Shown here one piece after another: positions 1-64,000 of a DNA stretch of 64,000 nt. The notes below the pieces were generated by a model. The model did not search any database. It was not told the origin of the DNA and saw only the letters and a list, made by a program, of their open reading frames with translations. Position 1 is the stretch's first letter. Each line of letters starts with the position of its first letter. Source of the stretch: Amycolatopsis umgeniensis (GTDB taxonomy: Bacteria > Actinomycetota > Actinomycetes > Mycobacteriales > Pseudonocardiaceae); assembly GCF_014205155.1 (NCBI RefSeq), contig NZ_JACHMX010000001.1, positions 2,418,001 to 2,482,000 on the forward strand, written 5' to 3'. A program made the translations under genes and the position numbers.

Positions 1-1
1 C

Positions 2-691
2 AGGCAGGAAAGAAGGCGTCAGGACGCGCTGAAGGAGATCCACGCGGCCGTGCGCGCGCTGCTGGTCGAGCAGGGATCGGCGGCGGTGACCATCAACGCG
101 GTCGCCAGGAAGGTGGGCATGAGCGGCCCCGCGCTCTACCACTACTACGCGGGCCACGAAGAACTCGTCGGCGCCGTGACCGCCGACTTCTTCCGCGAGC
201 TGACCACCGTCCTGGAACAGGCGCGCGACACCCACGCCGCCGCCCCGGTCGGCGATCGCATCCTCGAGGTGTGCCGGGCCCTGCGGACCTGGGCGATCAC
301 GCATCCGGCCGAATTCGGCTGGATCTTCGCGAGCCCGATCGCCCCGCCCGACAGGCAGCAGAGCTCACCCCGGCACGAGGCAGGACAACGGTTCGAGAAC
401 GTCCTGCTCGAGCTGACCACCGAACTCTGGCGGAGCAAGCCCTTCCCGGTACCCGATCCGTCCGAACTTCCCCCGGCGCTCCGCAAACAGCTGATCGCCT
501 ACTCCGCCACCATCGAAGGACGTCTCCCGCCCGAGGCCGCGCACGTCTTCCTGACCTGCTGGACCCGGCTGTACGGCTTGCTGTGCATGGAAGTCCTGCA
601 TCAGCTCGACTTCGCCTACACCGATCTGGAACCCGTCTTCGAAGACTGCCTGCTCAGCCTCGCCGACGCCCTCGGACTGGACAGGGACTGA
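2..691 (+). CDS. TetR-family transcriptional regulator, 5' end cut by window edge
   Basis: The frame is open back to base 2, so the true start lies outside the window; the GTG at 50 is only the first internal start codon. The visible protein has a TetR-type helix-turn-helix near its beginning (TINAVARKVGMSGPALYHYY) and a long helical ligand-binding half with the TetR_C_33-like segment ending ALGLDRD. Such proteins are dimeric repressors released by a small ligand. It converges on the membrane-protein gene that ends 6 bp downstream. Target and ligand cannot be read from the sequence. Confidence 0.88.
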   Translation, partial: RQERRRQDALKEIHAAVRALLVEQGSAAVTINAVARKVGMSGPALYHYYAGHEELVGAVTADFFRELTTVLEQARDTHAAAPVGDRILEVCRALRTWAITHPAEFGWIFASPIAPPDRQQSSPRHEAGQRFENVLLELTTELWRSKPFPVPDPSELPPALRKQLIAYSATIEGRLPPEAAHVFLTCWTRLYGLLCMEVLHQLDFAYTDLEPVFEDCLLSLADALGLDRD

Positions 692-697
692 CCGGCG

Positions 698-2683
698 CTA
701 CTCGCCGCGCCTGAGCACGGCGGTGAACGCGACCACCAGCATGGTCGCGACGACCCAGCCCACGATCACCAGCCCGCTCGCCAGGAATTGCGCGACGCCG
801 TGCGCGACCCATTTGCCGTAGCCGAAATCGATGAACGGGATCATCGTGTCGATCACGTACAAGATCGGATGGAAATCCGGTGCGCCAGTGGTCTTTTCGA
901 AGAAGTAGGGCGATCTGCGGCTGAGCAGGTCCACGGACACGGTGCCCACCACGAGGACCAGGAAACTCCACCCCGCGGCGAGCCACGGCCGGTAGCCGTA
1001 CCCCGTGACGGACCCGAAGAAAGCGCTCCACACGAAAGACAGCACGCCTCGCCACCCGGAAGCCTGGCTCAGGCGCACTTTCTGCGCTTCGACCAACACC
1101 TTCCTTGCCGATTCCGCGTACCCCTTGTCCCGGTACGTCCTCGCGAGCTGACTGTACGGTTGCGCCGCGTAGCCCTCGGGATCCCCGGAGATCATCCGCA
1201 AGCGCTCCTGCACCGTCACGGCGGGCGGTTCCGGATGCAGCGACTCGTACTTCAGGCCGTCTTGGAGGACCCGGGAAGCCCGGAACCGCTCGTTGTCCCA
1301 AATCCTGCCGAACGAAGCCCCGCGAAGGTCGACGTTGCCCACCAGCGCGGCCGGGAGCAGCACCCCGTCACCCTTGATCGAAGCACTGCGCAGAGAGACG
1401 GCGTCAAGAGCGTCCGACTCGACTGTCGCCCCGTTCAAGCCGAACTGACCTTCGACGGCGACACCGGCGAAGCGCAGCGTGCCGTCGGCGCGCGCACCGT
1501 CCCGGAAATACAGAGAACCACCGACCCGCAGGTGATCCGCCGCGATGGCGTGCTGCCCGGGGTTGACGAACTCGCCCGCGTCGAAATTCAACTGCTTGCC
1601 GACGGTCGCTCCCAGCAACCGGAGCTCACCATCCGATCTGAAATCGGATCTGAAGAAGGCCGAACCGCCGATGTTCGCCCCGTCGGCGTTGACGGATCTG
1701 AGTCCGGGAGAGTAAACCCGTCCGCCGTCGAAGTTCACCGTGTTCGCCACTTCCACCTGCGACAGGTCGACCATCCCGTTCGCCTCGAACCCCGCTCCGC
1801 ACCGCAGGTCGCCTATGTCGGCGCTACTGAGGTTGAGCGCGGTCCCACCCTGACATTCGAGGCGGGCACCGTCGAAATAGACGACCCCGTCCACGATCGC
1901 GCCATGCAAACTGACCTGTCCCTCCGAAGAGAAACCGGAACGGGCGAAAACCGCCCCTTTGATCGTGGCACGGTCCAACGACAGGCAGGTGGCACCCGGG
2001 TTGACGAACTTCCCACCGCTGAACTCCAGGGAGCGATTGACCCGGACTCCGAACATCGTCACGGACCCGTACGAACGGAAGCCCGCGTCGCAGAACACGG
2101 ATCCACCGACTTCCGCGTCCTCCAGACTCAGGCTTTGCAGGCCCAGCGCACCCAGTTCGGCCCCGCGGAAGCTCACCGCGCCGCGGATCCGTGACCGCAG
2201 CAGGTTGACGGTCTTGTCGGATTTGACGTAACCACACTCGAAATCGCCGTCGACAGTGAGGTTATGCGCGTCTATGCCCCCCCTGAACACGCTGCTGTTG
2301 AGCCTGACGTAGGGCGCACTCGCGTCCCGGAACAGAACCGGCCCCTGCGCGTAGGTGAATCTGCACGAAACCAACTCCAAGGGGCACCGCATGACGACAC
2401 CGCGAAGATCGAGATGGTCGGGAATCGTCGCCCCGTACAGGCGAACGGCCCGGACGGACTTCACTTCACCGTCTTCGCCGACACTCAGTTCACCGTGTCC
2501 GGACAGCAACTGGTAGAGGACTTGCGCCCGGATGTGGTTCTCCCGCGAAGGCTCGTCCTTCCGGACAGGGCCAAAGGTCGCGTTGGCCGCCTCCCACCGG
2601 TTTCCCGTCATCGAGCACTCGACCAACTCCAGCTCCGCGGCGCTGAGTTCGTCAGGCGTGAGACAAGCAGGACCAGACCGCAT
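698..2683 (-). CDS. Large pentapeptide-like repeat protein with C-terminal membrane helices
   Basis: This 661-aa protein has a long central domain (about residues 70-460) of short repeated motifs such as LNLSSADIG, FDGGR, GATVGKQLNFDAG and LRGASFG. They resemble a degenerate right-handed beta-helix of the pentapeptide-repeat type. After a helical linker (about 490-550) come two to three hydrophobic segments (WLAAGWSFLVLVVG and ASGLVIVGWVVATMLVVAF), so the helix domain is tethered to the membrane. GGAGG lies 5 bp before the ATG. Homologues in actinomycetes are often labelled membrane-associated oxidoreductase, but I see no nucleotide- or metal-binding motif supporting that. Function unknown; a scaffold or sensing role is only a guess. 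Confidence 0.8.
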   Translation of the reverse strand: MRSGPACLTPDELSAAELELVECSMTGNRWEAANATFGPVRKDEPSRENHIRAQVLYQLLSGHGELSVGEDGEVKSVRAVRLYGATIPDHLDLRGVVMRCPLELVSCRFTYAQGPVLFRDASAPYVRLNSSVFRGGIDAHNLTVDGDFECGYVKSDKTVNLLRSRIRGAVSFRGAELGALGLQSLSLEDAEVGGSVFCDAGFRSYGSVTMFGVRVNRSLEFSGGKFVNPGATCLSLDRATIKGAVFARSGFSSEGQVSLHGAIVDGVVYFDGARLECQGGTALNLSSADIGDLRCGAGFEANGMVDLSQVEVANTVNFDGGRVYSPGLRSVNADGANIGGSAFFRSDFRSDGELRLLGATVGKQLNFDAGEFVNPGQHAIAADHLRVGGSLYFRDGARADGTLRFAGVAVEGQFGLNGATVESDALDAVSLRSASIKGDGVLLPAALVGNVDLRGASFGRIWDNERFRASRVLQDGLKYESLHPEPPAVTVQERLRMISGDPEGYAAQPYSQLARTYRDKGYAESARKVLVEAQKVRLSQASGWRGVLSFVWSAFFGSVTGYGYRPWLAAGWSFLVLVVGTVSVDLLSRRSPYFFEKTTGAPDFHPILYVIDTMIPFIDFGYGKWVAHGVAQFLASGLVIVGWVVATMLVVAFTAVLRRGE

Positions 2684-2763
2684 CGAACCTCCAGGATTCT
2701 CCGCATGCAGTCGTTCGGACCCGCTCGTTCGCTACAGGACCCGCCGCATCGTCTAGATGCCGT

Positions 2764-2779
2764 CATCATTCGGATGATG
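2764..2779. promoter_or_regulatory. Small inverted repeat upstream of SRPBCC gene
   Basis: CATCAT-TCGG-ATGATG forms a 6-bp inverted repeat in the 189-bp gap between the divergent pentapeptide-like and SRPBCC genes. It could be a regulator binding site for either; no regulator can be assigned. Confidence 0.3.
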
Positions 2780-2872
2780 GCGACGTCCATGACTTGGCCG
2801 TGACACCTGAAGTGTGAGAGCTCCCTGACCGGGTATCCGCGACAAACCGATATCCAGCCCAGGAGGACCTCC

Positions 2873-3310
2873 ATGGTCGAAGTCACCCGGAATTTCACCG
2901 TCGATGCCACCCCGCAGGTCGTCGTCGATTACCTGCGCGACTTCTCCCGCGCCGTCGAATGGGATCCGGGCACGGTGACCTGCGAACAGACCAGCCCCGG
3001 CCCGGTCGCCGTCGGTACCCGGTGGCGCAACGTGTCCGAGATCGCCGGGATGAAGACCGAGCTGACCTACGAGCTCACCCGCCTCGAACCCGGCCGGGTC
3101 GTCTTCGTCGGCAAGAACGACACCGCGACCTCCACTGACGACATCACGGTCACCACCGGCGAAAACGGGACGGCTGAGCTCACCTACCACGCCACCATCG
3201 AATTCCATGGCGCGGCGAAACTCGCCTCCCCCATCGCCAAGCTCGTGTTCGAAAAGATCGGCAAGGACACCGAGGACAGCCTCACCCGGATTTTCGACAC
3301 CAAGAAATGA
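2873..3310 (+). CDS. SRPBCC (START/Bet v1-like) family protein
   Basis: The 145-aa protein has the layout of a polyketide-cyclase/SRPBCC protein: an N-terminal strand (VEVTRNFTVDATPQVVVDYL), a helix around FSRAVEWDPG, and a beta-sheet ending in a long C-terminal helix (GKDTEDSLTRIFDTKK). The fold makes a hydrophobic cavity for lipids or aromatic ligands; no ligand can be named. AGGAGG precedes the ATG by about 6 bp. A DUF4383 membrane-protein gene follows after 25 bp, probably on the same transcript. Confidence 0.85.
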   Translation: MVEVTRNFTVDATPQVVVDYLRDFSRAVEWDPGTVTCEQTSPGPVAVGTRWRNVSEIAGMKTELTYELTRLEPGRVVFVGKNDTATSTDDITVTTGENGTAELTYHATIEFHGAAKLASPIAKLVFEKIGKDTEDSLTRIFDTKK

Positions 3311-3335
3311 ATTCCCACGAGACGGAGGTTCTCCG

Positions 3336-3761
3336 ATGGGCAAATCGATGACACTGTCTTCTCTCCGCGTGACGGTGCTGGTTCTGGCGCTCGTCCACCT
3401 CGCCATCGGTGTCCTCGGCTTCTTCTTCATGCCGGAGAACAACCAGACCGGAGAGAACACGGTCTGGATCTTCAGCGCGACCGGCATACTGGACCTCCTG
3501 CGCACCGCGACGGGGGTGATCGGGCTCGTCGCGGTGCTGAGGCCGGCCCTGATCTCCCTCTACACCTGGTTCGTATTCGTGGCTTTCGCCGGGCTCACCG
3601 GCTTCGGCGTCCTCTCCGCGGCCACGACGTCGGCCGGAGACGCGGTCAATCTGAACTGGGCGGACAACGTCCTTCACGCGCTGACCTCGCTCACGGCCCT
3701 CGTCGTCGCGATCTTCACCATCCAGCGGACGCGCCGGACGTCGAACGCGGTGCCCGAATAA
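3336..3761 (+). CDS. DUF4383 family membrane protein
   Basis: The 141-aa protein has four hydrophobic segments (about residues 10-30, 45-65, 72-92 and 110-130) and the family signature NLNWADNVLHALTSLTAL in the last third. ACGGAGG lies 8 bp before the ATG at 3336; the frame extends upstream into the SRPBCC gene, but that part has no start signal and is not protein-like. It follows the SRPBCC gene by 25 bp and probably shares its mRNA. The family is common in actinobacteria and has no known function. Confidence 0.8.
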   Translation: MGKSMTLSSLRVTVLVLALVHLAIGVLGFFFMPENNQTGENTVWIFSATGILDLLRTATGVIGLVAVLRPALISLYTWFVFVAFAGLTGFGVLSAATTSAGDAVNLNWADNVLHALTSLTALVVAIFTIQRTRRTSNAVPE

Positions 3762-3815
3762 CGACCGATTTCCGCGCCAACCTCGCCCGCGACACCGTGC
3801 ATCGCGCCGACGGCG

Positions 3816-4079
3816 TTGTTCGACGAGGAGAACCAAGAGCACAACAACACCGTCTGGCATCTGTCCGACGGGCCGGACGGGGCCAAGGGCGGCTGGAGCT
3901 CCGGCGAAGACGGCATCGACTACCTGATGGATCCCGAAGCGCTCGGCGGACCTGGTACCGCGCCCAAGCCCGACCCAGCCCTCTACGGCACCTACGCGCC
4001 GGTCCAGGACGCGGTGGGCACAGTCAAGGGCAAGGCCAAAGCCGTGAAACAGAAGGCCACCAAGAAGTCCAAGAGCTGA
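3816..4079 (+). CDS. Small hypothetical protein with acidic head and lysine-rich tail
   Basis: An 87-aa frame starts at TTG 3816; no other start codon lies further upstream in frame, and an internal ATG exists at codon 38. The N-terminal half is rich in Asp, Glu and Gly; the last 20 residues are basic (KGKAKAVKQKATKKSKS). I do not recognise a family. Codon usage is typical of the genome, which favours a real gene, but the TTG start has no good ribosome site. It may be the surviving 3' part of a longer gene. Confidence 0.45.
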   Translation: MFDEENQEHNNTVWHLSDGPDGAKGGWSSGEDGIDYLMDPEALGGPGTAPKPDPALYGTYAPVQDAVGTVKGKAKAVKQKATKKSKS

Positions 4080-4116
4080 CGCCGAAGGCCCCTTCCGCAC
4101 TCCGCGAGAGGAGCCT

Positions 4117-4728
4117 TCAGTTGTCGCGTTGCCGTCGGCTTTCCAGCGCCTCTTGCCTGACCTGCCCGGCATGGTCGCCGATGGCACCGAGACGGTCGGC
4201 GAAGCCGGCGTGCTTCCCGGTCAAGTGGGTGCGGAAATCGGCCAACGGCGCCAGGAGGTCGGCCGCGTCGTCCTCACCGAGGGCCGTACTGAGCCTGTCC
4301 GCGCTGCGCCGCCCCTCTTTGGTCAGACCGTCCAGCCCCTCCGCTTGCCCGGCGAGCCGGCGCAGGACCGCCGAGTTGCGCCGCGCCCAGTCGGTGACCG
4401 CACGGTCGCCGGCACGCCGGTCGCGTTCCGCGTCGACGCGCGCTTCGCCGGTGTGCTCGCCTGTCGCCGACGGCCGCAGGCGCAGAAACCGCCGCTCCGC
4501 CGCCTGACGACTCGCCACCCCCAACGCGGGCGCGAGCGCGGTCCAACTGGCGCCACCGGAACGAGCCGCCGCGATCAGCTCCGGCTCCCAGGCCGAAAGC
4601 TCCTCACGTGCCATGCGCAAGGAAGACAGCGCGGCCAGCAGCACCGCCGAATCCACGGCATCCGAACGGGCGGCCACGACCACGTCGTGCAGGGCCTGGA
4701 CCCGATGGGCGAGATCGTCCTCGGTCAT
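4117..4728 (-). CDS. Hsp18 transcriptional regulator (RheA-like), divergent from hsp20
   Basis: The 203-aa protein starts at ATG 4728, with GAGAGG 6 bp upstream; a second ATG lies at 4734. It resembles the actinobacterial proteins annotated as HSP18 transcriptional regulator: a helical N-terminus, an HTH-like segment (SWTALAPALGVASRQAAERR, about residues 65-85) and a helical C-terminal half. It is transcribed away from an Hsp20 gene, and the shared intergenic region carries a perfect palindrome of the type described for RheA, the thermosensing repressor of hsp18 in Streptomyces albus. I infer heat-relieved repression of hsp20 and of itself. The family match is from recalled sequence features, not a search. 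Confidence 0.7.
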   Translation of the reverse strand: MTEDDLAHRVQALHDVVVAARSDAVDSAVLLAALSSLRMAREELSAWEPELIAAARSGGASWTALAPALGVASRQAAERRFLRLRPSATGEHTGEARVDAERDRRAGDRAVTDWARRNSAVLRRLAGQAEGLDGLTKEGRRSADRLSTALGEDDAADLLAPLADFRTHLTGKHAGFADRLGAIGDHAGQVRQEALESRRQRDN

Positions 4729-4754
4729 AGTCATCCTCTCGACGACTTCAGTGT

Positions 4755-4773
4755 TGTCATCGTTTCGATGACA
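4755..4773. promoter_or_regulatory. RheA-type heat-shock operator TGTCATC-N5-GATGACA
   Basis: A perfect palindrome (TGTCATC, GTTTC, GATGACA; in fact 8-bp arms with a 3-bp centre) lies midway between the divergent repressor and hsp20 genes. It matches the inverted repeat I recall for RheA binding upstream of Streptomyces hsp18. It is not a CIRCE or HAIR element. Confidence 0.75.
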
Positions 4774-4828
4774 TGCTAGAACAGTGGGGCGTGTTGACAC
4801 CAGACAACGAACCCAGGAGGTGGAATCG

Positions 4829-5269
4829 ATGTTGATGCGCACCGACCCGTTCCGCGAGCTGGACCGGCTGGCCCAGCAGATGTTCGGCGCGGCGAGCCAG
4901 GGAACCTGGTCCAAACCCGCCGCGATGCCGATGGACGCCTACCGCGACGGCGACGAGTTCGTGGCCTGCTTCGATCTTCCCGGGGTCGCCCCCGACGCGA
5001 TCGAACTCGACATCGAACGCAACGTCCTCACCGTCAAAGCGGAACGACGCCCGGCCACCGGCGGCGACGTCCAGATGCAGGTCACCGAACGTCCGCTCGG
5101 CGTGTTCTCCCGCCAGCTGTTCCTCGGGGACGCGCTCGACACCGAACGCATCCGGGCCGACTACACGGCCGGCGTGCTGACCTTGCGCATCCCGATCGCC
5201 GAGAAGGCCAAACCCCGGCGTATCGAAGTCACCGGCACCGAGACCGACCGCAGGGAAATCCAGGCCTGA
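4829..5269 (+). CDS. Hsp20/alpha-crystallin small heat-shock protein
   Basis: The 146-aa protein starts at ATG 4829, 9 bp after AGGAGG. An N-terminal amphipathic stretch ([13 protein letters not shown]) is followed by an alpha-crystallin domain (about residues 30-125) with the usual DLPGV, a beta-strand LTVKAERR and the conserved [13 protein letters not shown] (here [14 protein letters not shown]), then a short charged tail. Small Hsps are cytoplasmic oligomeric holdases. Promoter and operator are shared with the divergent RheA-like gene, implying heat induction by derepression. A 12-bp hairpin follows the stop. Confidence 0.95.
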
Positions 5270-5277
5270 CAGCACAT

Positions 5278-5314
5278 CCGAGGTGGGGCGGGGCGAGTAC
5301 CGGCCCCACCTCGG
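5278..5314 (+). terminator. Stem-loop after hsp20
   Basis: CCGAGGTGGGGC (5278-5289) pairs perfectly with GCCCCACCTCGG (5303-5314) across a 13-nt loop. There is no T-run, as is common for actinobacterial terminators. Confidence 0.65.
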
Positions 5315-5341
5315 GAGGCTCCGAGACCCCAGGGACCCGCG

Positions 5342-5782
5342 TTGACCGCCATGTTCGCCTTGCCGAGCCGTCACCCTCATCTGTCGCTCGATGCCGTGTG
5401 GGGCTACCTCGCCGAAGTCACGGATGCCCTGGGCGTCGGCCTGGAGTCGTGCACAGTCGACCACGACACCCCCGTGACCGCCTACGTTGCCCTCGACGAG
5501 GAGTTCCGCGCCCACCCCGGATGCGACACCGCCCTGGTGTGGAACGAAACCCACGGCTGGGCAGCCGCGATCGAGAACCACTCCGATGGAGAACTCGTCG
5601 TCATCCGGTACCTCGGCGGAGACACCATCGCTCCCCCGGCGGACCGCGTCTCACGCTTCATCACAGCCCTGCGCGAGGGCGACGAGGTCACTGGACGACT
5701 TCGTCGGCCTTCCCTGCGGACACCGACCGGTCCCGCCGATCTCGAAATCGTTCTCAGGCAACGCACGAAAGCGTCCTGGTGA
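5342..5782 (+). CDS. DUF6292 family protein
   Basis: A 146-aa soluble protein from TTG 5342; ATG 5351 is an alternative start and neither has a strong ribosome site. The core (TALVWNETHGWAAAIENHSD, then a beta-strand and RYLGGDTIAPPADRVSRFI) matches the small DUF6292 proteins of actinomycetes as I recall them. Function is unknown; these genes often sit near regulators or stress genes. The stop overlaps a possible GTG start (5779) of the STAS-domain gene, suggesting coupling. Confidence 0.65.
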   Translation: MTAMFALPSRHPHLSLDAVWGYLAEVTDALGVGLESCTVDHDTPVTAYVALDEEFRAHPGCDTALVWNETHGWAAAIENHSDGELVVIRYLGGDTIAPPADRVSRFITALREGDEVTGRLRRPSLRTPTGPADLEIVLRQRTKASW

Positions 5783-5805
5783 ACAAGCCCGCGAAGGAAG
5801 GCGAC

Positions 5806-6216
5806 ATGGGCACGGAAGACCAGGATCGCGCGGCGAGCCGCTTGCCCGGCGATCAGCGGGACGCGCTCCAGGTGAGCGTCACCCGGCTGGGCGACGGACG
5901 AGTGGTCGTGACCGCCGCCGGAGACCTCGACATGGCGACCGCCCCACTCTTCGAGAACGCGGTGTCAGCCGAACCGGGACCCACCACCACCGCGGTGGTG
6001 GTGGACCTCTCCGGCCTCACGTTCCTCGCCTCGGCGGGGATCACCGAACTGGTCGCCCTCAACACCCGGATACCGGCGGCCGGCGCGCGACTGCTGCTGA
6101 TCCCCGGCTCCCGGATCGTACGGCGACCGCTCGAACTCATGGGGCTGCTCGACCTCTTCTCGGTATATCCGGACCAGGCCGCCGCGCTCGACGCCGCACC
6201 GATCACGAGCGCCTGA
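5806..6216 (+). CDS. STAS-domain anti-sigma factor antagonist
   Basis: The 136-aa protein (ATG 5806 after GAAGGAAG; GTG 5779 overlapping the previous stop is an alternative) is a single STAS domain. It has a first strand LQVSVTRLGDGRVVVTAAGD, the helix after GDLDMATAPLFENAV, and the conserved VVVDLSGLTFLASAGITELV. Ser of LASAGI is the residue phosphorylated by partner kinases in SpoIIAA/RsbV proteins. It should bind an anti-sigma kinase and free a stress sigma factor; no kinase or sigma gene is present here. Location beside hsp20 fits a stress role. Confidence 0.88.
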   Translation: MGTEDQDRAASRLPGDQRDALQVSVTRLGDGRVVVTAAGDLDMATAPLFENAVSAEPGPTTTAVVVDLSGLTFLASAGITELVALNTRIPAAGARLLLIPGSRIVRRPLELMGLLDLFSVYPDQAAALDAAPITSA

Positions 6217-6284
6217 GAAAGGCCCAGCCGCCGTTCGTCACGAGTTGTCCGGATCGCCGTGGGTGCGGGCGAGTGCGACGTCCG

Positions 6285-6497
6285 GCGCGATTTCGCGCCG
6301 GGCAGGAGCCGGAGATCGCGGAACTGCGCAAGCTCGGCGCGCGCGTCCACACACGACGGATCGAGCCGTCCGACGTCCGGTCCGCGGGCACCGCCGGGCG
6401 GCGGCGATTCCACGTGTGCGCACCGCCAGGCTTGACCCGGTCGGTACTGGAATGGGTCGGAGACGAGCACTTGCGATGCGCGACCTTCACGTACTGA
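6285..6497 (+). pseudogene. Fragment resembling the C-terminus of an NAD(P)-binding oxidoreductase
   Basis: About 70 codons ending at TGA 6497 read like a protein tail: EPEIAELRKLGARVHTRRIE, then RRFHVCAPPGLTRSVLEWVG and a terminal ATFTY. The HVCxPPG pattern recalls the C-terminal NAD-binding lobe of ferredoxin-reductase-type flavoproteins, which usually read YxCGPP. No start codon or upstream domain exists, and the frame runs backwards into the STAS gene in another register. I take it as a gene remnant; the family call is tentative. Confidence 0.35.
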
Positions 6498-6610
6498 ACC
6501 CGCAACGGACAGTGCTGTCGTGAATCCCAGGAGCGCGGAGCGATCTCGGACGATTCTCCGGGGTGGCGCGAGCGGTCGCTGGCAACACCGACTTCGGCTG
6601 GTCGCGGGTC

Positions 6611-6659
6611 CGTGAAGGCCTCCTTCCCTACCCTGAAAGTAGTGAAGGAGGCCTTCACG
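6611..6659. repeat. Intergenic palindrome, GAAGG-CC-CCTTC family
   Basis: CGTGAAGGCCTCCTTC (6611-6626) pairs perfectly with GAAGGAGGCCTTCACG (6644-6659); the loop contains a smaller CTAC/GTAG stem. It belongs to the same family as the hairpins at 37678, 48849 and 55047. Confidence 0.75.
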
Positions 6660-6719
6660 TCCTGCGGTGCCGAGGTTGCGAAAGCGATCGGCCGGGTCTC
6701 ACCCCTCACGGCACGACGA

Positions 6720-6753
6720 CGGCCGGCGGATCCCCTGCTGAATCCGCCGGCCG
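6720..6753. terminator. Stem-loop downstream of TetR gene
   Basis: CGGCCGGCGGAT (6720-6731) and ATCCGCCGGCCG (6742-6753) form a 12-bp stem with a 10-nt loop, well placed to end the leftward MpaB-TetR transcript. Confidence 0.6.
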
Positions 6754-6916
6754 CGCGGCGCGCTCACACGCGCCGTCGGCGACACCCCCGTTCGCTACCC
6801 ACCACCCCGGCTCCTCGGGGCGCCCTCCCCACTGTCATCGGCCGGTCCTCATGACGACTTGATTGGACAGAATCCCTACTACGGTCCTGTTTTTCGGATC
6901 CCGCACAAGGCGACGC

Positions 6917-7543
6917 TCAGGCGTGCGCCGAACGGTTCACCGGCTCGAACAGGGCCGTGACCGTGGACGCCAGCCGTTCGACGTCGACCGCGCCCGGGTC
7001 GGTGAGCAGCAACCGTCCGAAGTACTCGCCGATCGCGATGAGGGAATGCGCGATCACCGCGGGATCGACGTCCGGCTTGGGTTTCCGCCCGGCGACGGAC
7101 ATCTCCACGATCGTCTGGATCCGCTCGCGGACGACGTCCCGGTTGCGATCGATCCGCTTTCGCACGATTTCCGGCGCCTCGACCGAGATCAGGAAGATCG
7201 GCTTCCAGGTGAGCGGATCGGCGGTGACCATCGTGGCCAGCGCGGTGATCGTCCGCCTCAGGTACGCGGCCGGGTCGAGCAGGTCGACCTCGGTCGAGAT
7301 CGTGGTCAGCAGCTGCTGCACCACCCGCTGTTCCTGCCGTTCCAGCAAAGCCTTCAGCAACGCGTCGAGCCCGTCGAACACGTTGTAGACGACAGGCCTC
7401 GTGACATCCAGCTCCCGCGCGACGCGATCGATCGACACGGCGCGGTACCCCTCGTCGGCGATGATCCGCAAAGCCGCGTCGAGCAGCTGTGTCCTTCGCT
7501 GCTCGACGGGCATCCGCGCGGTGTACGGCCGCCGTCCGCTCAT
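6917..7543 (-). CDS. TetR-family regulator in operon with MpaB oxygenase
   Basis: The 208-aa protein has an N-terminal TetR HTH (LLDAALRIIADEGYRAVSID, then VARELDVTRPVVYNVF) and an all-helical ligand domain. Its ATG overlaps the TGA of the upstream oxygenase gene (ATGA), so the two are co-translated. It probably represses its own operon through repeats found upstream of the oxygenase gene (8653-8687). The inducer is unknown. Confidence 0.9.
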   Translation of the reverse strand: MSGRRPYTARMPVEQRRTQLLDAALRIIADEGYRAVSIDRVARELDVTRPVVYNVFDGLDALLKALLERQEQRVVQQLLTTISTEVDLLDPAAYLRRTITALATMVTADPLTWKPIFLISVEAPEIVRKRIDRNRDVVRERIQTIVEMSVAGRKPKPDVDPAVIAHSLIAIGEYFGRLLLTDPGAVDVERLASTVTALFEPVNRSAHA

Positions 7544-8628
7544 GTCAGCGAGCCGAGGATCGGTTCGGATTCGAGGAGTCCCGCGTCGCTCGGCTTTCCC
7601 TTCCCGCCGAACACCTTCTCGTGCTGCTTGGCGCGCCATTCCAGATGCGCGTCCGCGGGCTTCGGGTAGCCGTACTTCTCCCGCGCCTCGGCCGGGGTGA
7701 GCGTGACCGGATTCAACGGCGGGATCTCGAGGATCACCGGCGCCACCACGGACACGGTCGCGGGCGAGAGCCGCTTGAGCAGAGCCAGTTTCAGCCGCCG
7801 GTTGAGTTGCGGGATCCGGAAGGCGATCTTCAGCACCGGGGTGACCAGCGCGTCGAGCAGGCGGCCTTGGCGCAGGCCGGACATCTCCCGCATCCAGTGG
7901 GGCATGGTCGCGATCGTACCGATCCGCAGCACCCGCGCGACGATCAGCGCGATCGGCCGGAAGACGGCGGGGACCGGCGGGAACATGACCTCGGCGTGCA
8001 GCAGGTGGTCCATTGTGGACCGGGCGACCTCGGATCCGACCAGTTTCGGCCGCATGGTCTCGAAATAGGCCTGGATTCCGGCGCGCCCGCGCGGGATCGC
8101 GTCGACGCTGCAGGTTTGGAACTCCGCGGCGACCGCGCATTCCCGCCAGTATTGCTTCTCCTCCGCCTCATCGAGCTTGCCGGGGCCGTACTTTTCGTAG
8201 GCGTAGAGGATGGAATGCCAAGCGGTCAGGTGGATCCACAGTTGCGACTTCGGGTCGTTGGCGTCGTAGGGCTCGCCGGAAAGGGGCTCGATCCCGATCC
8301 CTTTGGAATGCACCTTGACCAGGATGTCGGCGGCCTTCATGAGATCGTGCGAACCGGCGAACACGACCATCGCGAAGTACCGGAGAGTGCGGTCGTACCG
8401 GGTGCGCGGCCGGTTGCGGATCGCGCGGGTCTCGTCGACCGCCGCGACCAGCGCGGGATCCAGTTCCTCGACGGTGACGGCGCGCTGGAAACCCACCGTC
8501 AGCGACGTCGGGTAGCTCCACACCTTCCACGCCACCGAGTCCGGCCCGAAGAACCCGTAGTCCTGGTGGGGCTGAACCGCGGCCGGATCGCTTTTCCTGG
8601 CCACATCGCTCTTTCGCCTGGCCGCCAT
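7540..8628 (-). CDS. MpaB/rubber-oxygenase (DUF2236) family protein
   Basis: The 362-aa protein starts at ATG 8628, 7 bp after GGGAGG. It has the DUF2236 layout: an N-terminal GPDSVAWKVWSYP motif, a central helical region with RTLRYFAMVVFAGS, the QLWIHLTAWHSIL helix and a long C-terminal tail. The family includes the latex-clearing oxygenase Lcp and fungal MpaB and binds b-type heme; candidate His residues are in IHLTAWH. No signal peptide is seen. The substrate is unknown, perhaps a terpenoid or lipid. The TetR gene overlaps its 3' end. Confidence 0.85.
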   Translation of the reverse strand: MAARRKSDVARKSDPAAVQPHQDYGFFGPDSVAWKVWSYPTSLTVGFQRAVTVEELDPALVAAVDETRAIRNRPRTRYDRTLRYFAMVVFAGSHDLMKAADILVKVHSKGIGIEPLSGEPYDANDPKSQLWIHLTAWHSILYAYEKYGPGKLDEAEEKQYWRECAVAAEFQTCSVDAIPRGRAGIQAYFETMRPKLVGSEVARSTMDHLLHAEVMFPPVPAVFRPIALIVARVLRIGTIATMPHWMREMSGLRQGRLLDALVTPVLKIAFRIPQLNRRLKLALLKRLSPATVSVVAPVILEIPPLNPVTLTPAEAREKYGYPKPADAHLEWRAKQHEKVFGGKGKPSDAGLLESEPILGSLT

Positions 8629-8652
8629 CGACGCCTCCCGAGCTCGGTGCCC

Positions 8653-8687
8653 AGTGAATATACAGGGCTGTAGCAAGTGAATATACA
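8653..8687 (-). promoter_or_regulatory. Twin AGTGAATATACA repeats upstream of MpaB gene
   Basis: AGTGAATATACA occurs at 8653-8664 and 8676-8687, 23 bp apart, with a TACAG-GG-CTGTA palindrome between them. The AT-rich tract just upstream of the MpaB start is a likely promoter, and the repeats a likely operator for the TetR in the same operon. Confidence 0.55.
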
Positions 8688-8746
8688 CAGCCGAAGTAAT
8701 TGGGCAAGCCCTTGCGGGAGAACGATCTTCGCGAAAAAGGGGCCGG

Positions 8747-9361
8747 TCAGGACTTCGCGGCGAGCGTGGCGAGGTGCTCGGCCAGCATCTTCCGCGACCG
8801 CCGCCGGACGTCCCCGAGCAGCTGCGGAGCACCGCCGGCCATCAGCCCGAGTCCGCCGATCAGCACCTGCATCCGGTCGCTTTCGTACCGGGGATCGACG
8901 GTGTCCGGCAGCTCTCCGGCGGCCACCGCGTCCGCGAACGCCTGGACCAGCCATCCGCTCATCGCGCCGTAACCGGCGGCGGCACCTTCACGGGTGACGA
9001 GCCGGTGCGCGTCGTGCTGTCCCCAGAACGCGAGCCAGACCGTCCACGACTTCAGCCGCTCCTCGTCCAGCGGCAGCATCGCCTTCGCGTAACTGTCGAT
9101 GACTTTCAGCCCACTCTTGCCCGCGGCGGCTTCGAGCACCCTGTTCGCGGCGAGCTTGTTGTTGTACCGGAGCACCGACGCCATGACCTCGGCCTTGTCC
9201 TCGAAGTAGTGGGTCACCGACCCGGTGGTGACCCCGGCCTCGGTGGCGATGGCCCGCATGGTCGTCGCGTGCACCCCTTGCCCGGCCACGAGCCGCCACG
9301 CGGCGGCGATGACACGACGACGGCTTTCGGGATCCCTGATCTGGCGTGCCACGAAATTCAT
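8747..9361 (-). CDS. TetR-family regulator divergent from the mce operon
   Basis: The 204-aa protein has a TetR HTH (MRAIATEAGVTTGSVTHYF, about residues 37-56) and a BetI-like C-terminal domain. It is divergent from the yrbE/mce operon across a 93-bp gap with three GTAAC/GTTAC half-sites. By position it is the probable local repressor of the mce operon and of itself; mce operons elsewhere are often controlled by an adjacent TetR or GntR protein. Confidence 0.88.
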   Translation of the reverse strand: MNFVARQIRDPESRRRVIAAAWRLVAGQGVHATTMRAIATEAGVTTGSVTHYFEDKAEVMASVLRYNNKLAANRVLEAAAGKSGLKVIDSYAKAMLPLDEERLKSWTVWLAFWGQHDAHRLVTREGAAAGYGAMSGWLVQAFADAVAAGELPDTVDPRYESDRMQVLIGGLGLMAGGAPQLLGDVRRRSRKMLAEHLATLAAKS

Positions 9362-9370
9362 CCTAGCTTC

Positions 9371-9400
9371 CGTAACGCGTGTTGCGTAACCTGCGTTACG
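9371..9400. promoter_or_regulatory. GTAAC/GTTAC operator between TetR and mce operon
   Basis: CGTAACGC (9371-9378) and GCGTTACG (9393-9400) are a perfect 8-bp inverted repeat. A further GCGTAAC (9384-9390) makes GTAAC-ctgc-GTTAC with the right arm. Three half-sites beside a TetR gene strongly suggest its operator. Confidence 0.6.
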
Positions 9401-9454
9401 TTCACTCGTTTCTTACCGACAGGTAGGTAGCCGGACGCAGGCAAGGGGGCCCGC

Positions 9455-10252
9455 ATGACCGCTCCGGCACGGTGGCGCTCCGGCTCGGTGGCCGAGATCG
9501 GGGTGCTGTTCGGTTTCGCCGCCGACACCCTCGCCGCGAGCTGGTCGGCGGTGATCCGGCGCCGGTTCAACGTCCGCGAAACCGTGCACCAGATGTGGTT
9601 CCTGGCCGGGGTCACCGCGCTGCCCTCGATCCTGGTGATGATCCCGTTCGGCGTGGTGGTGGCCGCGCAGGTGGGATCCCTGACCGCGCAGATCGGCGCG
9701 CAGAACTACAGCGGCGCCGTGGTCGGGCTGCTGATCGTCGGCCAGGCGGCGCCGCTGGTCTGCGCGCTGATGATCGCCGGGGTCGGCGGCTCGGCGATGT
9801 GCGCCGATCTGGGCGCCCGCACCATCCGCGAGGAGACCGACGCGCTCGAAGTGATGGGCCTGCCGGTGCTCGAACGGCTGGTGGTCCCGCGCATCGCCGC
9901 CGCGGTGGTGATCACGATGCTGCTCGACAGCCTGGTGATGGCGGTGGGGATCACCGCGAGTTTCCTGTTCCAGGTCACCGTCCTGAACGTGAGCGCGGGA
10001 AGCTTCCTGACCACGCTGACCGATTTCGCGCACCTGTCGGACTTCCTGGTCTCCCAGCTCAAGTCCGCCGTGTTCGCGCTGCTCGCCGCCGGCGTCGCCT
10101 GTTTCAAGGGGATCACCGTGAAAGGCGGGCCCGCCGGGGTGGGCAACGCGGTGAACGAAGCGGTGGTACTCGCGTTCCTGCTGGTGTTCCTGGCCAACGT
10201 CGGAATCGGCGAGCTCTATGCCTTGGTCTCTCCCCCGGACGGGGGTTTCTGA
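9455..10252 (+). CDS. yrbEA: YrbE-type MlaE permease, first mce transporter subunit
   Basis: The 265-aa membrane protein has five to six hydrophobic segments and the MlaE-family core (MWFLAGVTALPSILVMIPFG; RTIREETDALEVMGLPVLER). It is the first gene of an mce operon and pairs with the next gene as the ABC permease for lipid or sterol import. The ATPase (MceG/Mkl) is not in the window and is normally encoded elsewhere. Its TGA overlaps the next ATG by one base. Confidence 0.95.
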   Translation: MTAPARWRSGSVAEIGVLFGFAADTLAASWSAVIRRRFNVRETVHQMWFLAGVTALPSILVMIPFGVVVAAQVGSLTAQIGAQNYSGAVVGLLIVGQAAPLVCALMIAGVGGSAMCADLGARTIREETDALEVMGLPVLERLVVPRIAAAVVITMLLDSLVMAVGITASFLFQVTVLNVSAGSFLTTLTDFAHLSDFLVSQLKSAVFALLAAGVACFKGITVKGGPAGVGNAVNEAVVLAFLLVFLANVGIGELYALVSPPDGGF

Positions 10253-11115
10253 TGGCCGTCCCGTTCGCCGGTGCGCTCGGCCGGAAGCTGGCGCCGTGGG
10301 CGCACCGTGGGCTAGCCGGTATCGCCGAAGCGGGCGCGCAATTCACCTTCGCTCTGCGGGTGCTGCTGGAACTGCCCGCCGCGGCGGCCCGGCATTGGCG
10401 TCACATCGTCCGCCTGGTGGCGGAGATCAGCTTCGGTTCGGCCACGCTGCTGGCCGGCGGTGGCAGCGTCGGCGTGGTCTTCGCGATGAGCTTCGTGACC
10501 GGATCGCAGATCGGTTTCGAAGGATTCCGCGGCCTCGACCTCGTCGGCCTCTCCCCGTTGGCCGGGGCGATGTCGGGCCTGGTGAACACCCGCGAACTGG
10601 CGCCCGTCGTGGCCGGGATCGCCCTCGCCGCGAAGGTGGGCACCGGCTTCACCGCGCAACTGGGCGCGATGCGGATCGCCGAGGAGATCGACGCGCTGGA
10701 CGCGATGTCGATCCGCTCGCTGCGGTTCCTGGTGGCCACCAGGATGATCGCCGCGTTCGTCGCGGTCATCCCGCTGTACCTGGTCGGCCTGTTCGCCTCC
10801 TACGTGGCCACCAGGCTGATCGTGGTGAACGCGAACGGCCAGTCCGGCGGGAATTACGACTACTACTTCCATCTCGTGCTGCCACCCCAGGACATCCTGC
10901 TGTCCCTGCTGAAAGCCTTGGTGCTGGCGATGATCGTGACCATGATCCACTGCTACTACGGCTACACCGCGCGTGGCGGGCCCGAGGGCGTGGGCATCGC
11001 GGCCGGACGCGCGCTGCGGACCAGCATCGTGCTGATCATGATCGCCGACATCCTGGTGTCGTTCGCCTTCTGGGGTGTCTACCCCACCCTTCCCGGTACC
11101 GGAGCGGGCCGATGA
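10252..11115 (+). CDS. yrbEB: YrbE-type MlaE permease, second subunit
   Basis: The 287-aa protein starts at ATG 10252 inside TGATG. It has the same MlaE fold with the conserved loop GAMRIAEEIDALDAMSIRSL and several transmembrane helices. With YrbEA it forms the membrane channel of the Mce transporter. Its stop overlaps mceA (ATGA). Confidence 0.95.
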   Translation: MAVPFAGALGRKLAPWAHRGLAGIAEAGAQFTFALRVLLELPAAAARHWRHIVRLVAEISFGSATLLAGGGSVGVVFAMSFVTGSQIGFEGFRGLDLVGLSPLAGAMSGLVNTRELAPVVAGIALAAKVGTGFTAQLGAMRIAEEIDALDAMSIRSLRFLVATRMIAAFVAVIPLYLVGLFASYVATRLIVVNANGQSGGNYDYYFHLVLPPQDILLSLLKALVLAMIVTMIHCYYGYTARGGPEGVGIAAGRALRTSIVLIMIADILVSFAFWGVYPTLPGTGAGR

Positions 11116-12368
11116 GGCGGCGCGGGGAACCCGGCCTCGCCGCGCTCGCGTGGCGCGGGGTCACCGGTCTGGTCGTCGGCGTGGTGGTGATCGTGCTCGT
11201 GATCGCGTACGGCGCGGGTGCGCTCAGTGCCGACCCGGCGGTGACCTCGGACATCCCCGGCCAGAGCGTCGGCGTGCTGGAACGGTCCACAGTGGAGTAC
11301 CGGGGCGCGGTGGTCGGCACCGTCGAGGAGGTACGCAGTGATCGGCAGGGCACCCGGCTGACCCTCCGGATGTTCCCCGACCAGCTCGAGAACATCCCGG
11401 CCGGGGTGCGGACCAGGATCCTGCCGCGCACGCTGTTCGGCGACCAGTACATCGACCTCGTGCCACCGGACCGGCCCGGTGCCGGGCGGTTGAGCACCGA
11501 CGAACCCATTCCCGCCGACACTTCCGGCGAGACAGTCGAGCTGTACACCGCCTTCAAGCGGCTGTTCTCGGTCCTGCAGGCCGTCCAGCCCGCGAAGATC
11601 AACACGGCGCTGACAGCGGTGAGCGAGGCGCTTTCGGGCCGTGGCGCCGAACTCGGCGAACTGATCGACCAGGCTCACGAACTCACCGCGGACGCGCCCG
11701 CCCTGCTCGCCACCTTCGGCGACACCCTCGGGTTCGTCTCCGACCTCAGCGAACAACTCGGTGAGGTCGCGCCGGAAGGGATCCAGGCGCTCGAAAACGC
11801 GATCGTCCTTTCGCAGGACCTCGTCCGGCAGAAGGGGAACATCCAGGCGCTGCTCACCGGAGGACTCGAACTGATGGGGCAGGGACGGCAACTGCTCGGC
11901 GACAACGCCGATCGCGTCATCAGGCTGGTCGACAAGGGCGGCGAGGTCACCGGCGCCCTGGCGGACAACGCGAAGGGGATCACCGAGCTCTACGGGAGTT
12001 TCGGCAGGCTGATGACCAACATCGCCGGAGTGGTCGGCGACGGCCGCACCCTCCCGGTGGACCTCGACGTGACCTTGGACGGGACCCGTCCGTACACCTC
12101 GGCCGACTGCCCGCGTTACGGCGAACTGACCGGCCCCAACTGCGGCCCCGCACCGGAACGGCCGCGGGAAGAACCGCGTGCGGTCGTCGTCCCGCCGATC
12201 TTCGGCGGCGCGTCCGGTCCCGTCGGCAGTGACGTCGAAGCGAAGTCGCTCACCCGGTTCGCGGACAGGCTGGCTGGACGGCTCCGCCCGGACCCGGGAA
12301 CACGGACCGGGATCCTGGGAGTGCTCGCGGGGCCGATCCTGCGCGGCGCCGAGGTGCCGGTGCCATGA
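11112..12368 (+). CDS. mceA: MceA-type substrate-binding protein
   Basis: The 418-aa protein has one N-terminal membrane anchor (about residues 17-40) and an MCE (MlaD) domain with VEYRGAVVGTVEEVRSD and LFGDQYIDLVPP, followed by a long helical region. Mce proteins assemble into a hexameric tunnel that carries lipids across the envelope. The C-terminal 100 residues are Pro/Arg-rich and variable. The ATG overlaps the previous stop. Confidence 0.93.
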   Translation: MRRRGEPGLAALAWRGVTGLVVGVVVIVLVIAYGAGALSADPAVTSDIPGQSVGVLERSTVEYRGAVVGTVEEVRSDRQGTRLTLRMFPDQLENIPAGVRTRILPRTLFGDQYIDLVPPDRPGAGRLSTDEPIPADTSGETVELYTAFKRLFSVLQAVQPAKINTALTAVSEALSGRGAELGELIDQAHELTADAPALLATFGDTLGFVSDLSEQLGEVAPEGIQALENAIVLSQDLVRQKGNIQALLTGGLELMGQGRQLLGDNADRVIRLVDKGGEVTGALADNAKGITELYGSFGRLMTNIAGVVGDGRTLPVDLDVTLDGTRPYTSADCPRYGELTGPNCGPAPERPREEPRAVVVPPIFGGASGPVGSDVEAKSLTRFADRLAGRLRPDPGTRTGILGVLAGPILRGAEVPVP

Positions 12369-13378
12369 GGGCTCTGCGCGGTTTACTGCCGACACTGACG
12401 AAACTGGGCGTGTTCGGCACGGTCTGCCTGCTCTGCACGGCGCTGGTGGCCAACACCCTGCACCGTCCTTTCGGGACACCCACGGCCGGGTTCTCGGCGG
12501 TCTTCACCGACGCGCTCGGCGTCAAACCCGGCAGCGACGTCCGGATCGCCGGTGTCCGCGTCGGCAAGGTCGACGCGGTGAAGCTGCGCGAAGGCAAGGC
12601 CCTGGTCTCCTTCGAAGTGACCACGGACCAGGAACTGCCCATCGGTACCGGCGCCGCGGTGCGCTACGCCGATCTTCTCGGCGCGCGGTATGTCGCGCTG
12701 AACCCGGGCCCCGCACGCGGCGAACGACTCGCCGAGGGCGCCACTATCCCCCTCGAACGGACCACCCCCGCCCTCGACCTCACAAAACTGTTCAACGGTT
12801 TCAAACCGATCTTCGACGTCCTCGCCCCCGCCGACGTCAATCAGCTCGCCAAGGAGATCATCGCCGTGTTCCAGGGCGAGGGTCCGACCATCAACGCGCT
12901 GCTGACCAGGATCGTTTCCCTGACCGACACCTTCGCCGGGCAGGACGAGGTGATCGGGCGGGTGCTGGCGGATCTCCAGCCCGTGCTGGAAAGCACGATC
13001 GCCCACGGCCAGGACTTCAAGGACCTCATCGCCGGACTCGGCGCGCTGGCCGGTGGGCTGGCGGACAACCGCGGCCTCATCACCGAAGCGCTCGACAGCG
13101 GCGCCCGGCTGGCGGGGACCGTAGCCGACGTCGTGCGGCAGACCCAACCCGCGATCGACCGCGATCTCAGGTCGCTGTTCGAACTGTCCGGGAAACTCGA
13201 CGCGAACCGGGAGCCGCTCGTGGGAGCCCTCCATGACCTGCCCAAGGTGCTGGGCAAGGTCGACACCATCCTCGGCTACGGCGGCTGGGTCAACATCTAC
13301 TTCTGCAATCTCGGCATCGGGATCGGCGGGCCGCGGATCGACATCGGGAACGGCCCGCATTCGGCGGTGTGCCGATGA
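12365..13378 (+). CDS. mceB: MceB-type protein
   Basis: The 337-aa protein has an N-terminal anchor (about residues 12-30) and an MCE domain (FTDALGVKPGSDVRIAGVRV; ARYVALNPG). A helical C-terminal half ends in the YFCNLGIGIGG Cys-containing tail common in MceB proteins. It overlaps both neighbours by 4 bp, so it is co-translated within the operon. Confidence 0.93.
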   Translation: MRALRGLLPTLTKLGVFGTVCLLCTALVANTLHRPFGTPTAGFSAVFTDALGVKPGSDVRIAGVRVGKVDAVKLREGKALVSFEVTTDQELPIGTGAAVRYADLLGARYVALNPGPARGERLAEGATIPLERTTPALDLTKLFNGFKPIFDVLAPADVNQLAKEIIAVFQGEGPTINALLTRIVSLTDTFAGQDEVIGRVLADLQPVLESTIAHGQDFKDLIAGLGALAGGLADNRGLITEALDSGARLAGTVADVVRQTQPAIDRDLRSLFELSGKLDANREPLVGALHDLPKVLGKVDTILGYGGWVNIYFCNLGIGIGGPRIDIGNGPHSAVCR

Positions 13379-14367
13379 GGCGGCCCTATCGCGACCGCGA
13401 TCCGGTCAAACTCGCCGGGGCGGGCATGCTCGTCCTGCTCGGTCTGGTCGGCTTCGCCATCGGACTGCCGCAAGCGGTGTTCTACCAGCGCACCACCGAT
13501 TACGCGGTCGAGCTGGCCAACGCCGCCGGACTCCGGCCGGACGACCAGGTGTTCATCGCCGGGGTGCCGTCCGGGCGCGTGCGCACCGTCGACCTCGCCG
13601 TCGACCGGGTGCGGATCGGTCTGCGCCTCGACCACGACCAGACGCTGGGGACGGAGACCACGGCCGGGGTCAAACTCCAGACCATCCTCGGGAAGCGGTA
13701 TCTCGACGTCCAGCCCCGTGGCGGCGGCCGGATCCCCGCCGGTGGCACGATCCCGCTCGCGCGCACCTCGGTCCCGTTCTCCCTGGACGACCTCGGCCGC
13801 TCGGCGGCCAAGACCACCGAGGAACTCGACCTCGGCGCGCTCAAGCAGATGATTTCGACCCTGCGGGCCAACGCTCCCGACGCGAATCTCGCCGCGCAGG
13901 CTCTGCGGGGTGTCGGCGCGGCGACCAGCGTGTTCGACAAGTACAGCGAGCAGCTCAAAAGCCTCCTGGCGGGCGCCCAGTCGGTGACGAGCACCCTGGT
14001 GAGCCAACAGGACAGCCTGGTCGCGTTGCTCGGCGACACCGACCTGATCGCCACGGCACTCGTCGAGCGCAAGGCCACCCTGGAGAAACTCATCACCGAC
14101 CTCGGCACCCTGAGCACCCAGGTCCGGTCCTTTTTGGACACGAACCGGCCGATGGTCCGGCCCCTGCTCGACAGGCTGCAGACGGTGGCGAAGACGCTCA
14201 CCGACAACAAGGAACAGCTCGGCCGGACGCTGGATCTGCTGGCGCCGACCGGACGCTACCTCGCCAACGCGTCGGGCAACGGCCCCTGGCTCGACGTCGT
14301 CGGCCCGGCGGGCCCGGTGCCGGACGATCTGCTCTGCCTCTTCGGCGTCGTGAAGGGATGCAAATGA
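13375..14367 (+). CDS. mceC: MceC-type protein
   Basis: The 330-aa protein has an anchor at about residues 13-35 and an MCE domain (GLRPDDQVFIAGVPSGRVRT; GKRYLDVQPRGGG), then helices and a C-terminal LLCLFGVVKGCK with two Cys. Start ATG 13375 overlaps the mceB stop; a start two codons upstream is possible but lies inside mceB. Confidence 0.93.
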   Translation: MRRPYRDRDPVKLAGAGMLVLLGLVGFAIGLPQAVFYQRTTDYAVELANAAGLRPDDQVFIAGVPSGRVRTVDLAVDRVRIGLRLDHDQTLGTETTAGVKLQTILGKRYLDVQPRGGGRIPAGGTIPLARTSVPFSLDDLGRSAAKTTEELDLGALKQMISTLRANAPDANLAAQALRGVGAATSVFDKYSEQLKSLLAGAQSVTSTLVSQQDSLVALLGDTDLIATALVERKATLEKLITDLGTLSTQVRSFLDTNRPMVRPLLDRLQTVAKTLTDNKEQLGRTLDLLAPTGRYLANASGNGPWLDVVGPAGPVPDDLLCLFGVVKGCK

Positions 14368-15458
14368 CCGCGGCCGCCCGGGTGCTGTCCCTGCTCATCG
14401 TCGCGACCCTGTTCGTGGCCGGCGCCTTCCTCGTCCTGCGCCCGGCCCCGGCGTACACCGTCGTCGCGGAGTTCCCGCAGGCGGAAGGCATCTACCCGGG
14501 CAGCAAGGTCGGGGTGCTCGGCGTGCCACTCGGCGAGGTCACCGCGGTGGAGCCGCTCGGTGGCAAGGTCCGGGTCAGCCTGTCGCTCCCCGAGGGCGTC
14601 AAGGTGCCCGCCGACGCGCAGGCCTGGGTGATGTCGCCCGCGGTGATCAGCGATCAGTACGTCGAGCTGACCCCGGCCTACAAGTCCGGTCCCGCCCTTC
14701 CCGAAGGCGGGGTGATCCCGGTCGGCCGCGCTCACTCCCCGGTGAAGTGGGACAGCCTGATGGCGTCGCTGAACACCTTGCTCACCACCTTCGGCCCCGA
14801 ACCGGGCAAGACCACCGCACCGCTCGGCGAACTGCTGGACTCGGCGGCGAAGCTGTTGCACGGCAACGGTCCCGCGTTCAAGGAAGCGATCACCCATGTG
14901 GCGCAGGCGAGCGGGCTCGTCGCCGGGGAGCTGCCGGACGTCGCCACCTTCCTGGAGACACTGAAAACACTGGTGGGCGCGCTGGCGAAGAACAAGGACA
15001 CGGTCGACTCGGTGACGAATTCGGTGAACCTGGCCGCGGCCGAGTTCGGCGAGCAGCAGGACACCATCGCGGCCACGATGTCGAACCTGTCCGTCGTCCT
15101 CACCGACGTCGCCCAGCTGGTGAAGGACAGCGGCGCCTCCCTGACCACCACGTTGCCCCAGCTCAACGCCGTTGTCGGCGACCTCGCGGCCCGTGGCCCG
15201 CAGATCGCCGAAATCCTCGACACCCTGCCGCTCGGCGCGCAGAACCTCAGCAAGGCGGTTACGGGGGACGACCGGCTGCGCGTCCGGCTGGACGTGTCCA
15301 CGAACCTTTCGCAGTTCGCGGCCGGGCGGAAACTGTGCGAATCGTTCCCGATCCCACTGTGCTCGGGAGCGGGGCTGGTCAACCCGGTCCGGTTCCCGCC
15401 CTCGGTGAACGACCCGCTCGGATTCCCGGTGTCCGTGCCTCCGACGGGAGGAAAGTGA
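14364..15458 (+). CDS. mceD: MceD-type protein
   Basis: The 364-aa protein has an N-terminal hydrophobic segment (VLSLLIVATLFVAGAFLVL) and an MCE domain (EGIYPGSKVGVLGVPLGEVT; SDQYVELTPAY). A long helical barrel region follows, then CESFPIPLCSGAGLVNP near the end. Start ATG 14364 (ATGA overlap) is chosen over ATG 14358, which would overlap further. Confidence 0.93.
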   Translation: MTAAARVLSLLIVATLFVAGAFLVLRPAPAYTVVAEFPQAEGIYPGSKVGVLGVPLGEVTAVEPLGGKVRVSLSLPEGVKVPADAQAWVMSPAVISDQYVELTPAYKSGPALPEGGVIPVGRAHSPVKWDSLMASLNTLLTTFGPEPGKTTAPLGELLDSAAKLLHGNGPAFKEAITHVAQASGLVAGELPDVATFLETLKTLVGALAKNKDTVDSVTNSVNLAAAEFGEQQDTIAATMSNLSVVLTDVAQLVKDSGASLTTTLPQLNAVVGDLAARGPQIAEILDTLPLGAQNLSKAVTGDDRLRVRLDVSTNLSQFAAGRKLCESFPIPLCSGAGLVNPVRFPPSVNDPLGFPVSVPPTGGK

Positions 15459-16510
15459 TGCGAGCGCACGGAAAGGTACTCGGTCTGGTCGTCACCGCGG
15501 GGCTGCTCGGTGGCTGCGGGGTGAGTCTCCAGAACCTCGACTCCGTCACCGGCGTGGACGGACCGTCCTATCGCATCACCGCCGTCTTCACCGAAGTGTC
15601 CGGCCTCCCGGCGGGCGGTGAGGTCAAGCTCGGCCCCACCGCGGTCGGGAAGGTGATCTCGGCGCGCTCGGAGAACTTCCAGGCGCACGTGACGCTCGAA
15701 CTCCGCGAAGACGTCAAGCTGCCGAAAGGCACCCGCGCCGAGCTGAAGCTGAGCACGGCGCTCGGCGACCAGTACGTCGACCTCCTGCCCCCGGCGCGGG
15801 CGGGAGGGGAAACGCTGCCGCCCGGCGCCGTGATCCCCGTCGCCGACACCGCGCGTGGCCCGGACGTCGAGAACACGCTCGCCCTGCTCGGCACCGTGCT
15901 CGACAACAGCGGGTTCGAGCAGGCGAGGACGATCATCACCGAGCTGAACACCATGCTGTCCGGACGCGAGGACAAGATCCGCGACCTGCTGTCCCGCGTC
16001 GACGGCATTCTGTCCACTTTGGACGCAAGAACCACCGACTTCAAGCGCACCCTGGAGTCACTCGGCAAGCTGAGCAAGACCACCGCCGACAACAAGGCGC
16101 TGCTGGACACCGCGTTCACCCGGATCACCCCCGCCGTCCGGATGCTGCGCGACCAGCAGGGAGCCTTGAACGCGATGCTGGCGAGCGTCCCGCCGCTCGC
16201 GAACGTCGCGGGGGACACCCTGGGCCGCACCAAGGACTCGCTCACCCGGATGGCAAGCGATCTCGGGCCGATCCTCGACGCGTTCAACGGTTTCGCCGGC
16301 GACCTCGGCCGGACGCTGGGCGCGCTGAAGACGGTCGGCGGAGTACTGGACAAGTCGATCCCGGGCGACTACCTCGACATCGATCTCACCGTGAACGTTC
16401 CCGCGTCGCTCTCGTCACTGTTCACCTCGTTCCTGGGCGGCCCCGCGTCCCCGCCGGGTTCTCCCCTGCCTGGTGACGCCGGAGCGCCACTGATGGGAGG
16501 AACGCGATGA
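15458..16510 (+). CDS. mceE: MceE-type lipoprotein
   Basis: The 350-aa protein has a lipoprotein signal with lipobox LLGGC (Cys about residue 20), as is usual for the fifth Mce protein. The MCE domain contains SGLPAGGEVKLGPTAVGKVI and LGDQYVDLLPP. It overlaps mceD by one base (TGATG) and mceF by four. It probably caps the hexamer at the outer face of the cytoplasmic membrane. Confidence 0.95.
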   Translation: MRAHGKVLGLVVTAGLLGGCGVSLQNLDSVTGVDGPSYRITAVFTEVSGLPAGGEVKLGPTAVGKVISARSENFQAHVTLELREDVKLPKGTRAELKLSTALGDQYVDLLPPARAGGETLPPGAVIPVADTARGPDVENTLALLGTVLDNSGFEQARTIITELNTMLSGREDKIRDLLSRVDGILSTLDARTTDFKRTLESLGKLSKTTADNKALLDTAFTRITPAVRMLRDQQGALNAMLASVPPLANVAGDTLGRTKDSLTRMASDLGPILDAFNGFAGDLGRTLGALKTVGGVLDKSIPGDYLDIDLTVNVPASLSSLFTSFLGGPASPPGSPLPGDAGAPLMGGTR

Positions 16511-17697
16511 GGATCCGTCGCGGCGGCGGGCTGCCCTTGGTGCAGCTCGCCCTGTTCCTGGTGATCGGCGTCGGCTGCTCGGTCTACCTCGGCGTGACCG
16601 CGGTCGGCCCGGCCGAATTCCGGGACGCCACGCACGTGACCGTCCAGATGCCCGACGCCGGCGGTCTCTCCCCCGGCGCTTCGGTGACCTATCACGGGGT
16701 GCGGGCCGGAGACGTCGACGCCGTCCGGTTGCGCACGGACGGGTCCGGCGTGGACATCGCGATCAGTTTCGACGGCAGGCTGCGGGTCCCCGCCGACACC
16801 CGGGCCGTCGTCGCACAGGACACCGCGGTCGCGCTCAAACATCTGGATCTGCGCCCGGCCGCGGACAAGGCGCCTTATCTGACCGACGGCGCGACCATCC
16901 ACTCGGAACAGACGAAGACGGTGCTCCCCCTGCAGACCCTGCTGGTGAACCTGATGCGGCTCGCCGACAGTGTCGACCTCGGCAAGGTCTCCTCGATCGC
17001 CGACGACCTGGCGATCGGCTTCGACGGGACCAGCGGGCACCTACGGGACATCCTCGACGACGGCGGTGAGATCGTCGCGCAGCTCAAAGCGATGCGGCCC
17101 ACCGTCGACGTTTTGCTCACCGATGCCAAGGACTTCCTCGGCGAAGGCACCTCGGCACGGCTGCCCAAGGTGGTCAGTTCGCTCAACCGGCTGACCGGGG
17201 AACTGCGCGGCCTGGTGCCGAAGGCGACTCCGCTGCTGGAGCAGGCGCCCGGGCTGGCCGAACAGCTGGTGCCGTTGCTGCGGGTGAACCAGCCGCAGAT
17301 CAGCGCGCTGCTGGCCAACCTGGTGTCCCCGCTCGAGGTGACCGCGGACCGGATCCCGGCCCTGCGTGCCCTGTTCACCGCTGGTCCGAAGGGGCTCGGA
17401 GACCTCGCGAGTTCCGCGAGGAACGGGTACGCCGCGTTCACCCTGGTGCTGGCGCAGGGCGGGATCTGCTACTACCCGGTGGATCGCCGCACCCCCACCG
17501 ACACCACGCCGCGGGAGCCGGGGCTCGATTTCCACTGCCCGGGTGGTCAGCGCGGCGACTCCGGAGTGCGCGGGGCGGCGAACGCACCGAGACCGGGTAC
17601 CGGCACGGGTGCCCCGGCGGTGCCGCCGCCCGGCGCGCCGGACTCGTCCACCGGCCGTACGTCCTGGTCGTCCCTCTATCTGCAAGGAGCGCGCTGA
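16507..17697 (+). CDS. mceF: MceF-type protein
   Basis: The 396-aa protein has an N-terminal membrane anchor (LVQLALFLVIGVGCSVYLGV) and an MCE domain (GGLSPGASVTYHGVRAGDVD; ALKHLDLRPA). Its helical half ends in GGICYYPVDRR, followed by a low-complexity Gly/Pro tail. It completes the six-protein Mce set and overlaps the next gene (TGATG). Confidence 0.93.
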   Translation: MRIRRGGGLPLVQLALFLVIGVGCSVYLGVTAVGPAEFRDATHVTVQMPDAGGLSPGASVTYHGVRAGDVDAVRLRTDGSGVDIAISFDGRLRVPADTRAVVAQDTAVALKHLDLRPAADKAPYLTDGATIHSEQTKTVLPLQTLLVNLMRLADSVDLGKVSSIADDLAIGFDGTSGHLRDILDDGGEIVAQLKAMRPTVDVLLTDAKDFLGEGTSARLPKVVSSLNRLTGELRGLVPKATPLLEQAPGLAEQLVPLLRVNQPQISALLANLVSPLEVTADRIPALRALFTAGPKGLGDLASSARNGYAAFTLVLAQGGICYYPVDRRTPTDTTPREPGLDFHCPGGQRGDSGVRGAANAPRPGTGTGAPAVPPPGAPDSSTGRTSWSSLYLQGAR

Positions 17698-18347
17698 TGA
17701 AGAACACGCAAGTCACCTCCGTCACGCGACGAGTGGCGGGGCATCCGCCGCCCGCCAAGAAAGGTGACGACGTCAAGCCGTCACCGATGCCGCGGAAACC
17801 CCCGCCGGAGAAGGAAGAGAGCGAGCCCGCGGCGGCCGAAGTCCCTTCGCCGGAAAAGGAGGACATGCCGGCGAAGAGGGCTCCGCGCCGGATCGCCGCC
17901 GCGGCCGTGGTGGTGCTGCTGGCCGGAGCGGCCGGGTTCGCCGGCTGGCAGTGGTATCGCCAGGAACTGCTGGACACCGCGCGGGACGAGGCTTCCGCCG
18001 CCGCCGGGAAGTACGCCGTCGACCTGACCAGCTACGACTTCGGCAAACTCGACGAGAACTTCGAAACGGTCGCCGGGAACTCGACCGCGGCCTTCGCCCA
18101 GCAGTACCAGGAGACCACGAACGGCATCAAACCCCTGCTCCTGCAGTACAAAGCGGTCTCCAAGAGCACCGTGCTGCAGAGCGGGATCGTGAACGCGACC
18201 GCGGACCGGGTGGTCGCGGTGCTGTTCGTCGACCAGACGATCACCAACACCAACAGCCCGCAGGCCCGGGTCGATCGCAACCGCGTCGAGCTCACCCTGG
18301 TCCATCAGGACGGCCGGTGGCTCATCGACGGTCTCCAGCTGCGATGA
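17697..18347 (+). CDS. Mce-associated membrane protein (Mas)
   Basis: The 216-aa protein has a charged, Pro/Glu/Lys-rich cytoplasmic head (1-60), one membrane helix (IAAAAVVVLLAGAAGFAGW) and an extracytoplasmic domain of the NTF2-like type usual for Mce-associated proteins, ending DGRWLIDGLQLR. It is the last gene of the operon. Mas proteins are thought to stabilise Mce complexes. No obvious terminator follows. Confidence 0.88.
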   Translation: MKNTQVTSVTRRVAGHPPPAKKGDDVKPSPMPRKPPPEKEESEPAAAEVPSPEKEDMPAKRAPRRIAAAAVVVLLAGAAGFAGWQWYRQELLDTARDEASAAAGKYAVDLTSYDFGKLDENFETVAGNSTAAFAQQYQETTNGIKPLLLQYKAVSKSTVLQSGIVNATADRVVAVLFVDQTITNTNSPQARVDRNRVELTLVHQDGRWLIDGLQLR

Positions 18348-18351
18348 GGGT

Positions 18352-18475
18352 TCGCCGTCGGAATGGTGAAGACGGTGAGGAGCCTGCTCGCGAACATGAG
18401 ATCGTCGCGCACGCTGATCCTGCGACGTAGGAAGGCCGTGACCGGGTTCAGGTTGCCGGTGACCAGTTTGAGGGA
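18352..18475 (-). pseudogene. SCP2 sterol-carrier-domain remnant
   Basis: On the minus strand about 40 codons read LVTGNLNPVTAFLRRRISV, then RDDLMFASRLLTVF. This is the C-terminal signature of SCP2 domains (GxLNPVxAFxxGxxxVxGD). Upstream of it the frame loses similarity and no start signal is present, so this looks like a decayed lipid-transfer gene, fitting its place beside an mce operon. The remaining 18476-18786 gap holds only the lipase promoter. Confidence 0.55.
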
Positions 18476-18723
18476 GTGGCAGATCGCGGACGAAGAGCGC
18501 CTATGGCCCGCCAAGACCGTACGCGGCCATCCATGACCGGTATATCGAAGCTGGTGCGCACATCGCTCGCAACGCACATGTCGAGACTAACGCGCGGAGC
18601 CTCGGTACAGCGCGTCGATCTCGGCTACAGGTTTCCGCGATCGACGCGCACTTCGACCTCCCGATCCCGGACACGAGGCCCTCACATCGTGGTGACCGTT
18701 GACACGCTCCCGAGCCCTGATCA

Positions 18724-18758
18724 ATACTCCCGTATCAGAAAAATTGATACACATGTAT
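18724..18758. promoter_or_regulatory. Twin ATAC-N4-GTAT palindromes upstream of lipase
   Basis: ATACTCCCGTAT (18724-18735) and ATACACATGTAT (18747-18758) are two ATAC-N4-GTAT palindromes with 23-bp spacing in an AT-rich tract 29 bp before the lipase start. This is typical of a dimeric repressor site, regulator unknown. Confidence 0.5.
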
Positions 18759-18786
18759 TAGTTTGGCGCGTGCTCAAGGAGGAGCG

Positions 18787-20010
18787 ATGAAGTCCAGACC
18801 GGTACTGCGATCGATGCTGCTGCTGGGTGTTTTGATCATCTCGCCGGCGGCGGGAACGGGGGTCGCCGCGGCGGTGCCGTCGGCCGCCCCCTCGGCGCAG
18901 ACGACGATCCCGCGGCCCGACGACGATCCGTTCTACCGCCCGCCCGCCGGGTACGAGGCGCAACCGCCGGGAGCCGTCCTGCGCAAGCGCGAAGTGAAGA
19001 TCAGCACCTACCTCATCCCCACCCCGGTCCGCGCCTACCAGGTGCTGGTGCGCTCGACCGACGGCGCCGACAGGCCGATCGCCACGGTCAGCACGATCAT
19101 GGTGCCGCTCGCCGCACCCCCGAGCGGCAAGCGCACGCTGCTGTCGTACCAAAGCGCGATCGACAGCCTCGGCACGCACTGCAATCCGTCGTACGAATTG
19201 CGGACCGGCCTGCAGAAGGATCCCAGCGCGGTGGCCGCCGCACTGCTCAAGGGCTGGGTCGCCATCCAGACCGACTACCAGGGCCCCCGGATGTCGTGGA
19301 TCGCCGGCAAGGTGGCGGGACGCGCGACACTCGACGGCATCCGCGCGGCGCTGGCCCTCCCCGAAGCCGGCCTCGGCCCGGACGCGCCGGTTGCCGCCTG
19401 GGGGTACTCCGGCGGCGGGCACGCCACCGCGTGGGCGGCACAGGAGCAACCCTCCTACGCCCCCGAAATGGACGTGAAAGCCTGGGTGGCCAACGCTTTC
19501 ACCGGCGATCTCCGCAAAACCGTCGAAGGGATCGACGGCGGTCCGTTCTCCGGATTCGCACTCGCCGCGATGGTCGGCCTGTCCCGCGAATACGCCACCT
19601 TGGACCCGTTCAACGACAAGGGAAAGCAACTGGCCGAACGCATCGGCGACGACTGTGTCATCGAACTGGTCGCGGCCAACCCGTTCCAGCATGTCAACGA
19701 CTACACCCGGTACGACATCTACCACAACGCCGACGTCGACGCGGTACTCGCGGACAACTACGTCGGCACCCGCGCGCCGAAGGGGCCGGTCCTCGTCCAG
19801 CAGTCCCGTTTCGACGAAATCGTCTCCCCCTCCTACAACCAGGGCTCGGTCGCGGATTGGTGCGCGCGGGGCGCGAACGTGGAGTACCACCTGTCGAACG
19901 TGCCCGAACACATCACGTACGCCATCGCGAGCGTGCCCTACGCCATTTCCTGGATCAGCCAACGACTGAGCGGCGTCCCGACCGCCGGAAACTGTGGGAG
20001 GACGTCATGA
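18787..20010 (+). CDS. Secreted lipase family protein
   Basis: The 407-aa protein starts at ATG 18787 after AAGGAGGAGCG. It has a Sec signal peptide (hydrophobic LLLGVLIISPAAG, cleavage near VAAAVP) and an alpha/beta-hydrolase fold of the actinobacterial secretory lipase (LIP) family. The nucleophile elbow is GYSGGG (Ser about 208), the acid lies in QSRFDEIV and the base in PEHITYA. It probably hydrolyses short- or medium-chain acyl esters outside the cell. The next gene overlaps its stop. Confidence 0.9.
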   Translation: MKSRPVLRSMLLLGVLIISPAAGTGVAAAVPSAAPSAQTTIPRPDDDPFYRPPAGYEAQPPGAVLRKREVKISTYLIPTPVRAYQVLVRSTDGADRPIATVSTIMVPLAAPPSGKRTLLSYQSAIDSLGTHCNPSYELRTGLQKDPSAVAAALLKGWVAIQTDYQGPRMSWIAGKVAGRATLDGIRAALALPEAGLGPDAPVAAWGYSGGGHATAWAAQEQPSYAPEMDVKAWVANAFTGDLRKTVEGIDGGPFSGFALAAMVGLSREYATLDPFNDKGKQLAERIGDDCVIELVAANPFQHVNDYTRYDIYHNADVDAVLADNYVGTRAPKGPVLVQQSRFDEIVSPSYNQGSVADWCARGANVEYHLSNVPEHITYAIASVPYAISWISQRLSGVPTAGNCGRTS

Positions 20011-20939
20011 CCGGACGTGTCCGAAGCGTCATCACGGCGGCCGTCATCGCCGCGGCGGCTCTCACCACACCTGGCGCGGCCACGGCCGCTCCGGCACAAG
20101 ACTGCACACCCTGGCAGGTCCGCACCGTCGCCACCGGTCTCGGCCTGCCACTGGAAAACCTCGCCTTCGACGGCCGGGGCGGACTGCTCGTCTCGAAGAC
20201 CCTGTTCGCGGGCAACGGATCCGTCGAACGCGTGACCCCGGACGGCGCGGTGAGCACCCTGCTACCGGTCCGCGGCCCCGGCGCGCTCACGGTGCGCGGC
20301 GACGAGCTGTACGTCAACACCGGGCACCTGACCGTCGACGGGACGCTCGGGCTGAAGACCGGCACCATCGACATCTACGACTTCGGCACGGGGAAACGGA
20401 GGACCTGGGCGACCAACCTGACGATGCCCGACGGGGGCACGGTGCTGCCGAACGGCGACGCGGTGATCAGCACCCTCATCGGCCCCGAACGCGGACTCTG
20501 GCTGGTACGCAAGGAGAATCCGTCGGCGCCGGAACGGTACGGACCCGATCTGCTCGGGCCCAACGGAATGGTCGTCAGCAACGACGGCCGCACGCTGTAC
20601 GTCGCCAACACCGGCGACCCCGGCTTCCAGATCGCCGGTATCGACCTCGCGAATCCTTCGGCGCCCGCGAAGAAGATCCGGCTTCAGGCGCCATGGCCGC
20701 TGAACATCATCGACGACCTGACCATCGGACCCGACGGACGGCTCTACACGGCGGGCGAACACGGCATCGTCTACCGCGTCGACCCGGAATCCGGCTCGAC
20801 CTGCGCGATCGCCACCGGCGTCCACCTCGGCTCGTCCGTGCGCTTCGGCGCCGGACCGGGCTGGGATCTGGAAAGCCTCTACAGCACCGGATTCGATGGC
20901 GCCGTACGACGTCTCGTCCCACCGGGCCAAGGTGAGTGA
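20007..20939 (+). CDS. Secreted SMP-30/gluconolactonase-like beta-propeller
   Basis: The 310-aa protein has a signal peptide (cleaved near TAAPAQD) and repeated propeller strands: LENLAFDGRGGLLVS, GPNGMVVSNDGRTLYVANTG and DDLTIGPDGRLYTAGEHG. The NGM/DGRTLYVANT motif is typical of SMP-30/lactonase propellers. It is translationally coupled (ATGA) to the lipase, so both may act on the same extracellular substrate, perhaps ester or lactone hydrolysis. Catalytic activity is not proven by sequence. Confidence 0.8.
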   Translation: MTGRVRSVITAAVIAAAALTTPGAATAAPAQDCTPWQVRTVATGLGLPLENLAFDGRGGLLVSKTLFAGNGSVERVTPDGAVSTLLPVRGPGALTVRGDELYVNTGHLTVDGTLGLKTGTIDIYDFGTGKRRTWATNLTMPDGGTVLPNGDAVISTLIGPERGLWLVRKENPSAPERYGPDLLGPNGMVVSNDGRTLYVANTGDPGFQIAGIDLANPSAPAKKIRLQAPWPLNIIDDLTIGPDGRLYTAGEHGIVYRVDPESGSTCAIATGVHLGSSVRFGAGPGWDLESLYSTGFDGAVRRLVPPGQGE

Positions 20940-20947
20940 CGAGCGCT

Positions 20948-20988
20948 GAGGGCGCCGGAACCCGGCAGGGGCGGGTTCCGGCGCCCTC
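20948..20988 (+). terminator. 17-bp perfect stem-loop after lipase operon
   Basis: GAGGGCGCCGGAACCCG (20948-20964) pairs perfectly with CGGGTTCCGGCGCCCTC (20972-20988), loop GCAGGGG. It begins 9 bp after the stop. Confidence 0.85.
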
Positions 20989-20995
20989 GAGTACC

Positions 20996-21244
20996 AACCC
21001 CAGGTACACCGGGCTGTTCGCCACCCATGCCGCGATCGCGCTCATCGGCGCGCAGAACGAAGCCCGCCTGCACCTCGCGGTCGAGAACCGTGGCGTGATC
21101 GGAATGGCCAAAGGCATCCTCATGCAACGCCACGACATCGACGACCTGCAGGCCTCTCAGCTCCTGGTCGAGTCCTCCCAGACCACCAACCTGAAACTGC
21201 AACTGGTCGCCGAATGGGTCGTCCAGCACCGCCGCGAACTTTAG
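20996..21244 (+). pseudogene. GAF-ANTAR regulator remnant (C-terminal part)
   Basis: About 80 codons encode the end of a GAF domain (FATHAAIALIGAQNEARLHL) and an ANTAR RNA-binding domain (VIGMAKGILMQRHDIDDLQA, then LLVESSQTTNLKL). Full GAF-ANTAR proteins are about 240 aa. The frame runs into the preceding terminator hairpin, so the apparent GTG start at 20936 is not credible. I take it as a 5'-deleted gene; it could still be read as a small ANTAR protein if an internal start is used. Confidence 0.7.
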
Positions 21245-21268
21245 CCGCGTTCCGGGCGCCAGCGAGAA

Positions 21269-21299
21269 AGCGGGGACACCGGAATCCGGTGTCCCCGCT
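21269..21299. terminator. Long palindrome downstream of repeat-protein gene
   Basis: AGCGGGGACACCGGA (21269-21283) and TCCGGTGTCCCCGCT (21285-21299) form a 15-bp perfect stem around one base. It lies between two convergent coding regions, so it can stop transcription both ways. Confidence 0.8.
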
Positions 21300-21318
21300 C
21301 GTGTTTCCCCTTTGCTCG

Positions 21319-22824
21319 TCAGACGAGGCTGAGGTGATCACCGGTGCTGTTCCAGCCGAGGGCGTCGACCACGGCGTCGCCGCCGTGGCCCGCCGGGCCG
21401 GAATTCCCACCGTTGGTGATGCTGGAGTTGTCCGCGCTCCCGGTCGCACCGGTGGCTCCGGTGCTGCCCGAATCGCCCGAGGTGACCGTCGTGTTCACGC
21501 GGTCGCCTTCACGCTTCCAGTCACCGTGGTGACCCTGCTCGTTACCTCGGACGGACTGGACGGCGGTGTTGCCGCCGGTGGAGCCCGAGTTCCCCGAGTC
21601 GCCGGAGTTGCCGCTGACGGCGTTGTTCTCGCTGGTGGCGTTCCCGGCATCGCCGGAGTCACCACCGTTACCGCCCTTCGCGATCCCAGTCACTTTGCCG
21701 AGCACACCGCTGTCACTGCTGCGGTGTCCACCGTTGTGGGTCGCCGCGGAGTTCTGGCCGGAGGCGAGAACCGCGGCGTCGCCGCCACGTCCTGCCGGGC
21801 CGGAGTGTCCGCCGGTGGTGACGCTGTCGTTCTTCGCGTCGCCGGTCGCACCGGTGGCACCAGTGCTGCCCGAATCACCAGAGGTGACCGTGGTGCTCGA
21901 GTGGTCACCCTGATGCTTCCAGCCGCCGTGACCGGAGTCCCGGCCGCCGAGCGTCCACGTCGCCGCGGTGTTGCCGCCGGTGGAGCCCGAGTTCCCCGAG
22001 TCGCCGGAGTTGCCGCTGACGGCGTTGTTCTCGCTGGTGGCGTTCCCGGCATCGCCGGAGTCACCACCATTGCCGCCCTTCGCGATCCCAGTCACTTTGC
22101 CGAGCACACCGCTGTCACTGCTGCGGTGTCCACCGTTGTTCGTGGCGGAGTTGCGGCCGGACGCGGCCGCGATGGCGTCGCCGCCGTCGCCCGCCTGACC
22201 GGAGTTCCCGCCGTCGGTGGCGCTCTCGTTGTGCGCGTCACCGGTGGAGCCGGTGTCGCCGGTGTTCCCGGAGTCGCCCGAGTTCACACTGGTCTCGCAG
22301 CGGGCGAGCACGCAGAGCCCGTAAGCACTGTTCCCACCGGTCGAACCGGACTTGCCCGAATCACCGGAGTTCCCGCTCACGGCGCTGTTGCCACTGGTGG
22401 CGTTCCCGGCCTTGCCGGAGTCACCACCATCGCCGCCCTTCGCGGTCCCCGTCACTTTGCCGAGCACGCTGGACCTTCCGCCGTGGGCGCCCCGCGAGTC
22501 CGCGGCGTTGTGTCCCTCGGTGGCAGCGGTCCCGCTACCTCCGGCACCGGCCTTGCCGGAGTTTCCCCCGGTCGTAGTGCTGGTGTTGGAGGCGTTGCCG
22601 GTCGCACCGGTGGATCCGGTGTCGCCAGAGCCGCCCGAAGAGACCGACGTCGAACAGCTGGCCAGGACGCAGACGCCGTAGGCGCTGTTCCCACCGGTCG
22701 AACCGGACTTGCCCGAATCACCGGAGTTCCCGCTCACGGCGCTGTTGCCACTGGTGGCGTTCCCGGCCTTGCCGGAGTCACCACCGTCACCGCCGTGCGC
22801 GGCCGCCGACGAGATGCCGGCCAC
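21319..22824 (-). repeat. Four tandem intragenic repeats of about 360-400 bp
   Basis: Unit starts map to about 22824, 22467, 22107 and 21705 on the minus strand, unit lengths about 119, 120, 134 and 128 codons. Units 1-2 and units 3-4 are most alike at DNA level, with long identical blocks (for example around 21590-21730 versus 21980-22130), implying recent duplication or conversion. Confidence 0.8.
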
Positions 22825-22953
22825 CACCGAGTTCACCGTGTCGCCCAGCGGTCCGGAGTTCCCGGTGTCCGCACTCGCCACCGCGGTGCCCAGCAGGACG
22901 AACCCGCCGGACAGCACTGCGGCGGTCAATCCGCGTCGCACGTACTTGTGCAT
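21319..22953 (-). CDS. Exported Gly/Ser/Asn/Asp-rich repeat protein
   Basis: This 544-aa protein has a Sec signal peptide (cleavage after AVASA, residue 28) and then four long repeats starting near residues 44, 163, 283 and 417. Each begins VLGKVTGxAKGGxGGDSG, continues AGNATSxNxAVSGNSGDSG and ends with SGDSGSTGATGATG-like and GGNSGxAGxGGDA segments. The first two repeats carry a Cys pair (GVCVLASC, GLCVLARC); the last two carry a His/Trp/Gly-rich insert instead. The GGxGGxxG pattern resembles mycobacterial PGRS or polyglycine-II folds more than collagen. There is no anchor motif. It follows an exported-protein gene by 55 bp. Role unknown; a surface or matrix structure is inferred. Confidence 0.75.
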   Translation of the reverse strand: MHKYVRRGLTAAVLSGGFVLLGTAVASADTGNSGPLGDTVNSVVAGISSAAAHGGDGGDSGKAGNATSGNSAVSGNSGDSGKSGSTGGNSAYGVCVLASCSTSVSSGGSGDTGSTGATGNASNTSTTTGGNSGKAGAGGSGTAATEGHNAADSRGAHGGRSSVLGKVTGTAKGGDGGDSGKAGNATSGNSAVSGNSGDSGKSGSTGGNSAYGLCVLARCETSVNSGDSGNTGDTGSTGDAHNESATDGGNSGQAGDGGDAIAAASGRNSATNNGGHRSSDSGVLGKVTGIAKGGNGGDSGDAGNATSENNAVSGNSGDSGNSGSTGGNTAATWTLGGRDSGHGGWKHQGDHSSTTVTSGDSGSTGATGATGDAKNDSVTTGGHSGPAGRGGDAAVLASGQNSAATHNGGHRSSDSGVLGKVTGIAKGGNGGDSGDAGNATSENNAVSGNSGDSGNSGSTGGNTAVQSVRGNEQGHHGDWKREGDRVNTTVTSGDSGSTGATGATGSADNSSITNGGNSGPAGHGGDAVVDALGWNSTGDHLSLV

Positions 22954-23008
22954 GACGTTCCCTTTCTCATCTTCTGTCCATTGTGGAATTGAGGATGAAA
23001 AGGGCCCA

Positions 23009-23833
23009 CTAACTCGGATGGTCGATACCGTAGTCGTCCGGCCAGGGAACGGCCCGGCGATCGTCCGGCGGTGCCCGCCATGCCCGGTCGGTTCCGGGCA
23101 TTCCGGAACCGGTCTCGGTCACCGCGTGGTCACCACCGTGTGCGCCGGAGCCACCGGCCGTCATCGTGCCGCCCGTCTGAACGGCACCCGGTCCTGCGGG
23201 CAAAGCCGGGCCACCACCGTCACTATGCCCGGACGGGGCACTCAACTGCACATCATCCTGCTCGCTCGTCCGCTCAGCTGCGTACTCTCGCAGTGGGACG
23301 GCCGAAGCACGCGGCATGGCCGGCACCCGCATCTCCTGTTTCCGTGCCTGCGGTCCGGAATAGATCAGTGGTTCCGGGCTGACATCGGCACGAGGCGCCG
23401 GAGGAACCGGCCTGGCAGGTGTTCCGGTGACGGCGTCGGCCACCGGATCAGCGCCCACCACATGGGTGATCGGCGCCAGTGTGCGTACCAAGGGCTTCGT
23501 CACCGGGCCGGTGACCGGTCGCACCACGTTCAGTACGGGCTCGACCGCTTTCACGACCGGCCGCACCACGGGGGAAACCACCGGCTCGACCGGCTTCGTC
23601 ACCCGTTCCACGACGGGCGCCATCTCTGAGGTCAGTTCGTGAACAGGGTGCAGGACGTTCCCGAGGAACGCGTGGTCATCGGGCTCGGCGGGCTTCTCCG
23701 CCGCGTCCGCTGCCCCCGACATCAGCACCGCCAGGACAACGAATCCGAGCAGCGCGCCTGCCGTGACAAACAATCGCGCGAGGACCGTACTGCCGCTGGC
23801 CTCCGCGATCGCCTGTGACTGGGAAGACTTCAT
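23009..23833 (-). CDS. Exported Pro/Val-rich protein upstream of repeat protein
   Basis: The 274-aa product from ATG 23833 (GGGAAGGGGGTGAG upstream; GTG 23860 is less likely) has a hydrophobic segment (VTAGALLGFVVLAVLMSGAA) with a likely cleavage site after ADA. A Pro-Val repeat of the form PVxxVVxPVxxxVxPV covers residues 75-135, and a low-complexity Pro/Gly/Asp tail ends the protein. It is first in a two-gene unit with the Gly/Ser/Asn repeat protein. I do not recognise the family; extended cell-wall-spanning proteins look like this. Confidence 0.7.
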   Translation of the reverse strand: MKSSQSQAIAEASGSTVLARLFVTAGALLGFVVLAVLMSGAADAAEKPAEPDDHAFLGNVLHPVHELTSEMAPVVERVTKPVEPVVSPVVRPVVKAVEPVLNVVRPVTGPVTKPLVRTLAPITHVVGADPVADAVTGTPARPVPPAPRADVSPEPLIYSGPQARKQEMRVPAMPRASAVPLREYAAERTSEQDDVQLSAPSGHSDGGGPALPAGPGAVQTGGTMTAGGSGAHGGDHAVTETGSGMPGTDRAWRAPPDDRRAVPWPDDYGIDHPS

Positions 23834-24088
23834 CCATCTCACCCCCTTCCCGAGCTTCACCTGTCACGAGGTTTTCGGGCCGGGGAAGGTCATCAGATTG
23901 GGTGAAAGACGATCTTTTTTTCTTTGCTCAGAACAGTTTTCTACCGTCGGGTACCGGGTACCCATCCCCCTTCGAACGATGGAAAGGGCCGCCCGGGATA
24001 CGGGCGTAGCCCTCCATGCAGTGCTTGTCTTTCGTGCCGGTGACCTGGCCTATCTCGTCGTTCATGTGGTCTCAACCGGCTAACCGGT

Positions 24089-24241
24089 TCACGCTGGTTC
24101 ATGCCTTCGTGGCGCGACGAGGACTGTCGTGATCGCCGGTGGACCACCCGGTGAGGTTTCGGCGATGAGTTCGACGATCCAGCCGATGCACTGTCCGAAG
24201 TCGTCGTAGGCGGCGGCGCCGAGAAGGTCACTGGCGCGCAT
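24089..24241 (-). CDS. Short PRC-barrel-like protein, probably truncated
   Basis: A 50-aa frame starts at ATG 24241. MRASDLLGAAAYDDFGQCIG followed by WIVELIAE is the start of the PRC-barrel proteins common in actinomycetes, which usually run to about 100 aa or more; this one stops at HEPA. It directly follows the broken PRC-barrel remnant. It may be a remnant as well. Confidence 0.45.
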   Translation of the reverse strand: MRASDLLGAAAYDDFGQCIGWIVELIAETSPGGPPAITTVLVAPRRHEPA

Positions 24242-24667
24242 CACGGGCTCCAGGGATGCGGCCGATGAGGTGGCGGCGTAGCCAGCTTTCCAGCGGTGGC
24301 GTCGTCAGGACTTCGCGGTGGAGTGCCGGCGTGAGATGGCTGCCGACCTGTGAGACATGGTCGTACGGGATTCGCAGTGCTGCGGGTCTTCCTCGGCGCG
24401 CAGCCGGGTGGCGACCGCGGCGAGCCAGGCCCCGAACCGGCCGCCGATGCGGAGCCCGAGTGCGCGCTGTCCGACGAGCGGGGCCGCGACCAGGGGCCGT
24501 CCGTCGTCACCGATCTCGAACTCGATGTCGTCGACCTTGCCGATCTTGGCTCCGGCCAGGTCGACGATCTCGCGGTCCAGCAGGTGGAAGTCCACCAGAT
24601 GAGGCAAGAGCGCCTTCAGGGTGTCAATGAGCCGGGGGCTGAGGTTGTGGTCGAAGAAGAACTTCAC
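24228..24667 (-). pseudogene. DUF5615 toxin start fused to a frameshifted PRC-barrel gene
   Basis: The frame starts at GTG 24667 with KFFFDHNLSPRLIDTLKALL, the N-terminus of DUF5615 (PIN-like) proteins. After some 24 codons it switches to a PRC-barrel protein (LLDREIVDLAGAKIGKVDDI, then GRPLVAAPLVGQRALG and a helix ending RLRAEEDP). Near 24370 the reading frame is lost: the next frame continues RIPYDHVSQVG, HREVLTTPPLESWLRRHLIG and stops at 24228. A deletion fused the two genes and a frameshift broke the second. The 120-aa product of the first frame could still be made. Confidence 0.65.
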
Positions 24668-24840
24668 GCGGCGGCCCCTCGCACGGCCTGCTCGAAGTCA
24701 AGCGCATCCCGGGCGGCGTCCGGAGTGACACCAGGGCTGTAGTGGCGTACGTCCTCGACGCCTACGTCGCCGTCTTCGACGAGCTGGGCGATGGTGTCGT
24801 AAGGGATGCGAGTGCCCTTGATCGTGGGCCAGCCACCCAT
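24664..24840 (-). CDS. DUF433 antitoxin-like protein
   Basis: This 58-aa product from ATG 24840 contains GGWPTIKGTRIPYDTIAQLV, then DVRHYSPGVTPDAARDALDF, a classic DUF433 domain. These small VapB-type proteins usually precede a DUF5615 PIN-like toxin. Here the stop overlaps the GTG of the DUF5615 start (GTGA), exactly that arrangement, but the toxin is truncated and fused. A stop codon blocks extension upstream, so an N-terminal part may be lost. Confidence 0.65.
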   Translation of the reverse strand: MGGWPTIKGTRIPYDTIAQLVEDGDVGVEDVRHYSPGVTPDAARDALDFEQAVRGAAA

Positions 24841-25030
24841 GCGGGCAGCGCGGATCTCGAGGCCCTTTCGAGGAGCCGCCCTCGATCACTTCCGGCTCGA
24901 CCCGCTCGTCACGCTTGCCCGGCTCGACGCGGCCAACTGGGGGGCCTGACCTGATGGCCGGGTGAATTCCCTTTCAGTCGCCGATGTCGCCCGTTGATCC
25001 TGAAAGGCACGGATCAACAAGGAGGACACC

Positions 25031-25804
25031 ATGCGGCATTTCCTGATCGCGGCCATCGCCGTCCTGCTGACTTTGTCAATGGCTCCGGCCGCCTCCGCTG
25101 AAGAAGACATCCAGGGCGGCACTCCGTACGACATCAAACTGGTTCCCTGGACGTTGAGCCTTCAAACTGCGAACGGCACCCCCTTCTGTGGTGCCGTCCT
25201 GGTCGATCTCGACATCGCCCTGACCGCCGCTCATTGCATGCGGAACAGAATACCCGCCACCTTGCGTGTCAGCGCAGGCGATAGCGATCGCACCAAAGGA
25301 GACAGGGTAGCCGTGTCGTCCGCCCTCTCGCACCCCCAGAACAACGCAGAGAGCAGAGACTTCGACGTCGCCGTGCTGCGCCTGGAGCGTAAGCTGAGAC
25401 CCAACCCGAGAATCAAGGTCGCACGAATAGCGGACACGGACCGACGAACGGGCACCATGCTGACCGTGGTGGGATGGGGTATCAAGCACCACGGCGGCGG
25501 AACGCCAAAACATCTGCTGGGAATACAGGTCCCGACGGTGGATCGGGTCGACGTCTGTCAGCCGGCGTACAAAACAAAGCTCACGGAAAGAATGTTGTGT
25601 GCTGGCACGGCCGATGGCCACTTGGACACCTGCAAAGGTGACTCGGGCGGACCGGCGACCGATTCCCACAGACTTCTGGTGGGTTTGGTGTCTTTCGGCT
25701 ATCGCTGTTTGTACCCGACCAAGAACGGTTCCTATACCGTCTTCGCCAACCTGGCCGAGCCTGAACTTCGCGCTTGGATCCGGGCAAACGCCAACGGGAA
25801 GTAG
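25031..25804 (+). CDS. Secreted trypsin-like serine protease
   Basis: The 257-aa protein has AAGGAGG before the ATG, a signal peptide cleaved after ASA (23) and a mature start near IQGG. The S1 family triad is His68 (LTAAHC), Asp112 (FDVAVLRL) and Ser205 (CKGDSGGPA). Asp199, six residues before the Ser, predicts cleavage after Arg or Lys. Cys residues match chymotrypsin-fold disulfides. It stands alone between decayed genes. Third-position GC is lower than in neighbours (many A/T-ending codons), hinting at transfer. Confidence 0.93.
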   Translation: MRHFLIAAIAVLLTLSMAPAASAEEDIQGGTPYDIKLVPWTLSLQTANGTPFCGAVLVDLDIALTAAHCMRNRIPATLRVSAGDSDRTKGDRVAVSSALSHPQNNAESRDFDVAVLRLERKLRPNPRIKVARIADTDRRTGTMLTVVGWGIKHHGGGTPKHLLGIQVPTVDRVDVCQPAYKTKLTERMLCAGTADGHLDTCKGDSGGPATDSHRLLVGLVSFGYRCLYPTKNGSYTVFANLAEPELRAWIRANANGK

Positions 25805-25821
25805 CTAGGAGGCCGGCAGGC

Positions 25822-26043
25822 CATCACACAGACCGACTACACGTTCCAGTTCCAGGGCGAGGATCCCCCAACCCTCAGGAACCCGACCAGGTCAAGCCCG
25901 AGAAACGCACGCTGTACAGCATCTCCAGCTACGCCTACGGCTACGGTGGCCCCGGACCGTGGGGCAATATCGGTCAGACTCAGCCGGTGTCATGGCCGCT
26001 GCGCTGCGACGTCGCTCGCAGCTTCGTAGAGGCCTGCAAGTAG
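25822..26043 (+). pseudogene. Unrecognised gene remnant after protease
   Basis: The frame ending at TAG 26043 reads VKPEKRTLYSISSYAYGYGG, then a Trp/Pro-rich stretch and LRCDVARSFVEACK. The adjoining upstream frame reads ITQTDYTFQFQGEDP, which looks like its continuation after a frameshift near 25870. No start signal is visible. I do not recognise the family; it could be the tail of a secreted effector preceding its immunity gene. Confidence 0.3.
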
Positions 26044-26051
26044 AGTCGTTC

Positions 26052-26089
26052 GCGTGGGTGATGGTGGATATCCTGACCATCACCCACGC
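26052..26089 (+). promoter_or_regulatory. 14-bp perfect inverted repeat before ComJ-like gene
   Basis: GCGTGGGTGATGGT (26052-26065) pairs with ACCATCACCCACGC (26076-26089), and the loop holds GGATATCC. It ends 15 bp before the next start codon, so it could be an operator, an mRNA structure over the leader, or a terminator of the remnant. Confidence 0.55.
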
Positions 26090-26104
26090 ACAGCAAGAAA
26101 CACA

Positions 26105-26572
26105 ATGGCCGAACCAGTCCTGCTTCTCCGCGAGACCGGAAGCCCCTGGATCGACTATCACCAATTCATGCTGTTCGATGTCGAGTCCGCCGAGGCCCGG
26201 GCCTCACACCTGTCTCCGCAGACCGACGGGGCCATCGCAGTCAGCGGCCACGGGGGAGGCAAGTTCTTCACCTTGGGCGAGATGACGGACGTTGTGGTGG
26301 ACTTCGAACTCTGGACAGCAGAACCCGCCCCGCCCGTGCCTCCAGAGGGAGATCGTTTTGAAGGGTCCTTCACCGTGGATACCTGGCGTGTCGTCCTCGG
26401 CTCCGTGACCGGCTCGCCATCGGACGTCATCATCGAACTTCCCATCCCCGGCCCTTTCCAGCTACGCGCGTTCCGCACCAGCGCCCCTGTAGAGAACGCC
26501 GACTTCCCGGATCTCGACTACCGACACGAGCGGTGGCTGATTCAGACCTGGCCATCCAGCGCACAGACGTAA
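26105..26572 (+). CDS. ComJ-like / possible immunity protein
   Basis: The 155-aa protein (ATG 26105) is beta-rich, with YHQFMLFD near the N-terminus, then DGAIAVSGHGGGKFFTLGEM, TVDTWRVVLGSV and PGPFQLRAFRTS. The order YHQF, DGAIS, then ELPxGxFQL resembles ComJ, the inhibitor of the NucA nuclease in Bacillus, as I recall it. It could protect against a nuclease, and the remnant just upstream could be the lost partner. No nuclease motif is visible, so the role is an inference. Confidence 0.45.
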   Translation: MAEPVLLLRETGSPWIDYHQFMLFDVESAEARASHLSPQTDGAIAVSGHGGGKFFTLGEMTDVVVDFELWTAEPAPPVPPEGDRFEGSFTVDTWRVVLGSVTGSPSDVIIELPIPGPFQLRAFRTSAPVENADFPDLDYRHERWLIQTWPSSAQT

Positions 26573-26734
26573 GCCTGAGTGGCAGGCTCCTCCCTGGCAG
26601 GCGTCCCGTGCTTCACGATGGTCCGAGACGTTCGTTCGCGGCACGGAACCTATGAGTGGCTGCGAGAGCGTGGCCGCATCGACGTCACGTCGCCTGCTGA
26701 CTTCCGCTCTTGGGCCTGGGCCGGATCGGCGAAC

Positions 26735-27331
26735 CTAGCTGCGTAGGTTGCCGATGACGAACTCCGCCATTTTCTTGACCGCACCGCAGGGATCGTTCAG
26801 CCAGGGGCCCGCTTCCGGCTTGCCCCGGGTGTTGGCCTTGATGTGCACCAGCGTGTTGTCGTCGACGCCGAGAACCAGCCTGCACGCCAGAGGCCCCTCG
26901 TCACGCCTGCTCGGAATGTTCTCTTCGACATCCACGATCACCGCAGGGTAGCCGTTGATCGTCATCTCTTCCCAGTGGTTGCCGGCATCGCGGCCTTGGG
27001 CGCGGCCGCTGTACAACGTGCTGATGCTCTCCCGCAGCGGCGGAAACCAGGATGTGGTCACGTCGACCGACCGGCCGAGCACGATCAGGCATTGACCCTG
27101 CCGGGTCTGTTCGTGCCTGCCTTCACCGAAGCCGATGCTCCGCAGCTGCTCCACGGTGATCGCCGAACACGGATCGGCGATGAACTTGTTGCCGTTCAGC
27201 TGTGCGGGGATCGGCGGGACCGAGGCCGACGGTCCCGGCGGCGGAGGCGGCGGGCTCGTTCCGCAGCCGGCCATCACCACCAGTCCGCCGGCCATCAGCA
27301 TGGCGAGCCCTCGGGCGGGACGTCGTGTCAC
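26735..27331 (-). CDS. DUF3558 family lipoprotein
   Basis: The 198-aa protein has a lipoprotein signal with lipobox VMAGC (Cys about 23), a Pro linker and a DUF3558 domain: DPCSAITVEQLRSIGFGE, a GQCLIV strand, VIVDVEENIP, ACRLVLGVDD and a final NDPCGAVKKMAEFVIGNL. DUF3558 lipoproteins are common in Pseudonocardiales beside ESX-type genes. It is the last gene of a five-gene operon, overlapping its neighbour by 4 bp. Confidence 0.88.
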   Translation of the reverse strand: MTRRPARGLAMLMAGGLVVMAGCGTSPPPPPPGPSASVPPIPAQLNGNKFIADPCSAITVEQLRSIGFGEGRHEQTRQGQCLIVLGRSVDVTTSWFPPLRESISTLYSGRAQGRDAGNHWEEMTINGYPAVIVDVEENIPSRRDEGPLACRLVLGVDDNTLVHIKANTRGKPEAGPWLNDPCGAVKKMAEFVIGNLRS

Positions 27332-28059
27332 GAAGGATCGGCTCCCGGTTTGATCCGCCAGCGGCGGGGTTCCCCGACTACCTCGACACTCGTGCCGACA
27401 TCCGGGATCTTGGGGAAGGTGGTCTCGATGACCGTCAGCTCGAGACCGCTCCCGACCAGCGCTCCGATGTTGGTGATCATGCTGCCCAGGAGCGCGTTGC
27501 AGTCACGCCAGAACTTCTCGAACGCCGAGTTGATCGCGTCCACGAAGTCCTTGGCCGACAACGCGGCCAACGGCGGGACAAGCAACGACCCGAGAACGAT
27601 CGCGAACTTCCCACTCAGCTGCGCCAGGTTCGCCGCACAGTTCCCGAGCGCGAGCAACAGGTTCTTGTACGTGTCGATCACCGTTGTCGCGATCGTGCTC
27701 ATCGTTTTGGTCAGGCTCGTGATGGAGACCTGGCCCTTGTTCAGGCTGTCGACGGCCATCCCGGAATACATGGAGTACTGGTCGAACGCGTCACCACGCC
27801 ACGCGGCCGTCAGCGACAGCTTCGTGTCATTGACGATCTCGGCCGCGTCCTTCAACTTGCTCTCCCTGGCGAAGGCCTCAGCCAACCTCAACGCCTTTGC
27901 CAAGTCACCGGCGACGAACACGCGAAGCTTGTCCAGCAGCCCGATGATCCCATGCGCGCCGATCAGGTCCGCGTACTCCCGGATCTTCGCGTCCGCGCCC
28001 TCCGGGTAGCTCATGGTGGCGAGTTCCGCGGCGCTCTGGCCCGGGTCGGGGGTGGTCAC
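27328..28059 (-). CDS. WXG/PPE-like helical protein of ESX-associated operon
   Basis: The 243-aa protein is mostly helical. It carries a W-x-G motif (AAWRGDAFDQY, about residues 85-95) within long helices, as in WXG100-superfamily substrates, then a hydrophobic mid-section (FAIVLGSLLVPPLAALS). It follows an EspC-like gene with ATGA overlap. Such pairs are probable type VII secretion clients in Pseudonocardiales. No ESX core genes are nearby. Confidence 0.6.
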   Translation of the reverse strand: MTTPDPGQSAAELATMSYPEGADAKIREYADLIGAHGIIGLLDKLRVFVAGDLAKALRLAEAFARESKLKDAAEIVNDTKLSLTAAWRGDAFDQYSMYSGMAVDSLNKGQVSITSLTKTMSTIATTVIDTYKNLLLALGNCAANLAQLSGKFAIVLGSLLVPPLAALSAKDFVDAINSAFEKFWRDCNALLGSMITNIGALVGSGLELTVIETTFPKIPDVGTSVEVVGEPRRWRIKPGADPS

Positions 28060-28439
28060 TTGATCTCACCCTCCAGCTTCTTCATCCGCTCATACGCTTC
28101 CTGATCCAGCTGCTCATAATGCTGGGCGGCCTTGCCCAGCGCCGCGCTCAGCACAGCGAGCTGAGTCGAGTTCGAGGCTGTGATTCGCTGAATCGTGTCG
28201 ATGGCCGCGTTGTACCGGTCCACCGTCCCCAGACCGTTGAGACCGGGCATCAGGTTCGTCGCCGTTCCCGGCAAGCCCAGGTCGTATGCGCCGAGCGTGA
28301 CGTCCGCCAGGTCCGCCACCGCGAAGTTCTGCAACAGTCCAGCCGCCTCGGCGATCGCGTCGGCCGCGGCCCGCAACTTCTCCGGATAGACGTGATAGCC
28401 CTGGCCGGGACCGGGGTCGAACGGATCCGGAATGCTCAT
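28056..28439 (-). CDS. EspC-like ESX secretion-associated protein
   Basis: The 127-aa protein is helical: YHVYPEKLRAAADAIAEAAG, a glycine-rich turn (GLPGTATNLMPGLNGL), and a second helix pair ending QLDQEAYERMKKLEG. This matches the DUF2580/EspC-like proteins that accompany type VII systems. It overlaps both neighbours by 4 bp. Residues QLDQEAYERM near the end recall the Y-x3-D/E secretion signal, though not exactly. Confidence 0.65.
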   Translation of the reverse strand: MSIPDPFDPGPGQGYHVYPEKLRAAADAIAEAAGLLQNFAVADLADVTLGAYDLGLPGTATNLMPGLNGLGTVDRYNAAIDTIQRITASNSTQLAVLSAALGKAAQHYEQLDQEAYERMKKLEGEIK

Positions 28440-28747
28440 ACCAGCCGCTCCTCATCCCGAACAGCCGCCATCGCCGCCTCAAACCGGCGAGCCGCGGTCT
28501 CCTCGGCTCGCCGGATGCCCAGCAGCAGCTGCCGCGACAAGCTCGGCGCGCTGTAGTCCTTCATCGCGGCCACGTCCACCGAGACATCGACCAGCTCACC
28601 CGCACCGGTCACCGTCACCGACCCCAGCTCTCCCGGCAACGACCACGTGGCACGATCCCGTGCCGCGCTCGTCGCGGCCCGCTCGACCGCGGCCACCGTC
28701 GCGTCGATCTCCCGAGCCAGGTGATACAGCTCGTCCTGGTGACTCAC
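28436..28747 (-). CDS. YbaB/EbfC-like protein, second copy
   Basis: The 103-aa protein has a helix, a short beta-sheet (GELGSVTVTGAGELVDVSVD) and a long C-terminal helix (LLGIRRAEETAARRFEAAM), the tweezer layout of YbaB/EbfC nucleoid-associated proteins. Divergent YbaB-like genes commonly head ESX-associated operons in this order of bacteria. DNA binding is inferred from the fold only. Confidence 0.7.
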   Translation of the reverse strand: MSHQDELYHLAREIDATVAAVERAATSAARDRATWSLPGELGSVTVTGAGELVDVSVDVAAMKDYSAPSLSRQLLLGIRRAEETAARRFEAAMAAVRDEERLV

Positions 28748-28752
28748 CAGCG

Positions 28753-29217
28753 CTACCGCCCCTCGTCCTCGAGATCAGCGTCCAGGAAGTCGAGCTGATC
28801 GAAACTCTCCTCCTCGAACTCCCTGGCATCGGGACGCGCTCCACGCGGCTCAGCCGCCGTCGCGGCACGGGGAGGAGATGCCGGCACGGAGTCGTTCCAT
28901 TGGCCCGCCGCAGGCCCAGGGGCGGGTTCGGGCATCCATTCCTGGTCCTTGTCCACCACCGCGCGCACCTTGGCTACACCGACCTGCGCGGCCGCACGAC
29001 GGGCTACCGACACCGCCTCCAGCACCGCAGGCCCCAGCCGCTGCGGATGCGAGCTCCGGATCACATGATCCGCGATCGTCAGATCCACCAGCCTGCCCTG
29101 GCCAGTCACCACCGCCGACGCCACACCGTCAGCAGACTGCCCGGTGAACCGGGCCTGCTCCAACTCAACGTCAAGCTCCCCAGCCTGCTGCCGCAACCTG
29201 GGCACGTTCAATGACAC
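28753..29217 (-). CDS. YbaB/EbfC-like protein, first gene of operon
   Basis: About 154 aa from GTG 29217 (VSLNVPRLRQQAGEL); an ATG further upstream at 29274 is not preceded by a ribosome site. The YbaB core is VASAVVTGQGRLVDLTIADH, then the helix RLGPAVLEAVSVARRAAAQV. A Pro/Ala/Glu-rich acidic tail (DFLDADLEDEGR) follows. It opens the leftward operon YbaB-YbaB-EspC-like-WXG-like-DUF3558; the gap to the next gene is 5 bp. Confidence 0.7.
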   Translation of the reverse strand: MSLNVPRLRQQAGELDVELEQARFTGQSADGVASAVVTGQGRLVDLTIADHVIRSSHPQRLGPAVLEAVSVARRAAAQVGVAKVRAVVDKDQEWMPEPAPGPAAGQWNDSVPASPPRAATAAEPRGARPDAREFEEESFDQLDFLDADLEDEGR

Positions 29218-29723
29218 GCCGGCTCGCCCTCCCCGTCGCCCGACATCTCCCCTGCTGGCCGCCCCACCGGCCACGCCGAGCTACTCCGTGATCGATACAC
29301 GAGCGTAACCGGCCGAGCGGCCAGCGTAGTCGAACCTGCTGACCCGTGTCTCGTCATTCCCTGCACAGCCGGCGCCATGACCGAAGGCGGAAACCCCGAC
29401 CCGATACGGTTACCAGTGCGGCTCACCGGTAGCCCGGGACCACCACCGATATCCGGCGAACGACCTTACGGCCGACGAACTAAATGCACGCGTGCTGCGC
29501 CGTATCACCACCTTCACCAGAGCAGGCGGCGAAACGCCGCCGAGTCCTCCCCCGCCGGCTTTGCTGCGCGCTCGCCGACGCGACGTCGTGCGACCGCCCG
29601 CATCACATCCAGATTTTGATCATGACGGTATGCTGCCCCCGCAGCGGCTACGGATGGTGTCGGACCTGCCGCTCCTCGCAGGAGACTGCAAGTTGTCGCT
29701 ACATGCACTAGGCGGGGGTCAGG
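29218..29723. other. Intergenic region, no gene seen
   Basis: This divergent 500-bp gap should hold the promoters of the YbaB/ESX operon and of the membrane-protein gene. I see no convincing coding frame, RNA gene or long repeat in it. Confidence 0.5.
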
Positions 29724-30386
29724 GTGCCGGTTGAGACTGAGGATGATGCGACGCGAGCGCCCCGGTCGGACTATTTTCGTGCCTCCGATCTCGGCGCGGT
29801 CCTGGCCGGTGTGGTCTCTGGCGCCGTCGGCGCTTACGCCTACTACAGCGACGTGCTGAGGCCGCTGGCGCACAGCTTCACCATCTGGATCGTGCTGGTC
29901 GTCGCGGTGACCGCCGGCGCACCTCGTCGGCGCGCGGTGATCCGAGCGACCGGAGCGCTGATCGCGGCTGTTCTTGCCTTTTATTGGGGCAAGGCCCTGT
30001 TCTATGGCATCAAGTACGAGGGCATGCCGTACCAGATCGACGTGTCGACGACAACGCTGTGGTGCGCACTGGCGATCGCAGGCGGCCTCCTCGCCGGCTT
30101 CCTCTTGAATACGATCGGGCGAACCGATATCCGCGGCACGGTCGCTACCGCCGCGGTAATCGGACTGTTGATCGCCGACGTTGTCCGGCAGTCCGGCCGC
30201 TCAGGCATCGGCGTCCTACTGCTCGCGACGGCAGTCGCGATCGGCTTCGTGGGCTTTCGAGGGATTCGCTCGGTACGCCAAGGCATCCAGGTTACAGCCT
30301 GCGCAATCCCCCTGGGAGGCCTCGGCTTCGTAGTCGTGTCCGCGCCGGACATCATCGAGGAAGTCCTGATCAGACTGGAGCACTAG
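29724..30386 (+). CDS. Integral membrane protein, unknown function
   Basis: The 220-aa protein from GTG 29724 has six hydrophobic segments (about 24-42, 50-65, 75-92, 110-128, 137-155 and 162-182, with a final one near 200). I do not recognise the family; it is weakly like the DUF6518-type small membrane proteins. It stands alone next to the integrase remnant. Confidence 0.65.
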   Translation: MPVETEDDATRAPRSDYFRASDLGAVLAGVVSGAVGAYAYYSDVLRPLAHSFTIWIVLVVAVTAGAPRRRAVIRATGALIAAVLAFYWGKALFYGIKYEGMPYQIDVSTTTLWCALAIAGGLLAGFLLNTIGRTDIRGTVATAAVIGLLIADVVRQSGRSGIGVLLLATAVAIGFVGFRGIRSVRQGIQVTACAIPLGGLGFVVVSAPDIIEEVLIRLEH

Positions 30387-30592
30387 CTCCTACCGCCTTC
30401 GGACGCCTCGTCGACGACCGCCAGCCCGGTCCGCGAGAAACCAGATTCTTCTCGCGATTCGACGCCTCGAATCTCAGTGCCGCCGAGAAACCTCCGTTCA
30501 GCGCCTTCAGGTTACGAACTACTCAAAGCCACCGACCACACCGGCGCGCTCTGGCCGCGCTCACTGACAGCGAACGCGGCCAGTAGACGACC

Positions 30593-30760
30593 ATGGCGCC
30601 GGTCGACCGCGAGCGCAACCAGCAGTTCCGCGCCTGGGCATCGGCGAACGGCTACTCGATTGCCGAGCACGGTCGCATCCCCAACGAGATCCACGAAGCG
30701 TTCGACAACGCCGACACGGTGGCAGCCGACATTCTGCTGGCGTTCTGCCACCGCCGATGA
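30593..30760 (+). CDS. Lsr2-like C-terminal DNA-binding peptide
   Basis: A 55-aa frame from ATG 30593 contains RAWASANGYSIAEHGRIPNE, then IHEAFDNA. This is the AT-hook-like DNA-binding domain of Lsr2 (RxWAxxNGxxVxxRGRIPxxV). The N-terminal dimerisation domain is absent. The stop overlaps the first ATG of the integrase remnant (ATGA). Either a stand-alone Lsr2-type peptide of a mobile element or the end of a truncated gene. Confidence 0.55.
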   Translation: MAPVDRERNQQFRAWASANGYSIAEHGRIPNEIHEAFDNADTVAADILLAFCHRR

Positions 30761-31985
30761 CCGCGCCCACCATTTCTCAGGGGCTGTCCGGCAGCCGCGC
30801 GCAACGCGTTCTCCAACGCCGCATCAACCAGTCCATTGCCGAGTACGAGGTCCTCAACACCCTGGAACAGTCCTGGGGCGGGCTCTGCACCCACGTCCGA
30901 GACGGCTGGAACATCGGCAAGCCACCGCACGGATACAAGGCAAAGGTTCTGCCTCACCCGAACCCGACGAAGGCCGACAAGGGCAAGACCAAGTCTCGTC
31001 TTGCACCGGACGGGCTCCGGGCCGAGACCGTCACACAGATCTTGCGCTGGCGGTACTACGACGGTCTCGGCTGCGAGACCATCGCGGACCTGCTCAACGC
31101 CGATCTCGAGCGCTACCCACCGCCGACTGCACCCAGCAAGGCTCGGACTCGGGGCTTCTGGGGGCGAAGTGCGGTCGACAACATCAGCACCAACCCCAAC
31201 CACCAATCCGCACCCACAGACCGAACGCACCTACCTGTTCCGGGGCAGGGTCGTCCACAGCTGCGGACGCCGCATGATCGGAGACTCCCGGAAGGGGCGG
31301 CCGACGTACTACCTGTGCTGGCCCCGGAAGAACAACCGCGGCGGCGCCGACCCACACGCCGATCTGCCCACCGCGGTCAGGATCCGCGAAGACGAGCTCC
31401 TGGACGCCGTCGGATGCTTCTTCGCCGACCGCATCTTCGGACCTGACCGTACGTCCATTCTGGAAGCCGACCTGGCCACTGTGGACGACACCGCCGCACA
31501 AGCACGCGCCGAAGACAGAGAACGCCTCCAACGACAGCTAGCCGACATCGAACGCAAACAGGAAGTCCTGCTCCGGCAAGCCCAAAACGGTGCACCTGGC
31601 GATCCGTTCGCGAAGGCGCTGAGGCAAAGCTTCAACGAGCTGGCAACGACCAAGAACACCGTTCAAGCCGAAGTGGCGCAGCTGAACGCGCAAGACACCG
31701 AGACTCCAGAACCACCCACACCATCGGACCTGAGCCTCCTGGACGCTGTTCCCTACTTACGAGTCAACTTGGCCAGAGCTCCACAGCCCCTGCTTCAGGC
31801 ACTCTTCGAGGTGACACAGCTCACCGTGCATTTGAACGGCCGCGGCGACGAAGTGACGATCGGGATTAAACTGCCAGCAGATCAAGTGACCGCGATAGCG
31901 AAAGCAGGAGAAAGGATCACCGAAGCCATGTCAGCTCCCGAAATAGCAAAAAGCGTCGATCAAAATGATCGACGCTTTTTGCGAG
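30757..31985 (+). pseudogene. Large serine integrase remnant next to tRNA-Glu
   Basis: From ATG 30757 the frame encodes the recombinase domain (DGWNIGKPPHGYKAK, LRAETVTQILRWRYYDGLG, ETIADLLNADLERYPPP). It breaks near 31200, where the other frame continues with the zinc-ribbon and coiled-coil region (ERTYLFRGRVVHSCGRRMIG, GRPTYYLCWPRKNNRGG, REDELLDAVGCFFADRIFGP) to the tRNA. The N-terminal resolvase domain with the catalytic serine is missing, and about 60-90 residues between the two parts are deleted. The enzyme is therefore dead. It marks a former integration at tRNA-Glu. Confidence 0.85.
31946..31982 (-). terminator. Strong terminator downstream of tRNA-Glu
   Basis: GCAAAAAGCGTCGATCA (31946-31962) pairs perfectly with TGATCGACGCTTTTTGC (31966-31982), loop of three A (TTT on the minus strand), with a T5 run in the distal arm on either strand. 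It lies 4 bp past the tRNA 3' end and inside the integrase reading frame. Confidence 0.85.
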
Positions 31986-32058
31986 TACCCCCGATGGGAT
32001 TCGAACCCACGCTACCGGCGTGAGAGGCCGGCGTCCTAGGCCGCTAGACGACGGGGGC
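31986..32058 (-). tRNA. tRNA-Glu (CTC anticodon)
   Basis: On the minus strand a 73-nt cloverleaf starts GCCCCCGTCGTCTAGCGGCC, with anticodon loop CCTCTCA (CTC), T-arm GGGTTCGAATCCC and acceptor end CGGGGGTA without encoded CCA. The integrase remnant ends at it, so its 3' end was probably the attachment site. Confidence 0.95.
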
Positions 32059-32190
32059 TAGGATCTTTCCTCCTTCAGAAGGAGGTTTTCAGTTGTTCAC
32101 CTGCTGTGTTGCTGTGGAGAAACTTACCAGACCGGGTTTCCCGCCTTCGCAGGGGGGTCACTCTGTGTTTCACTCCGGAGAGTTCTCCAG

Positions 32191-32262
32191 CTGGGGTACC
32201 AGGACTCGAACCTAGACTAACTGGACCAGAACCAGTCGTGCTGCCAATTACACCATACCCCA
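32191..32262 (-). tRNA. tRNA-Gln (CTG anticodon)
   Basis: A 72-nt cloverleaf on the minus strand starts TGGGGTATGGTGTAATTGGC, with anticodon stem-loop ACTGG-TTCTGGT-CCAGT (CTG), T-arm AGGTTCGAGTCCT and acceptor TACCCCA plus discriminator G. It lies 132 bp upstream of tRNA-Glu and probably shares its transcript. Confidence 0.95.
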
Positions 32263-32313
32263 GTGAGGTACCGTTCCGATCTTGACCGGCTCGGTGCCGC
32301 ACGAGAAAGAATA

Positions 32314-33141
32314 CTAGAGCACGCTGTTCCGCACCGTGAAAGCGGGGGTCTCCGCGGCGCGCTGGGCCGGGACGCCGAGCTTCGCGAACTCGGAAACGAG
32401 CAGCTCAGGCAGCTCGTCGAGGCCGGAGATGGTGTGCACGCCCGCCGGAGCGCGCTCGGCGATGCCGTCCCGGTCGAGCCAGACGGCGCCCAGGCCGGCG
32501 TCGCGTGCGCCGATGGCGTCGGTGTCGAGTTTGTCGCCGACGTGGACGGCCTGGGCCGGGTCGCAGCCGAGGCCGAGGCAGACCGAGTGGAACATCACGG
32601 GGTCCGGTTTGGCTACTCCGAGTTCACCGGCGATGGCCACGTGGTCGAAGAACCGGGCGAGCCCGAGGTCGGCGATCTTCTTGCGCTGATGTACGCCCGA
32701 GGCGTTCGTGACCGCCGCGACGAGGACGCCGGCGGCCCGCAGCCATTCCAGGCACGGGAGGACATCTTCGAACAATTGCCACGAACGAGTGAGGATTTCA
32801 CGACGGCGTCTTTCGAAGCCGGTGACCTGGTCTTCGTCGGCCAGAATGCCGATCTCCGCGAGGAAGCATTCCGTACGCCGGTGATGCATGGTCGCGTAAT
32901 CGATTTCACCCGCGACCACCAGCGCGACATGCTCCTCGGTGATGAGGTCCCACAGGGGCCAAAGGTCGTTCTGGCCGGTGAGCTCGCGCAGGCTGAGCCG
33001 GATCGCCGCCGTGCAGTCGATCAGCGTGTCGTCGATGTCGAGACACACCAACCGCAATTCCGGGGGCTCCCAAGGGGCTCCGTCCGGAACGGCCGGAGTG
33101 GTTCGTGACGGGGTCCGGGGCACGAGAGCGAAATCCACCAA
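32314..33141 (-). CDS. HAD-superfamily hydrolase
   Basis: The 275-aa protein has HAD motif I (CLDIDDTLID, Asp nucleophile near 35), motif II (VAAVTNASG), Lys in VAKPDPVMF and motif IV (VHVGDKLDTDAIGARDAGLG), with a helical cap between. This is the subfamily IA phosphatase layout. The substrate cannot be told. It lies upstream of the two tRNA genes on the same strand. Confidence 0.9.
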   Translation of the reverse strand: MVDFALVPRTPSRTTPAVPDGAPWEPPELRLVCLDIDDTLIDCTAAIRLSLRELTGQNDLWPLWDLITEEHVALVVAGEIDYATMHHRRTECFLAEIGILADEDQVTGFERRRREILTRSWQLFEDVLPCLEWLRAAGVLVAAVTNASGVHQRKKIADLGLARFFDHVAIAGELGVAKPDPVMFHSVCLGLGCDPAQAVHVGDKLDTDAIGARDAGLGAVWLDRDGIAERAPAGVHTISGLDELPELLVSEFAKLGVPAQRAAETPAFTVRNSVL

Positions 33142-33512
33142 GTGAGGCTAGGGCACACAGCGCGATCGCGACTCTGCCGATGAGGTGATTAAAGCTGCTC
33201 TGTTCCGGCGCGGGCACTCTACTCCCAGTTGGCGAGATGTCGTGTTTTAGTTACAGGACAACGGACGGCCGGGTGAATCGCCGATACCCCCGCGACACGT
33301 CCGATTCGCCGCACGCACACCCTGTGATGACAACGGAATCCTGAATCGCGGACAGTCCACAAGGGCGCTTCCGCGACCGCTGTCCTTCCAGGACTGTCAT
33401 GCCGCCTTAAGTCCTTTTTGGACGGTGAAGGTGGTGAGACCCACGCCATAGCCCGAACAGCGTATCCGCCCGGATGGCGCTTGACGCACCCCTCGAGCAG
33501 GTGCATGCTGAG
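33142..33512. other. Intergenic region, no gene seen
   Basis: About 370 bp between divergent genes. Apart from a small GTCCT-TCC-AGGAC palindrome near 33390 I find nothing supported; open frames here are short and start without signals. Confidence 0.45.
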
Positions 33513-33536
33513 CTTATTCAACAAGTGATGAATAAG
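33513..33536. promoter_or_regulatory. CTTATTCA-N8-TGAATAAG operator-like palindrome
   Basis: A perfect 8-bp inverted repeat in an AT-rich spot ends 22 bp before the FAD-monooxygenase start codon. Location and form suggest a TetR/MarR-type operator over the promoter; no regulator gene is adjacent. Confidence 0.5.
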
Positions 33537-33557
33537 AGTTTCGAAGGGGTGGGACGG

Positions 33558-34796
33558 ATGAACGAACGCACGAACTGCGTGGTCGTCGGCGGTGGCCCCG
33601 CGGGCATGGTCGCCGGGTTGTTGCTGGCCAGGGCCGGGGTCGAGGTCACGGTGCTCGAGAAGCACAAGGACTTCCTGCGGGACTTCCGCGGCGACACCGT
33701 GCACCCGTCGACGCTGACCCTGCTCGACGAGCTGGGCCTCGGCGAGAAATTCCTCAGCCTGCCGCACAGCGAGATCGCCTACGCCGGCTTTCCCGCAGAA
33801 GACGGCACCATGATGCGGCTGGCCGACCTGACCAGGCTGAAGGTGCCGCATCCCTTCATCGCGATGGTCCCGCAGTGGGACTTCCTGGACCTGCTGGCCG
33901 ACGCCGGCGCGAAGGAACCCACGTTCACGCTGCGGCAGAGCACCGAGATGACCGGGCTGATCCTGGAGCAGGGCCGGGTGTCGGGAGTCCGCTACCGCGA
34001 CGCCGAGGGCAAGACCGGCGAACTGCGCGCCGACCTGGTGATCGCCGCCGACGGCCGCTGGTCGCTGGCCCGGCGGGAGGCCGGGCTGATCCCGAGGGAG
34101 TACGACACCCCGTTCGACGCGTGGTGGTTCCGGATCTCCCGGCGGGACGGCGAACTCGAAGGCAGGCTGACGCCGAAGATGCGGAACCGGCGATTCGCCG
34201 TGCCGCTGCCGCGGAAAGGGTACTTCCAGGTCGCCTATCTCGGCCCCAAGGGCGAGGACCTGCGGACCAAGGGCATCGAATGGTTCCGGGAGAACGTGGC
34301 CGAAGTCTGCCCCGAGTTCGCCGATCGCGTGGACGAGCTGAAGACGACCGACGACGTCAAGTTCCTCGACGTCAAGATGAACCTGCTGCGGAAATGGCAT
34401 CTCGACGGGCTGCTGTGCATCGGTGACGCGGCACACGCGATGTCACCGGTGGGCGGGGTCGGCATCAATCTCGCCGTGCAGGACGCGGTCGCGGCCGCCA
34501 CCCTGCTCGCCGAGCCGCTCCGCCGCGGCAGGCCGGCGGAGGCCGAGTTGGCGAAGGTCCGCAAACGCCGTCTCGCGCCGACGATGCTGGTGCAGGGGCT
34601 GCAACGGCTGTTGCACAAGAACATCATGCGGCCGGTGATGGAGGGCAGGCGCAACGGCCCGCCGGCGGTGATGGTGAAGCTGTTCAGCCGCTTCCCGGTG
34701 CTTTCCTACCTCCCCGCGCGGGTGCTGGGCCTGGGCCTCCGGCCGGAGCACGCGCCGGCGTTCGCACGACGTGCGATGGAGCCGGCAGACGGTTAG
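33558..34796 (+). CDS. FAD-dependent monooxygenase (PHBH/UbiH-like)
   Basis: The 412-aa protein starts at ATG 33558, shortly after GGTGGGACGG. It has the dinucleotide motif GGGPAGMVAG (11-20), the FAD/NADPH DG motif (IAADGRWSLARREAGL) and the GD motif (CIGDAAHAMSPVGGVGINLA), the three hallmarks of group A flavin hydroxylases. It should hydroxylate an aromatic or polyketide substrate using NAD(P)H and O2. It is a single gene ending at a bidirectional terminator; no pathway partner is adjacent. Confidence 0.9.
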   Translation: MNERTNCVVVGGGPAGMVAGLLLARAGVEVTVLEKHKDFLRDFRGDTVHPSTLTLLDELGLGEKFLSLPHSEIAYAGFPAEDGTMMRLADLTRLKVPHPFIAMVPQWDFLDLLADAGAKEPTFTLRQSTEMTGLILEQGRVSGVRYRDAEGKTGELRADLVIAADGRWSLARREAGLIPREYDTPFDAWWFRISRRDGELEGRLTPKMRNRRFAVPLPRKGYFQVAYLGPKGEDLRTKGIEWFRENVAEVCPEFADRVDELKTTDDVKFLDVKMNLLRKWHLDGLLCIGDAAHAMSPVGGVGINLAVQDAVAAATLLAEPLRRGRPAEAELAKVRKRRLAPTMLVQGLQRLLHKNIMRPVMEGRRNGPPAVMVKLFSRFPVLSYLPARVLGLGLRPEHAPAFARRAMEPADG

Positions 34797-34803
34797 CGAA
34801 AAA

Positions 34804-34845
34804 GAAAGGCCCCTCCGCGCGAAGTTCGCGCACGAGGGGCCTTTC
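34804..34845. terminator. Bidirectional terminator between convergent genes
   Basis: GAAAGGCCCCTC (34804-34815) and GAGGGGCCTTTC (34834-34845) pair perfectly, and an inner GCGCGAA/TTCGCGC stem extends it. It sits between the monooxygenase and FAH-family stops. Its core is related to the GAAGGGGCCC hairpin family. Confidence 0.8.
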
Positions 34846-34857
34846 ACCAGACTCGTG

Positions 34858-35631
34858 TCAGATGTCCTGGACCGGGTTGGTCAGGGTGCCGATGCCTTCG
34901 ATGGTGATCGAAACGGACTGGCCGTCCTCGATCGGGCCCACGCCCTCGGGCGTGCCGGTCAGGATGACGTCGCCGGGCAGCAAGGTCATCACGCCGGACA
35001 CGAACTCGACCAGCTCGGGGATCTTGTGCACCAGGTCCGACGTCCGGCCGTCCTGTTTGAGCTCACCGTCCACCTCGGACTTGAGCGCGAGGTCGGCGGC
35101 GTCGAGCGAGGTCTCGATCCAGGGGCCCAGCGGGCAGAAGGTGTCGAACCCCTTCGCCCGGCCCCACTGGCCGTCGGCCTTCTGCAGGTCACGCGCGCTG
35201 ACGTCGTTCGCGACGGTGTAGCCGAGGATCGCGCTCGCCGCGCGGGCGGCGGGCACGTTCTTGACCGGCTGGCCGATGACGATCGCCAGCTCACCCTCGA
35301 AATCCACCCGGCCGACGCCGCGGGGGCGGCGGATGGGCGCGTGGGGGCCGATCACCGTCGTCGACGGCTTGATGAACAGCATCGGGTCCGTCGGGATCTC
35401 GTTGCCGAACTCGGCCGCGTGCTTGGCGTAGTTCCGGCCGACCGCGATCACCTTCGACGGCAGGATCGGCGCGAGCAGCCGGACGTCGGCGAGCGGCCAC
35501 CGCTTGCCGGTGAAGTTGGGGTTGGCGCCGAAGGGGTGCTCGGCGATTTCCAGTACCTGGGCGTCGTCGCCGTCCCCTTCGATCGAAGCGAACGCGACAC
35601 CACCGGGATGAGCAATTCGGGCTAGACGCAC
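34858..35631 (-). CDS. Fumarylacetoacetate hydrolase (FAH) family protein
   Basis: The 257-aa protein from GTG 35631 (after GGGGGA) has the FAH fold: KVIAVGRNYAKHAAEFG, PTDPMLFIKPSTTVIG, the metal-binding FEGELAIVIG, NDVSARDLQK and DVILTGTPEGVG. The family cleaves or decarboxylates acylpyruvates such as fumarylpyruvate; the substrate here is unknown. It lies 19 bp downstream of cimA and may be on the same transcript. Confidence 0.92.
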   Translation of the reverse strand: MRLARIAHPGGVAFASIEGDGDDAQVLEIAEHPFGANPNFTGKRWPLADVRLLAPILPSKVIAVGRNYAKHAAEFGNEIPTDPMLFIKPSTTVIGPHAPIRRPRGVGRVDFEGELAIVIGQPVKNVPAARAASAILGYTVANDVSARDLQKADGQWGRAKGFDTFCPLGPWIETSLDAADLALKSEVDGELKQDGRTSDLVHKIPELVEFVSGVMTLLPGDVILTGTPEGVGPIEDGQSVSITIEGIGTLTNPVQDI

Positions 35632-35650
35632 TCCCCCACTGTACGACTCC

Positions 35651-37276
35651 TCAGGCCGGGGCTTCGCTGAGGGACTTGTGCACGAGCGCGTCGCACAACG
35701 CGAGCCAGCTCGCCTCGACGATGTTGCCGTGCACGCCGACGGTGGTCCATTCCCGCTCGCCGTCGCTCGTCTCGACGAGCACGCGCGTGACGGCGTCGGT
35801 ACCAGGGTGGCCGGGCAGGATGCGAACCTTGTAGTCGGCGAGCTCGACACTGTCCAACCAGGACAGGTGCGGGCTGAGCGCCTCGCGCAGTGCGGCGTCG
35901 AGCGCGTGCACGGGGCCGTTGCCTTCGGCGGTGGCGATCACGCGCTGCCCGGCGACGTGCACCTTCACCGTCGCTTCGGAGACGACCTCGCCGTCGGAGC
36001 GGTGGTCCAGGACGACCCGGTAAGACTCGAGTTCGAACGGCGGTTCGTCGAGGACGTCGCTCTGCGGGCCGTCAACCTCCCGCCGCAGCAAAAGTTCCAG
36101 TGAAGCGTCCGCGGCCTCGAAGGACCAGCCTTCGGATTCGAGTTGCTTCACCTTGCGCACGGCGCTCGTCAGCGCCTCGGGCTGGCCGGCAAGGTCGACC
36201 CCGAGCTCACGTCCCTTGAGCTCCAGGCTGGCCCTGCCGGCCATCTCGGTGACCAGTACCCGCATGTCATTGCCGACAGAAGCTGGATCGATGTGGTTGT
36301 ACAGCAACGGATCCACCTTGATCGCGCTCGCGTGCAGTCCCGCCTTGTGGGCGAAAGCCGACGCCCCTACGTAAGCCTGGTGGGTGTAGGGGGCGAGGTT
36401 GGCGATTTCGGCAAGGGCATGGGAGACCCGGGTGAGCTCGGTGGCACCTCCGGTCGGGAGGACCTCCATCCCGAGCTTGGTCACCAGATTTCCCGTCACG
36501 GCGAACAGATCGGCGTTACCCGCCCGTTCGCCGTAACCATTGGCGGTGCACTGGACGTGCGTCACGCCGGCCTGCACGGCGGCGACGGAATTCGCCACCG
36601 CGCAGGAAGTGTCGTCCTGACAATGGATTCCGAGCCGGAATCCGGTCCTTTCCTTGACCTCGCGGACGGTTTCCGCGAGGCCGAGCGGCAGCTGGCCGCC
36701 GTTGGTGTCGCACAGCACGGCGACGTCGGCGCCCGCGTTCACCCCCGCGTCGAGCACCTTCAAAGCGGTGTCCGGGGAGAACGCGTAGCCGTCGAAAAAG
36801 TGTTCCGCGTCAAGGAAGACGCGGCGGCCCTCGCCGACGAGGAAGGCGACGGTGTCCCGCACCATCGCGCAGGCTTCGTCGACGTCGACCCGCAGCGCGC
36901 GTTCGATGTGACGGAGGTCCGATTTGGCCACCAGCGTGATCACCGGCGCCTGGGAATCGAGCAGGGCCCGCACCTGCTTGTCCTGGTCCGCGGTGGTGCC
37001 CGCTTTTCGCGTCGCGCCGAAGGCGACGAGCGCGGCGTGGCTGAGTTTCAGTTCGCCGGAAGCGGCGCGGGCGAAGAATTCCGTGTCCTTGGGCAGCGCG
37101 CCCGGCCATCCGCCTTCGATGAACCCGACCCCGAGATCGTCGAGCAGCCTCGCCACCGCCAGTTTGTCCGTGACGGAGTAGGAGATCCCCTCGCGCTGCG
37201 CGCCGTCGCGCAACGTCGTGTCGTACAGGTGGAAAGCGTCGCCGAGCGGTGTATCGGCGGGCTCCTTGCGGGTCAC
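35651..37276 (-). CDS. cimA: Citramalate synthase
   Basis: The 541-aa protein starts at GTG 37276, 6 bp after AAGGAGA. The HMGL-like TIM barrel has LYDTTLRDGAQREG, DAEHFFDGY, CDTNGG and GYGERAGNADL; the C-terminal domain (about 400-540) is of the LeuA-dimer regulatory type that binds isoleucine. It makes citramalate from pyruvate and acetyl-CoA, the entry of the threonine-independent isoleucine route. The metal-site segment reads HCQDDTS, where many relatives have HxH. A leader peptide with three Ile codons and an attenuator precede it. Homocitrate synthase or IPM synthase are less likely given length and motifs. Confidence 0.9.
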   Translation of the reverse strand: MTRKEPADTPLGDAFHLYDTTLRDGAQREGISYSVTDKLAVARLLDDLGVGFIEGGWPGALPKDTEFFARAASGELKLSHAALVAFGATRKAGTTADQDKQVRALLDSQAPVITLVAKSDLRHIERALRVDVDEACAMVRDTVAFLVGEGRRVFLDAEHFFDGYAFSPDTALKVLDAGVNAGADVAVLCDTNGGQLPLGLAETVREVKERTGFRLGIHCQDDTSCAVANSVAAVQAGVTHVQCTANGYGERAGNADLFAVTGNLVTKLGMEVLPTGGATELTRVSHALAEIANLAPYTHQAYVGASAFAHKAGLHASAIKVDPLLYNHIDPASVGNDMRVLVTEMAGRASLELKGRELGVDLAGQPEALTSAVRKVKQLESEGWSFEAADASLELLLRREVDGPQSDVLDEPPFELESYRVVLDHRSDGEVVSEATVKVHVAGQRVIATAEGNGPVHALDAALREALSPHLSWLDSVELADYKVRILPGHPGTDAVTRVLVETSDGEREWTTVGVHGNIVEASWLALCDALVHKSLSEAPA

Positions 37277-37318
37277 GGGAATCTCCTTGTGGCGGGAGGG
37301 CGAAGCTGGTTCAGGCAA

Positions 37319-37350
37319 CAAAAAAACCTCCCGCATGGGTGCGAGAGGTT
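37319..37350 (-). terminator. Attenuator terminator in cimA leader
   Basis: On the minus strand AACCTCTCGCA and TGCGGGAGGTT form an 11-bp stem (one G-T pair) with loop CCCA, followed by a run of seven T. It stands between the leader peptide and cimA, so it can abort transcription before the gene. Confidence 0.85.
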
Positions 37351-37376
37351 GCGCGCCGGGGGCTCTTGTGGAGCTG

Positions 37377-37418
37377 TTATCCGGCGCGCTCGGCGATAAT
37401 GATGGTGCAGGAGGTCAC
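37377..37418 (-). CDS. cimA leader peptide with Ile-Ile-Ile
   Basis: Minus-strand GTG 37418 opens a 13-codon frame, VTSCTIIIAERAG, ending at TAA 37377 and holding three consecutive Ile codons (ATC ATT ATC). CATGAT lies 6 bp upstream as a -10-like box, so the transcript may start at the GTG (leaderless); a GTG at 37436 is an alternative start. The stop overlaps GCGCGCCGG, which pairs with CCGGCGCGC further on (protector stem), before the attenuator. Low charged tRNA-Ile should stall ribosomes here and allow cimA transcription. Confidence 0.7.
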   Translation of the reverse strand: MTSCTIIIAERAG

Positions 37419-37513
37419 GAACGCATCATGGCACACGCTCCGCCGGGCGTCCACAAGCCGGGCGAGGGTTCCCACTTCCTGAGAGTGACTGAAGGCTCCA
37501 GTGACGCAAATCG

Positions 37514-37655
37514 ACTCTCCTCGTGATCAGACACGGAACTCGCGTGATCAGGGACGTGACTCGCGTGATCAGAGGCGGAACACCGAGTGCCGCGTCCAAT
37601 AACGCGAGTCACGTCTGTGGTCACGCGAGTCACGTGTCTGATCACGCGAGTAACG
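37514..37655. repeat. Giant inverted repeat of 21-bp tandem units
   Basis: On the plus strand units of the type ACTCGCGTGATCAG + GGACGTG occur at 37538-37558 and 37559-37579, with a partial one before. On the minus strand three units of the same type occupy 37631-37651, 37610-37630 and 37589-37609. Copies are close to 21 bp each. The whole can fold into one long cruciform or hairpin. It separates leuB from cimA. Confidence 0.75.
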
Positions 37656-37677
37656 AGTTGCCCGCATCTGACGCAGC

Positions 37678-37720
37678 GAAGGGGCCCTTCACCGCGTGAG
37701 ATGCGGTGAAGGGCCCCTTC
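37678..37720 (-). terminator. 18-bp perfect hairpin after leuB (dispersed family)
   Basis: GAAGGGGCCCTTCACCGC (37678-37695) and GCGGTGAAGGGCCCCTTC (37703-37720) pair perfectly across GTGAGAT. Nearly the same element stands after ilvC (48849), including the flanking CATC-GACGC-like bases. Confidence 0.8.
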
Positions 37721-37735
37721 AGCCCGTCGTGAGAA

Positions 37736-38779
37736 CTACTGCGTGACCGGGCGCACGTTCGACGACACGAGAGCCGCCAGCCGGTCACCGATCGCGTGCG
37801 TCGCACCGGGCGACGCCTGATCGCGGGTCGCGAGATCGAAGGCGACCGAAGCCTCGATCCGCCGCGCCGCTTCCTTCTGTCCCAAGTGGTCCAACAGCAG
37901 CGAAACCGACAGCACCGCGGCGGTCGGGTCGGCGAGACCCTGGCCCGCGATGTCCGGCGCGCTGCCGTGCACCGGCTCGAACATGCTCGGATTCCGCCGC
38001 GTGATGTCGAGGTTCCCGCTCGCCGCCAGCCCGATGCCGCCGGTCACCGCCGCCGAGAGGTCGGTGACGATGTCGCCGAACAGGTTGTCGGTCACGATGA
38101 CGTCGAACCGGGACGGGTCGGTCACCAGGTGGATCATCGCCGCGTCCACATGGGAGTAAGCGACGGTCACCTCCGGGTGCTCCAGCGAGACCTCTTCGAC
38201 GATCCGCGACCACAGCGAGCCCGCGTACTCCAGCACGTTCGTCTTGTGCAGGAGCGTCAGGTGCTTGCGGGGCCGCGCCTCGGCACGGTTGAACGCGTCG
38301 GTCACCACGCGCCGGACGCCGAACGCCGTGTTGACGCTGACCTCCGTCGCGATCTCGTTCTCGGTGTCCTTGCGCAGCAAGCCACCGTTGCCGGCGTAGG
38401 GGCCTTCGGTGCCCTCACGTACGACGACCATGTCGATCTCGCCGCCCTCGGCGAGCGGGCCGCGCACCCCCGGGTACAACCGGGCGGGGCGCAGGTTCAC
38501 ATGGTGGTCGAGCTCGAACCGGAGACGCAGCAGCAGGCCACGCTCCAGAATGCCGCTCGGCACCGTCGGGTCGCCCACCGCGCCCAGCAGGATCGCATCG
38601 TGCTGACGGAGTTCACCGAGTACCGACTCCGGCAACAGCTCACCGGTGGAGTGCCACCGGGCGGCGCCGAGGTCGTAGTTCGTGGTCTCCGCCGTCGGTA
38701 CGACCTCACCGAGCACCTTGAGCGCCTCGGAGACCACTTCGGGCCCGATCCCGTCTCCTGGGATCACCGCGAGCCGCAT
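37736..38779 (-). CDS. leuB: 3-isopropylmalate dehydrogenase
   Basis: The 347-aa protein (ATG 38779 after GGAGGTGTGTGG; GTG 38785 is possible) has the beta-decarboxylating dehydrogenase features: [15 protein letters not shown], the substrate motif [20 protein letters not shown], a [12 protein letters not shown] loop, [20 protein letters not shown] and an NAD-binding [11 protein letters not shown]. It carries out the third step of leucine synthesis (NAD-dependent oxidation and decarboxylation). leuA, leuC and leuD are not in the window. A perfect hairpin follows the stop. Confidence 0.97.
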
Positions 38780-38941
38780 CCACACACCTCCGTAGACCAG
38801 GCCACCGGCAGTCCGGATGGCCCATCCGCAAGAAAACGCCAGCAGCGGAAGGTTACCGGCTGTAGCCCGGTAGCCGTAGCCGCACCACCCTTATGCCGGA
38901 GGCTCCCACAGAGCGAGACAGCCGAAAGAGTGAATACAAGA

Positions 38942-38981
38942 AGGGACGCCCTGGCGCGAAGCTTGCCGCCAGGGCGTCCCT
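38942..38981 (-). terminator. 15-bp stem-loop after subtilase gene
   Basis: AGGGACGCCCTGGCG (38942-38956) and CGCCAGGGCGTCCCT (38967-38981) form a perfect stem with a 10-nt loop, 35 bp past the subtilase stop. The rest of the 38780-39015 gap upstream of leuB shows nothing else. Confidence 0.8.
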
Positions 38982-39015
38982 CACCTCATAGAACGCGGGT
39001 TACCGCAGTTCAGTG

Positions 39016-42000
39016 TCAGCCGACACCGATCGGCTGACGTCCGGTGTGCCGTCCGCCGTTACCCGGCCGGTCGACACCCGAATTGCCACCACCGGCGTTC
39101 GTCTGGATCTTCACCACGTTCGCCCGGTTGCCCGAGGCGTTGTGGTGATCGATCGCCAGCAGGCCGAGAACGGTGTCCTGCGCGGCCGCGTTGCGGTTGA
39201 CCACCAGCGCCGTGCCCGGCTTCGCGACGTAGCCCAGCGCGGAGTCGCCGCCGCCCTGGACGGTGTACGCGGGAGCCAAGGCGTCGAACGCGAGCGGCGT
39301 GCCGACGTAGTCGATCGTCGACGAGCCGGCACCCGGTGCCGCGTAGAACCCGGAGGTCCCGACCGTGTAGCTGATCTTGTGCGACGCGGCGTTCGGGTCG
39401 ATGCCCAGCGCGGCGATGCTCACCGGCAGCACGACGACGTTGGTGTCGTACACGTTCGTGTCGACGTCGCCGAGCTGGCCGTTGACCGGCTGGATGTCCA
39501 CCTGCGGGAAGCCCGGCTTCAGCGCCACCGTGACGGCGACCAGGACGTCGGTCGCGGTCACCTTGGTGACATAGGTCTCGAAGTCCGGCTGCCCGTCGCC
39601 CGTGGTGTCGATGTCCACGAACGGCGAGGTGTTGCTGCCCAGGTTGGCCAGGTCGCTCCAGGTGGTGAGGCCGAAGGCCAGCAACGCGTTCTCCGGCTCA
39701 CCCTGCGCCTTGGCCAGCGGGGCCGTGGACGCCGCGCCGATGTAGCGCAGGTCACCACCCTTGGCGGTCTGGTTCAGCGTGCAGTCGGTGGTGACGTCGC
39801 CGTCGCACTCGGGCAGCTGCGGGGATTCCGCCTGCAGTTCGAGCACGCTGATCAGCGAGCGGTACCGCTGCGGACCGGTGCCCTGGTCCACGCCCTTGCC
39901 GGTCAGGTTCAGCACGGCCTGGTTCTGGCCCGCGCCGAAGTTGACGTTGCCCGGGGTGCTGATGGACGAGACGGGCTTCGGCGCGGAGTACACCGAGAGC
40001 CGCAGCGGAACGGTCGTGCCGCTCTTCGGGGTGAACGCGATCCGGCCGGAGGCGTCCGCCACGAACTGCCGGGCGAGGCCGACCTGCGTCGCCGCCATGG
40101 TCGGGTCCATGACCTTGCGGAGCGCCTTGGGGTCGGCGATCTTCAGGGTCACCTTGACCAGCGCGACACCGCGCGGGCTCAGCTTCACGGTCGGCTTGTC
40201 CACTGTGTACTCGACACCGGGGAGCGCGTTCACGGCTTCGTAGCCCACCGAGTACTCGACCGGCTTGAGGCCCTTGTTGACCACCTTGACCGTCTTGGTC
40301 AGGGTGACCGGACCGCCCGCTTCGACGACGCCGAAGTTGACCGTGACGGAGCCGGGGTTGTCGACGACGTAGGCCAGGACCTGGTTGTCCAGCGCGGCCT
40401 TCGCGTCGATCCGGCCGCTGCCGACGCGCTGCGGACCGTAGGTGCGGCCCGAAGCGTCGTGGATGTCGTGACCGGCGGTGTTGATGACCGAGGCCTTGAC
40501 CTCCTCGACCGACCAGTCGGGGTGCGCCTGACGGATCAGGGCGGTGATACCCGAGGTGTGCGGTGCCGCCATCGAGGTCCCGGAGATGACCAGACGGCCC
40601 GCCCCGCTTCCGCTCAACGCCGACGAGATCGAGTCACCCGGCGCCGCGACGTCCGGCTTGACGGCCGGTCCGCGCCCGCCACGCGAGGTGAACGAGCTCG
40701 GGGTGTCCACAATGGTCTGGTCGAAGGTCGGCACGGACACGCGGCCCTTGCCGGTCATGCGAACCTGCAGCGTTCCGGCGTTGAGCGCCGGGCGCAGCGA
40801 AGCGGTCGCGCTGCCGGTCAGCTGGAACGTCGGCGTGGCCGCGTTGCCCGCGATACCGGCCGAGAAGTGCTCCAGGGTGGACGAGAACACCGCGCCCTTG
40901 GCACCGGCGGCCTGCGCGTTGTTCGAACGGGCGCCCGAACCGCAGGCGCGGGTCGCGTCGTTGTCGTCCCATTCGAGCCAGACGATCTTGCCCGCGGCCT
41001 TCGCCTTGTCGGCGTCGGAGTACGGGGCACATCCGGCCGCGTTGGCGGCGGACAGGGAGACCACCGGCGCGGTGACGTCGAGCGTGTCGTAGGTCGCGTA
41101 GTTCTGGCTGAACTGCCCGGTCTTCGCGCCCTTGACCCCGGCGGGGGCCACGGCCTCGATGGCGTCGCGCAGGACGGACGCGTCACGGCTGCTGGCGACG
41201 GTCAGCGCCTCGGGCGTGTTGCCCGGCGCGCCGCCGACGTCGTTGAGGTCGCCGCCGTTGCCCGCGGAGAACACCGGGACGACGTTGTTCGCGGCGATCT
41301 TGCGCACGAACAGCGAGTCCGGGTCGTCCGGGGTGGCGAAGTCGCCGCCCAGCGACAGGTTGACCACGTCGAGGTGGTCGGTGAAGTCACCGTCACCGTC
41401 CGGGTCGAGCGACCAGTCGAGCGCCTGCGAGGTGACGTTGGTCGAGCCGTCGCAGCCGAAGACCTTGATCGCGTACAGGAGGGCCTTGGGCGCGGTGCCC
41501 GGGCCGATCTGCATCGCTTCGAGCTTCTTCTTGTTCAGCTTCTTGTAGTCACCCGTGAACGTCTTGCCCGCTTCGTCCACGCCGAATCCGGCGACCGTGC
41601 CCGCGACGTGCGTGCCGTGGTGGCCGCACGAGAGCGGGTTGGGGTCCGGCTTCGGGGTCTTGAGGGCCGGGTCGGCGCTGCCCGAGTCGTAGGCGTCGCC
41701 GACCAGGTCGATACCGCCGACGACCTTGTCGGTCGGGAAGGCGGGGGTGGCCTGGTCGCGGTTGATCGCGTTGTACGCCGCGGCCGTACCCGGACCGCCG
41801 AAGTCGGCGTGGGTGTAGTCGATGCCGTCGTCGATCACGCCGACGCGGATGCCGTCGCCGTAGCGGCCGGTCTGCTGCCACGAGGCGAGCGTGTTGGTCA
41901 GCTGGACCGCGCTGGAGTTGGTGCGGGTCTTCGGCACGACCTTCTTGACCGAGACGACGTCCGGCCGCTTCGCCAGCTCGCGGATCTTCGCGGCGTCGGC

Positions 42001-42420
42001 CGTGACGACCGCGCCCGCGACCGCGTTGGAGGTCTGGGTGACCAGCTGGGTCCCGGCGTCGGCGGCCTTGAGCTGCCCGACGACGGAGTTCACCGTCGCG
42101 GCGGCGTCGGCCTTGGCGTCCTTGGCCGCCTTCTTGGCCTTCTCCTTGCCGGCACCCTTGTTCTGCTCGGCGTTGAAGGCGTCGACGGCGGGCTGCTTGG
42201 CCAGCTCGACGAAGGCGGTGATCTGGCCTTGGGCGGCCTTGAGCTTCGGCTCGACCTTCCCCTGGAATCCGTTACGGTCGATCTTCGCCGGCGTGACGCC
42301 GTCCGCGAGGGGGACATCCTGTGCGGCCGCGGTCGCGCCCGTCACGGACGTCGCGAGCAACGCGGCGAAGACCGCGGCCGATGAGCGGATGGCCCACCGG
42401 GGTACGCGGGATCTGTTCAT
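39016..42420 (-). CDS. Large secreted subtilisin-like (S8) protease
   Basis: The 1134-aa protein has a signal peptide (about 1-33), an I9-like propeptide with a Lys/Ala-rich stretch (about 88-105) and an S8 catalytic domain. The triad is Asp197 or 198 (VGVIDDGIDYTHADF), His268 (CGHHGTHVAGT) and Ser616 (SGTSMAAPHTSG). A protease-associated (PA) insert of about 120 residues precedes the serine. The C-terminal 480 residues are beta-rich (fibronectin-like strands), including a TTGDGQPDFE calcium-type loop. No sortase or membrane anchor is seen, so it is released. It is a single gene with its own terminator. Confidence 0.95.
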   Translation of the reverse strand: MNRSRVPRWAIRSSAAVFAALLATSVTGATAAAQDVPLADGVTPAKIDRNGFQGKVEPKLKAAQGQITAFVELAKQPAVDAFNAEQNKGAGKEKAKKAAKDAKADAAATVNSVVGQLKAADAGTQLVTQTSNAVAGAVVTADAAKIRELAKRPDVVSVKKVVPKTRTNSSAVQLTNTLASWQQTGRYGDGIRVGVIDDGIDYTHADFGGPGTAAAYNAINRDQATPAFPTDKVVGGIDLVGDAYDSGSADPALKTPKPDPNPLSCGHHGTHVAGTVAGFGVDEAGKTFTGDYKKLNKKKLEAMQIGPGTAPKALLYAIKVFGCDGSTNVTSQALDWSLDPDGDGDFTDHLDVVNLSLGGDFATPDDPDSLFVRKIAANNVVPVFSAGNGGDLNDVGGAPGNTPEALTVASSRDASVLRDAIEAVAPAGVKGAKTGQFSQNYATYDTLDVTAPVVSLSAANAAGCAPYSDADKAKAAGKIVWLEWDDNDATRACGSGARSNNAQAAGAKGAVFSSTLEHFSAGIAGNAATPTFQLTGSATASLRPALNAGTLQVRMTGKGRVSVPTFDQTIVDTPSSFTSRGGRGPAVKPDVAAPGDSISSALSGSGAGRLVISGTSMAAPHTSGITALIRQAHPDWSVEEVKASVINTAGHDIHDASGRTYGPQRVGSGRIDAKAALDNQVLAYVVDNPGSVTVNFGVVEAGGPVTLTKTVKVVNKGLKPVEYSVGYEAVNALPGVEYTVDKPTVKLSPRGVALVKVTLKIADPKALRKVMDPTMAATQVGLARQFVADASGRIAFTPKSGTTVPLRLSVYSAPKPVSSISTPGNVNFGAGQNQAVLNLTGKGVDQGTGPQRYRSLISVLELQAESPQLPECDGDVTTDCTLNQTAKGGDLRYIGAASTAPLAKAQGEPENALLAFGLTTWSDLANLGSNTSPFVDIDTTGDGQPDFETYVTKVTATDVLVAVTVALKPGFPQVDIQPVNGQLGDVDTNVYDTNVVVLPVSIAALGIDPNAASHKISYTVGTSGFYAAPGAGSSTIDYVGTPLAFDALAPAYTVQGGGDSALGYVAKPGTALVVNRNAAAQDTVLGLLAIDHHNASGNRANVVKIQTNAGGGNSGVDRPGNGGRHTGRQPIGVG

Positions 42421-42669
42421 GAGTACGTGCCCTCACTCGAGGCCTTGACTCGGAACCTGCCTGCCGCTCGAACACACCCCCGACGGTGAGCCCCGGCGCC
42501 GCGCCGTGCCCTTGACGGCGCGATGGTTCGGCCTCGCCGGAAGAACCTATCGGCCCGTCCACCCGACTTCAGTAGGCAATTTTCACCCGTTATTGAATCT
42601 TGCTCTTCGCAATCTTGTGGCCACCAGGGGAAAAGTGCACGGAGAACAACTACGACTTGTTGCCAGATA

Positions 42670-42703
42670 ACGAAAGCCGCGTCCGGAGACGCGGCTTTCG
42701 TTA
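42670..42703 (-). terminator. 15-bp perfect terminator after serA
   Basis: AACGAAAGCCGCGTC (42670-42684) and GACGCGGCTTTCGTT (42689-42703), loop CGGA, begin 13 bp after the serA stop. The 42421-42669 gap otherwise holds only the subtilase promoter region, not resolvable by eye. Confidence 0.85.
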
Positions 42704-42716
42704 CAGGCTTTTCAGG

Positions 42717-44315
42717 TCAGCCGAAGTTGACGGCGCGAATGGTGTGCGCGCCGACGGTGGCGCCGATCGGCTCCAGCAGGTGCGAGTCCACGGAACGGTC
42801 CACACGCAGCAGCATGACCGCGTCCGCGCCGTCGGTGGTCTGGCTGATCTGCGCGGCCTCGATGTTGATGCCCGCCTCGCCGAGCAGCGTGCCGACGCGG
42901 CCCATGATGCCCGGCCGGTCCGGGTACTCGAGCAGCAGCACGTTGCCCTCGGCACGCAGGTCGAAGTGGCGGCCGTTGACCTCGACCAGCTTCTCGACCT
43001 CGTCCTTGCCGGTGACCGAACCGGACACCGAGAGGGTCGCGCCGTCGGAGTAGACCGCGCGGACGGTGACCAGGCTGCGGAACTTGGGGCTTTCGGGCTC
43101 GGTGACCAGTTCGACCTGGACACCCAGCTCCTCCGCCACCCGCGGCGCGTTCACGAAGGTGACCTGGTCTTCGACGACGCCGGAGAACACGCCGCGCTCG
43201 GCCGCGAGCGGCAGCACGCTGACGTCCTCGTTGGACAGTTCGCCCTTGACCACGACGGTGACCGAGGTCGGCGCCTTCGGGTTGAGCGCGGTCAGCACGG
43301 TGCCGAGCTTCTGGGTGAGCGAGAGGTACGGGCGGACGTGCTCGCCGACCGTGCCGCCGCCCGCGACGTTCACCGCGTCCGGCACGAAGTCGCCGCGCAG
43401 CGCGAGCAGCACGGACTTCGCGACGTCGGTGCCCGCGCGGTCCTGCGCCTCGGCCGTCGACGCGCCGAGGTGCGGCGTGACGACGACGTTCGGCAGGCCG
43501 AACAACGGGCTCTCGGTGGTGGGCTCGGTGACGAACACGTCGATACCGGCGCCGCCGACGTGACCGGAGCTGACCGCGTCCGCCAGTGCCTGCTCGTCGA
43601 TCAGCCCGCCACGCGCGGCGTTGACGATGATGACGCCCTGCTTGACCTTCTTGAGCGCCTCGGCGCCGATCAGGCCCTTGGTCTCCGGGGTCTTGGGCAG
43701 GTGGATGGAGATCGCGTCGGCGCGCTCCAGCAGCTCGTCCAGCGTGACCAGCTCGATGCCGAGCTGCGCGGCGCGCGCGGCCGAGACGTAGGGGTCGTAG
43801 GCGATGAGCTTGGTGTCGAAAGCGGCGAGACGCTGCGCGAACAGCTGGCCGATCTTGCCGAGGCCGACCACGCCGACGGTCTTGCCCTGGATCTCGATGC
43901 CCGAGTAGCTGCTGCGCTTCCACGCGCCGCCCTGGAGGCTCTGGTCCGCGGCCGGGACCCGGCGGGCGACCGCGAGCAGCAGCGCGACGGCGTGCTCGGC
44001 GGCGGAGACGATGTTCGACGTCGGCGCGTTGACCACCAGGACACCGCGTTCGGTGGCGGCGGGGACCTCGACGTTGTCCAGTCCGACACCGGCGCGGGCG
44101 ACCACCTTGAGCGAGGTGGTGGCGGCGAGGACCTCGGCGTCGACCTTGGTCGCGGACCGCACGAGCAGCGCGTCCGCCGTCTTCACGGCTTCGAGCAGCG
44201 CGGGGCGGTCCGTGCCGTCCACATGCTGGACCTCGACCTCGTCGGAGAACACGCTCAACACGGAAGGCGCGAGCTTCTCGGCGATGAGGACGACGGGCTT
44301 GTTCGGCTTGGTCAC
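42717..44315 (-). CDS. serA: D-3-phosphoglycerate dehydrogenase
   Basis: The 532-aa protein starts at GTG 44315 after GGGAGCC. It has the NAD-binding GVVGLGKIGQLFAQRLAAFD, the catalytic Arg in VNAARGGLIDE, Glu in DVFVTEP and His in TPHLGAST. The intervening ASB domain (about 315-450) and a C-terminal ACT domain (LLLEYPDRPGIMGRVGTLLG) mark the long actinobacterial form, inhibited by serine. It performs the first step of serine synthesis. Downstream terminator 42670-42703. Confidence 0.97.
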   Translation of the reverse strand: MTKPNKPVVLIAEKLAPSVLSVFSDEVEVQHVDGTDRPALLEAVKTADALLVRSATKVDAEVLAATTSLKVVARAGVGLDNVEVPAATERGVLVVNAPTSNIVSAAEHAVALLLAVARRVPAADQSLQGGAWKRSSYSGIEIQGKTVGVVGLGKIGQLFAQRLAAFDTKLIAYDPYVSAARAAQLGIELVTLDELLERADAISIHLPKTPETKGLIGAEALKKVKQGVIIVNAARGGLIDEQALADAVSSGHVGGAGIDVFVTEPTTESPLFGLPNVVVTPHLGASTAEAQDRAGTDVAKSVLLALRGDFVPDAVNVAGGGTVGEHVRPYLSLTQKLGTVLTALNPKAPTSVTVVVKGELSNEDVSVLPLAAERGVFSGVVEDQVTFVNAPRVAEELGVQVELVTEPESPKFRSLVTVRAVYSDGATLSVSGSVTGKDEVEKLVEVNGRHFDLRAEGNVLLLEYPDRPGIMGRVGTLLGEAGINIEAAQISQTTDGADAVMLLRVDRSVDSHLLEPIGATVGAHTIRAVNFG

Positions 44316-44416
44316 GATACGGCTCCCACTATCTGGTCTGTGCCTGCGACTCACTGTTGACGGTCACGCCGTTGTGCCCGGTTGCGCCGCAGTTTAGACC
44401 TGGTGACAGGGGATTG

Positions 44417-44983
44417 TTAACTCGCCCGTAATCCGGCGAAAACGAGATCGAGGAGCCGCTCGAGCCCCTTGTCACCCGAAAGGTGTTCACTGGCCCAGGA
44501 AAGCGCGTGGAGCACCACCAGCAATTCGTTCACCGTGACGTCCGCCCGGAGCTCCCCGGAGGCCTTCGCCCGTTCCACCAGATGGGACACGCCGTCCCGC
44601 ATGGCGTGACATGACGCGTACAGCGGCGAGGTCTCGTCGTTGAGGACGTCGACCATCAGGTCGGGCAGCCCGCGATAACGCGCCGACTGCTCACCCATTC
44701 CGGCGAGCCAGGTCTTCAGCGCGCTCAGCGGCTCCGGCGAGTCCAGGAGTTCGCGGGCGACCTCGGCCTGCGTGTCGAACCCCTCGCGGAGCACCGTCTC
44801 GACCAGGTCCTCCCGCGTCGGGAAGTGCCGGTAGAGCGTTCCGATCCCGACACCGGCCTGACGCGCGATCTCTTCGAGCGACGCGTCGACCCCGTGCGCC
44901 GCGAAGGCGCGCCTCGCCTCTTGGAGGAGGCGCTCGTAGTTACGCCTGGCGTCCGCGCGCAGCGGCTTCTTCACGGTGTCCAT
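44417..44983 (-). CDS. TetR-family regulator divergent from LLM oxidoreductases
   Basis: The 188-aa protein has an N-terminal HTH (LEEIARQAGVGIGTLYRHF) and the TetR_C domain of the SbtR/YbiH-like group (PDLMVDVLNDETSPLYASC). It is divergent from the LLM gene pair across a promoter carrying two CGGAGGC-N-GCCTC palindromes, so it probably represses them and itself. Confidence 0.9.
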   Translation of the reverse strand: MDTVKKPLRADARRNYERLLQEARRAFAAHGVDASLEEIARQAGVGIGTLYRHFPTREDLVETVLREGFDTQAEVARELLDSPEPLSALKTWLAGMGEQSARYRGLPDLMVDVLNDETSPLYASCHAMRDGVSHLVERAKASGELRADVTVNELLVVLHALSWASEHLSGDKGLERLLDLVFAGLRAS

Positions 44984-45002
44984 CGCGCTCCCGAGCTTAG
45001 TC

Positions 45003-45057
45003 TCGACAAATCGGAGGCAGCCTCCGTATAGTCGGCGAGGTAACCGGAGGCTGCCTC
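45003..45057 (+). promoter_or_regulatory. Promoter flanked by two CGGAGGC palindromes
   Basis: TCGACA (45003-45008) and TATAGT (45027-45032) with 18-bp spacing look like a -35/-10 pair for the LLM operon. CGGAGGCAGCCTCCG (45012-45026) fills the spacer and CGGAGGCTGCCTC (45045-45057) lies over the start region; both are operator candidates for the divergent TetR. Confidence 0.65.
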
Positions 45058-45078
45058 ATGTTAGCTGGGGAGACTGAA

Positions 45079-45987
45079 ATGAACCTGATCGAAGACACCC
45101 GCGACCGGCTGGGACCGGTGGGCGTCTGGCTGCCTGTCGGCATGTTCACGCCGACACCCGACGAGGAACGGCGGGCGACGCAGCGGCTGGAACAAGCGGG
45201 GTATCGCACCGTGTGGGGTGGCGAAGGGCCGGGGAACCGGGAGCTGTTCGCGTACAGCGCCATCACGCTCGCCGCCACCGAACGGGTGGTCGTCGGCACC
45301 GGGATCGCCAACATCTGGTCGCGGCCCGCGTACACCACCCAAAGCGGTGGACGGACGCTCGCGCAGGCCTTCCCCGGCCGGTTCGTACTCGGCGTCGGGA
45401 TCGGCCACGCACACCAGGCAGCGAAGACCGGCTCGGCGTACCGGCCGCTCGAACAGACCCGTGACTACCTCGCGGGCATGTCCGCGGCGGAGGAGGAATT
45501 CCCTTCGCCGGTCCCGTTTCCGCGGATCCTCGCCGCCGTCGGCCCGAAGATGCTCGAACTCGCGCGGGACATGGCGGACGGCGCGCATCCGTTCGCCCAG
45601 CCCTTCGAGCACACGCCGTACGCGCGCGAGATCCTCGGCCAGGACAAACTGCTCATCCCCACCCATTCGGTCCTGCTCGGCGACCGCGAACAGGCGCGGG
45701 CGGACGTCGCGAAGAGCATCGAACTGATGAAGCAGTACGACATCCCGCACTACTTCAAGGGCTGGAAGCGGCTGGGCTACACCGACGCCGACATCGACGG
45801 CGTCAGCGACAGGCTCGTGGACGGGCTGACAGCGTGGGGCGACGAGGAGAAGATCGCGGCCAGGATCAAGGAACTGGTGGACGCCGGCGCGGACACCGTG
45901 CTCGTCACCCCCGTCGGCGACGATCTCGAGACGCTCGTGACGCAGTTGGAGCGGCTGGCCCCGGCGCTGACCGCGGTGGCCCGATGA
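45079..45987 (+). CDS. LLM-class F420-dependent oxidoreductase
   Basis: The 302-aa protein starts at ATG 45079, 9 bp after GGGGAG; ATG 45058 is less likely. It has the luciferase-like TIM barrel of the F420 type: GYRTVWGGEGPGNRELFAY, VVVGTGIANIWSRPA, GRFVLGVGIGHAHQ and LARDMADGAHPFAQP. The TIGR03620-like layout uses reduced F420 or FMN; the substrate is unknown. It is coupled to a second LLM gene (ATGA) and a TetR controls the divergent promoter. Confidence 0.88.
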   Translation: MNLIEDTRDRLGPVGVWLPVGMFTPTPDEERRATQRLEQAGYRTVWGGEGPGNRELFAYSAITLAATERVVVGTGIANIWSRPAYTTQSGGRTLAQAFPGRFVLGVGIGHAHQAAKTGSAYRPLEQTRDYLAGMSAAEEEFPSPVPFPRILAAVGPKMLELARDMADGAHPFAQPFEHTPYAREILGQDKLLIPTHSVLLGDREQARADVAKSIELMKQYDIPHYFKGWKRLGYTDADIDGVSDRLVDGLTAWGDEEKIAARIKELVDAGADTVLVTPVGDDLETLVTQLERLAPALTAVAR

Positions 45988-46820
45988 GCGTCGGGATCTG
46001 GACGTTCTCCTTCGACGGCAAGGAAATCGGCGAAGTCCGCGATGCCGCCTCGGAAGTCGAAGAGCTCGGCTTCGACACGTTGTGGTTCGGGGAGTACCGG
46101 GGACGGGAGGCCTTCACCCAGGCCGGGCTGCTGCTGGCGGCGACCTCGCGGCTGACGGTCGCCACCGGTATCGCGCGCTTCGGCCATCGGGAACCGATCG
46201 CCGCCGCCGCGGCCGAACGGACACTCGCCGAGGCATATCCGGGCCGGTTCATCCTCGGGCTCGGCGGACATCTTCCGGGCGCCAAACCGCTGGACGCGAT
46301 GCGCGGATACCTCGACGGGATGGACGCGGCCGAACTGTCCACACCGGACTTTCCGCGACGACGGCTCCTGGCCGCGCTGGGGCCGAAGATGCTCTCTTTG
46401 GCCGCGGAACGCGCGGACGGTGCGCATCCGTACTTCGTCCCGGTCGAACACACCGCGCTGGCCCGCAAGATCATGGGACCTTCGGCTTTCCTCGCCGTCG
46501 AACAGGCCGTGGCGCTGGGCTCGGACCGGGAGATCGCCCGGAAACACGTGTCGATGTACCTGGAGCTGGCCGCCCACCACCGGGCGAATCTGCGGCGGTT
46601 CGGCCACACCGAGGTGGACTACGGTTCCGATCGGCTCGTGGACGCGCTGGTCGCCGTCGGGGAGGACGCGATCTCCGAGCGGGTGCAGGCACACCTGGAC
46701 GCGGGGGCGGACCATGTCTGCCTGCAGGTCCTGACCGAGGACGACCGGATCCCGCTGGCCGAATGGCGGCTTTTGTCGGGGGTCGGCGGTAACGTGCGGA
46801 AGCGTGACGTCACCGGCTGA
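45984..46820 (+). CDS. LLM-class oxidoreductase, second paralogue
   Basis: The 278-aa protein is like its upstream neighbour in ELGFDTLWFGEYRGREAFTQ, LTVATGIARFGHREP, GRFILGLGGHLPG and ERADGAHPYFVPV, so a tandem duplication is likely. Its N-terminus is shorter by about 25 residues. It overlaps the ankyrin-protein gene by 17 bp. It probably acts with, or as a partner of, the first oxidoreductase. Confidence 0.85.
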   Translation: MSVGIWTFSFDGKEIGEVRDAASEVEELGFDTLWFGEYRGREAFTQAGLLLAATSRLTVATGIARFGHREPIAAAAAERTLAEAYPGRFILGLGGHLPGAKPLDAMRGYLDGMDAAELSTPDFPRRRLLAALGPKMLSLAAERADGAHPYFVPVEHTALARKIMGPSAFLAVEQAVALGSDREIARKHVSMYLELAAHHRANLRRFGHTEVDYGSDRLVDALVAVGEDAISERVQAHLDAGADHVCLQVLTEDDRIPLAEWRLLSGVGGNVRKRDVTG

Positions 46821-47760
46821 GCTCGCCTTCGAGAACGCACGGGAACTGATCGACGCGCGGGACCTCGCCGGTCTCGCGCGCCTGATCGGCGACCTGCCCA
46901 CGCTCGTCCATGCGCACGGGAAGAACGGGAACGACCTGCTCGGCATGGCCGCCGCGACCCGCGACGAGCGGCTGTGCCGGATCCTGCTCGACCACGGGGC
47001 CGATCCGGCGTCGGCCAACGTGCACGGCTGGACGGCGCTGCACCAGGCAGGTTATGTCGGGTTGCCGCTACTGGTCACGATGCTGCTCGACGCGGGCGCC
47101 CCTGTCGACGTGCCCGCCCGCGGCGACGGCGGGACACCCCTGGTGGTCGCGCTGTTCTGGGGCCACCGCGAGGCCGCCGAGGTGCTGGCCGCGCGAAGCC
47201 TGTCCCCCGCCAATCTGCGCGTCGCGGCCGGTTTGGGACACGCGGACCTGCTCGACGCGCTGATCGCGCCGGACGGCACGCTCTCCCCCGCGGCGGGCGC
47301 GCATCGCGAGTTCCACCGTCCCCACAGCGGTTTCCCGGAATGGCGGCCGAGCGAAGATCCGGCCGAGATCGTCAACGAGGCGCTCGCGTGGGCCGCGCGG
47401 AACGACCGGTCGCAGGCGGTGCGGACCCTGGTGGCGCGTGGCGCGGAGGTGGACGCCGACGTCTACCGGGGAACCGCGCTGACCTGGGCCGCCGCGCAAG
47501 GGAAGGCCGAGGTGATCGGGACCTTGGCCGAGCTGGGCGCTTCGGTGAACCGTCAGGGGACTTTCGGCGGGCTTTCCCACGGCGAGGGGGTGACGGCGCT
47601 GCACCTCGCAGTGCAGGGTGGGCACGTGGACGCCGTTCGCGCGTTGCTGGCGGTGGGGGCGGATCCTTTGCTCGAGGATTCCTTGTACTCGTCGTCCGCC
47701 GTGGGGTGGGCTGAGCATTTCGGGCACCGGGAGATCCTGGCGGTCCTGCGGGGTTCGTGA
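46804..47760 (+). CDS. Ankyrin-repeat protein
   Basis: The 318-aa protein from GTG 46804 has five to six ankyrin repeats: DERLCRILLDHGADPASANV, HGWTALHQAGYVGLPLLVTM, the GGTPLVVALFWGHREAAEVL unit, YRGTALTWAAAQGKAEVIGT and GVTALHLAVQGGHVDAVRAL. A non-repeat insert (about 155-200) interrupts them. There is no signal or membrane helix, so it is cytoplasmic and likely mediates protein contacts. It overlaps the LLM gene, so it belongs to the TetR-controlled operon. Confidence 0.9.
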   Translation: MTSPAELAFENARELIDARDLAGLARLIGDLPTLVHAHGKNGNDLLGMAAATRDERLCRILLDHGADPASANVHGWTALHQAGYVGLPLLVTMLLDAGAPVDVPARGDGGTPLVVALFWGHREAAEVLAARSLSPANLRVAAGLGHADLLDALIAPDGTLSPAAGAHREFHRPHSGFPEWRPSEDPAEIVNEALAWAARNDRSQAVRTLVARGAEVDADVYRGTALTWAAAQGKAEVIGTLAELGASVNRQGTFGGLSHGEGVTALHLAVQGGHVDAVRALLAVGADPLLEDSLYSSSAVGWAEHFGHREILAVLRGS

Positions 47761-47918
47761 GGCTTGGGCGGTTCGCGCTGGGCCGGGTCGGTCATACCTT
47801 TCTGTTGGAGCCAATACCTTCTTAGGTGGTGTCCTTGTAAGTCATGCTCGCGGTTTTCGCGACCAGACTTGCTCCGGCAGCGCCTAGGTGGGGTCGCCTC
47901 TTCACGACTGCCGTGCAG

Positions 47919-47979
47919 CGGTGTCGCGAAAGCCACTTTCGGGACGTCTGATGTCCTGAAAGTGGCTTTCGCGACACCG
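47919..47979. repeat. 22-bp perfect palindrome, GAAAGCCACTTTC family
   Basis: CGGTGTCGCGAAAGCCACTT + TC (47919-47940) pairs perfectly with its complement at 47958-47979, and the loop has an inner GGAC/GTCC stem. A relative lies 53 bp further on. Confidence 0.8.
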
Positions 47980-48031
47980 GAGAGAGCTGACGCGACCCCT
48001 TCGAGACCGGGCAGGCCGGGCGGGGCGGCGG

Positions 48032-48088
48032 CGTTGCGAAAGCCACTTTCGCAACCCTCAACGTTGCCAAAGTGGCTTTCACAACGCA
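48032..48088. repeat. Second GAAAGCCACTTTC-family palindrome
   Basis: Arms of 25 nt (48032-48056 and 48064-48088) share the core AAAGCCACTTT/AAAGTGGCTTT with the previous element and differ at two positions. The rest of 47761-48380 shows no supported gene. Confidence 0.8.
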
Positions 48089-48380
48089 CTCCCGCAGGCC
48101 CCGGGCACCCGCTGCCCCGAACCTGACGACCCGTAGCCCACCCGAGCCACACCGAAAGCACGACACTCACCGAACACTGAACCCCCTGCAAGCGATCAAC
48201 CAGACCGCCTGAGCAGCCCCGAAGCCCTCGAACCCGCCGACCTCGAAAGACCCACCCCCACCCCCGACCCAAACCCTGGTCCAGGCGCACGCCGCCAGCC
48301 TCAACCCAGTCGACCGGAAGACCCGCGAGACCGACCCGATGAGCGACCCGCCGTTCGTCCTCGGCTGAGACAATTCCGGC

Positions 48381-48524
48381 GTGGCCGAGGAAGTCAGCGC
48401 GCACGCGGAATACGCCGCCACACCGAGCCGTCACTTCGGCGCTCCGGTCAAATCCCGCGATCACGCCGACCATCTCGCCATCACGGCCGCCACCGGACGG
48501 CCCGGCGAACCGGACACCGTCTAA
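48381..48524 (+). CDS. Possible 47-aa protein converging on DUF397 gene
   Basis: A GTG-started frame (VAEEVSAHAEYAATPSRHFG to GEPDTV) has strong G/C in third positions, as in real genes here. ACAATT lies 8 bp upstream as a possible -10 box, which would make it leaderless. Its stop overlaps the DUF397 stop from the other strand by 3 bp. No family is recognised. Confidence 0.35.
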   Translation: MAEEVSAHAEYAATPSRHFGAPVKSRDHADHLAITAATGRPGEPDTV

Positions 48525-48784
48525 ACAGGAAGGTCGAACTCGCCGTCCTTCACGCCTTTCACGAAGGCGTCCCATTCCCTCGGGGTGAACACGAGGACGT
48601 GGCCTTCCGGATCCGAGGACTGGCGCATCGCGGTGTAGGTGACGCCGTCCGCGTGCGAGACCAACGCGTACTCGACGCAGTCTTCGAGATTCGCGCCGTC
48701 CGGTTCCGCCCGGATCCACTTCGCGTCGCTCAAGTCCAGTTCCGGCCGGATGTGGGCTTTGTCGTCCACCGGCTGCTCACTCAT
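48521..48784 (-). CDS. DUF397 protein
   Basis: The 87-aa protein (ATG 48784) has the DUF397 core: DLSDAKWIRAEPDGANLEDC, VEYALVSHADGVTYTAMRQS, SDPEGHVLVFTPREWDAFV and KGVKDGEFDL. These small actinobacterial proteins are usually encoded beside an XRE-type HTH gene and act as its partner; none is present here, so it is an orphan. Confidence 0.88.
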   Translation of the reverse strand: MSEQPVDDKAHIRPELDLSDAKWIRAEPDGANLEDCVEYALVSHADGVTYTAMRQSSDPEGHVLVFTPREWDAFVKGVKDGEFDLPV

Positions 48785-48848
48785 GGTGTCCACGGTATCG
48801 CTTTCCGGCGCGCAAGCTGAGGGGAACTTTGCCCACATCAGATGCGAC

Positions 48849-48891
48849 GAAGGGGCCCTTCACCGCATTGGATGCGGCGAAGGGCCCCTTC
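48849..48891 (-). terminator. Hairpin after ilvC, GAAGGGGCCC family
   Basis: GAAGGGGCCCTTCACCGCAT (48849-48868) and ATGCGGCGAAGGGCCCCTTC (48872-48891) pair with one mismatch, loop TGG. It is nearly the same sequence as the hairpin after leuB. Confidence 0.8.
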
Positions 48892-48901
48892 GGCCCAAGA
48901 A

Positions 48902-52328
<3,427 letters not shown>

Positions 52329-52405
52329 CGCTGTTTGCCTCGTCTTGTCTAGTCACTCGTTCGGGTATTCATTGGCTGGTTCGGCAGGAATATTGTTCCA
52401 GGCAA

Positions 52406-52443
52406 CAAAAAACCCCCGCCGACCGGAGTGGTCGCACGAGGGT
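52406..52443 (-). terminator. Attenuator terminator in ilvB leader
   Basis: On the minus strand an imperfect stem around CGACC-ACTC-CGGTCG, extended by CCC/GGG pairs, is followed by GGGGGTTTTTTG. Upstream, GCGCGTCGACGC and GCGTCGACGCGC form a perfect 12-bp alternative stem overlapping the leader-peptide end. Confidence 0.75.
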
Positions 52444-52469
52444 CGCGCGTCGACGCAGCGGAGACTTCC

Positions 52470-52517
52470 CTAAGCGTCGACGCGCTGGGGAAGTACGAGG
52501 CCGGTCTGCGTTGTCAC
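52470..52517 (-). CDS. ilvB leader peptide with Leu-Val-Leu
   Basis: GTG 52517 to TAG 52470 encodes VTTQTGLVLPQRVDA (15 aa), with Leu, Val, Leu codons in a row (CTC GTA CTT) and one more Val. A -10 box (TAGCTT) ends 7 bp before the GTG, so the mRNA probably starts at the GTG and is leaderless. Its 3' half forms one arm of the 12-bp GCGTCGACGC palindrome. Classical attenuation control by charged tRNA-Leu/Val is inferred. Confidence 0.8.
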   Translation of the reverse strand: MTTQTGLVLPQRVDA

Positions 52518-52524
52518 GAGAGTG

Positions 52525-52554
52525 AAGCTAGTCGGTCGCCGTCAAGAGTGTCAA
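52525..52554 (-). promoter_or_regulatory. ilvB: ilvBNC promoter
   Basis: On the minus strand TTGACA (52549-52554), an 18-bp spacer and TAGCTT (52525-52530) form a near-consensus sigma-70 promoter directly upstream of the leader peptide. Confidence 0.75.
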
Positions 52555-52648
52555 CTCTGCGGGACGGCGATTCCGCATGTTGGACACCCTCGGCACGTGG
52601 CGAGACCCGCGTTCGGAGCCGGAAAGGCGGCGGTGCACCATCTTTGAC

Positions 52649-53119
52649 GTGGCAGAAGAAAAGCAGCAAGAACAGGCGAACGAGGCTCCCAAAGCCGTCT
52701 TCAAGATTCCGAACACGGCGCTGTTGGCGATCGCTTTCCTCGTCGTCTGTGTGACGCCTGTCGCGTTCGGCGACGTGCCGTACCTCCAGTGGCTCTACCT
52801 CTTCCCGATCGCGCTGGCGGTGTTCGTCATCCGGACCCGCACGACGGCGACGTCCGAGGGGCTGGAAGTCCGCACGCTGTTCGGGCGGCGGGACCTGCCG
52901 TGGTCCGCCCTCAAGGGCCTCGCCATCACCGACAAGGCGAAGGTGCAGGCGGTGCTGAAGGACGAGTCCAAGATCGCCCTCCCCGCCGTGCGCACCCGCC
53001 ACCTTCCGGTGATCTCGCTGGTCAGCGCGGGCCGCATGGCCGATCCCTCCGGGCTCACCGACACCGTCGACAAGGCCGGGGAACCGGCTCCGGAAAAGGA
53101 CGAAGCCTCCGGGGAGTAG
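52649..53119 (+). CDS. PH-domain membrane protein
   Basis: The 156-aa protein from GTG 52649 (VAEEKQQEQ) has two membrane helices (LLAIAFLVVCVTPVAFG and WLYLFPIALAVFVI) and a bacterial PH domain of the bPH_6 type (TSEGLEVRTLFGRRDLPWSA, then KGLAITDKAKVQAVLKD). Members are common next to ilvB/ilvD in actinomycetes and have no established role. No ribosome site is seen, so it may be leaderless. It is divergent from ilvB. Confidence 0.8.
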   Translation: MAEEKQQEQANEAPKAVFKIPNTALLAIAFLVVCVTPVAFGDVPYLQWLYLFPIALAVFVIRTRTTATSEGLEVRTLFGRRDLPWSALKGLAITDKAKVQAVLKDESKIALPAVRTRHLPVISLVSAGRMADPSGLTDTVDKAGEPAPEKDEASGE

Positions 53120-53191
53120 GATTGGTAGGACCAGTTTGGCGCCGGTTCGCCCGGCAAGGCCCTGGTCCCACCCCGAACCTTGGAGCAAGCC

Positions 53192-55036
53192 GTGCCCCCA
53201 CTCCGTTCCCGGACCACCACCCACGGCCGCAACGCGGCGGGCGCCCGCTCGCTCTGGCGCGCCACCGGGATGACCGACAGCGACTTCGGCAAGCCGATCG
53301 TCGCCATCGCGAACTCCTACACCCAGTTCGTGCCGGGGCACGTGCACCTCAAGGACCTCGGCGAGATCGTCGCCGGCGCGGTGAAGGAGGCGGGCGGTGT
53401 CGCCCGCGAGTTCCACACGATCGCCGTCGACGACGGGATCGCCATGGGGCACAGCGGAATGCTCTACTCGCTGCCCTCGCGTGAGATCATCGCGGACTCC
53501 GTCGAGTACATGGTGAACGCGCACCAGGCCGACGCGCTGGTCTGCATCTCCAACTGCGACAAGATCACCCCGGGCATGCTGAACGCCGCCATGCGGCTGA
53601 ACATCCCGGTGGTCTTCGTCTCCGGCGGGCCCATGGAAGCGGGCAAGGCCGTGGTCGTCGGCGGGGTCGCGCAGGCACCGACCGACCTGATCACCGCGAT
53701 CGCCGCCTCGGCCAGCAGCGAGGTCGACGAGGACGGGCTGTCCATTGTGGAGCGCTCGGCCTGCCCGACCTGCGGTTCGTGTTCGGGCATGTTCACCGCG
53801 AACTCGATGAACTGCCTCACCGAGGCGCTGGGGCTCTCTCTGCCGGGCAACGGCTCCACCCTCGCCACGCACGCCGCCCGCAAGGCGCTGTTCGAGGACG
53901 CCGGGCGCACGGTCGTCGAGCTGTGCAAGCGTTGGTACGAGCAGGACGACGAGTCCGCGCTCCCGCGCTCGATCGCATCGAAGAAGGCTTTCGAGAACGC
54001 GATGGCCCTCGACATGGCGATGGGCGGCTCGACAAACACGGTGCTGCACATCCTCGCCGCCGCGCAGGAGGGCGAGGTCGACTTCACCATCGACGACATC
54101 GACGCCATCGGCCGCCGCGTGCCGTGCCTGTCGAAGGTCGCGCCGAACTCGGACTACCACATGGAGGACGTCCACCGCGCCGGCGGCATTCCGGCCATCC
54201 TCGGCGAGCTGTACCGCGGCGGGCTCCTGAACACCGACGTCCACTCCGTGCACTCACCGGACATCGAGTCTTGGCTGTCCACTTGGGACATCCGCGCGGA
54301 GGAGCCGTCCGCGCGGGCGGTCGAGCTGTTCCACGCCGCGCCGGGCGGGGTCCGCACCACGGAGGCGTTCTCCACCGAGAACCGCTGGTCCTCTTTGGAC
54401 ACCGATGCCTCCGGCGGCTGCATCCACGACGTCGAGCACGCCTACACCAAGGACGGCGGGCTCGCGATCCTGCGCGGCAACCTCGCGGAGAACGGCGCCG
54501 TCATCAAGTCCGCGGGCATCGACGAGGAACTCTGGCGCTTCGAGGGCCCGGCCCGGGTGCTGGAAAGCCAGGAGGAGGCGGTTTCGGCCATCCTCAAGAA
54601 GGAGATCCAGCCCGGTGAGGTGCTGGTGATCCGCTACGAAGGCCCGGCGGGCGGCCCGGGGATGCAGGAGATGCTGCACCCGACGGCGTTCCTCAAGGGC
54701 TCCGGCCTCGGCAAGAAGTGCGCGCTGATCACCGACGGCCGGTTCTCCGGCGGTTCGTCGGGCATCTCCGTCGGGCACATCTCCCCCGAAGCCGCCGCGG
54801 GCGGGGCGATCGGGCTCGTCCAGAACGGCGACCGGATCCTGCTCGACGTCCACGAGCGCCGTCTCGAACTGCTCGTCGACGCGGACGTCCTCGCCGAGCG
54901 GCGCGCGAAGATGGACGCGAGCGAGCGGCCGTGGCAGCCGGTCTCGCGGGACCGGAAGGTCACCGCCGCGCTGCGGGCCTACGCGCGGATGGCGACGTCG
55001 GCCGACACCGGCGCGGTGCGGGACCCGAACAAGTAA
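53192..55036 (+). CDS. ilvD: Dihydroxy-acid dehydratase
   Basis: The 614-aa protein starts at GTG 53192 after TTGGAGC; TTG 53180 is possible. It has [20 protein letters not shown], then [20 protein letters not shown] for the Fe-S cluster, and the C-terminal [20 protein letters not shown]. The three conserved Cys suggest a [2Fe-2S] or [4Fe-4S] dehydratase. It dehydrates dihydroxy-isovalerate and dihydroxy-methylvalerate, the step after IlvC. It is transcribed apart from ilvBNC and ends at a 26-bp palindrome. Confidence 0.98.
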
Positions 55037-55046
55037 AGACGCGATG

Positions 55047-55099
55047 CGCGTGAAGGCCCCCTTCCCTCGGCTGAGCCGAGGGAAGGGGGCCTTCACGCG
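55047..55099. terminator. 26-bp perfect palindrome between ilvD and doxX
   Basis: Arms 55047-55072 and 55074-55099 pair perfectly around one base; each contains GTGAAGGCCCCCTTCCCTC or its complement. It separates convergent genes and belongs to the GAAGG-CCTTC family seen at 6611. Confidence 0.85.
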
Positions 55100-55112
55100 G
55101 CAAGACCAGTCG

Positions 55113-55679
55113 TCAGCGGCACAGGACGATCACCACGACCGAAGCCGCCGCCGTCAGCAGCAGCCCGATCAACCCGAACGAAAGCGGCCGCTTCCGCCAC
55201 GGGGTGTTGACGTCCAGCGAAATCCGCCCGGCGCCCGCGAGCAGGACGGTCAGCGAAGCGGCGCCCAGCAGGAGCTCGAACTCGAAGCCCTGCCCCTCCT
55301 TCTGGAAGAACCCGCCGCCGAACTTCACGAACACGATGTTCGCGCAGACCCCGAGCAACGCGGCGGCGCCGACCGGGGTGAACAGGCCCACCAGCACGAG
55401 CGCGCCGCCGAGTACCTCGCTGATCCCGGTGATCCACGAAAGCAGCGTGGTCTGGCTGGTGTAGCCGAAGCTGCCGAGCACCTTGGCGAAGCCGCCGACC
55501 CCGGGCCCGCCGAAGGCGCCGAAGAGGTGCTGGAGCCCGTGCGCGCCCATGGTCACGCCGAGCACCACGCGCAGGACGAGCAGACCGAGATCGATCCCGC
55601 CCCTGGTCTCCGCCGGGCCGGGGCCGCTGTCGGAGTCGGCCACGTCCGAGATCACACTGGTCTGATAGTCATCGCTCAC
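55113..55679 (-). CDS. DoxX family membrane protein
   Basis: The 188-aa protein has four membrane helices (LGLLVLRVVLGVTMGAHGLQ; LLSWITGISEVLGGALVLVG; AALLGVCANIVFV; FELLLGAASLTVLLAG) and a further C-terminal one. DoxX family features are HGLQHLFGAFGG and GFEFELLLG. Relatives act in quinone/thiosulfate redox or as unknown membrane proteins. Single gene, function not known here. Confidence 0.85.
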   Translation of the reverse strand: MSDDYQTSVISDVADSDSGPGPAETRGGIDLGLLVLRVVLGVTMGAHGLQHLFGAFGGPGVGGFAKVLGSFGYTSQTTLLSWITGISEVLGGALVLVGLFTPVGAAALLGVCANIVFVKFGGGFFQKEGQGFEFELLLGAASLTVLLAGAGRISLDVNTPWRKRPLSFGLIGLLLTAAASVVVIVLCR

Positions 55680-55747
55680 GCGCGAAGGGTAGGGGAAACC
55701 GGCCCGTCAGGCGACTGTTTCGACGACAGGCGGAGTGGCGCTCACGT

Positions 55748-56599
<852 letters not shown>

Positions 56600-56604
56600 G
56601 CTGA

Positions 56605-57510
56605 TCAGTACTCGCCGTGGACCAGGTTCTTCGGCAGCTCTCCGCCCAGGTAGTGGCTCAGTTCCCTGGCCACCACCGCGTAGGCGCGCTGCCGCCTCCC
56701 GCTCACCGCGCCCGCGACATGCGGGGTCAGCAGCAGGCCCGGCACATCCCACAGTGGATGCCCGTCGGGCAACGGCTCGGGATCGGTGACGTCGAGGGCG
56801 GCGCGCAACCGGCCCGCCGCGAGCTCCGCGACGAGCGCGTCGGTGACCACGACCGGCCCCCTCGAGACGTTGACGAGGATCGCCTCGTCCGGCATCGCGG
56901 CCAAGAACTCCGCGTCGACCAGTCCCCGGGTGTGCTGGGTGAGCGGCACCATCAGGACGGCGATGTCGTGGTCGGGCAGCAGGTCGGGGAGTTCACCGAC
57001 GCCGTGCACGCCTTCGCGAGCTGTCGCGCCGACCATCGTGCAGCGCACGTCGAACGTCTCCAGCCGCCGTCGCAGATGCCTGCCGAGGTCGCCGGCACCG
57101 ATGATGAGGGCCCGTTTACCCTGCAGGGTGTCGGTGGTCCGGCGCTCCCAGTGCTTCCGGCGCAAGCCGTCGGCGAAACCGTCGAGACCGCGGTAGATCG
57201 CCAGGAGGACCGCGACGACCCATTCGGCCGAGCTTCCGCCGTGCGCGCCGCGGCAGGTCGAGAGCAGGACACCGTCCGGCACCTTGCCGACCCAGTCCTC
57301 GGCCCCCGCCACCAGCAACTGCACGAGTTTGACGTTCGGCAGTTCGCGCCACAGCTCCTCGCTGGGCTGGTCACCGGTCACGAGGACCTCGGCTTCGGCG
57401 GCTTCGGCGGGCACCGGCTCTCCCCGGCGGTACACCACCGGACGGACACCCTCGATCTCCGAAAGCGCGGTCATTCCCTCTTCGTCGGGCACGAGCACGG
57501 TTACGGTCAT
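56605..57510 (-). CDS. D-isomer-specific 2-hydroxyacid dehydrogenase family protein
   Basis: The 301-aa protein (ATG 57510; ATG 57519 is possible) has a GxGxxG NAD motif (ALIIGAGDLGRHLRRRLETF), the catalytic Arg in VNVSRGPVVV, Glu in VTDPEPLPDGHPLW and His in LTPHVAGAV. The N-terminal substrate domain (LVQLLVAGAEDWVGKVPDGV) is short. It should reduce a 2-keto acid to the D-hydroxy acid, like glyoxylate or phosphonate dehydrogenases; the exact substrate is unknown. It overlaps DUF72 closely. Confidence 0.9.
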   Translation of the reverse strand: MTVTVLVPDEEGMTALSEIEGVRPVVYRRGEPVPAEAAEAEVLVTGDQPSEELWRELPNVKLVQLLVAGAEDWVGKVPDGVLLSTCRGAHGGSSAEWVVAVLLAIYRGLDGFADGLRRKHWERRTTDTLQGKRALIIGAGDLGRHLRRRLETFDVRCTMVGATAREGVHGVGELPDLLPDHDIAVLMVPLTQHTRGLVDAEFLAAMPDEAILVNVSRGPVVVTDALVAELAAGRLRAALDVTDPEPLPDGHPLWDVPGLLLTPHVAGAVSGRRQRAYAVVARELSHYLGGELPKNLVHGEY

Positions 57511-57572
57511 GATCGCCACGGTATCGAGTGCCGCTTACCCGTGGCTCACGCACGCCCACCTAGGCTGGGCCC

Positions 57573-58805
57573 GTGCGTACCCGGTACCGGCGGAAATGGA
57601 CTGCGCCGCTGGCCCTGCTGGCCTGCGGCTCGCTGTTGCTCTCCGGCTGCGCCGACTTCGACAACACGGCCGCCGGGCAGAAGTTCACGCCGGTCAACCC
57701 GCCGTCCCCCGAGTCCCCGCCGCAGGTCGGGCCCGGCGGTGAGGCCGGCGACTCCGGCCCCGGCGGTCCGGGCCGCGGGAACGGGCCGAACCAGACGCCG
57801 ACCCCGGTCCCGCCGCCGCAGGGTTGCAAGGACTTCGACAAGGCCGTCATCGCGACCTGTCTGGACACCGTCGCCGCCGTGGCCGCGATCCCCGGCGACG
57901 GCACCGCGCCCAGTGCGCTCGCGGGCGAACGCAAGAGCGGCCGGATCATGTTCGCCGCCGCGGGGAAGGACCCGGCGGGCTGGGCGACCATCCCCGTCGA
58001 CGGTTCCGGCGACGGCGGACTCACCTCGCTCGCCCTCTCCCCGGGTTTCGCCGAAGACCAGCTCGTCTTCGCCTACATCACCACCCCGACGGACAACCGG
58101 GTCGTCCGGCTGGCGAAGGGCCAGGCGCCGAAACCGGTGCTGACCGGCATCCCCAAGGGCGCCTCCGGCAACCGCGGCGCGATCGGCACCGACGGCAAGG
58201 GCGCGCTCCTGGTCGCCACCGGCGACGCGGGCAACCCCGGGCTCGCGGCCGATCCCGCGTCGCTGGCCGGGAAGGTGCTGCGCGTCGACACGTCCGGCAA
58301 ACCCGCGCCGGGCAATCCGACGGCGGGTTCGGCCGTCTTCTCGACCGGTGTGCACTCCCCCGGCGGGATCTGCGGCGACCAGTCCGGATCGCGCGTATGG
58401 CTGACGGACAGGCTGGCGGACAAGGACGTCCTCCACCGGCTTCGCGCGGGCCAGCCGCTGACCACCCCGGCCTGGACCTGGCCGGACAAGCCCGGGGTCG
58501 CGGGGTGCGCGGACTTCGTCGGCGCCACCGGCTACCTGTCCATCGCGACGTCGGTCGCGGGCAACCTGCAGAACCTGCCGGTCACGCCGGACGGCGCGGT
58601 GACCGGCAAACCCGGCGTCACCCTGGACGGCAAGACCGGCAAACCGCCGAAGACCTTCGGCCGCCTGTCCTCGATGAGCATGATCAACCCGCAGATCGCG
58701 CTGGTCGGCACGATCAACAAGGACGGCGGCGCACCGGTTTCGAGCGACGACCGCCTCGTCATCATCACGCCGGCGGCCAGCACCGGCGGGGGCGGCAAGG
58801 ACTAG
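57573..58805 (+). CDS. PQQ-glucose-dehydrogenase-like lipoprotein
   Basis: The 410-aa protein has lipobox LLLSGC (Cys about 26), a Pro/Gly linker (about 40-82) and a GSDH-type beta-propeller: LSPGFAEDQLVFAYIT, GNRGAIGTDGKGALLVATGD, AGNPGLAADPASLAGKVLRV and GVHSPGGICGDQS. It would act outside the cell, anchored to lipid. The canonical PQQ/Ca ligands cannot be confirmed by eye. Its stop overlaps the convergent MFS gene. Confidence 0.85.
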   Translation: MRTRYRRKWTAPLALLACGSLLLSGCADFDNTAAGQKFTPVNPPSPESPPQVGPGGEAGDSGPGGPGRGNGPNQTPTPVPPPQGCKDFDKAVIATCLDTVAAVAAIPGDGTAPSALAGERKSGRIMFAAAGKDPAGWATIPVDGSGDGGLTSLALSPGFAEDQLVFAYITTPTDNRVVRLAKGQAPKPVLTGIPKGASGNRGAIGTDGKGALLVATGDAGNPGLAADPASLAGKVLRVDTSGKPAPGNPTAGSAVFSTGVHSPGGICGDQSGSRVWLTDRLADKDVLHRLRAGQPLTTPAWTWPDKPGVAGCADFVGATGYLSIATSVAGNLQNLPVTPDGAVTGKPGVTLDGKTGKPPKTFGRLSSMSMINPQIALVGTINKDGGAPVSSDDRLVIITPAASTGGGGKD

Positions 58806-60190
58806 AGATTCGTCGACACTGCTCGACGGGGAGATCTCGTCGTGGCGACGATGACGGCGCTGGCGGCCAGCAGCGGTAGTGCCCAGAACGCCGTGGTGCG
58901 GTAGCCGTCCTGGGCGGGAAGCAGTGTGCCGTCCGGAGTGGTGGCGGCGAGGAGGAAGCCGGCGAGCGCGCTGCCGACGCTCATCCCCATGCTGCGGGCG
59001 ATCTGGTTGATCGAGAGCACGCTGGCCGTTTCTTCTTGGGGCACACCGACGAGGACGAGTCTGGGCATCACCGCGAAGACCCCTCCGACGGCGAAGCCGA
59101 GTAAGGCGATCGCGACGAGCACGAGGACGAGCGACCGGTTGCCGACGGCGAACAGCGAGGCGGCGGCCACGGCGATCCCGATCGAGAACGTGTACGTCCC
59201 TCGCTCGGTGATGCGCACGCTGAGCCGCGGTACCGCCTTTCCCGCGGCGAAACCGAGCAGTGAGAACGGGATCAGGGCCGCGCCCGCGGCGACACCGGGG
59301 AGTGCGAAGCCGTAGCGGGCGCCGCCGGGAGTCTGCACATAGCGCGTGAACAGGCTGAACAGCAGGTACAAACCCGCTCCGGCCACGAGTATCGCCGAAT
59401 TCGCGCGGAGAACGGGCGCTTGGCCGAGCAACCGGAGACTCACCAGCGGTGCCTTTGCCCGCAGTTCGAGGAACGTCCACACGGCCAAAACCGCGGCGGA
59501 ACCGGCGAGGACACCACCGGCCGCCCACGCGGTCTCCCAGATCGAGGGGTCGGCGATGACCAGGAGGATCCCGAGCATTCCGAGAGCGAGGAGAAGCGCG
59601 CCGGTGACGTCGATCCGGGGCAGCTCACCGGGCGCCTCGGCAGGCAGGGTCCGCCACGCGATGATCAGCGCGACGGTGGACAGGAGGAATCCGAGTCCGT
59701 ACGCGGCGCGCAGGCCCGAGAGCTGGTCGAGAAGGCTGATCACCGGGTAGCCGACCCCGATGCCCACGGTCGACGCGACCGAGATCGCGGCGATCGTCGA
59801 TGCCGAACGTTCGGGTGGCAGATGTGCGCGGGCGACGCTCATCAACAGCGGCCCGGCCGCGACCGCGAGCCCCTGCAAACCGCGTCCGATCACCAACGCC
59901 GCGAACGGGAGCGGGAGCACCGTCAAGAGTCCACCCACCATGACCAGGGCCAGGGTGGCGAGGATCGTGACCCGGCGGTACGGGCCGCTGCCGAGCCTGC
60001 CCAGCACCGGGCCCGCGATCGCGCCGCTGAACAGGGTCACCGTCAAGGTCCACTGCGCGGCCTCCAGTGACACGTGCGTTCCCGTGGCGACCGGGGTGAT
60101 GAGAGGCGCTCCGACGCTCCCGATCACCGCTCCCGACAACGCCGTGCAGACCAGGGCGACGCTCAGGCCGCGGTCCGCACGGGTGCTCAC
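58802..60190 (-). CDS. MFS transporter, TetR-linked
   Basis: The 462-aa protein from GTG 60190 (GTGA overlap with the TetR stop) has 12-14 membrane helices. An MFS motif A-like segment (GRLGSGPYRRVTILATLALV) follows helix 2 and GFAVGGVFAVMPRL is in the last third, as in DHA-type drug/proton antiporters. It probably exports a toxic small molecule sensed by the upstream TetR. Confidence 0.88.
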   Translation of the reverse strand: MSTRADRGLSVALVCTALSGAVIGSVGAPLITPVATGTHVSLEAAQWTLTVTLFSGAIAGPVLGRLGSGPYRRVTILATLALVMVGGLLTVLPLPFAALVIGRGLQGLAVAAGPLLMSVARAHLPPERSASTIAAISVASTVGIGVGYPVISLLDQLSGLRAAYGLGFLLSTVALIIAWRTLPAEAPGELPRIDVTGALLLALGMLGILLVIADPSIWETAWAAGGVLAGSAAVLAVWTFLELRAKAPLVSLRLLGQAPVLRANSAILVAGAGLYLLFSLFTRYVQTPGGARYGFALPGVAAGAALIPFSLLGFAAGKAVPRLSVRITERGTYTFSIGIAVAAASLFAVGNRSLVLVLVAIALLGFAVGGVFAVMPRLVLVGVPQEETASVLSINQIARSMGMSVGSALAGFLLAATTPDGTLLPAQDGYRTTAFWALPLLAASAVIVATTRSPRRAVSTNL

Positions 60191-60759
60191 CGGTTCGTCC
60201 CGGTGGTGATGTGCGCGAACAGCTCCGGCTGGATCCGGGTGCGGACACCCTCGGCCCAGGCCTCGTCGACCTGCTCGATGCCCATCGCGGCGCCGGCGTT
60301 CAGCAGCATTCCGAAGGCGAGGAAGGTCTTCACGGTCACCGGCTCGAGACCGGTGCCGTCCTCCGTCGTGCCCCACAGCCGGGCGAAACACGATCGCACC
60401 ACGTCCCGCACTTCGGGGTCACCACACGCGGCGAAGCCCTGGAGCTGCAACAACAAGCTGGTCCGATCGGCCAGCAGGTCGAAATACTGGCCGCCCATCG
60501 CCGAGAGCGCGTCCAGGCCGGTTTTCCCCCCGCCCGCGGCGCGCATACCGTCGCTGACACGCTCGAACGCGGCCCGGACCAGCTCCAGGAACAGGGCTTT
60601 CTTCGTCCCGAAGATCCGGAAGACGTACGCCTGCGTGATCCCCGCGGTCCTCGCGATCACCTCCGTCGACGCCCCGTGCAACCCGTGCTCCGCGAACTCC
60701 TCCGCCGCGATGGCCAGCACCTGGGCGCGTCGTTCGGTCCCGCTCATCCGTTCGGCCAT
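60187..60759 (-). CDS. TetR-family regulator of the MFS gene
   Basis: The 190-aa protein has an N-terminal HTH (STEVIARTAGITQAYVFRIF) and a TetR ligand domain typical of drug-efflux repressors. It is first in an operon with the MFS gene. TAATCT (60766-60771) lies 6 bp before the ATG, so transcription may start at the ATG (leaderless). Repeats of TTAGT overlap this region. Confidence 0.9.
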   Translation of the reverse strand: MAERMSGTERRAQVLAIAAEEFAEHGLHGASTEVIARTAGITQAYVFRIFGTKKALFLELVRAAFERVSDGMRAAGGGKTGLDALSAMGGQYFDLLADRTSLLLQLQGFAACGDPEVRDVVRSCFARLWGTTEDGTGLEPVTVKTFLAFGMLLNAGAAMGIEQVDEAWAEGVRTRIQPELFAHITTGTNR

Positions 60760-60765
60760 GACGAT

Positions 60766-60793
60766 AGATTACTAGTTACTAACCACTAACTAC
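60766..60793 (-). promoter_or_regulatory. Promoter and TTAGT-repeat operator of TetR-MFS operon
   Basis: On the minus strand TAGTTAGTGGTTAGTAAC followed by TAGTAATC gives three to four TTAGT/ACTAA half-sites running into the -10 box TAATCT. This is a likely autoregulatory site. Confidence 0.5.
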
Positions 60794-61494
60794 AGAGGCG
60801 GGTCCTCAAGGCGGTACTCTTCGCGCCGCCCGCACATGCCGTAACCGTCCTTTGTGGACGGCACCGCGACCCGCACGCCGGCTCCCTCGAGATGGCTCGC
60901 GTCACCGTTCGCGAGCGCCTTCAGGTGTTCACCGGTGAGCTCGGCGGCGGCCAGCGCGCCGGCACGCCAGCGCGGGATCCAGGCGCCGACCTTCGGCGCG
61001 ACCAGTGCGGCGGCCACGCGATGGAAGTCCCTCAGCGGGCCGGGATCCCCCGCGGCGAGGGCGTCCCGGATCGGCAGGTAGCCCTCGATCGCGAGGTCGC
61101 GGCGGCGACGGGCAGCGTCGTCGTCCGTGGGCATCGCGGCGGCCTCGGCGTACGCGTCGGGGTCGGCGAGGAGCGGGGGCGGGAAGGTGAAGACTGCGTC
61201 GCCCGCTTCGGGCAGCCCGCTGTTCTGCATGAGCACGGTGATCCGCAGGTCGTCGCGCTGCACCATCCGGTGAACCGTGCCGGGCGCGAACCACGCGACG
61301 ACCCCGGCTTCGAGTCCGGTCTCGCGGTAGCCGTCGACGCTGAGTGTCTGCACCGCGCCGCGTCCGCCGGTGACGACGTAGGCCTCCGTGCAGGCGAGGT
61401 GCAGATGCGGGCTGCCGCCGCACACCCCGTCCGCGGCCTCCCAGTCGTAGGCCCGCAGATGGGAAAGGCCGATGCCGCCGGGAAGCGGGAACAC
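60790..61494 (-). CDS. Cupin-domain protein of LacI-type-operator operon
   Basis: The 234-aa protein has a cupin barrel: GGSPHLHLACTEAYVVTGG (metal-binding HxH...E motif) and VVAWFAPGTVHRMVQRDDL (second motif with Gly, Pro and His), then a helical C-terminal part. It probably is a sugar-modifying or sensing cupin. It lies third in the operon after DUF6807, 10 bp apart. Confidence 0.75.
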   Translation of the reverse strand: MFPLPGGIGLSHLRAYDWEAADGVCGGSPHLHLACTEAYVVTGGRGAVQTLSVDGYRETGLEAGVVAWFAPGTVHRMVQRDDLRITVLMQNSGLPEAGDAVFTFPPPLLADPDAYAEAAAMPTDDDAARRRRDLAIEGYLPIRDALAAGDPGPLRDFHRVAAALVAPKVGAWIPRWRAGALAAAELTGEHLKALANGDASHLEGAGVRVAVPSTKDGYGMCGRREEYRLEDPPL

Positions 61495-61504
61495 GAGGAC
61501 CTCC

Positions 61505-62422
61505 TCAGAATCCGTGTGTCTTCAGGTAGTGCTCGACGCGGTCGCGATCCCAGGCACCGTCCGCGACCACCACGCGATAGCGATAGTGGAAACTTTCGCC
61601 GGGCGGCAGGGCGAACTCCTCGAAGAACGCCCAGGAGATCGCCACCGTCGGCGTGCCGTGCGACCGGACGAACCAGTGCGACTCGTGGATCGCGTGCTCG
61701 TTTTCCGGCGCGTGCGCGAAAACCAGCGTCGACTTCGCGTCGACCTCGTCGTGCTCGCCGACGAACGCCAGCCACGGCGCCTGCCGTCCCATCATCTCCT
61801 CGCCGCCGAGATCGCCGGGGCCGAGCACCTCGCCGCCACTGAATTCGCGGGGGCCACGCCAGTGCAGCCCGGTATAGCCTGCCATCTCGCGTCCGGCGGT
61901 CGTCGGGCTGCCGAAGTCCAGTGGCTCGTCACGGATGTTGGTCAGGGTGATCGCCCAGTCGATGGCCCAGGCCCCCTCGTCCGGCACCACGGAATGGACG
62001 ACGAGGTCACGCCGTTCGCGCGCCCATTCCCCGCCGCCGTTCTCGACCCAGGTCAGGTTTTCGCCCACGGTGAGGCTTTCGTCCTCGACGGTGAACTCCG
62101 CGAAACCGTCGTGCCGCATGGAACCGACGAGATCGGGCAGTTCCCGGTACCAATCGCCGGGTACGTAGGTCCAGCCGCCCCAGAAGTTCTGCCCGGACAG
62201 ATGACTCGACGTCATCTGCAGTCCCTTGTGCCAGCGGTGATCCGACGGCCGGTAGGCGCTGACCTGACGTCCGGCCAGCGTCCGCAGCGGATGCGTGTAC
62301 GGCTTGCGCGACTCATAGGCCGCGGGATCGGGTTTGTACACATAGGACAGTAGTTCGACGCCCGCGGCCTCGACGGTGACACGTTCGCCGTGCCGGTGCG
62401 TGACGGTGATGGATGCGCTCAC
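61505..62422 (-). CDS. DUF6807 (PmoA-like) family protein
   Basis: The 305-aa protein from GTG 62422 (GTGA overlap with the oxidoreductase stop) is beta-rich: KPYTHPLRTLAGRQVSAYRP, SDHRWHKGLQMTSSHLSGQ, WAIDWAITLTNI and GLHWRGPREFSGGEVLG. DUF6807 proteins, labelled PmoA family, often sit with Gfo/Idh/MocA sugar oxidoreductases and are thought to act on sugars. The His residues of DHRWHKG are candidate active-site groups. Function inferred from neighbours. Confidence 0.8.
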   Translation of the reverse strand: MSASITVTHRHGERVTVEAAGVELLSYVYKPDPAAYESRKPYTHPLRTLAGRQVSAYRPSDHRWHKGLQMTSSHLSGQNFWGGWTYVPGDWYRELPDLVGSMRHDGFAEFTVEDESLTVGENLTWVENGGGEWARERRDLVVHSVVPDEGAWAIDWAITLTNIRDEPLDFGSPTTAGREMAGYTGLHWRGPREFSGGEVLGPGDLGGEEMMGRQAPWLAFVGEHDEVDAKSTLVFAHAPENEHAIHESHWFVRSHGTPTVAISWAFFEEFALPPGESFHYRYRVVVADGAWDRDRVEHYLKTHGF

Positions 62423-63480
62423 GATTCCCCGTTCATGGCGAAGTGGAAGGGATCCTCGGAGGTGATCTCGCCCGCGTGGACGGTGCGCCCGGTGAACGCG
62501 GCTTTGTACAGCGCGGCGATGAAGGCGAGCGCGCGCCGTCCATCCGCACCACTGCACGGCGGACGTTCCCCCGCCCTGATCGCGGCGAGGACCCGGGTCA
62601 GCTGCGCGGTGTGGGAACTGTCGAGGTTCGCCGACGGCTTTCGCCATTTCTTGGCGACGTGCGGCGCGGGCGTGTAGATCCAGTCGTCGTTGCCGTAGCC
62701 GTAGAGATGGGTCAATTCGACTGTCGCGTCGGAGCAGTCGATGCGGATCCGGCTGACTTCGCCGGGTGAGAGCACGCTGTTCACCACTGTCGCCATCGCG
62801 CCGGATTCGAACCGCACCAACGCCGTCGAGACGTCGTCGGTGCGCACGTCGTGCACGAGCCTGCCCGTCATCGCGCGGATCTCGGCCCAGTCCCCGAGCA
62901 GGTGCAGGAGCAGGTCGATCTGGTGGATCCCCTGGCCCATGGCGGGTCCGCCGCCTTCGGTGGCCCAGTCGCCACGCCACGGGACGGCGTAGTACTCCGC
63001 GTCGCGGAACCACGTCGTCTGGCAGTGCGCGACCAGCGGCCGTCCGAGTTCGCCCGCGGCCAGCAGGTCGCGGAAATGCGCGGCGGCGGAGCCGAACCGG
63101 TGCTGGAAAACGAAACTGGCGTACGGCCCGCCCTCGGACTCGGCCGCGGTGATCTCGTCGTATTCGGACAGTGACCGGCAAGGTGGCTTCTCGCACCACA
63201 CCCACGCTCCGGCTCGCAAAGCCCGCACGGCTTGCCCGGCATGCTGCGAAGGCGGGGTGCACAGCGAGACGAGATCGGGCTTCTCTTCGGCGAGAAGCCG
63301 CCGGAAATCGGTGTAGGGCTTGATATCGCCGGTGGAAAAACCGGCGACCCTGGCTTCGTCGACGTCCGCCGCCGCGACCACGGTCACGTCCGACGGGTGG
63401 GCTTCGTAGGCGGCTAGATGGCTTTTGGCGATTCCTCCGGTGCCGATGATGGCCGCCCGGAGGGGTGTCCCGGTCGTCAC
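62419..63480 (-). CDS. Gfo/Idh/MocA family oxidoreductase
   Basis: The 353-aa protein from GTG 63480 (GGAGGTC upstream) has a Rossmann GTGGIAKSHLAAYE, the CEKPP motif (WCEKPPCRSLSEYDEI) with its catalytic Lys, and the C-terminal sheet GGGPAMGQGIHQIDLLLHLL with His. It should oxidise or reduce a sugar or inositol using NAD(P). It is first in the operon, under a LacI-type operator. Confidence 0.92.
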   Translation of the reverse strand: MTTGTPLRAAIIGTGGIAKSHLAAYEAHPSDVTVVAAADVDEARVAGFSTGDIKPYTDFRRLLAEEKPDLVSLCTPPSQHAGQAVRALRAGAWVWCEKPPCRSLSEYDEITAAESEGGPYASFVFQHRFGSAAAHFRDLLAAGELGRPLVAHCQTTWFRDAEYYAVPWRGDWATEGGGPAMGQGIHQIDLLLHLLGDWAEIRAMTGRLVHDVRTDDVSTALVRFESGAMATVVNSVLSPGEVSRIRIDCSDATVELTHLYGYGNDDWIYTPAPHVAKKWRKPSANLDSSHTAQLTRVLAAIRAGERPPCSGADGRRALAFIAALYKAAFTGRTVHAGEITSEDPFHFAMNGES

Positions 63481-63522
63481 CCGTGACCTCCACCGTGCTT
63501 GTGAGGCTCTTACACGGTAGAC

Positions 63523-63536
63523 AGAAAGCGCTTTCT
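63523..63536. promoter_or_regulatory. LacI-family operator AGAAAGCGCTTTCT
   Basis: A perfect 14-bp palindrome with the central CG typical of LacI/GalR operators lies 43 bp before the Gfo/Idh/MocA start. The regulator gene is not in the window. Confidence 0.75.
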
Positions 63537-63562
63537 TACGCAACCCCTGCGCAGGCAGAGGA

Positions 63563-64000
63563 CTACTTGCGGGCTCGGACGTCGAAAGCGGCGCCGACAA
63601 CGGAGACGACAGCTGCCGCCAGGCCGAGGTAGCGGCCGAGGCCCGCCCCGATCTCGATGCCCGCGGCGGAGAGGATCCCCCGCTGGTCGGCGTCGAACTG
63701 CCAGTCGAGGGTGAACCAGCCGAGCAGCATCAGCAGCAGGGCGGCGATGGCCGCCATCAGCCACAGATGCGGCAGGCCCGCGCGGCGGACGGCCTCGACG
63801 CGGCCGAACAGCACGACGGCGAGACCGGGCAGGAACAAGAGGAAGACCGGCGCCCAGGCGAGGAAGCCCGAACGCCACGCGTCACGCGTGACGTCGCCCG
63901 CGGGCAAGGACGTCAGCACGTCCTCGATCTCCGGACGCGACGCCGTCAGCGTCGTCCACGGGAAGAACAAGGCCACCAGCGCGAGCAGCCCGGCCGCGAG
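63563..64000 (-). CDS. Membrane protein, 5' end cut by window edge
   Basis: The frame is open to base 64000, so the start lies outside; GTG 63976 is only an internal codon. At least four hydrophobic segments are visible (LAAGLLALVALFF; FLAWAPVFLLFLPGLAVVLF; LPHLWLMAAIAALLLMLLGW; LGRYLGLAAAVVSVVGAAFD). I do not recognise the family. Confidence 0.7.
   Translation of the reverse strand, partial: LAAGLLALVALFFPWTTLTASRPEIEDVLTSLPAGDVTRDAWRSGFLAWAPVFLLFLPGLAVVLFGRVEAVRRAGLPHLWLMAAIAALLLMLLGWFTLDWQFDADQRGILSAAGIEIGAGLGRYLGLAAAVVSVVGAAFDVRARK

Follow-up and report, generated by a model that had tools for sequence, protein, structure and literature searches.

A predicted leaderless isoleucine attenuator upstream of cimA in Amycolatopsis umgeniensis and many other actinobacteria

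In the soil bacterium Amycolatopsis umgeniensis, the citramalate synthase gene cimA, whose product begins a pathway to isoleucine, lies downstream of leuB on the minus strand of the window, by which we mean the whole stretch of 64,000 nucleotides that was analyzed. The encoded CimA is 97 to 99% identical to CimA of A. pittospori, A. coloradensis, A. regifaucium, and others. Reading of the sequence placed the parts of a putative attenuator on the minus strand, about 45 to 155 bases upstream of cimA, and these are listed here with the neighboring genes.

37736-38785, minus strand: leuB, upstream of the cimA leader and in the same direction
37448..37453, minus strand: -35-like TGGACG, with a 17-nt spacer to the -10 (from sequence and inference)
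37425..37435, minus strand: extended -10 TGTGCCATGAT, with the hexamer CATGAT at 37430-37425
37377..37418, minus strand: leader peptide frame of the leaderless type, V/M-T-S-C-T-I-I-I-A-E-R-A-G-stop, 13 codons
37395..37403, minus strand: three Ile codons, ATC ATT ATC, the predicted regulatory codons
37381..37389, minus strand: arm 1 of stem 1:2, GCGCGCCGG, which codes for the final R-A-G
37351..37359, minus strand: arm 2 of stem 1:2, CCGGCGCGC (from covariation)
37325..37350, minus strand: predicted intrinsic terminator hairpin 3:4, AACCTCTCGCA/TGCGGGAGGTT, 11 bp, loop CCCA
37320..37326, minus strand: T run of the terminator, seven T (from sequence)
37287-37283, minus strand: Shine-Dalgarno sequence of cimA, AGGAG (from sequence)
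35651..37276, minus strand: cimA, citramalate synthase, GTG start at 37276-37274 (TIGR00977, 570.6 bits, cut-off 450)

The GTG of the leader (37418-37416) begins 6 nt past the -10 hexamer. An initial annotation of this DNA had described, in front of cimA, a frame of 13 codons that includes three consecutive Ile codons, CATGAT 6 bp before its GTG, and an 11-bp terminator that has seven T. We found each of these elements in its place, and the terminator hairpin also covaries. The interval between leuB and cimA holds further repeats. An 18-bp inverted repeat at 37678-37720 adjoins leuB and is separate from the terminator of the cimA leader, and at 37522-37646, 21-nt direct repeats (three and two copies) make up a 60-nt imperfect inverted repeat that is 83% complementary.

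Folding of 37277-37440 gave a z score of -3.29, and none of 200 shuffles was equally stable. Within 1 kb, one terminator-like site was seen compared to 0.7 expected, so the terminator by itself is unremarkable. Ile makes up 3.6% of the residues in six genes of the window, and an Ile triplet within 12 codons has a probability of about 5e-4. A simple sigma-70 scan found no promoter (0 found, 0.0 expected); thus, the support for the predicted promoter is the conservation of TGTGNCANNNT and the constant spacing between it and the start codon. We base the verdict that the cimA leader exceeds chance on conservation, which is the decisive evidence.

In or near the genus and family, 111 cimA loci were compared (80 named, 30 from a genus search of 60 genomes, and the window). 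This set includes the genome of the window two times, and some other genomes are represented by both a named and an unnamed locus. Using a promoter pattern of T[GA]TGNCANNNT, 5 to 8 nt before the frame, our script recovered promoter, frame, and spacing together in 107 of the 111 loci (75 distinct). The remaining four (L037, L038, L039, and L087) have a leader by eye, with the promoter or -10 changed. Every one of the 107 frames carries at least two consecutive Ile codons and 92 carry three, while the spacing from the -10 to the start codon is 6 nt in 68, 7 nt in 38, and 8 nt in 1. At the middle position of the Ile triplet (37398-37400 in the window), 71 of 73 near leaders have ATT, which is rare, accounting for 5% of the Ile codons in the six window genes. 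In one leader, that of Kutzneria sp. CA-103260 (L072), the frame stops directly after VIIIS and before arm 1; its relative L062 differs.

Upstream of the -10 of cimA, we also noted an inverted repeat at 37470-37484 (minus strand TCTCAGGAAGTGGGA) of the type TCYC-N4-9-GRGA. Repeats of this type occur in 33 of the 75 distinct near leaders compared to 2.1 in shuffles, and 31 of the 33 begin 48 to 50 nt before TGTG. The stricter form TCYCAN5TGRGA has a single exact match in the window, the one at 37470-37484; with at most one mismatch, there are 5 matches compared to 4.3 expected. This repeat is possibly the operator of a regulator that would act on top of the attenuator.

From 34 diverse near leaders, we built an alignment (A1) and from it a covariance model (R1). 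By their labels, nearly all of the leaders in A1 come from Pseudonocardiaceae genera, along with one from Rhodococcus and one from a metagenome-assembled genome named only Actinomycetes. Of the 296 class genomes in the sample, 175 had an R1 match at an E value of 0.1 or less, and 236 had a TIGR00977 match at 1e-100 or less. A match to R1 was present in 170 of the 236 cimA-positive genomes versus 5 of the 60 cimA-negative genomes; in the one of these five that was inspected (G111, locus L172), the match is an ilvB leader. Among the best 150 matches of each search, all 99 R1 matches that could be paired lie 31 to 236 nt upstream of a cimA match on the same strand; the other 51 R1 matches listed had no listed cimA partner. 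Counting against the attenuator, 66 of the 236 cimA-positive genomes have no R1 match. Two families account for 49 of these, and elsewhere 166 of 183 genomes have a match. By eye, 8 of 30 inspected cimA loci (six of family f19, L147, and L154) showed no Ile leader, and none of the 8 had an R1 match. Among the matches listed, the 20 genomes of family f2 had neither cimA nor an R1 match. Four loci of family f19 (L143, L167, L169, and L170), which have cimA without the Ile leader, show by eye another conserved upstream stretch, of the type GGTGAACCCGTCTTCGTCGCGCGTTCCGG, with two changes in L169; a possible long hairpin also lies upstream of cimA there.

In a sample of the phylum, which overlaps the class sample, R1 matched 35 of 296 genomes at an E value of 0.01 or less. 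Twenty of these loci were fetched, 19 of them outside the class and one a second match of a class member. Twelve encode an IlvB-like protein (57 to 69% identity), two encode CimA (L235 and L249; TIGR00977, 700 and 683 bits), two encode LeuA (L236 and L247, both scoring above the cut-off of isopropylmalate synthase models), and four encode neither. A whole-genome R1 search of the A. umgeniensis genome returned nothing beyond the cimA leader and a match with an E value of 8.3, and it missed the ilvB leader, which cmsearch of the window did find; it is therefore unsafe to call the cimA leader single copy. By sequence comparison, the predicted cimA leader is common to many actinobacteria and is no local oddity.

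For peptide, geometry, and pairing, class-wide counts were made on 82 of 87 aligned rows. The rows left out were the ilvB leaders (52407-52517 and L172), the antisense rows of L103 and the L125 minus strand, and L174, which is from the genome of L173. Of the 82 leaders, 80 were parsed (L133 and L138 were not), and for L037 and L038 the start and -10 chosen by the script differ from our manual choice. The 80 peptides have Ile as 21% of all residues, and 76 contain a run of two or more. Retention of the Ile codons in relatives had been set beforehand as the test of the initial annotation, and they are retained throughout, in 107 of 107 near frames and in 80 of 80 leaders class-wide. The class-wide distance from -10 to start codon is 6 nt in 39, 7 nt in 25, 8 nt in 9, 10 nt in 5, 5 nt in 1, and 9 nt in 1. 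The earlier suggestion of a probably leaderless peptide agrees with these distances (6 to 7 nt in 106 of 107 near leaders; 6 to 8 nt in 73 of 80 class-wide), and a leaderless start, predicted from a -10 that ends 6 to 8 nt before the start codon, is well supported. Counted from the first base of the final Ile codon, the distance to arm 1 is 8 nt in 62 of 80 leaders and 5 to 9 nt in 70. The stop codon precedes arm 1 in 25 leaders and lies within or beyond it in 55. Thus, the Ile codons, unlike the stop codon, keep their position relative to the stem, which is what one would expect if it matters where the ribosome stalls.

Both stems were examined for covariation. In A1, which was not fitted to a model, changes on both sides are seen in 7 of 20 pairs, compared to 2.2 (standard deviation [SD], 1.0) in shuffles, and the share of paired cells is 97.5%, compared to 39 to 58% when the arms are slid; on one of five measures, that of further pair types, the count was 15 versus 13.2, which 40 of 500 shuffles reached. 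In A2, a broader alignment fitted to the model, 14 of 20 pairs change on both sides compared to 7.3 (SD, 1.2), and 97.2% of cells are paired compared to 38 to 63% when slid. These A2 counts use all 87 rows (86 distinct), including the ilvB, antisense, and duplicate-genome rows. By helix, 6 of the 10 modeled pairs of stem 1:2 and 8 of the 10 of the terminator show changes on both sides. Since the covariation appears in both alignments, both stems are very likely selected. A GCGC core in stem 1:2 is invariant in A1 and A2. A second partner for the conserved terminator arm CTCTCGC was considered and dropped, as distant leaders have CCTTCGC and other versions with matching changes.

The window holds a second putative attenuator of the same layout, in front of ilvB.

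52407..52517, minus strand: predicted ilvB attenuator with frame, stem, and terminator (R1, 33.6 bits)
52517-52470, minus strand: ilvB leader frame of the leaderless type, VTTQTGLVLPQRVDA-stop
50460-52328, minus strand: ilvB (NF005860, 1143.5 bits)

Where the cimA leader has its Ile triplet, the ilvB leader has Leu-Val-Leu (CTC GTA CTT). In the six window genes, GTA makes up 1.6% of Val codons and CTT 2.4% of Leu codons. All 30 ilvB loci fetched for the family (from 60 genomes) match R1, at 23 to 35 bits, and CTC GTA CTT is exact in 23 of the 28 with frames printed. The frame script missed L207 and L213; in L213 the frame is visible in the sequence, and L207 has its leader further upstream, as an R1 match only. 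The rare codons, ATT in the cimA leader and GTA and CTT in the ilvB leader, possibly serve slow decoding or keep an AU-rich stretch unstructured. Outside the class, the leuA leaders of L236 (2001-2086, minus strand) and L247 (1501-1586) match R1 with Leu as their only regulatory codons, in the peptides MSQNLLLT and VKVHHRNGLLLR. Ile-only codons at an Ile-only gene, and Leu and Val codons at a shared gene, are what a sensor of charging requires. The same genome encodes the threonine deaminase IlvA (NF006390, 541 bits, cut-off 421). We saw no such leader in the stretch upstream of ilvA and no R1 match in the ilvA locus, and cimA is thus probably not the sole source of 2-oxobutyrate.

Taking the comparisons together, we consider it likely that the cimA leader is a leaderless, ribosome-mediated transcription attenuator that senses charged tRNA-Ile. 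The comparison supports this through the parts, their conservation and covariation, the Ile specificity, the leaderless spacing, and the geometry from codon to stem; the transcription start, translation, stalling, and terminator avoidance are what we infer from it. Transcription would begin at or next to the leader GTG, and the leaderless mRNA would take up a ribosome directly at its 5' end; this ribosome would read the 13-codon frame behind RNA polymerase. With ample Ile-tRNA, the ribosome would clear the Ile codons, end at the stop codon beside arm 1, and leave; stem 1:2 and then terminator 3:4 would form, and transcription would stop before cimA. With scarce Ile-tRNA, the ribosome would wait at the Ile triplet, whose final codon lies 8 nt from arm 1, and would cover the 5' edge of arm 1, freeing the 3' end of arm 2. 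Polymerase would then continue into cimA, most likely by way of a short pairing of arm 2 with arm 3 (GCG with CGC), which is weak in the cimA leader. Such a leader may tie the citramalate route to charged tRNA-Ile and would probably restrict use of the route to times of isoleucine shortage.

We used folding to examine these steps. At the stage where arm 4 has yet to be transcribed and arm 1 is unmasked, arm 1 pairs with arm 2, leaving arm 3 unpaired. If 3 or more nt of arm 1 are masked, a pairing between the end of arm 2 and arm 3 (GCG:CGC) appears, both in the leader of the window and in the median of 82. A ribosome footprint reaches about 12 to 13 nt past the A-site codon, and masking 3 nt of arm 1 approximates what a ribosome should cover while stalled at the final Ile codon. 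For its part, PMC13236596 takes the ribosome as 26 nt centered on the codon. The pairing on masking fits classical attenuation, though it is weak: -4.8 kcal/mol in the leader of the window and a median of -3.6 kcal/mol, with a median shuffle fraction of 0.8 by expected pairs (87 rows), so that a shuffled arm 3 does equally well. The arm 2-arm 3 hairpin of the ilvB leader, a candidate antiterminator, is, in contrast, clear, with 7 bp and a median of -9.7 kcal/mol (n = 30), and about 10% of shuffles are as stable for the median leader.

Eight candidate antiterminator pairings gave median shuffle fractions of 0.42 to 0.70 compared to 0.00 for both real stems. Pairings of the loop and of the frame with arm 4 were at or below 0.05 in 8 of 70 and 9 of 82 rows, slightly above the expected 5%; the two loop pairing tests used 70 rows, as 12 with loops under 6 nt were dropped. 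In equilibrium folding of 12 leaders, the terminator stayed formed, even with arm 1 partly masked. The initial annotation had spoken of a protector stem, and the stem itself is present, covaries, and is compatible with that label; its counterpart, a competing antiterminator, did not rise above shuffles. A possible, if unlikely, reading is that termination is switched without a base-paired antiterminator, with the stalled ribosome acting through stem 1:2 against the terminator by pausing, coupling, or steric effects. This reading would include one platform across much of the class on which the codons are swapped, for cimA, for ilvB, and, in other classes, for leuA.

We think it improbable that the leader RNA is real but responds to a protein or to general translation at stem 1:2 and the terminator, with the Ile codons secondary. 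The shuffled controls, above which no antiterminator pairing rose, and the invariant GCGC core would suit such a signal. So would the Streptomyces coelicolor ilvB leader, in which substituting the possible regulatory codons left regulation unchanged (cited by Seliverstov et al., PMC1262725), and the protein binding proposed for the leuA element in the same paper. However, Ile is kept in all 80 class-wide leaders, mostly at one distance from arm 1, and the codons become Leu-Val-Leu at ilvB and Leu at the two leuA genes, matching the products of each pathway. Further, replacing the four regulatory codons of the Mycobacterium tuberculosis ilvB1 leader abolished induction (PMC13236596).

Control of translation or mRNA stability, in which the leader or its hairpin would alter access to the ribosome-binding site of cimA, appears very improbable. 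In the minimum-energy fold of the window's own leader, CUCCU of the frame does pair with AGGAG, the Shine-Dalgarno sequence of cimA; T-boxes that act on initiation have been predicted in actinobacterial ileS genes (PMC1262725), and PMC13236596 cites the leaderless mycobacterial leaders for Cys as acting on translation. Yet only 4 of the 75 distinct near frames contain CTCCT, all of one peptide type, so the CUCCU:AGGAG pairing is not conserved, and a covarying intrinsic terminator with its T run stands between frame and gene. That the hairpin is merely the terminator of leuB, which lies upstream in the same direction, and the short frame an accident is hardly credible and was rejected on the conservation of the cimA leader: short frames and terminator-like hairpins are indeed common, but promoter, frame, Ile codons, stems, and spacing are conserved together across the class, and leuB has the separate 18-bp inverted repeat beside it.

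Set beside known systems, the predicted attenuator is closest to those of ilvB and ilvBNC, namely IlvL of S. lividans, the ilvB-II motif, and M. tuberculosis ilvB1, with which it shares a frame of branched-chain codons by a stem, a terminator, and a T run. The order of parts in ilvB-type attenuators, with the codons followed after about 8 nt by arm 1 and then by arm 2 and the terminator, is also that of the cimA leader. The two differ in the gene, in the Ile-only codons, and in the sequence and length of the terminator. The published antiterminator of the Corynebacterium ilvB-II motif forms between the P1 loop and the 3' arm of the terminator (PMC10272879), whereas the corresponding pairing in the cimA leader is not above shuffles. 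S. lividans has leaderless leader peptides for amino acids (trpL, leuL, ilvL, and thrL; PMC8079986, Table 4), of which IlvL is like the predicted cimA leader in this respect, and these Streptomyces leaders and the mycobacterial Cys leaders share with it the leaderless initiation of a short regulatory frame. The LEU element before actinobacterial leuA, a pseudoknot involving the Shine-Dalgarno sequence for which classical attenuation was judged unlikely (PMC1262725), likewise has a leader peptide with runs of end-product codons, and the cimA leader differs from it in having a terminator.

With the trp, his, and leu attenuators of enterobacteria, the cimA leader shares regulatory codons, a protector-like 1:2 stem, and a terminator. 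It differs from them in lacking a Shine-Dalgarno sequence and a demonstrable 2:3 antiterminator, and its Ile codons stand just before arm 1 and not inside it. In the trp attenuator, the regulatory codons lie inside arm 1. T-boxes and riboswitches also control amino acid genes from the 5' leader, and as candidates for the cimA leader they were rejected, as no Rfam model of this kind matched it. Rfam 15 holds no family for the leader; in the window only two tRNAs reach threshold, and the matches at the locus are weak and unrelated. SCO5529 is a Streptomyces cimA tag. Leader-peptide attenuators or candidates have been reported for ilvB, trp, leuS, and leuA of actinobacteria by Seliverstov et al. 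in 2005 (PMC1262725), whose accessible text describes other amino acid pathways as having no conserved structures and does not name a cimA leader. Neither cimA nor citramalate is mentioned in the main text of PMC8079986 or in the accessible text of PMC2965389. We found no published description of the cimA leader in the accessible literature, PMC12452182 included, a search outside which most subscription journals lie. It is apparently an undescribed element that belongs with the known ilvB-type attenuators of actinobacteria.

The cimA leader would thus add a widespread, apparently undescribed, Ile-only RNA element to the branched-chain network of actinobacteria. As the role of regulatory codons in these leaders is disputed, the cimA leader (Ile) and the ilvB leader (Leu-Val-Leu) offer a natural pair within one genome. 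In annotation, the cimA leader could help to separate citramalate synthases from isopropylmalate synthases.
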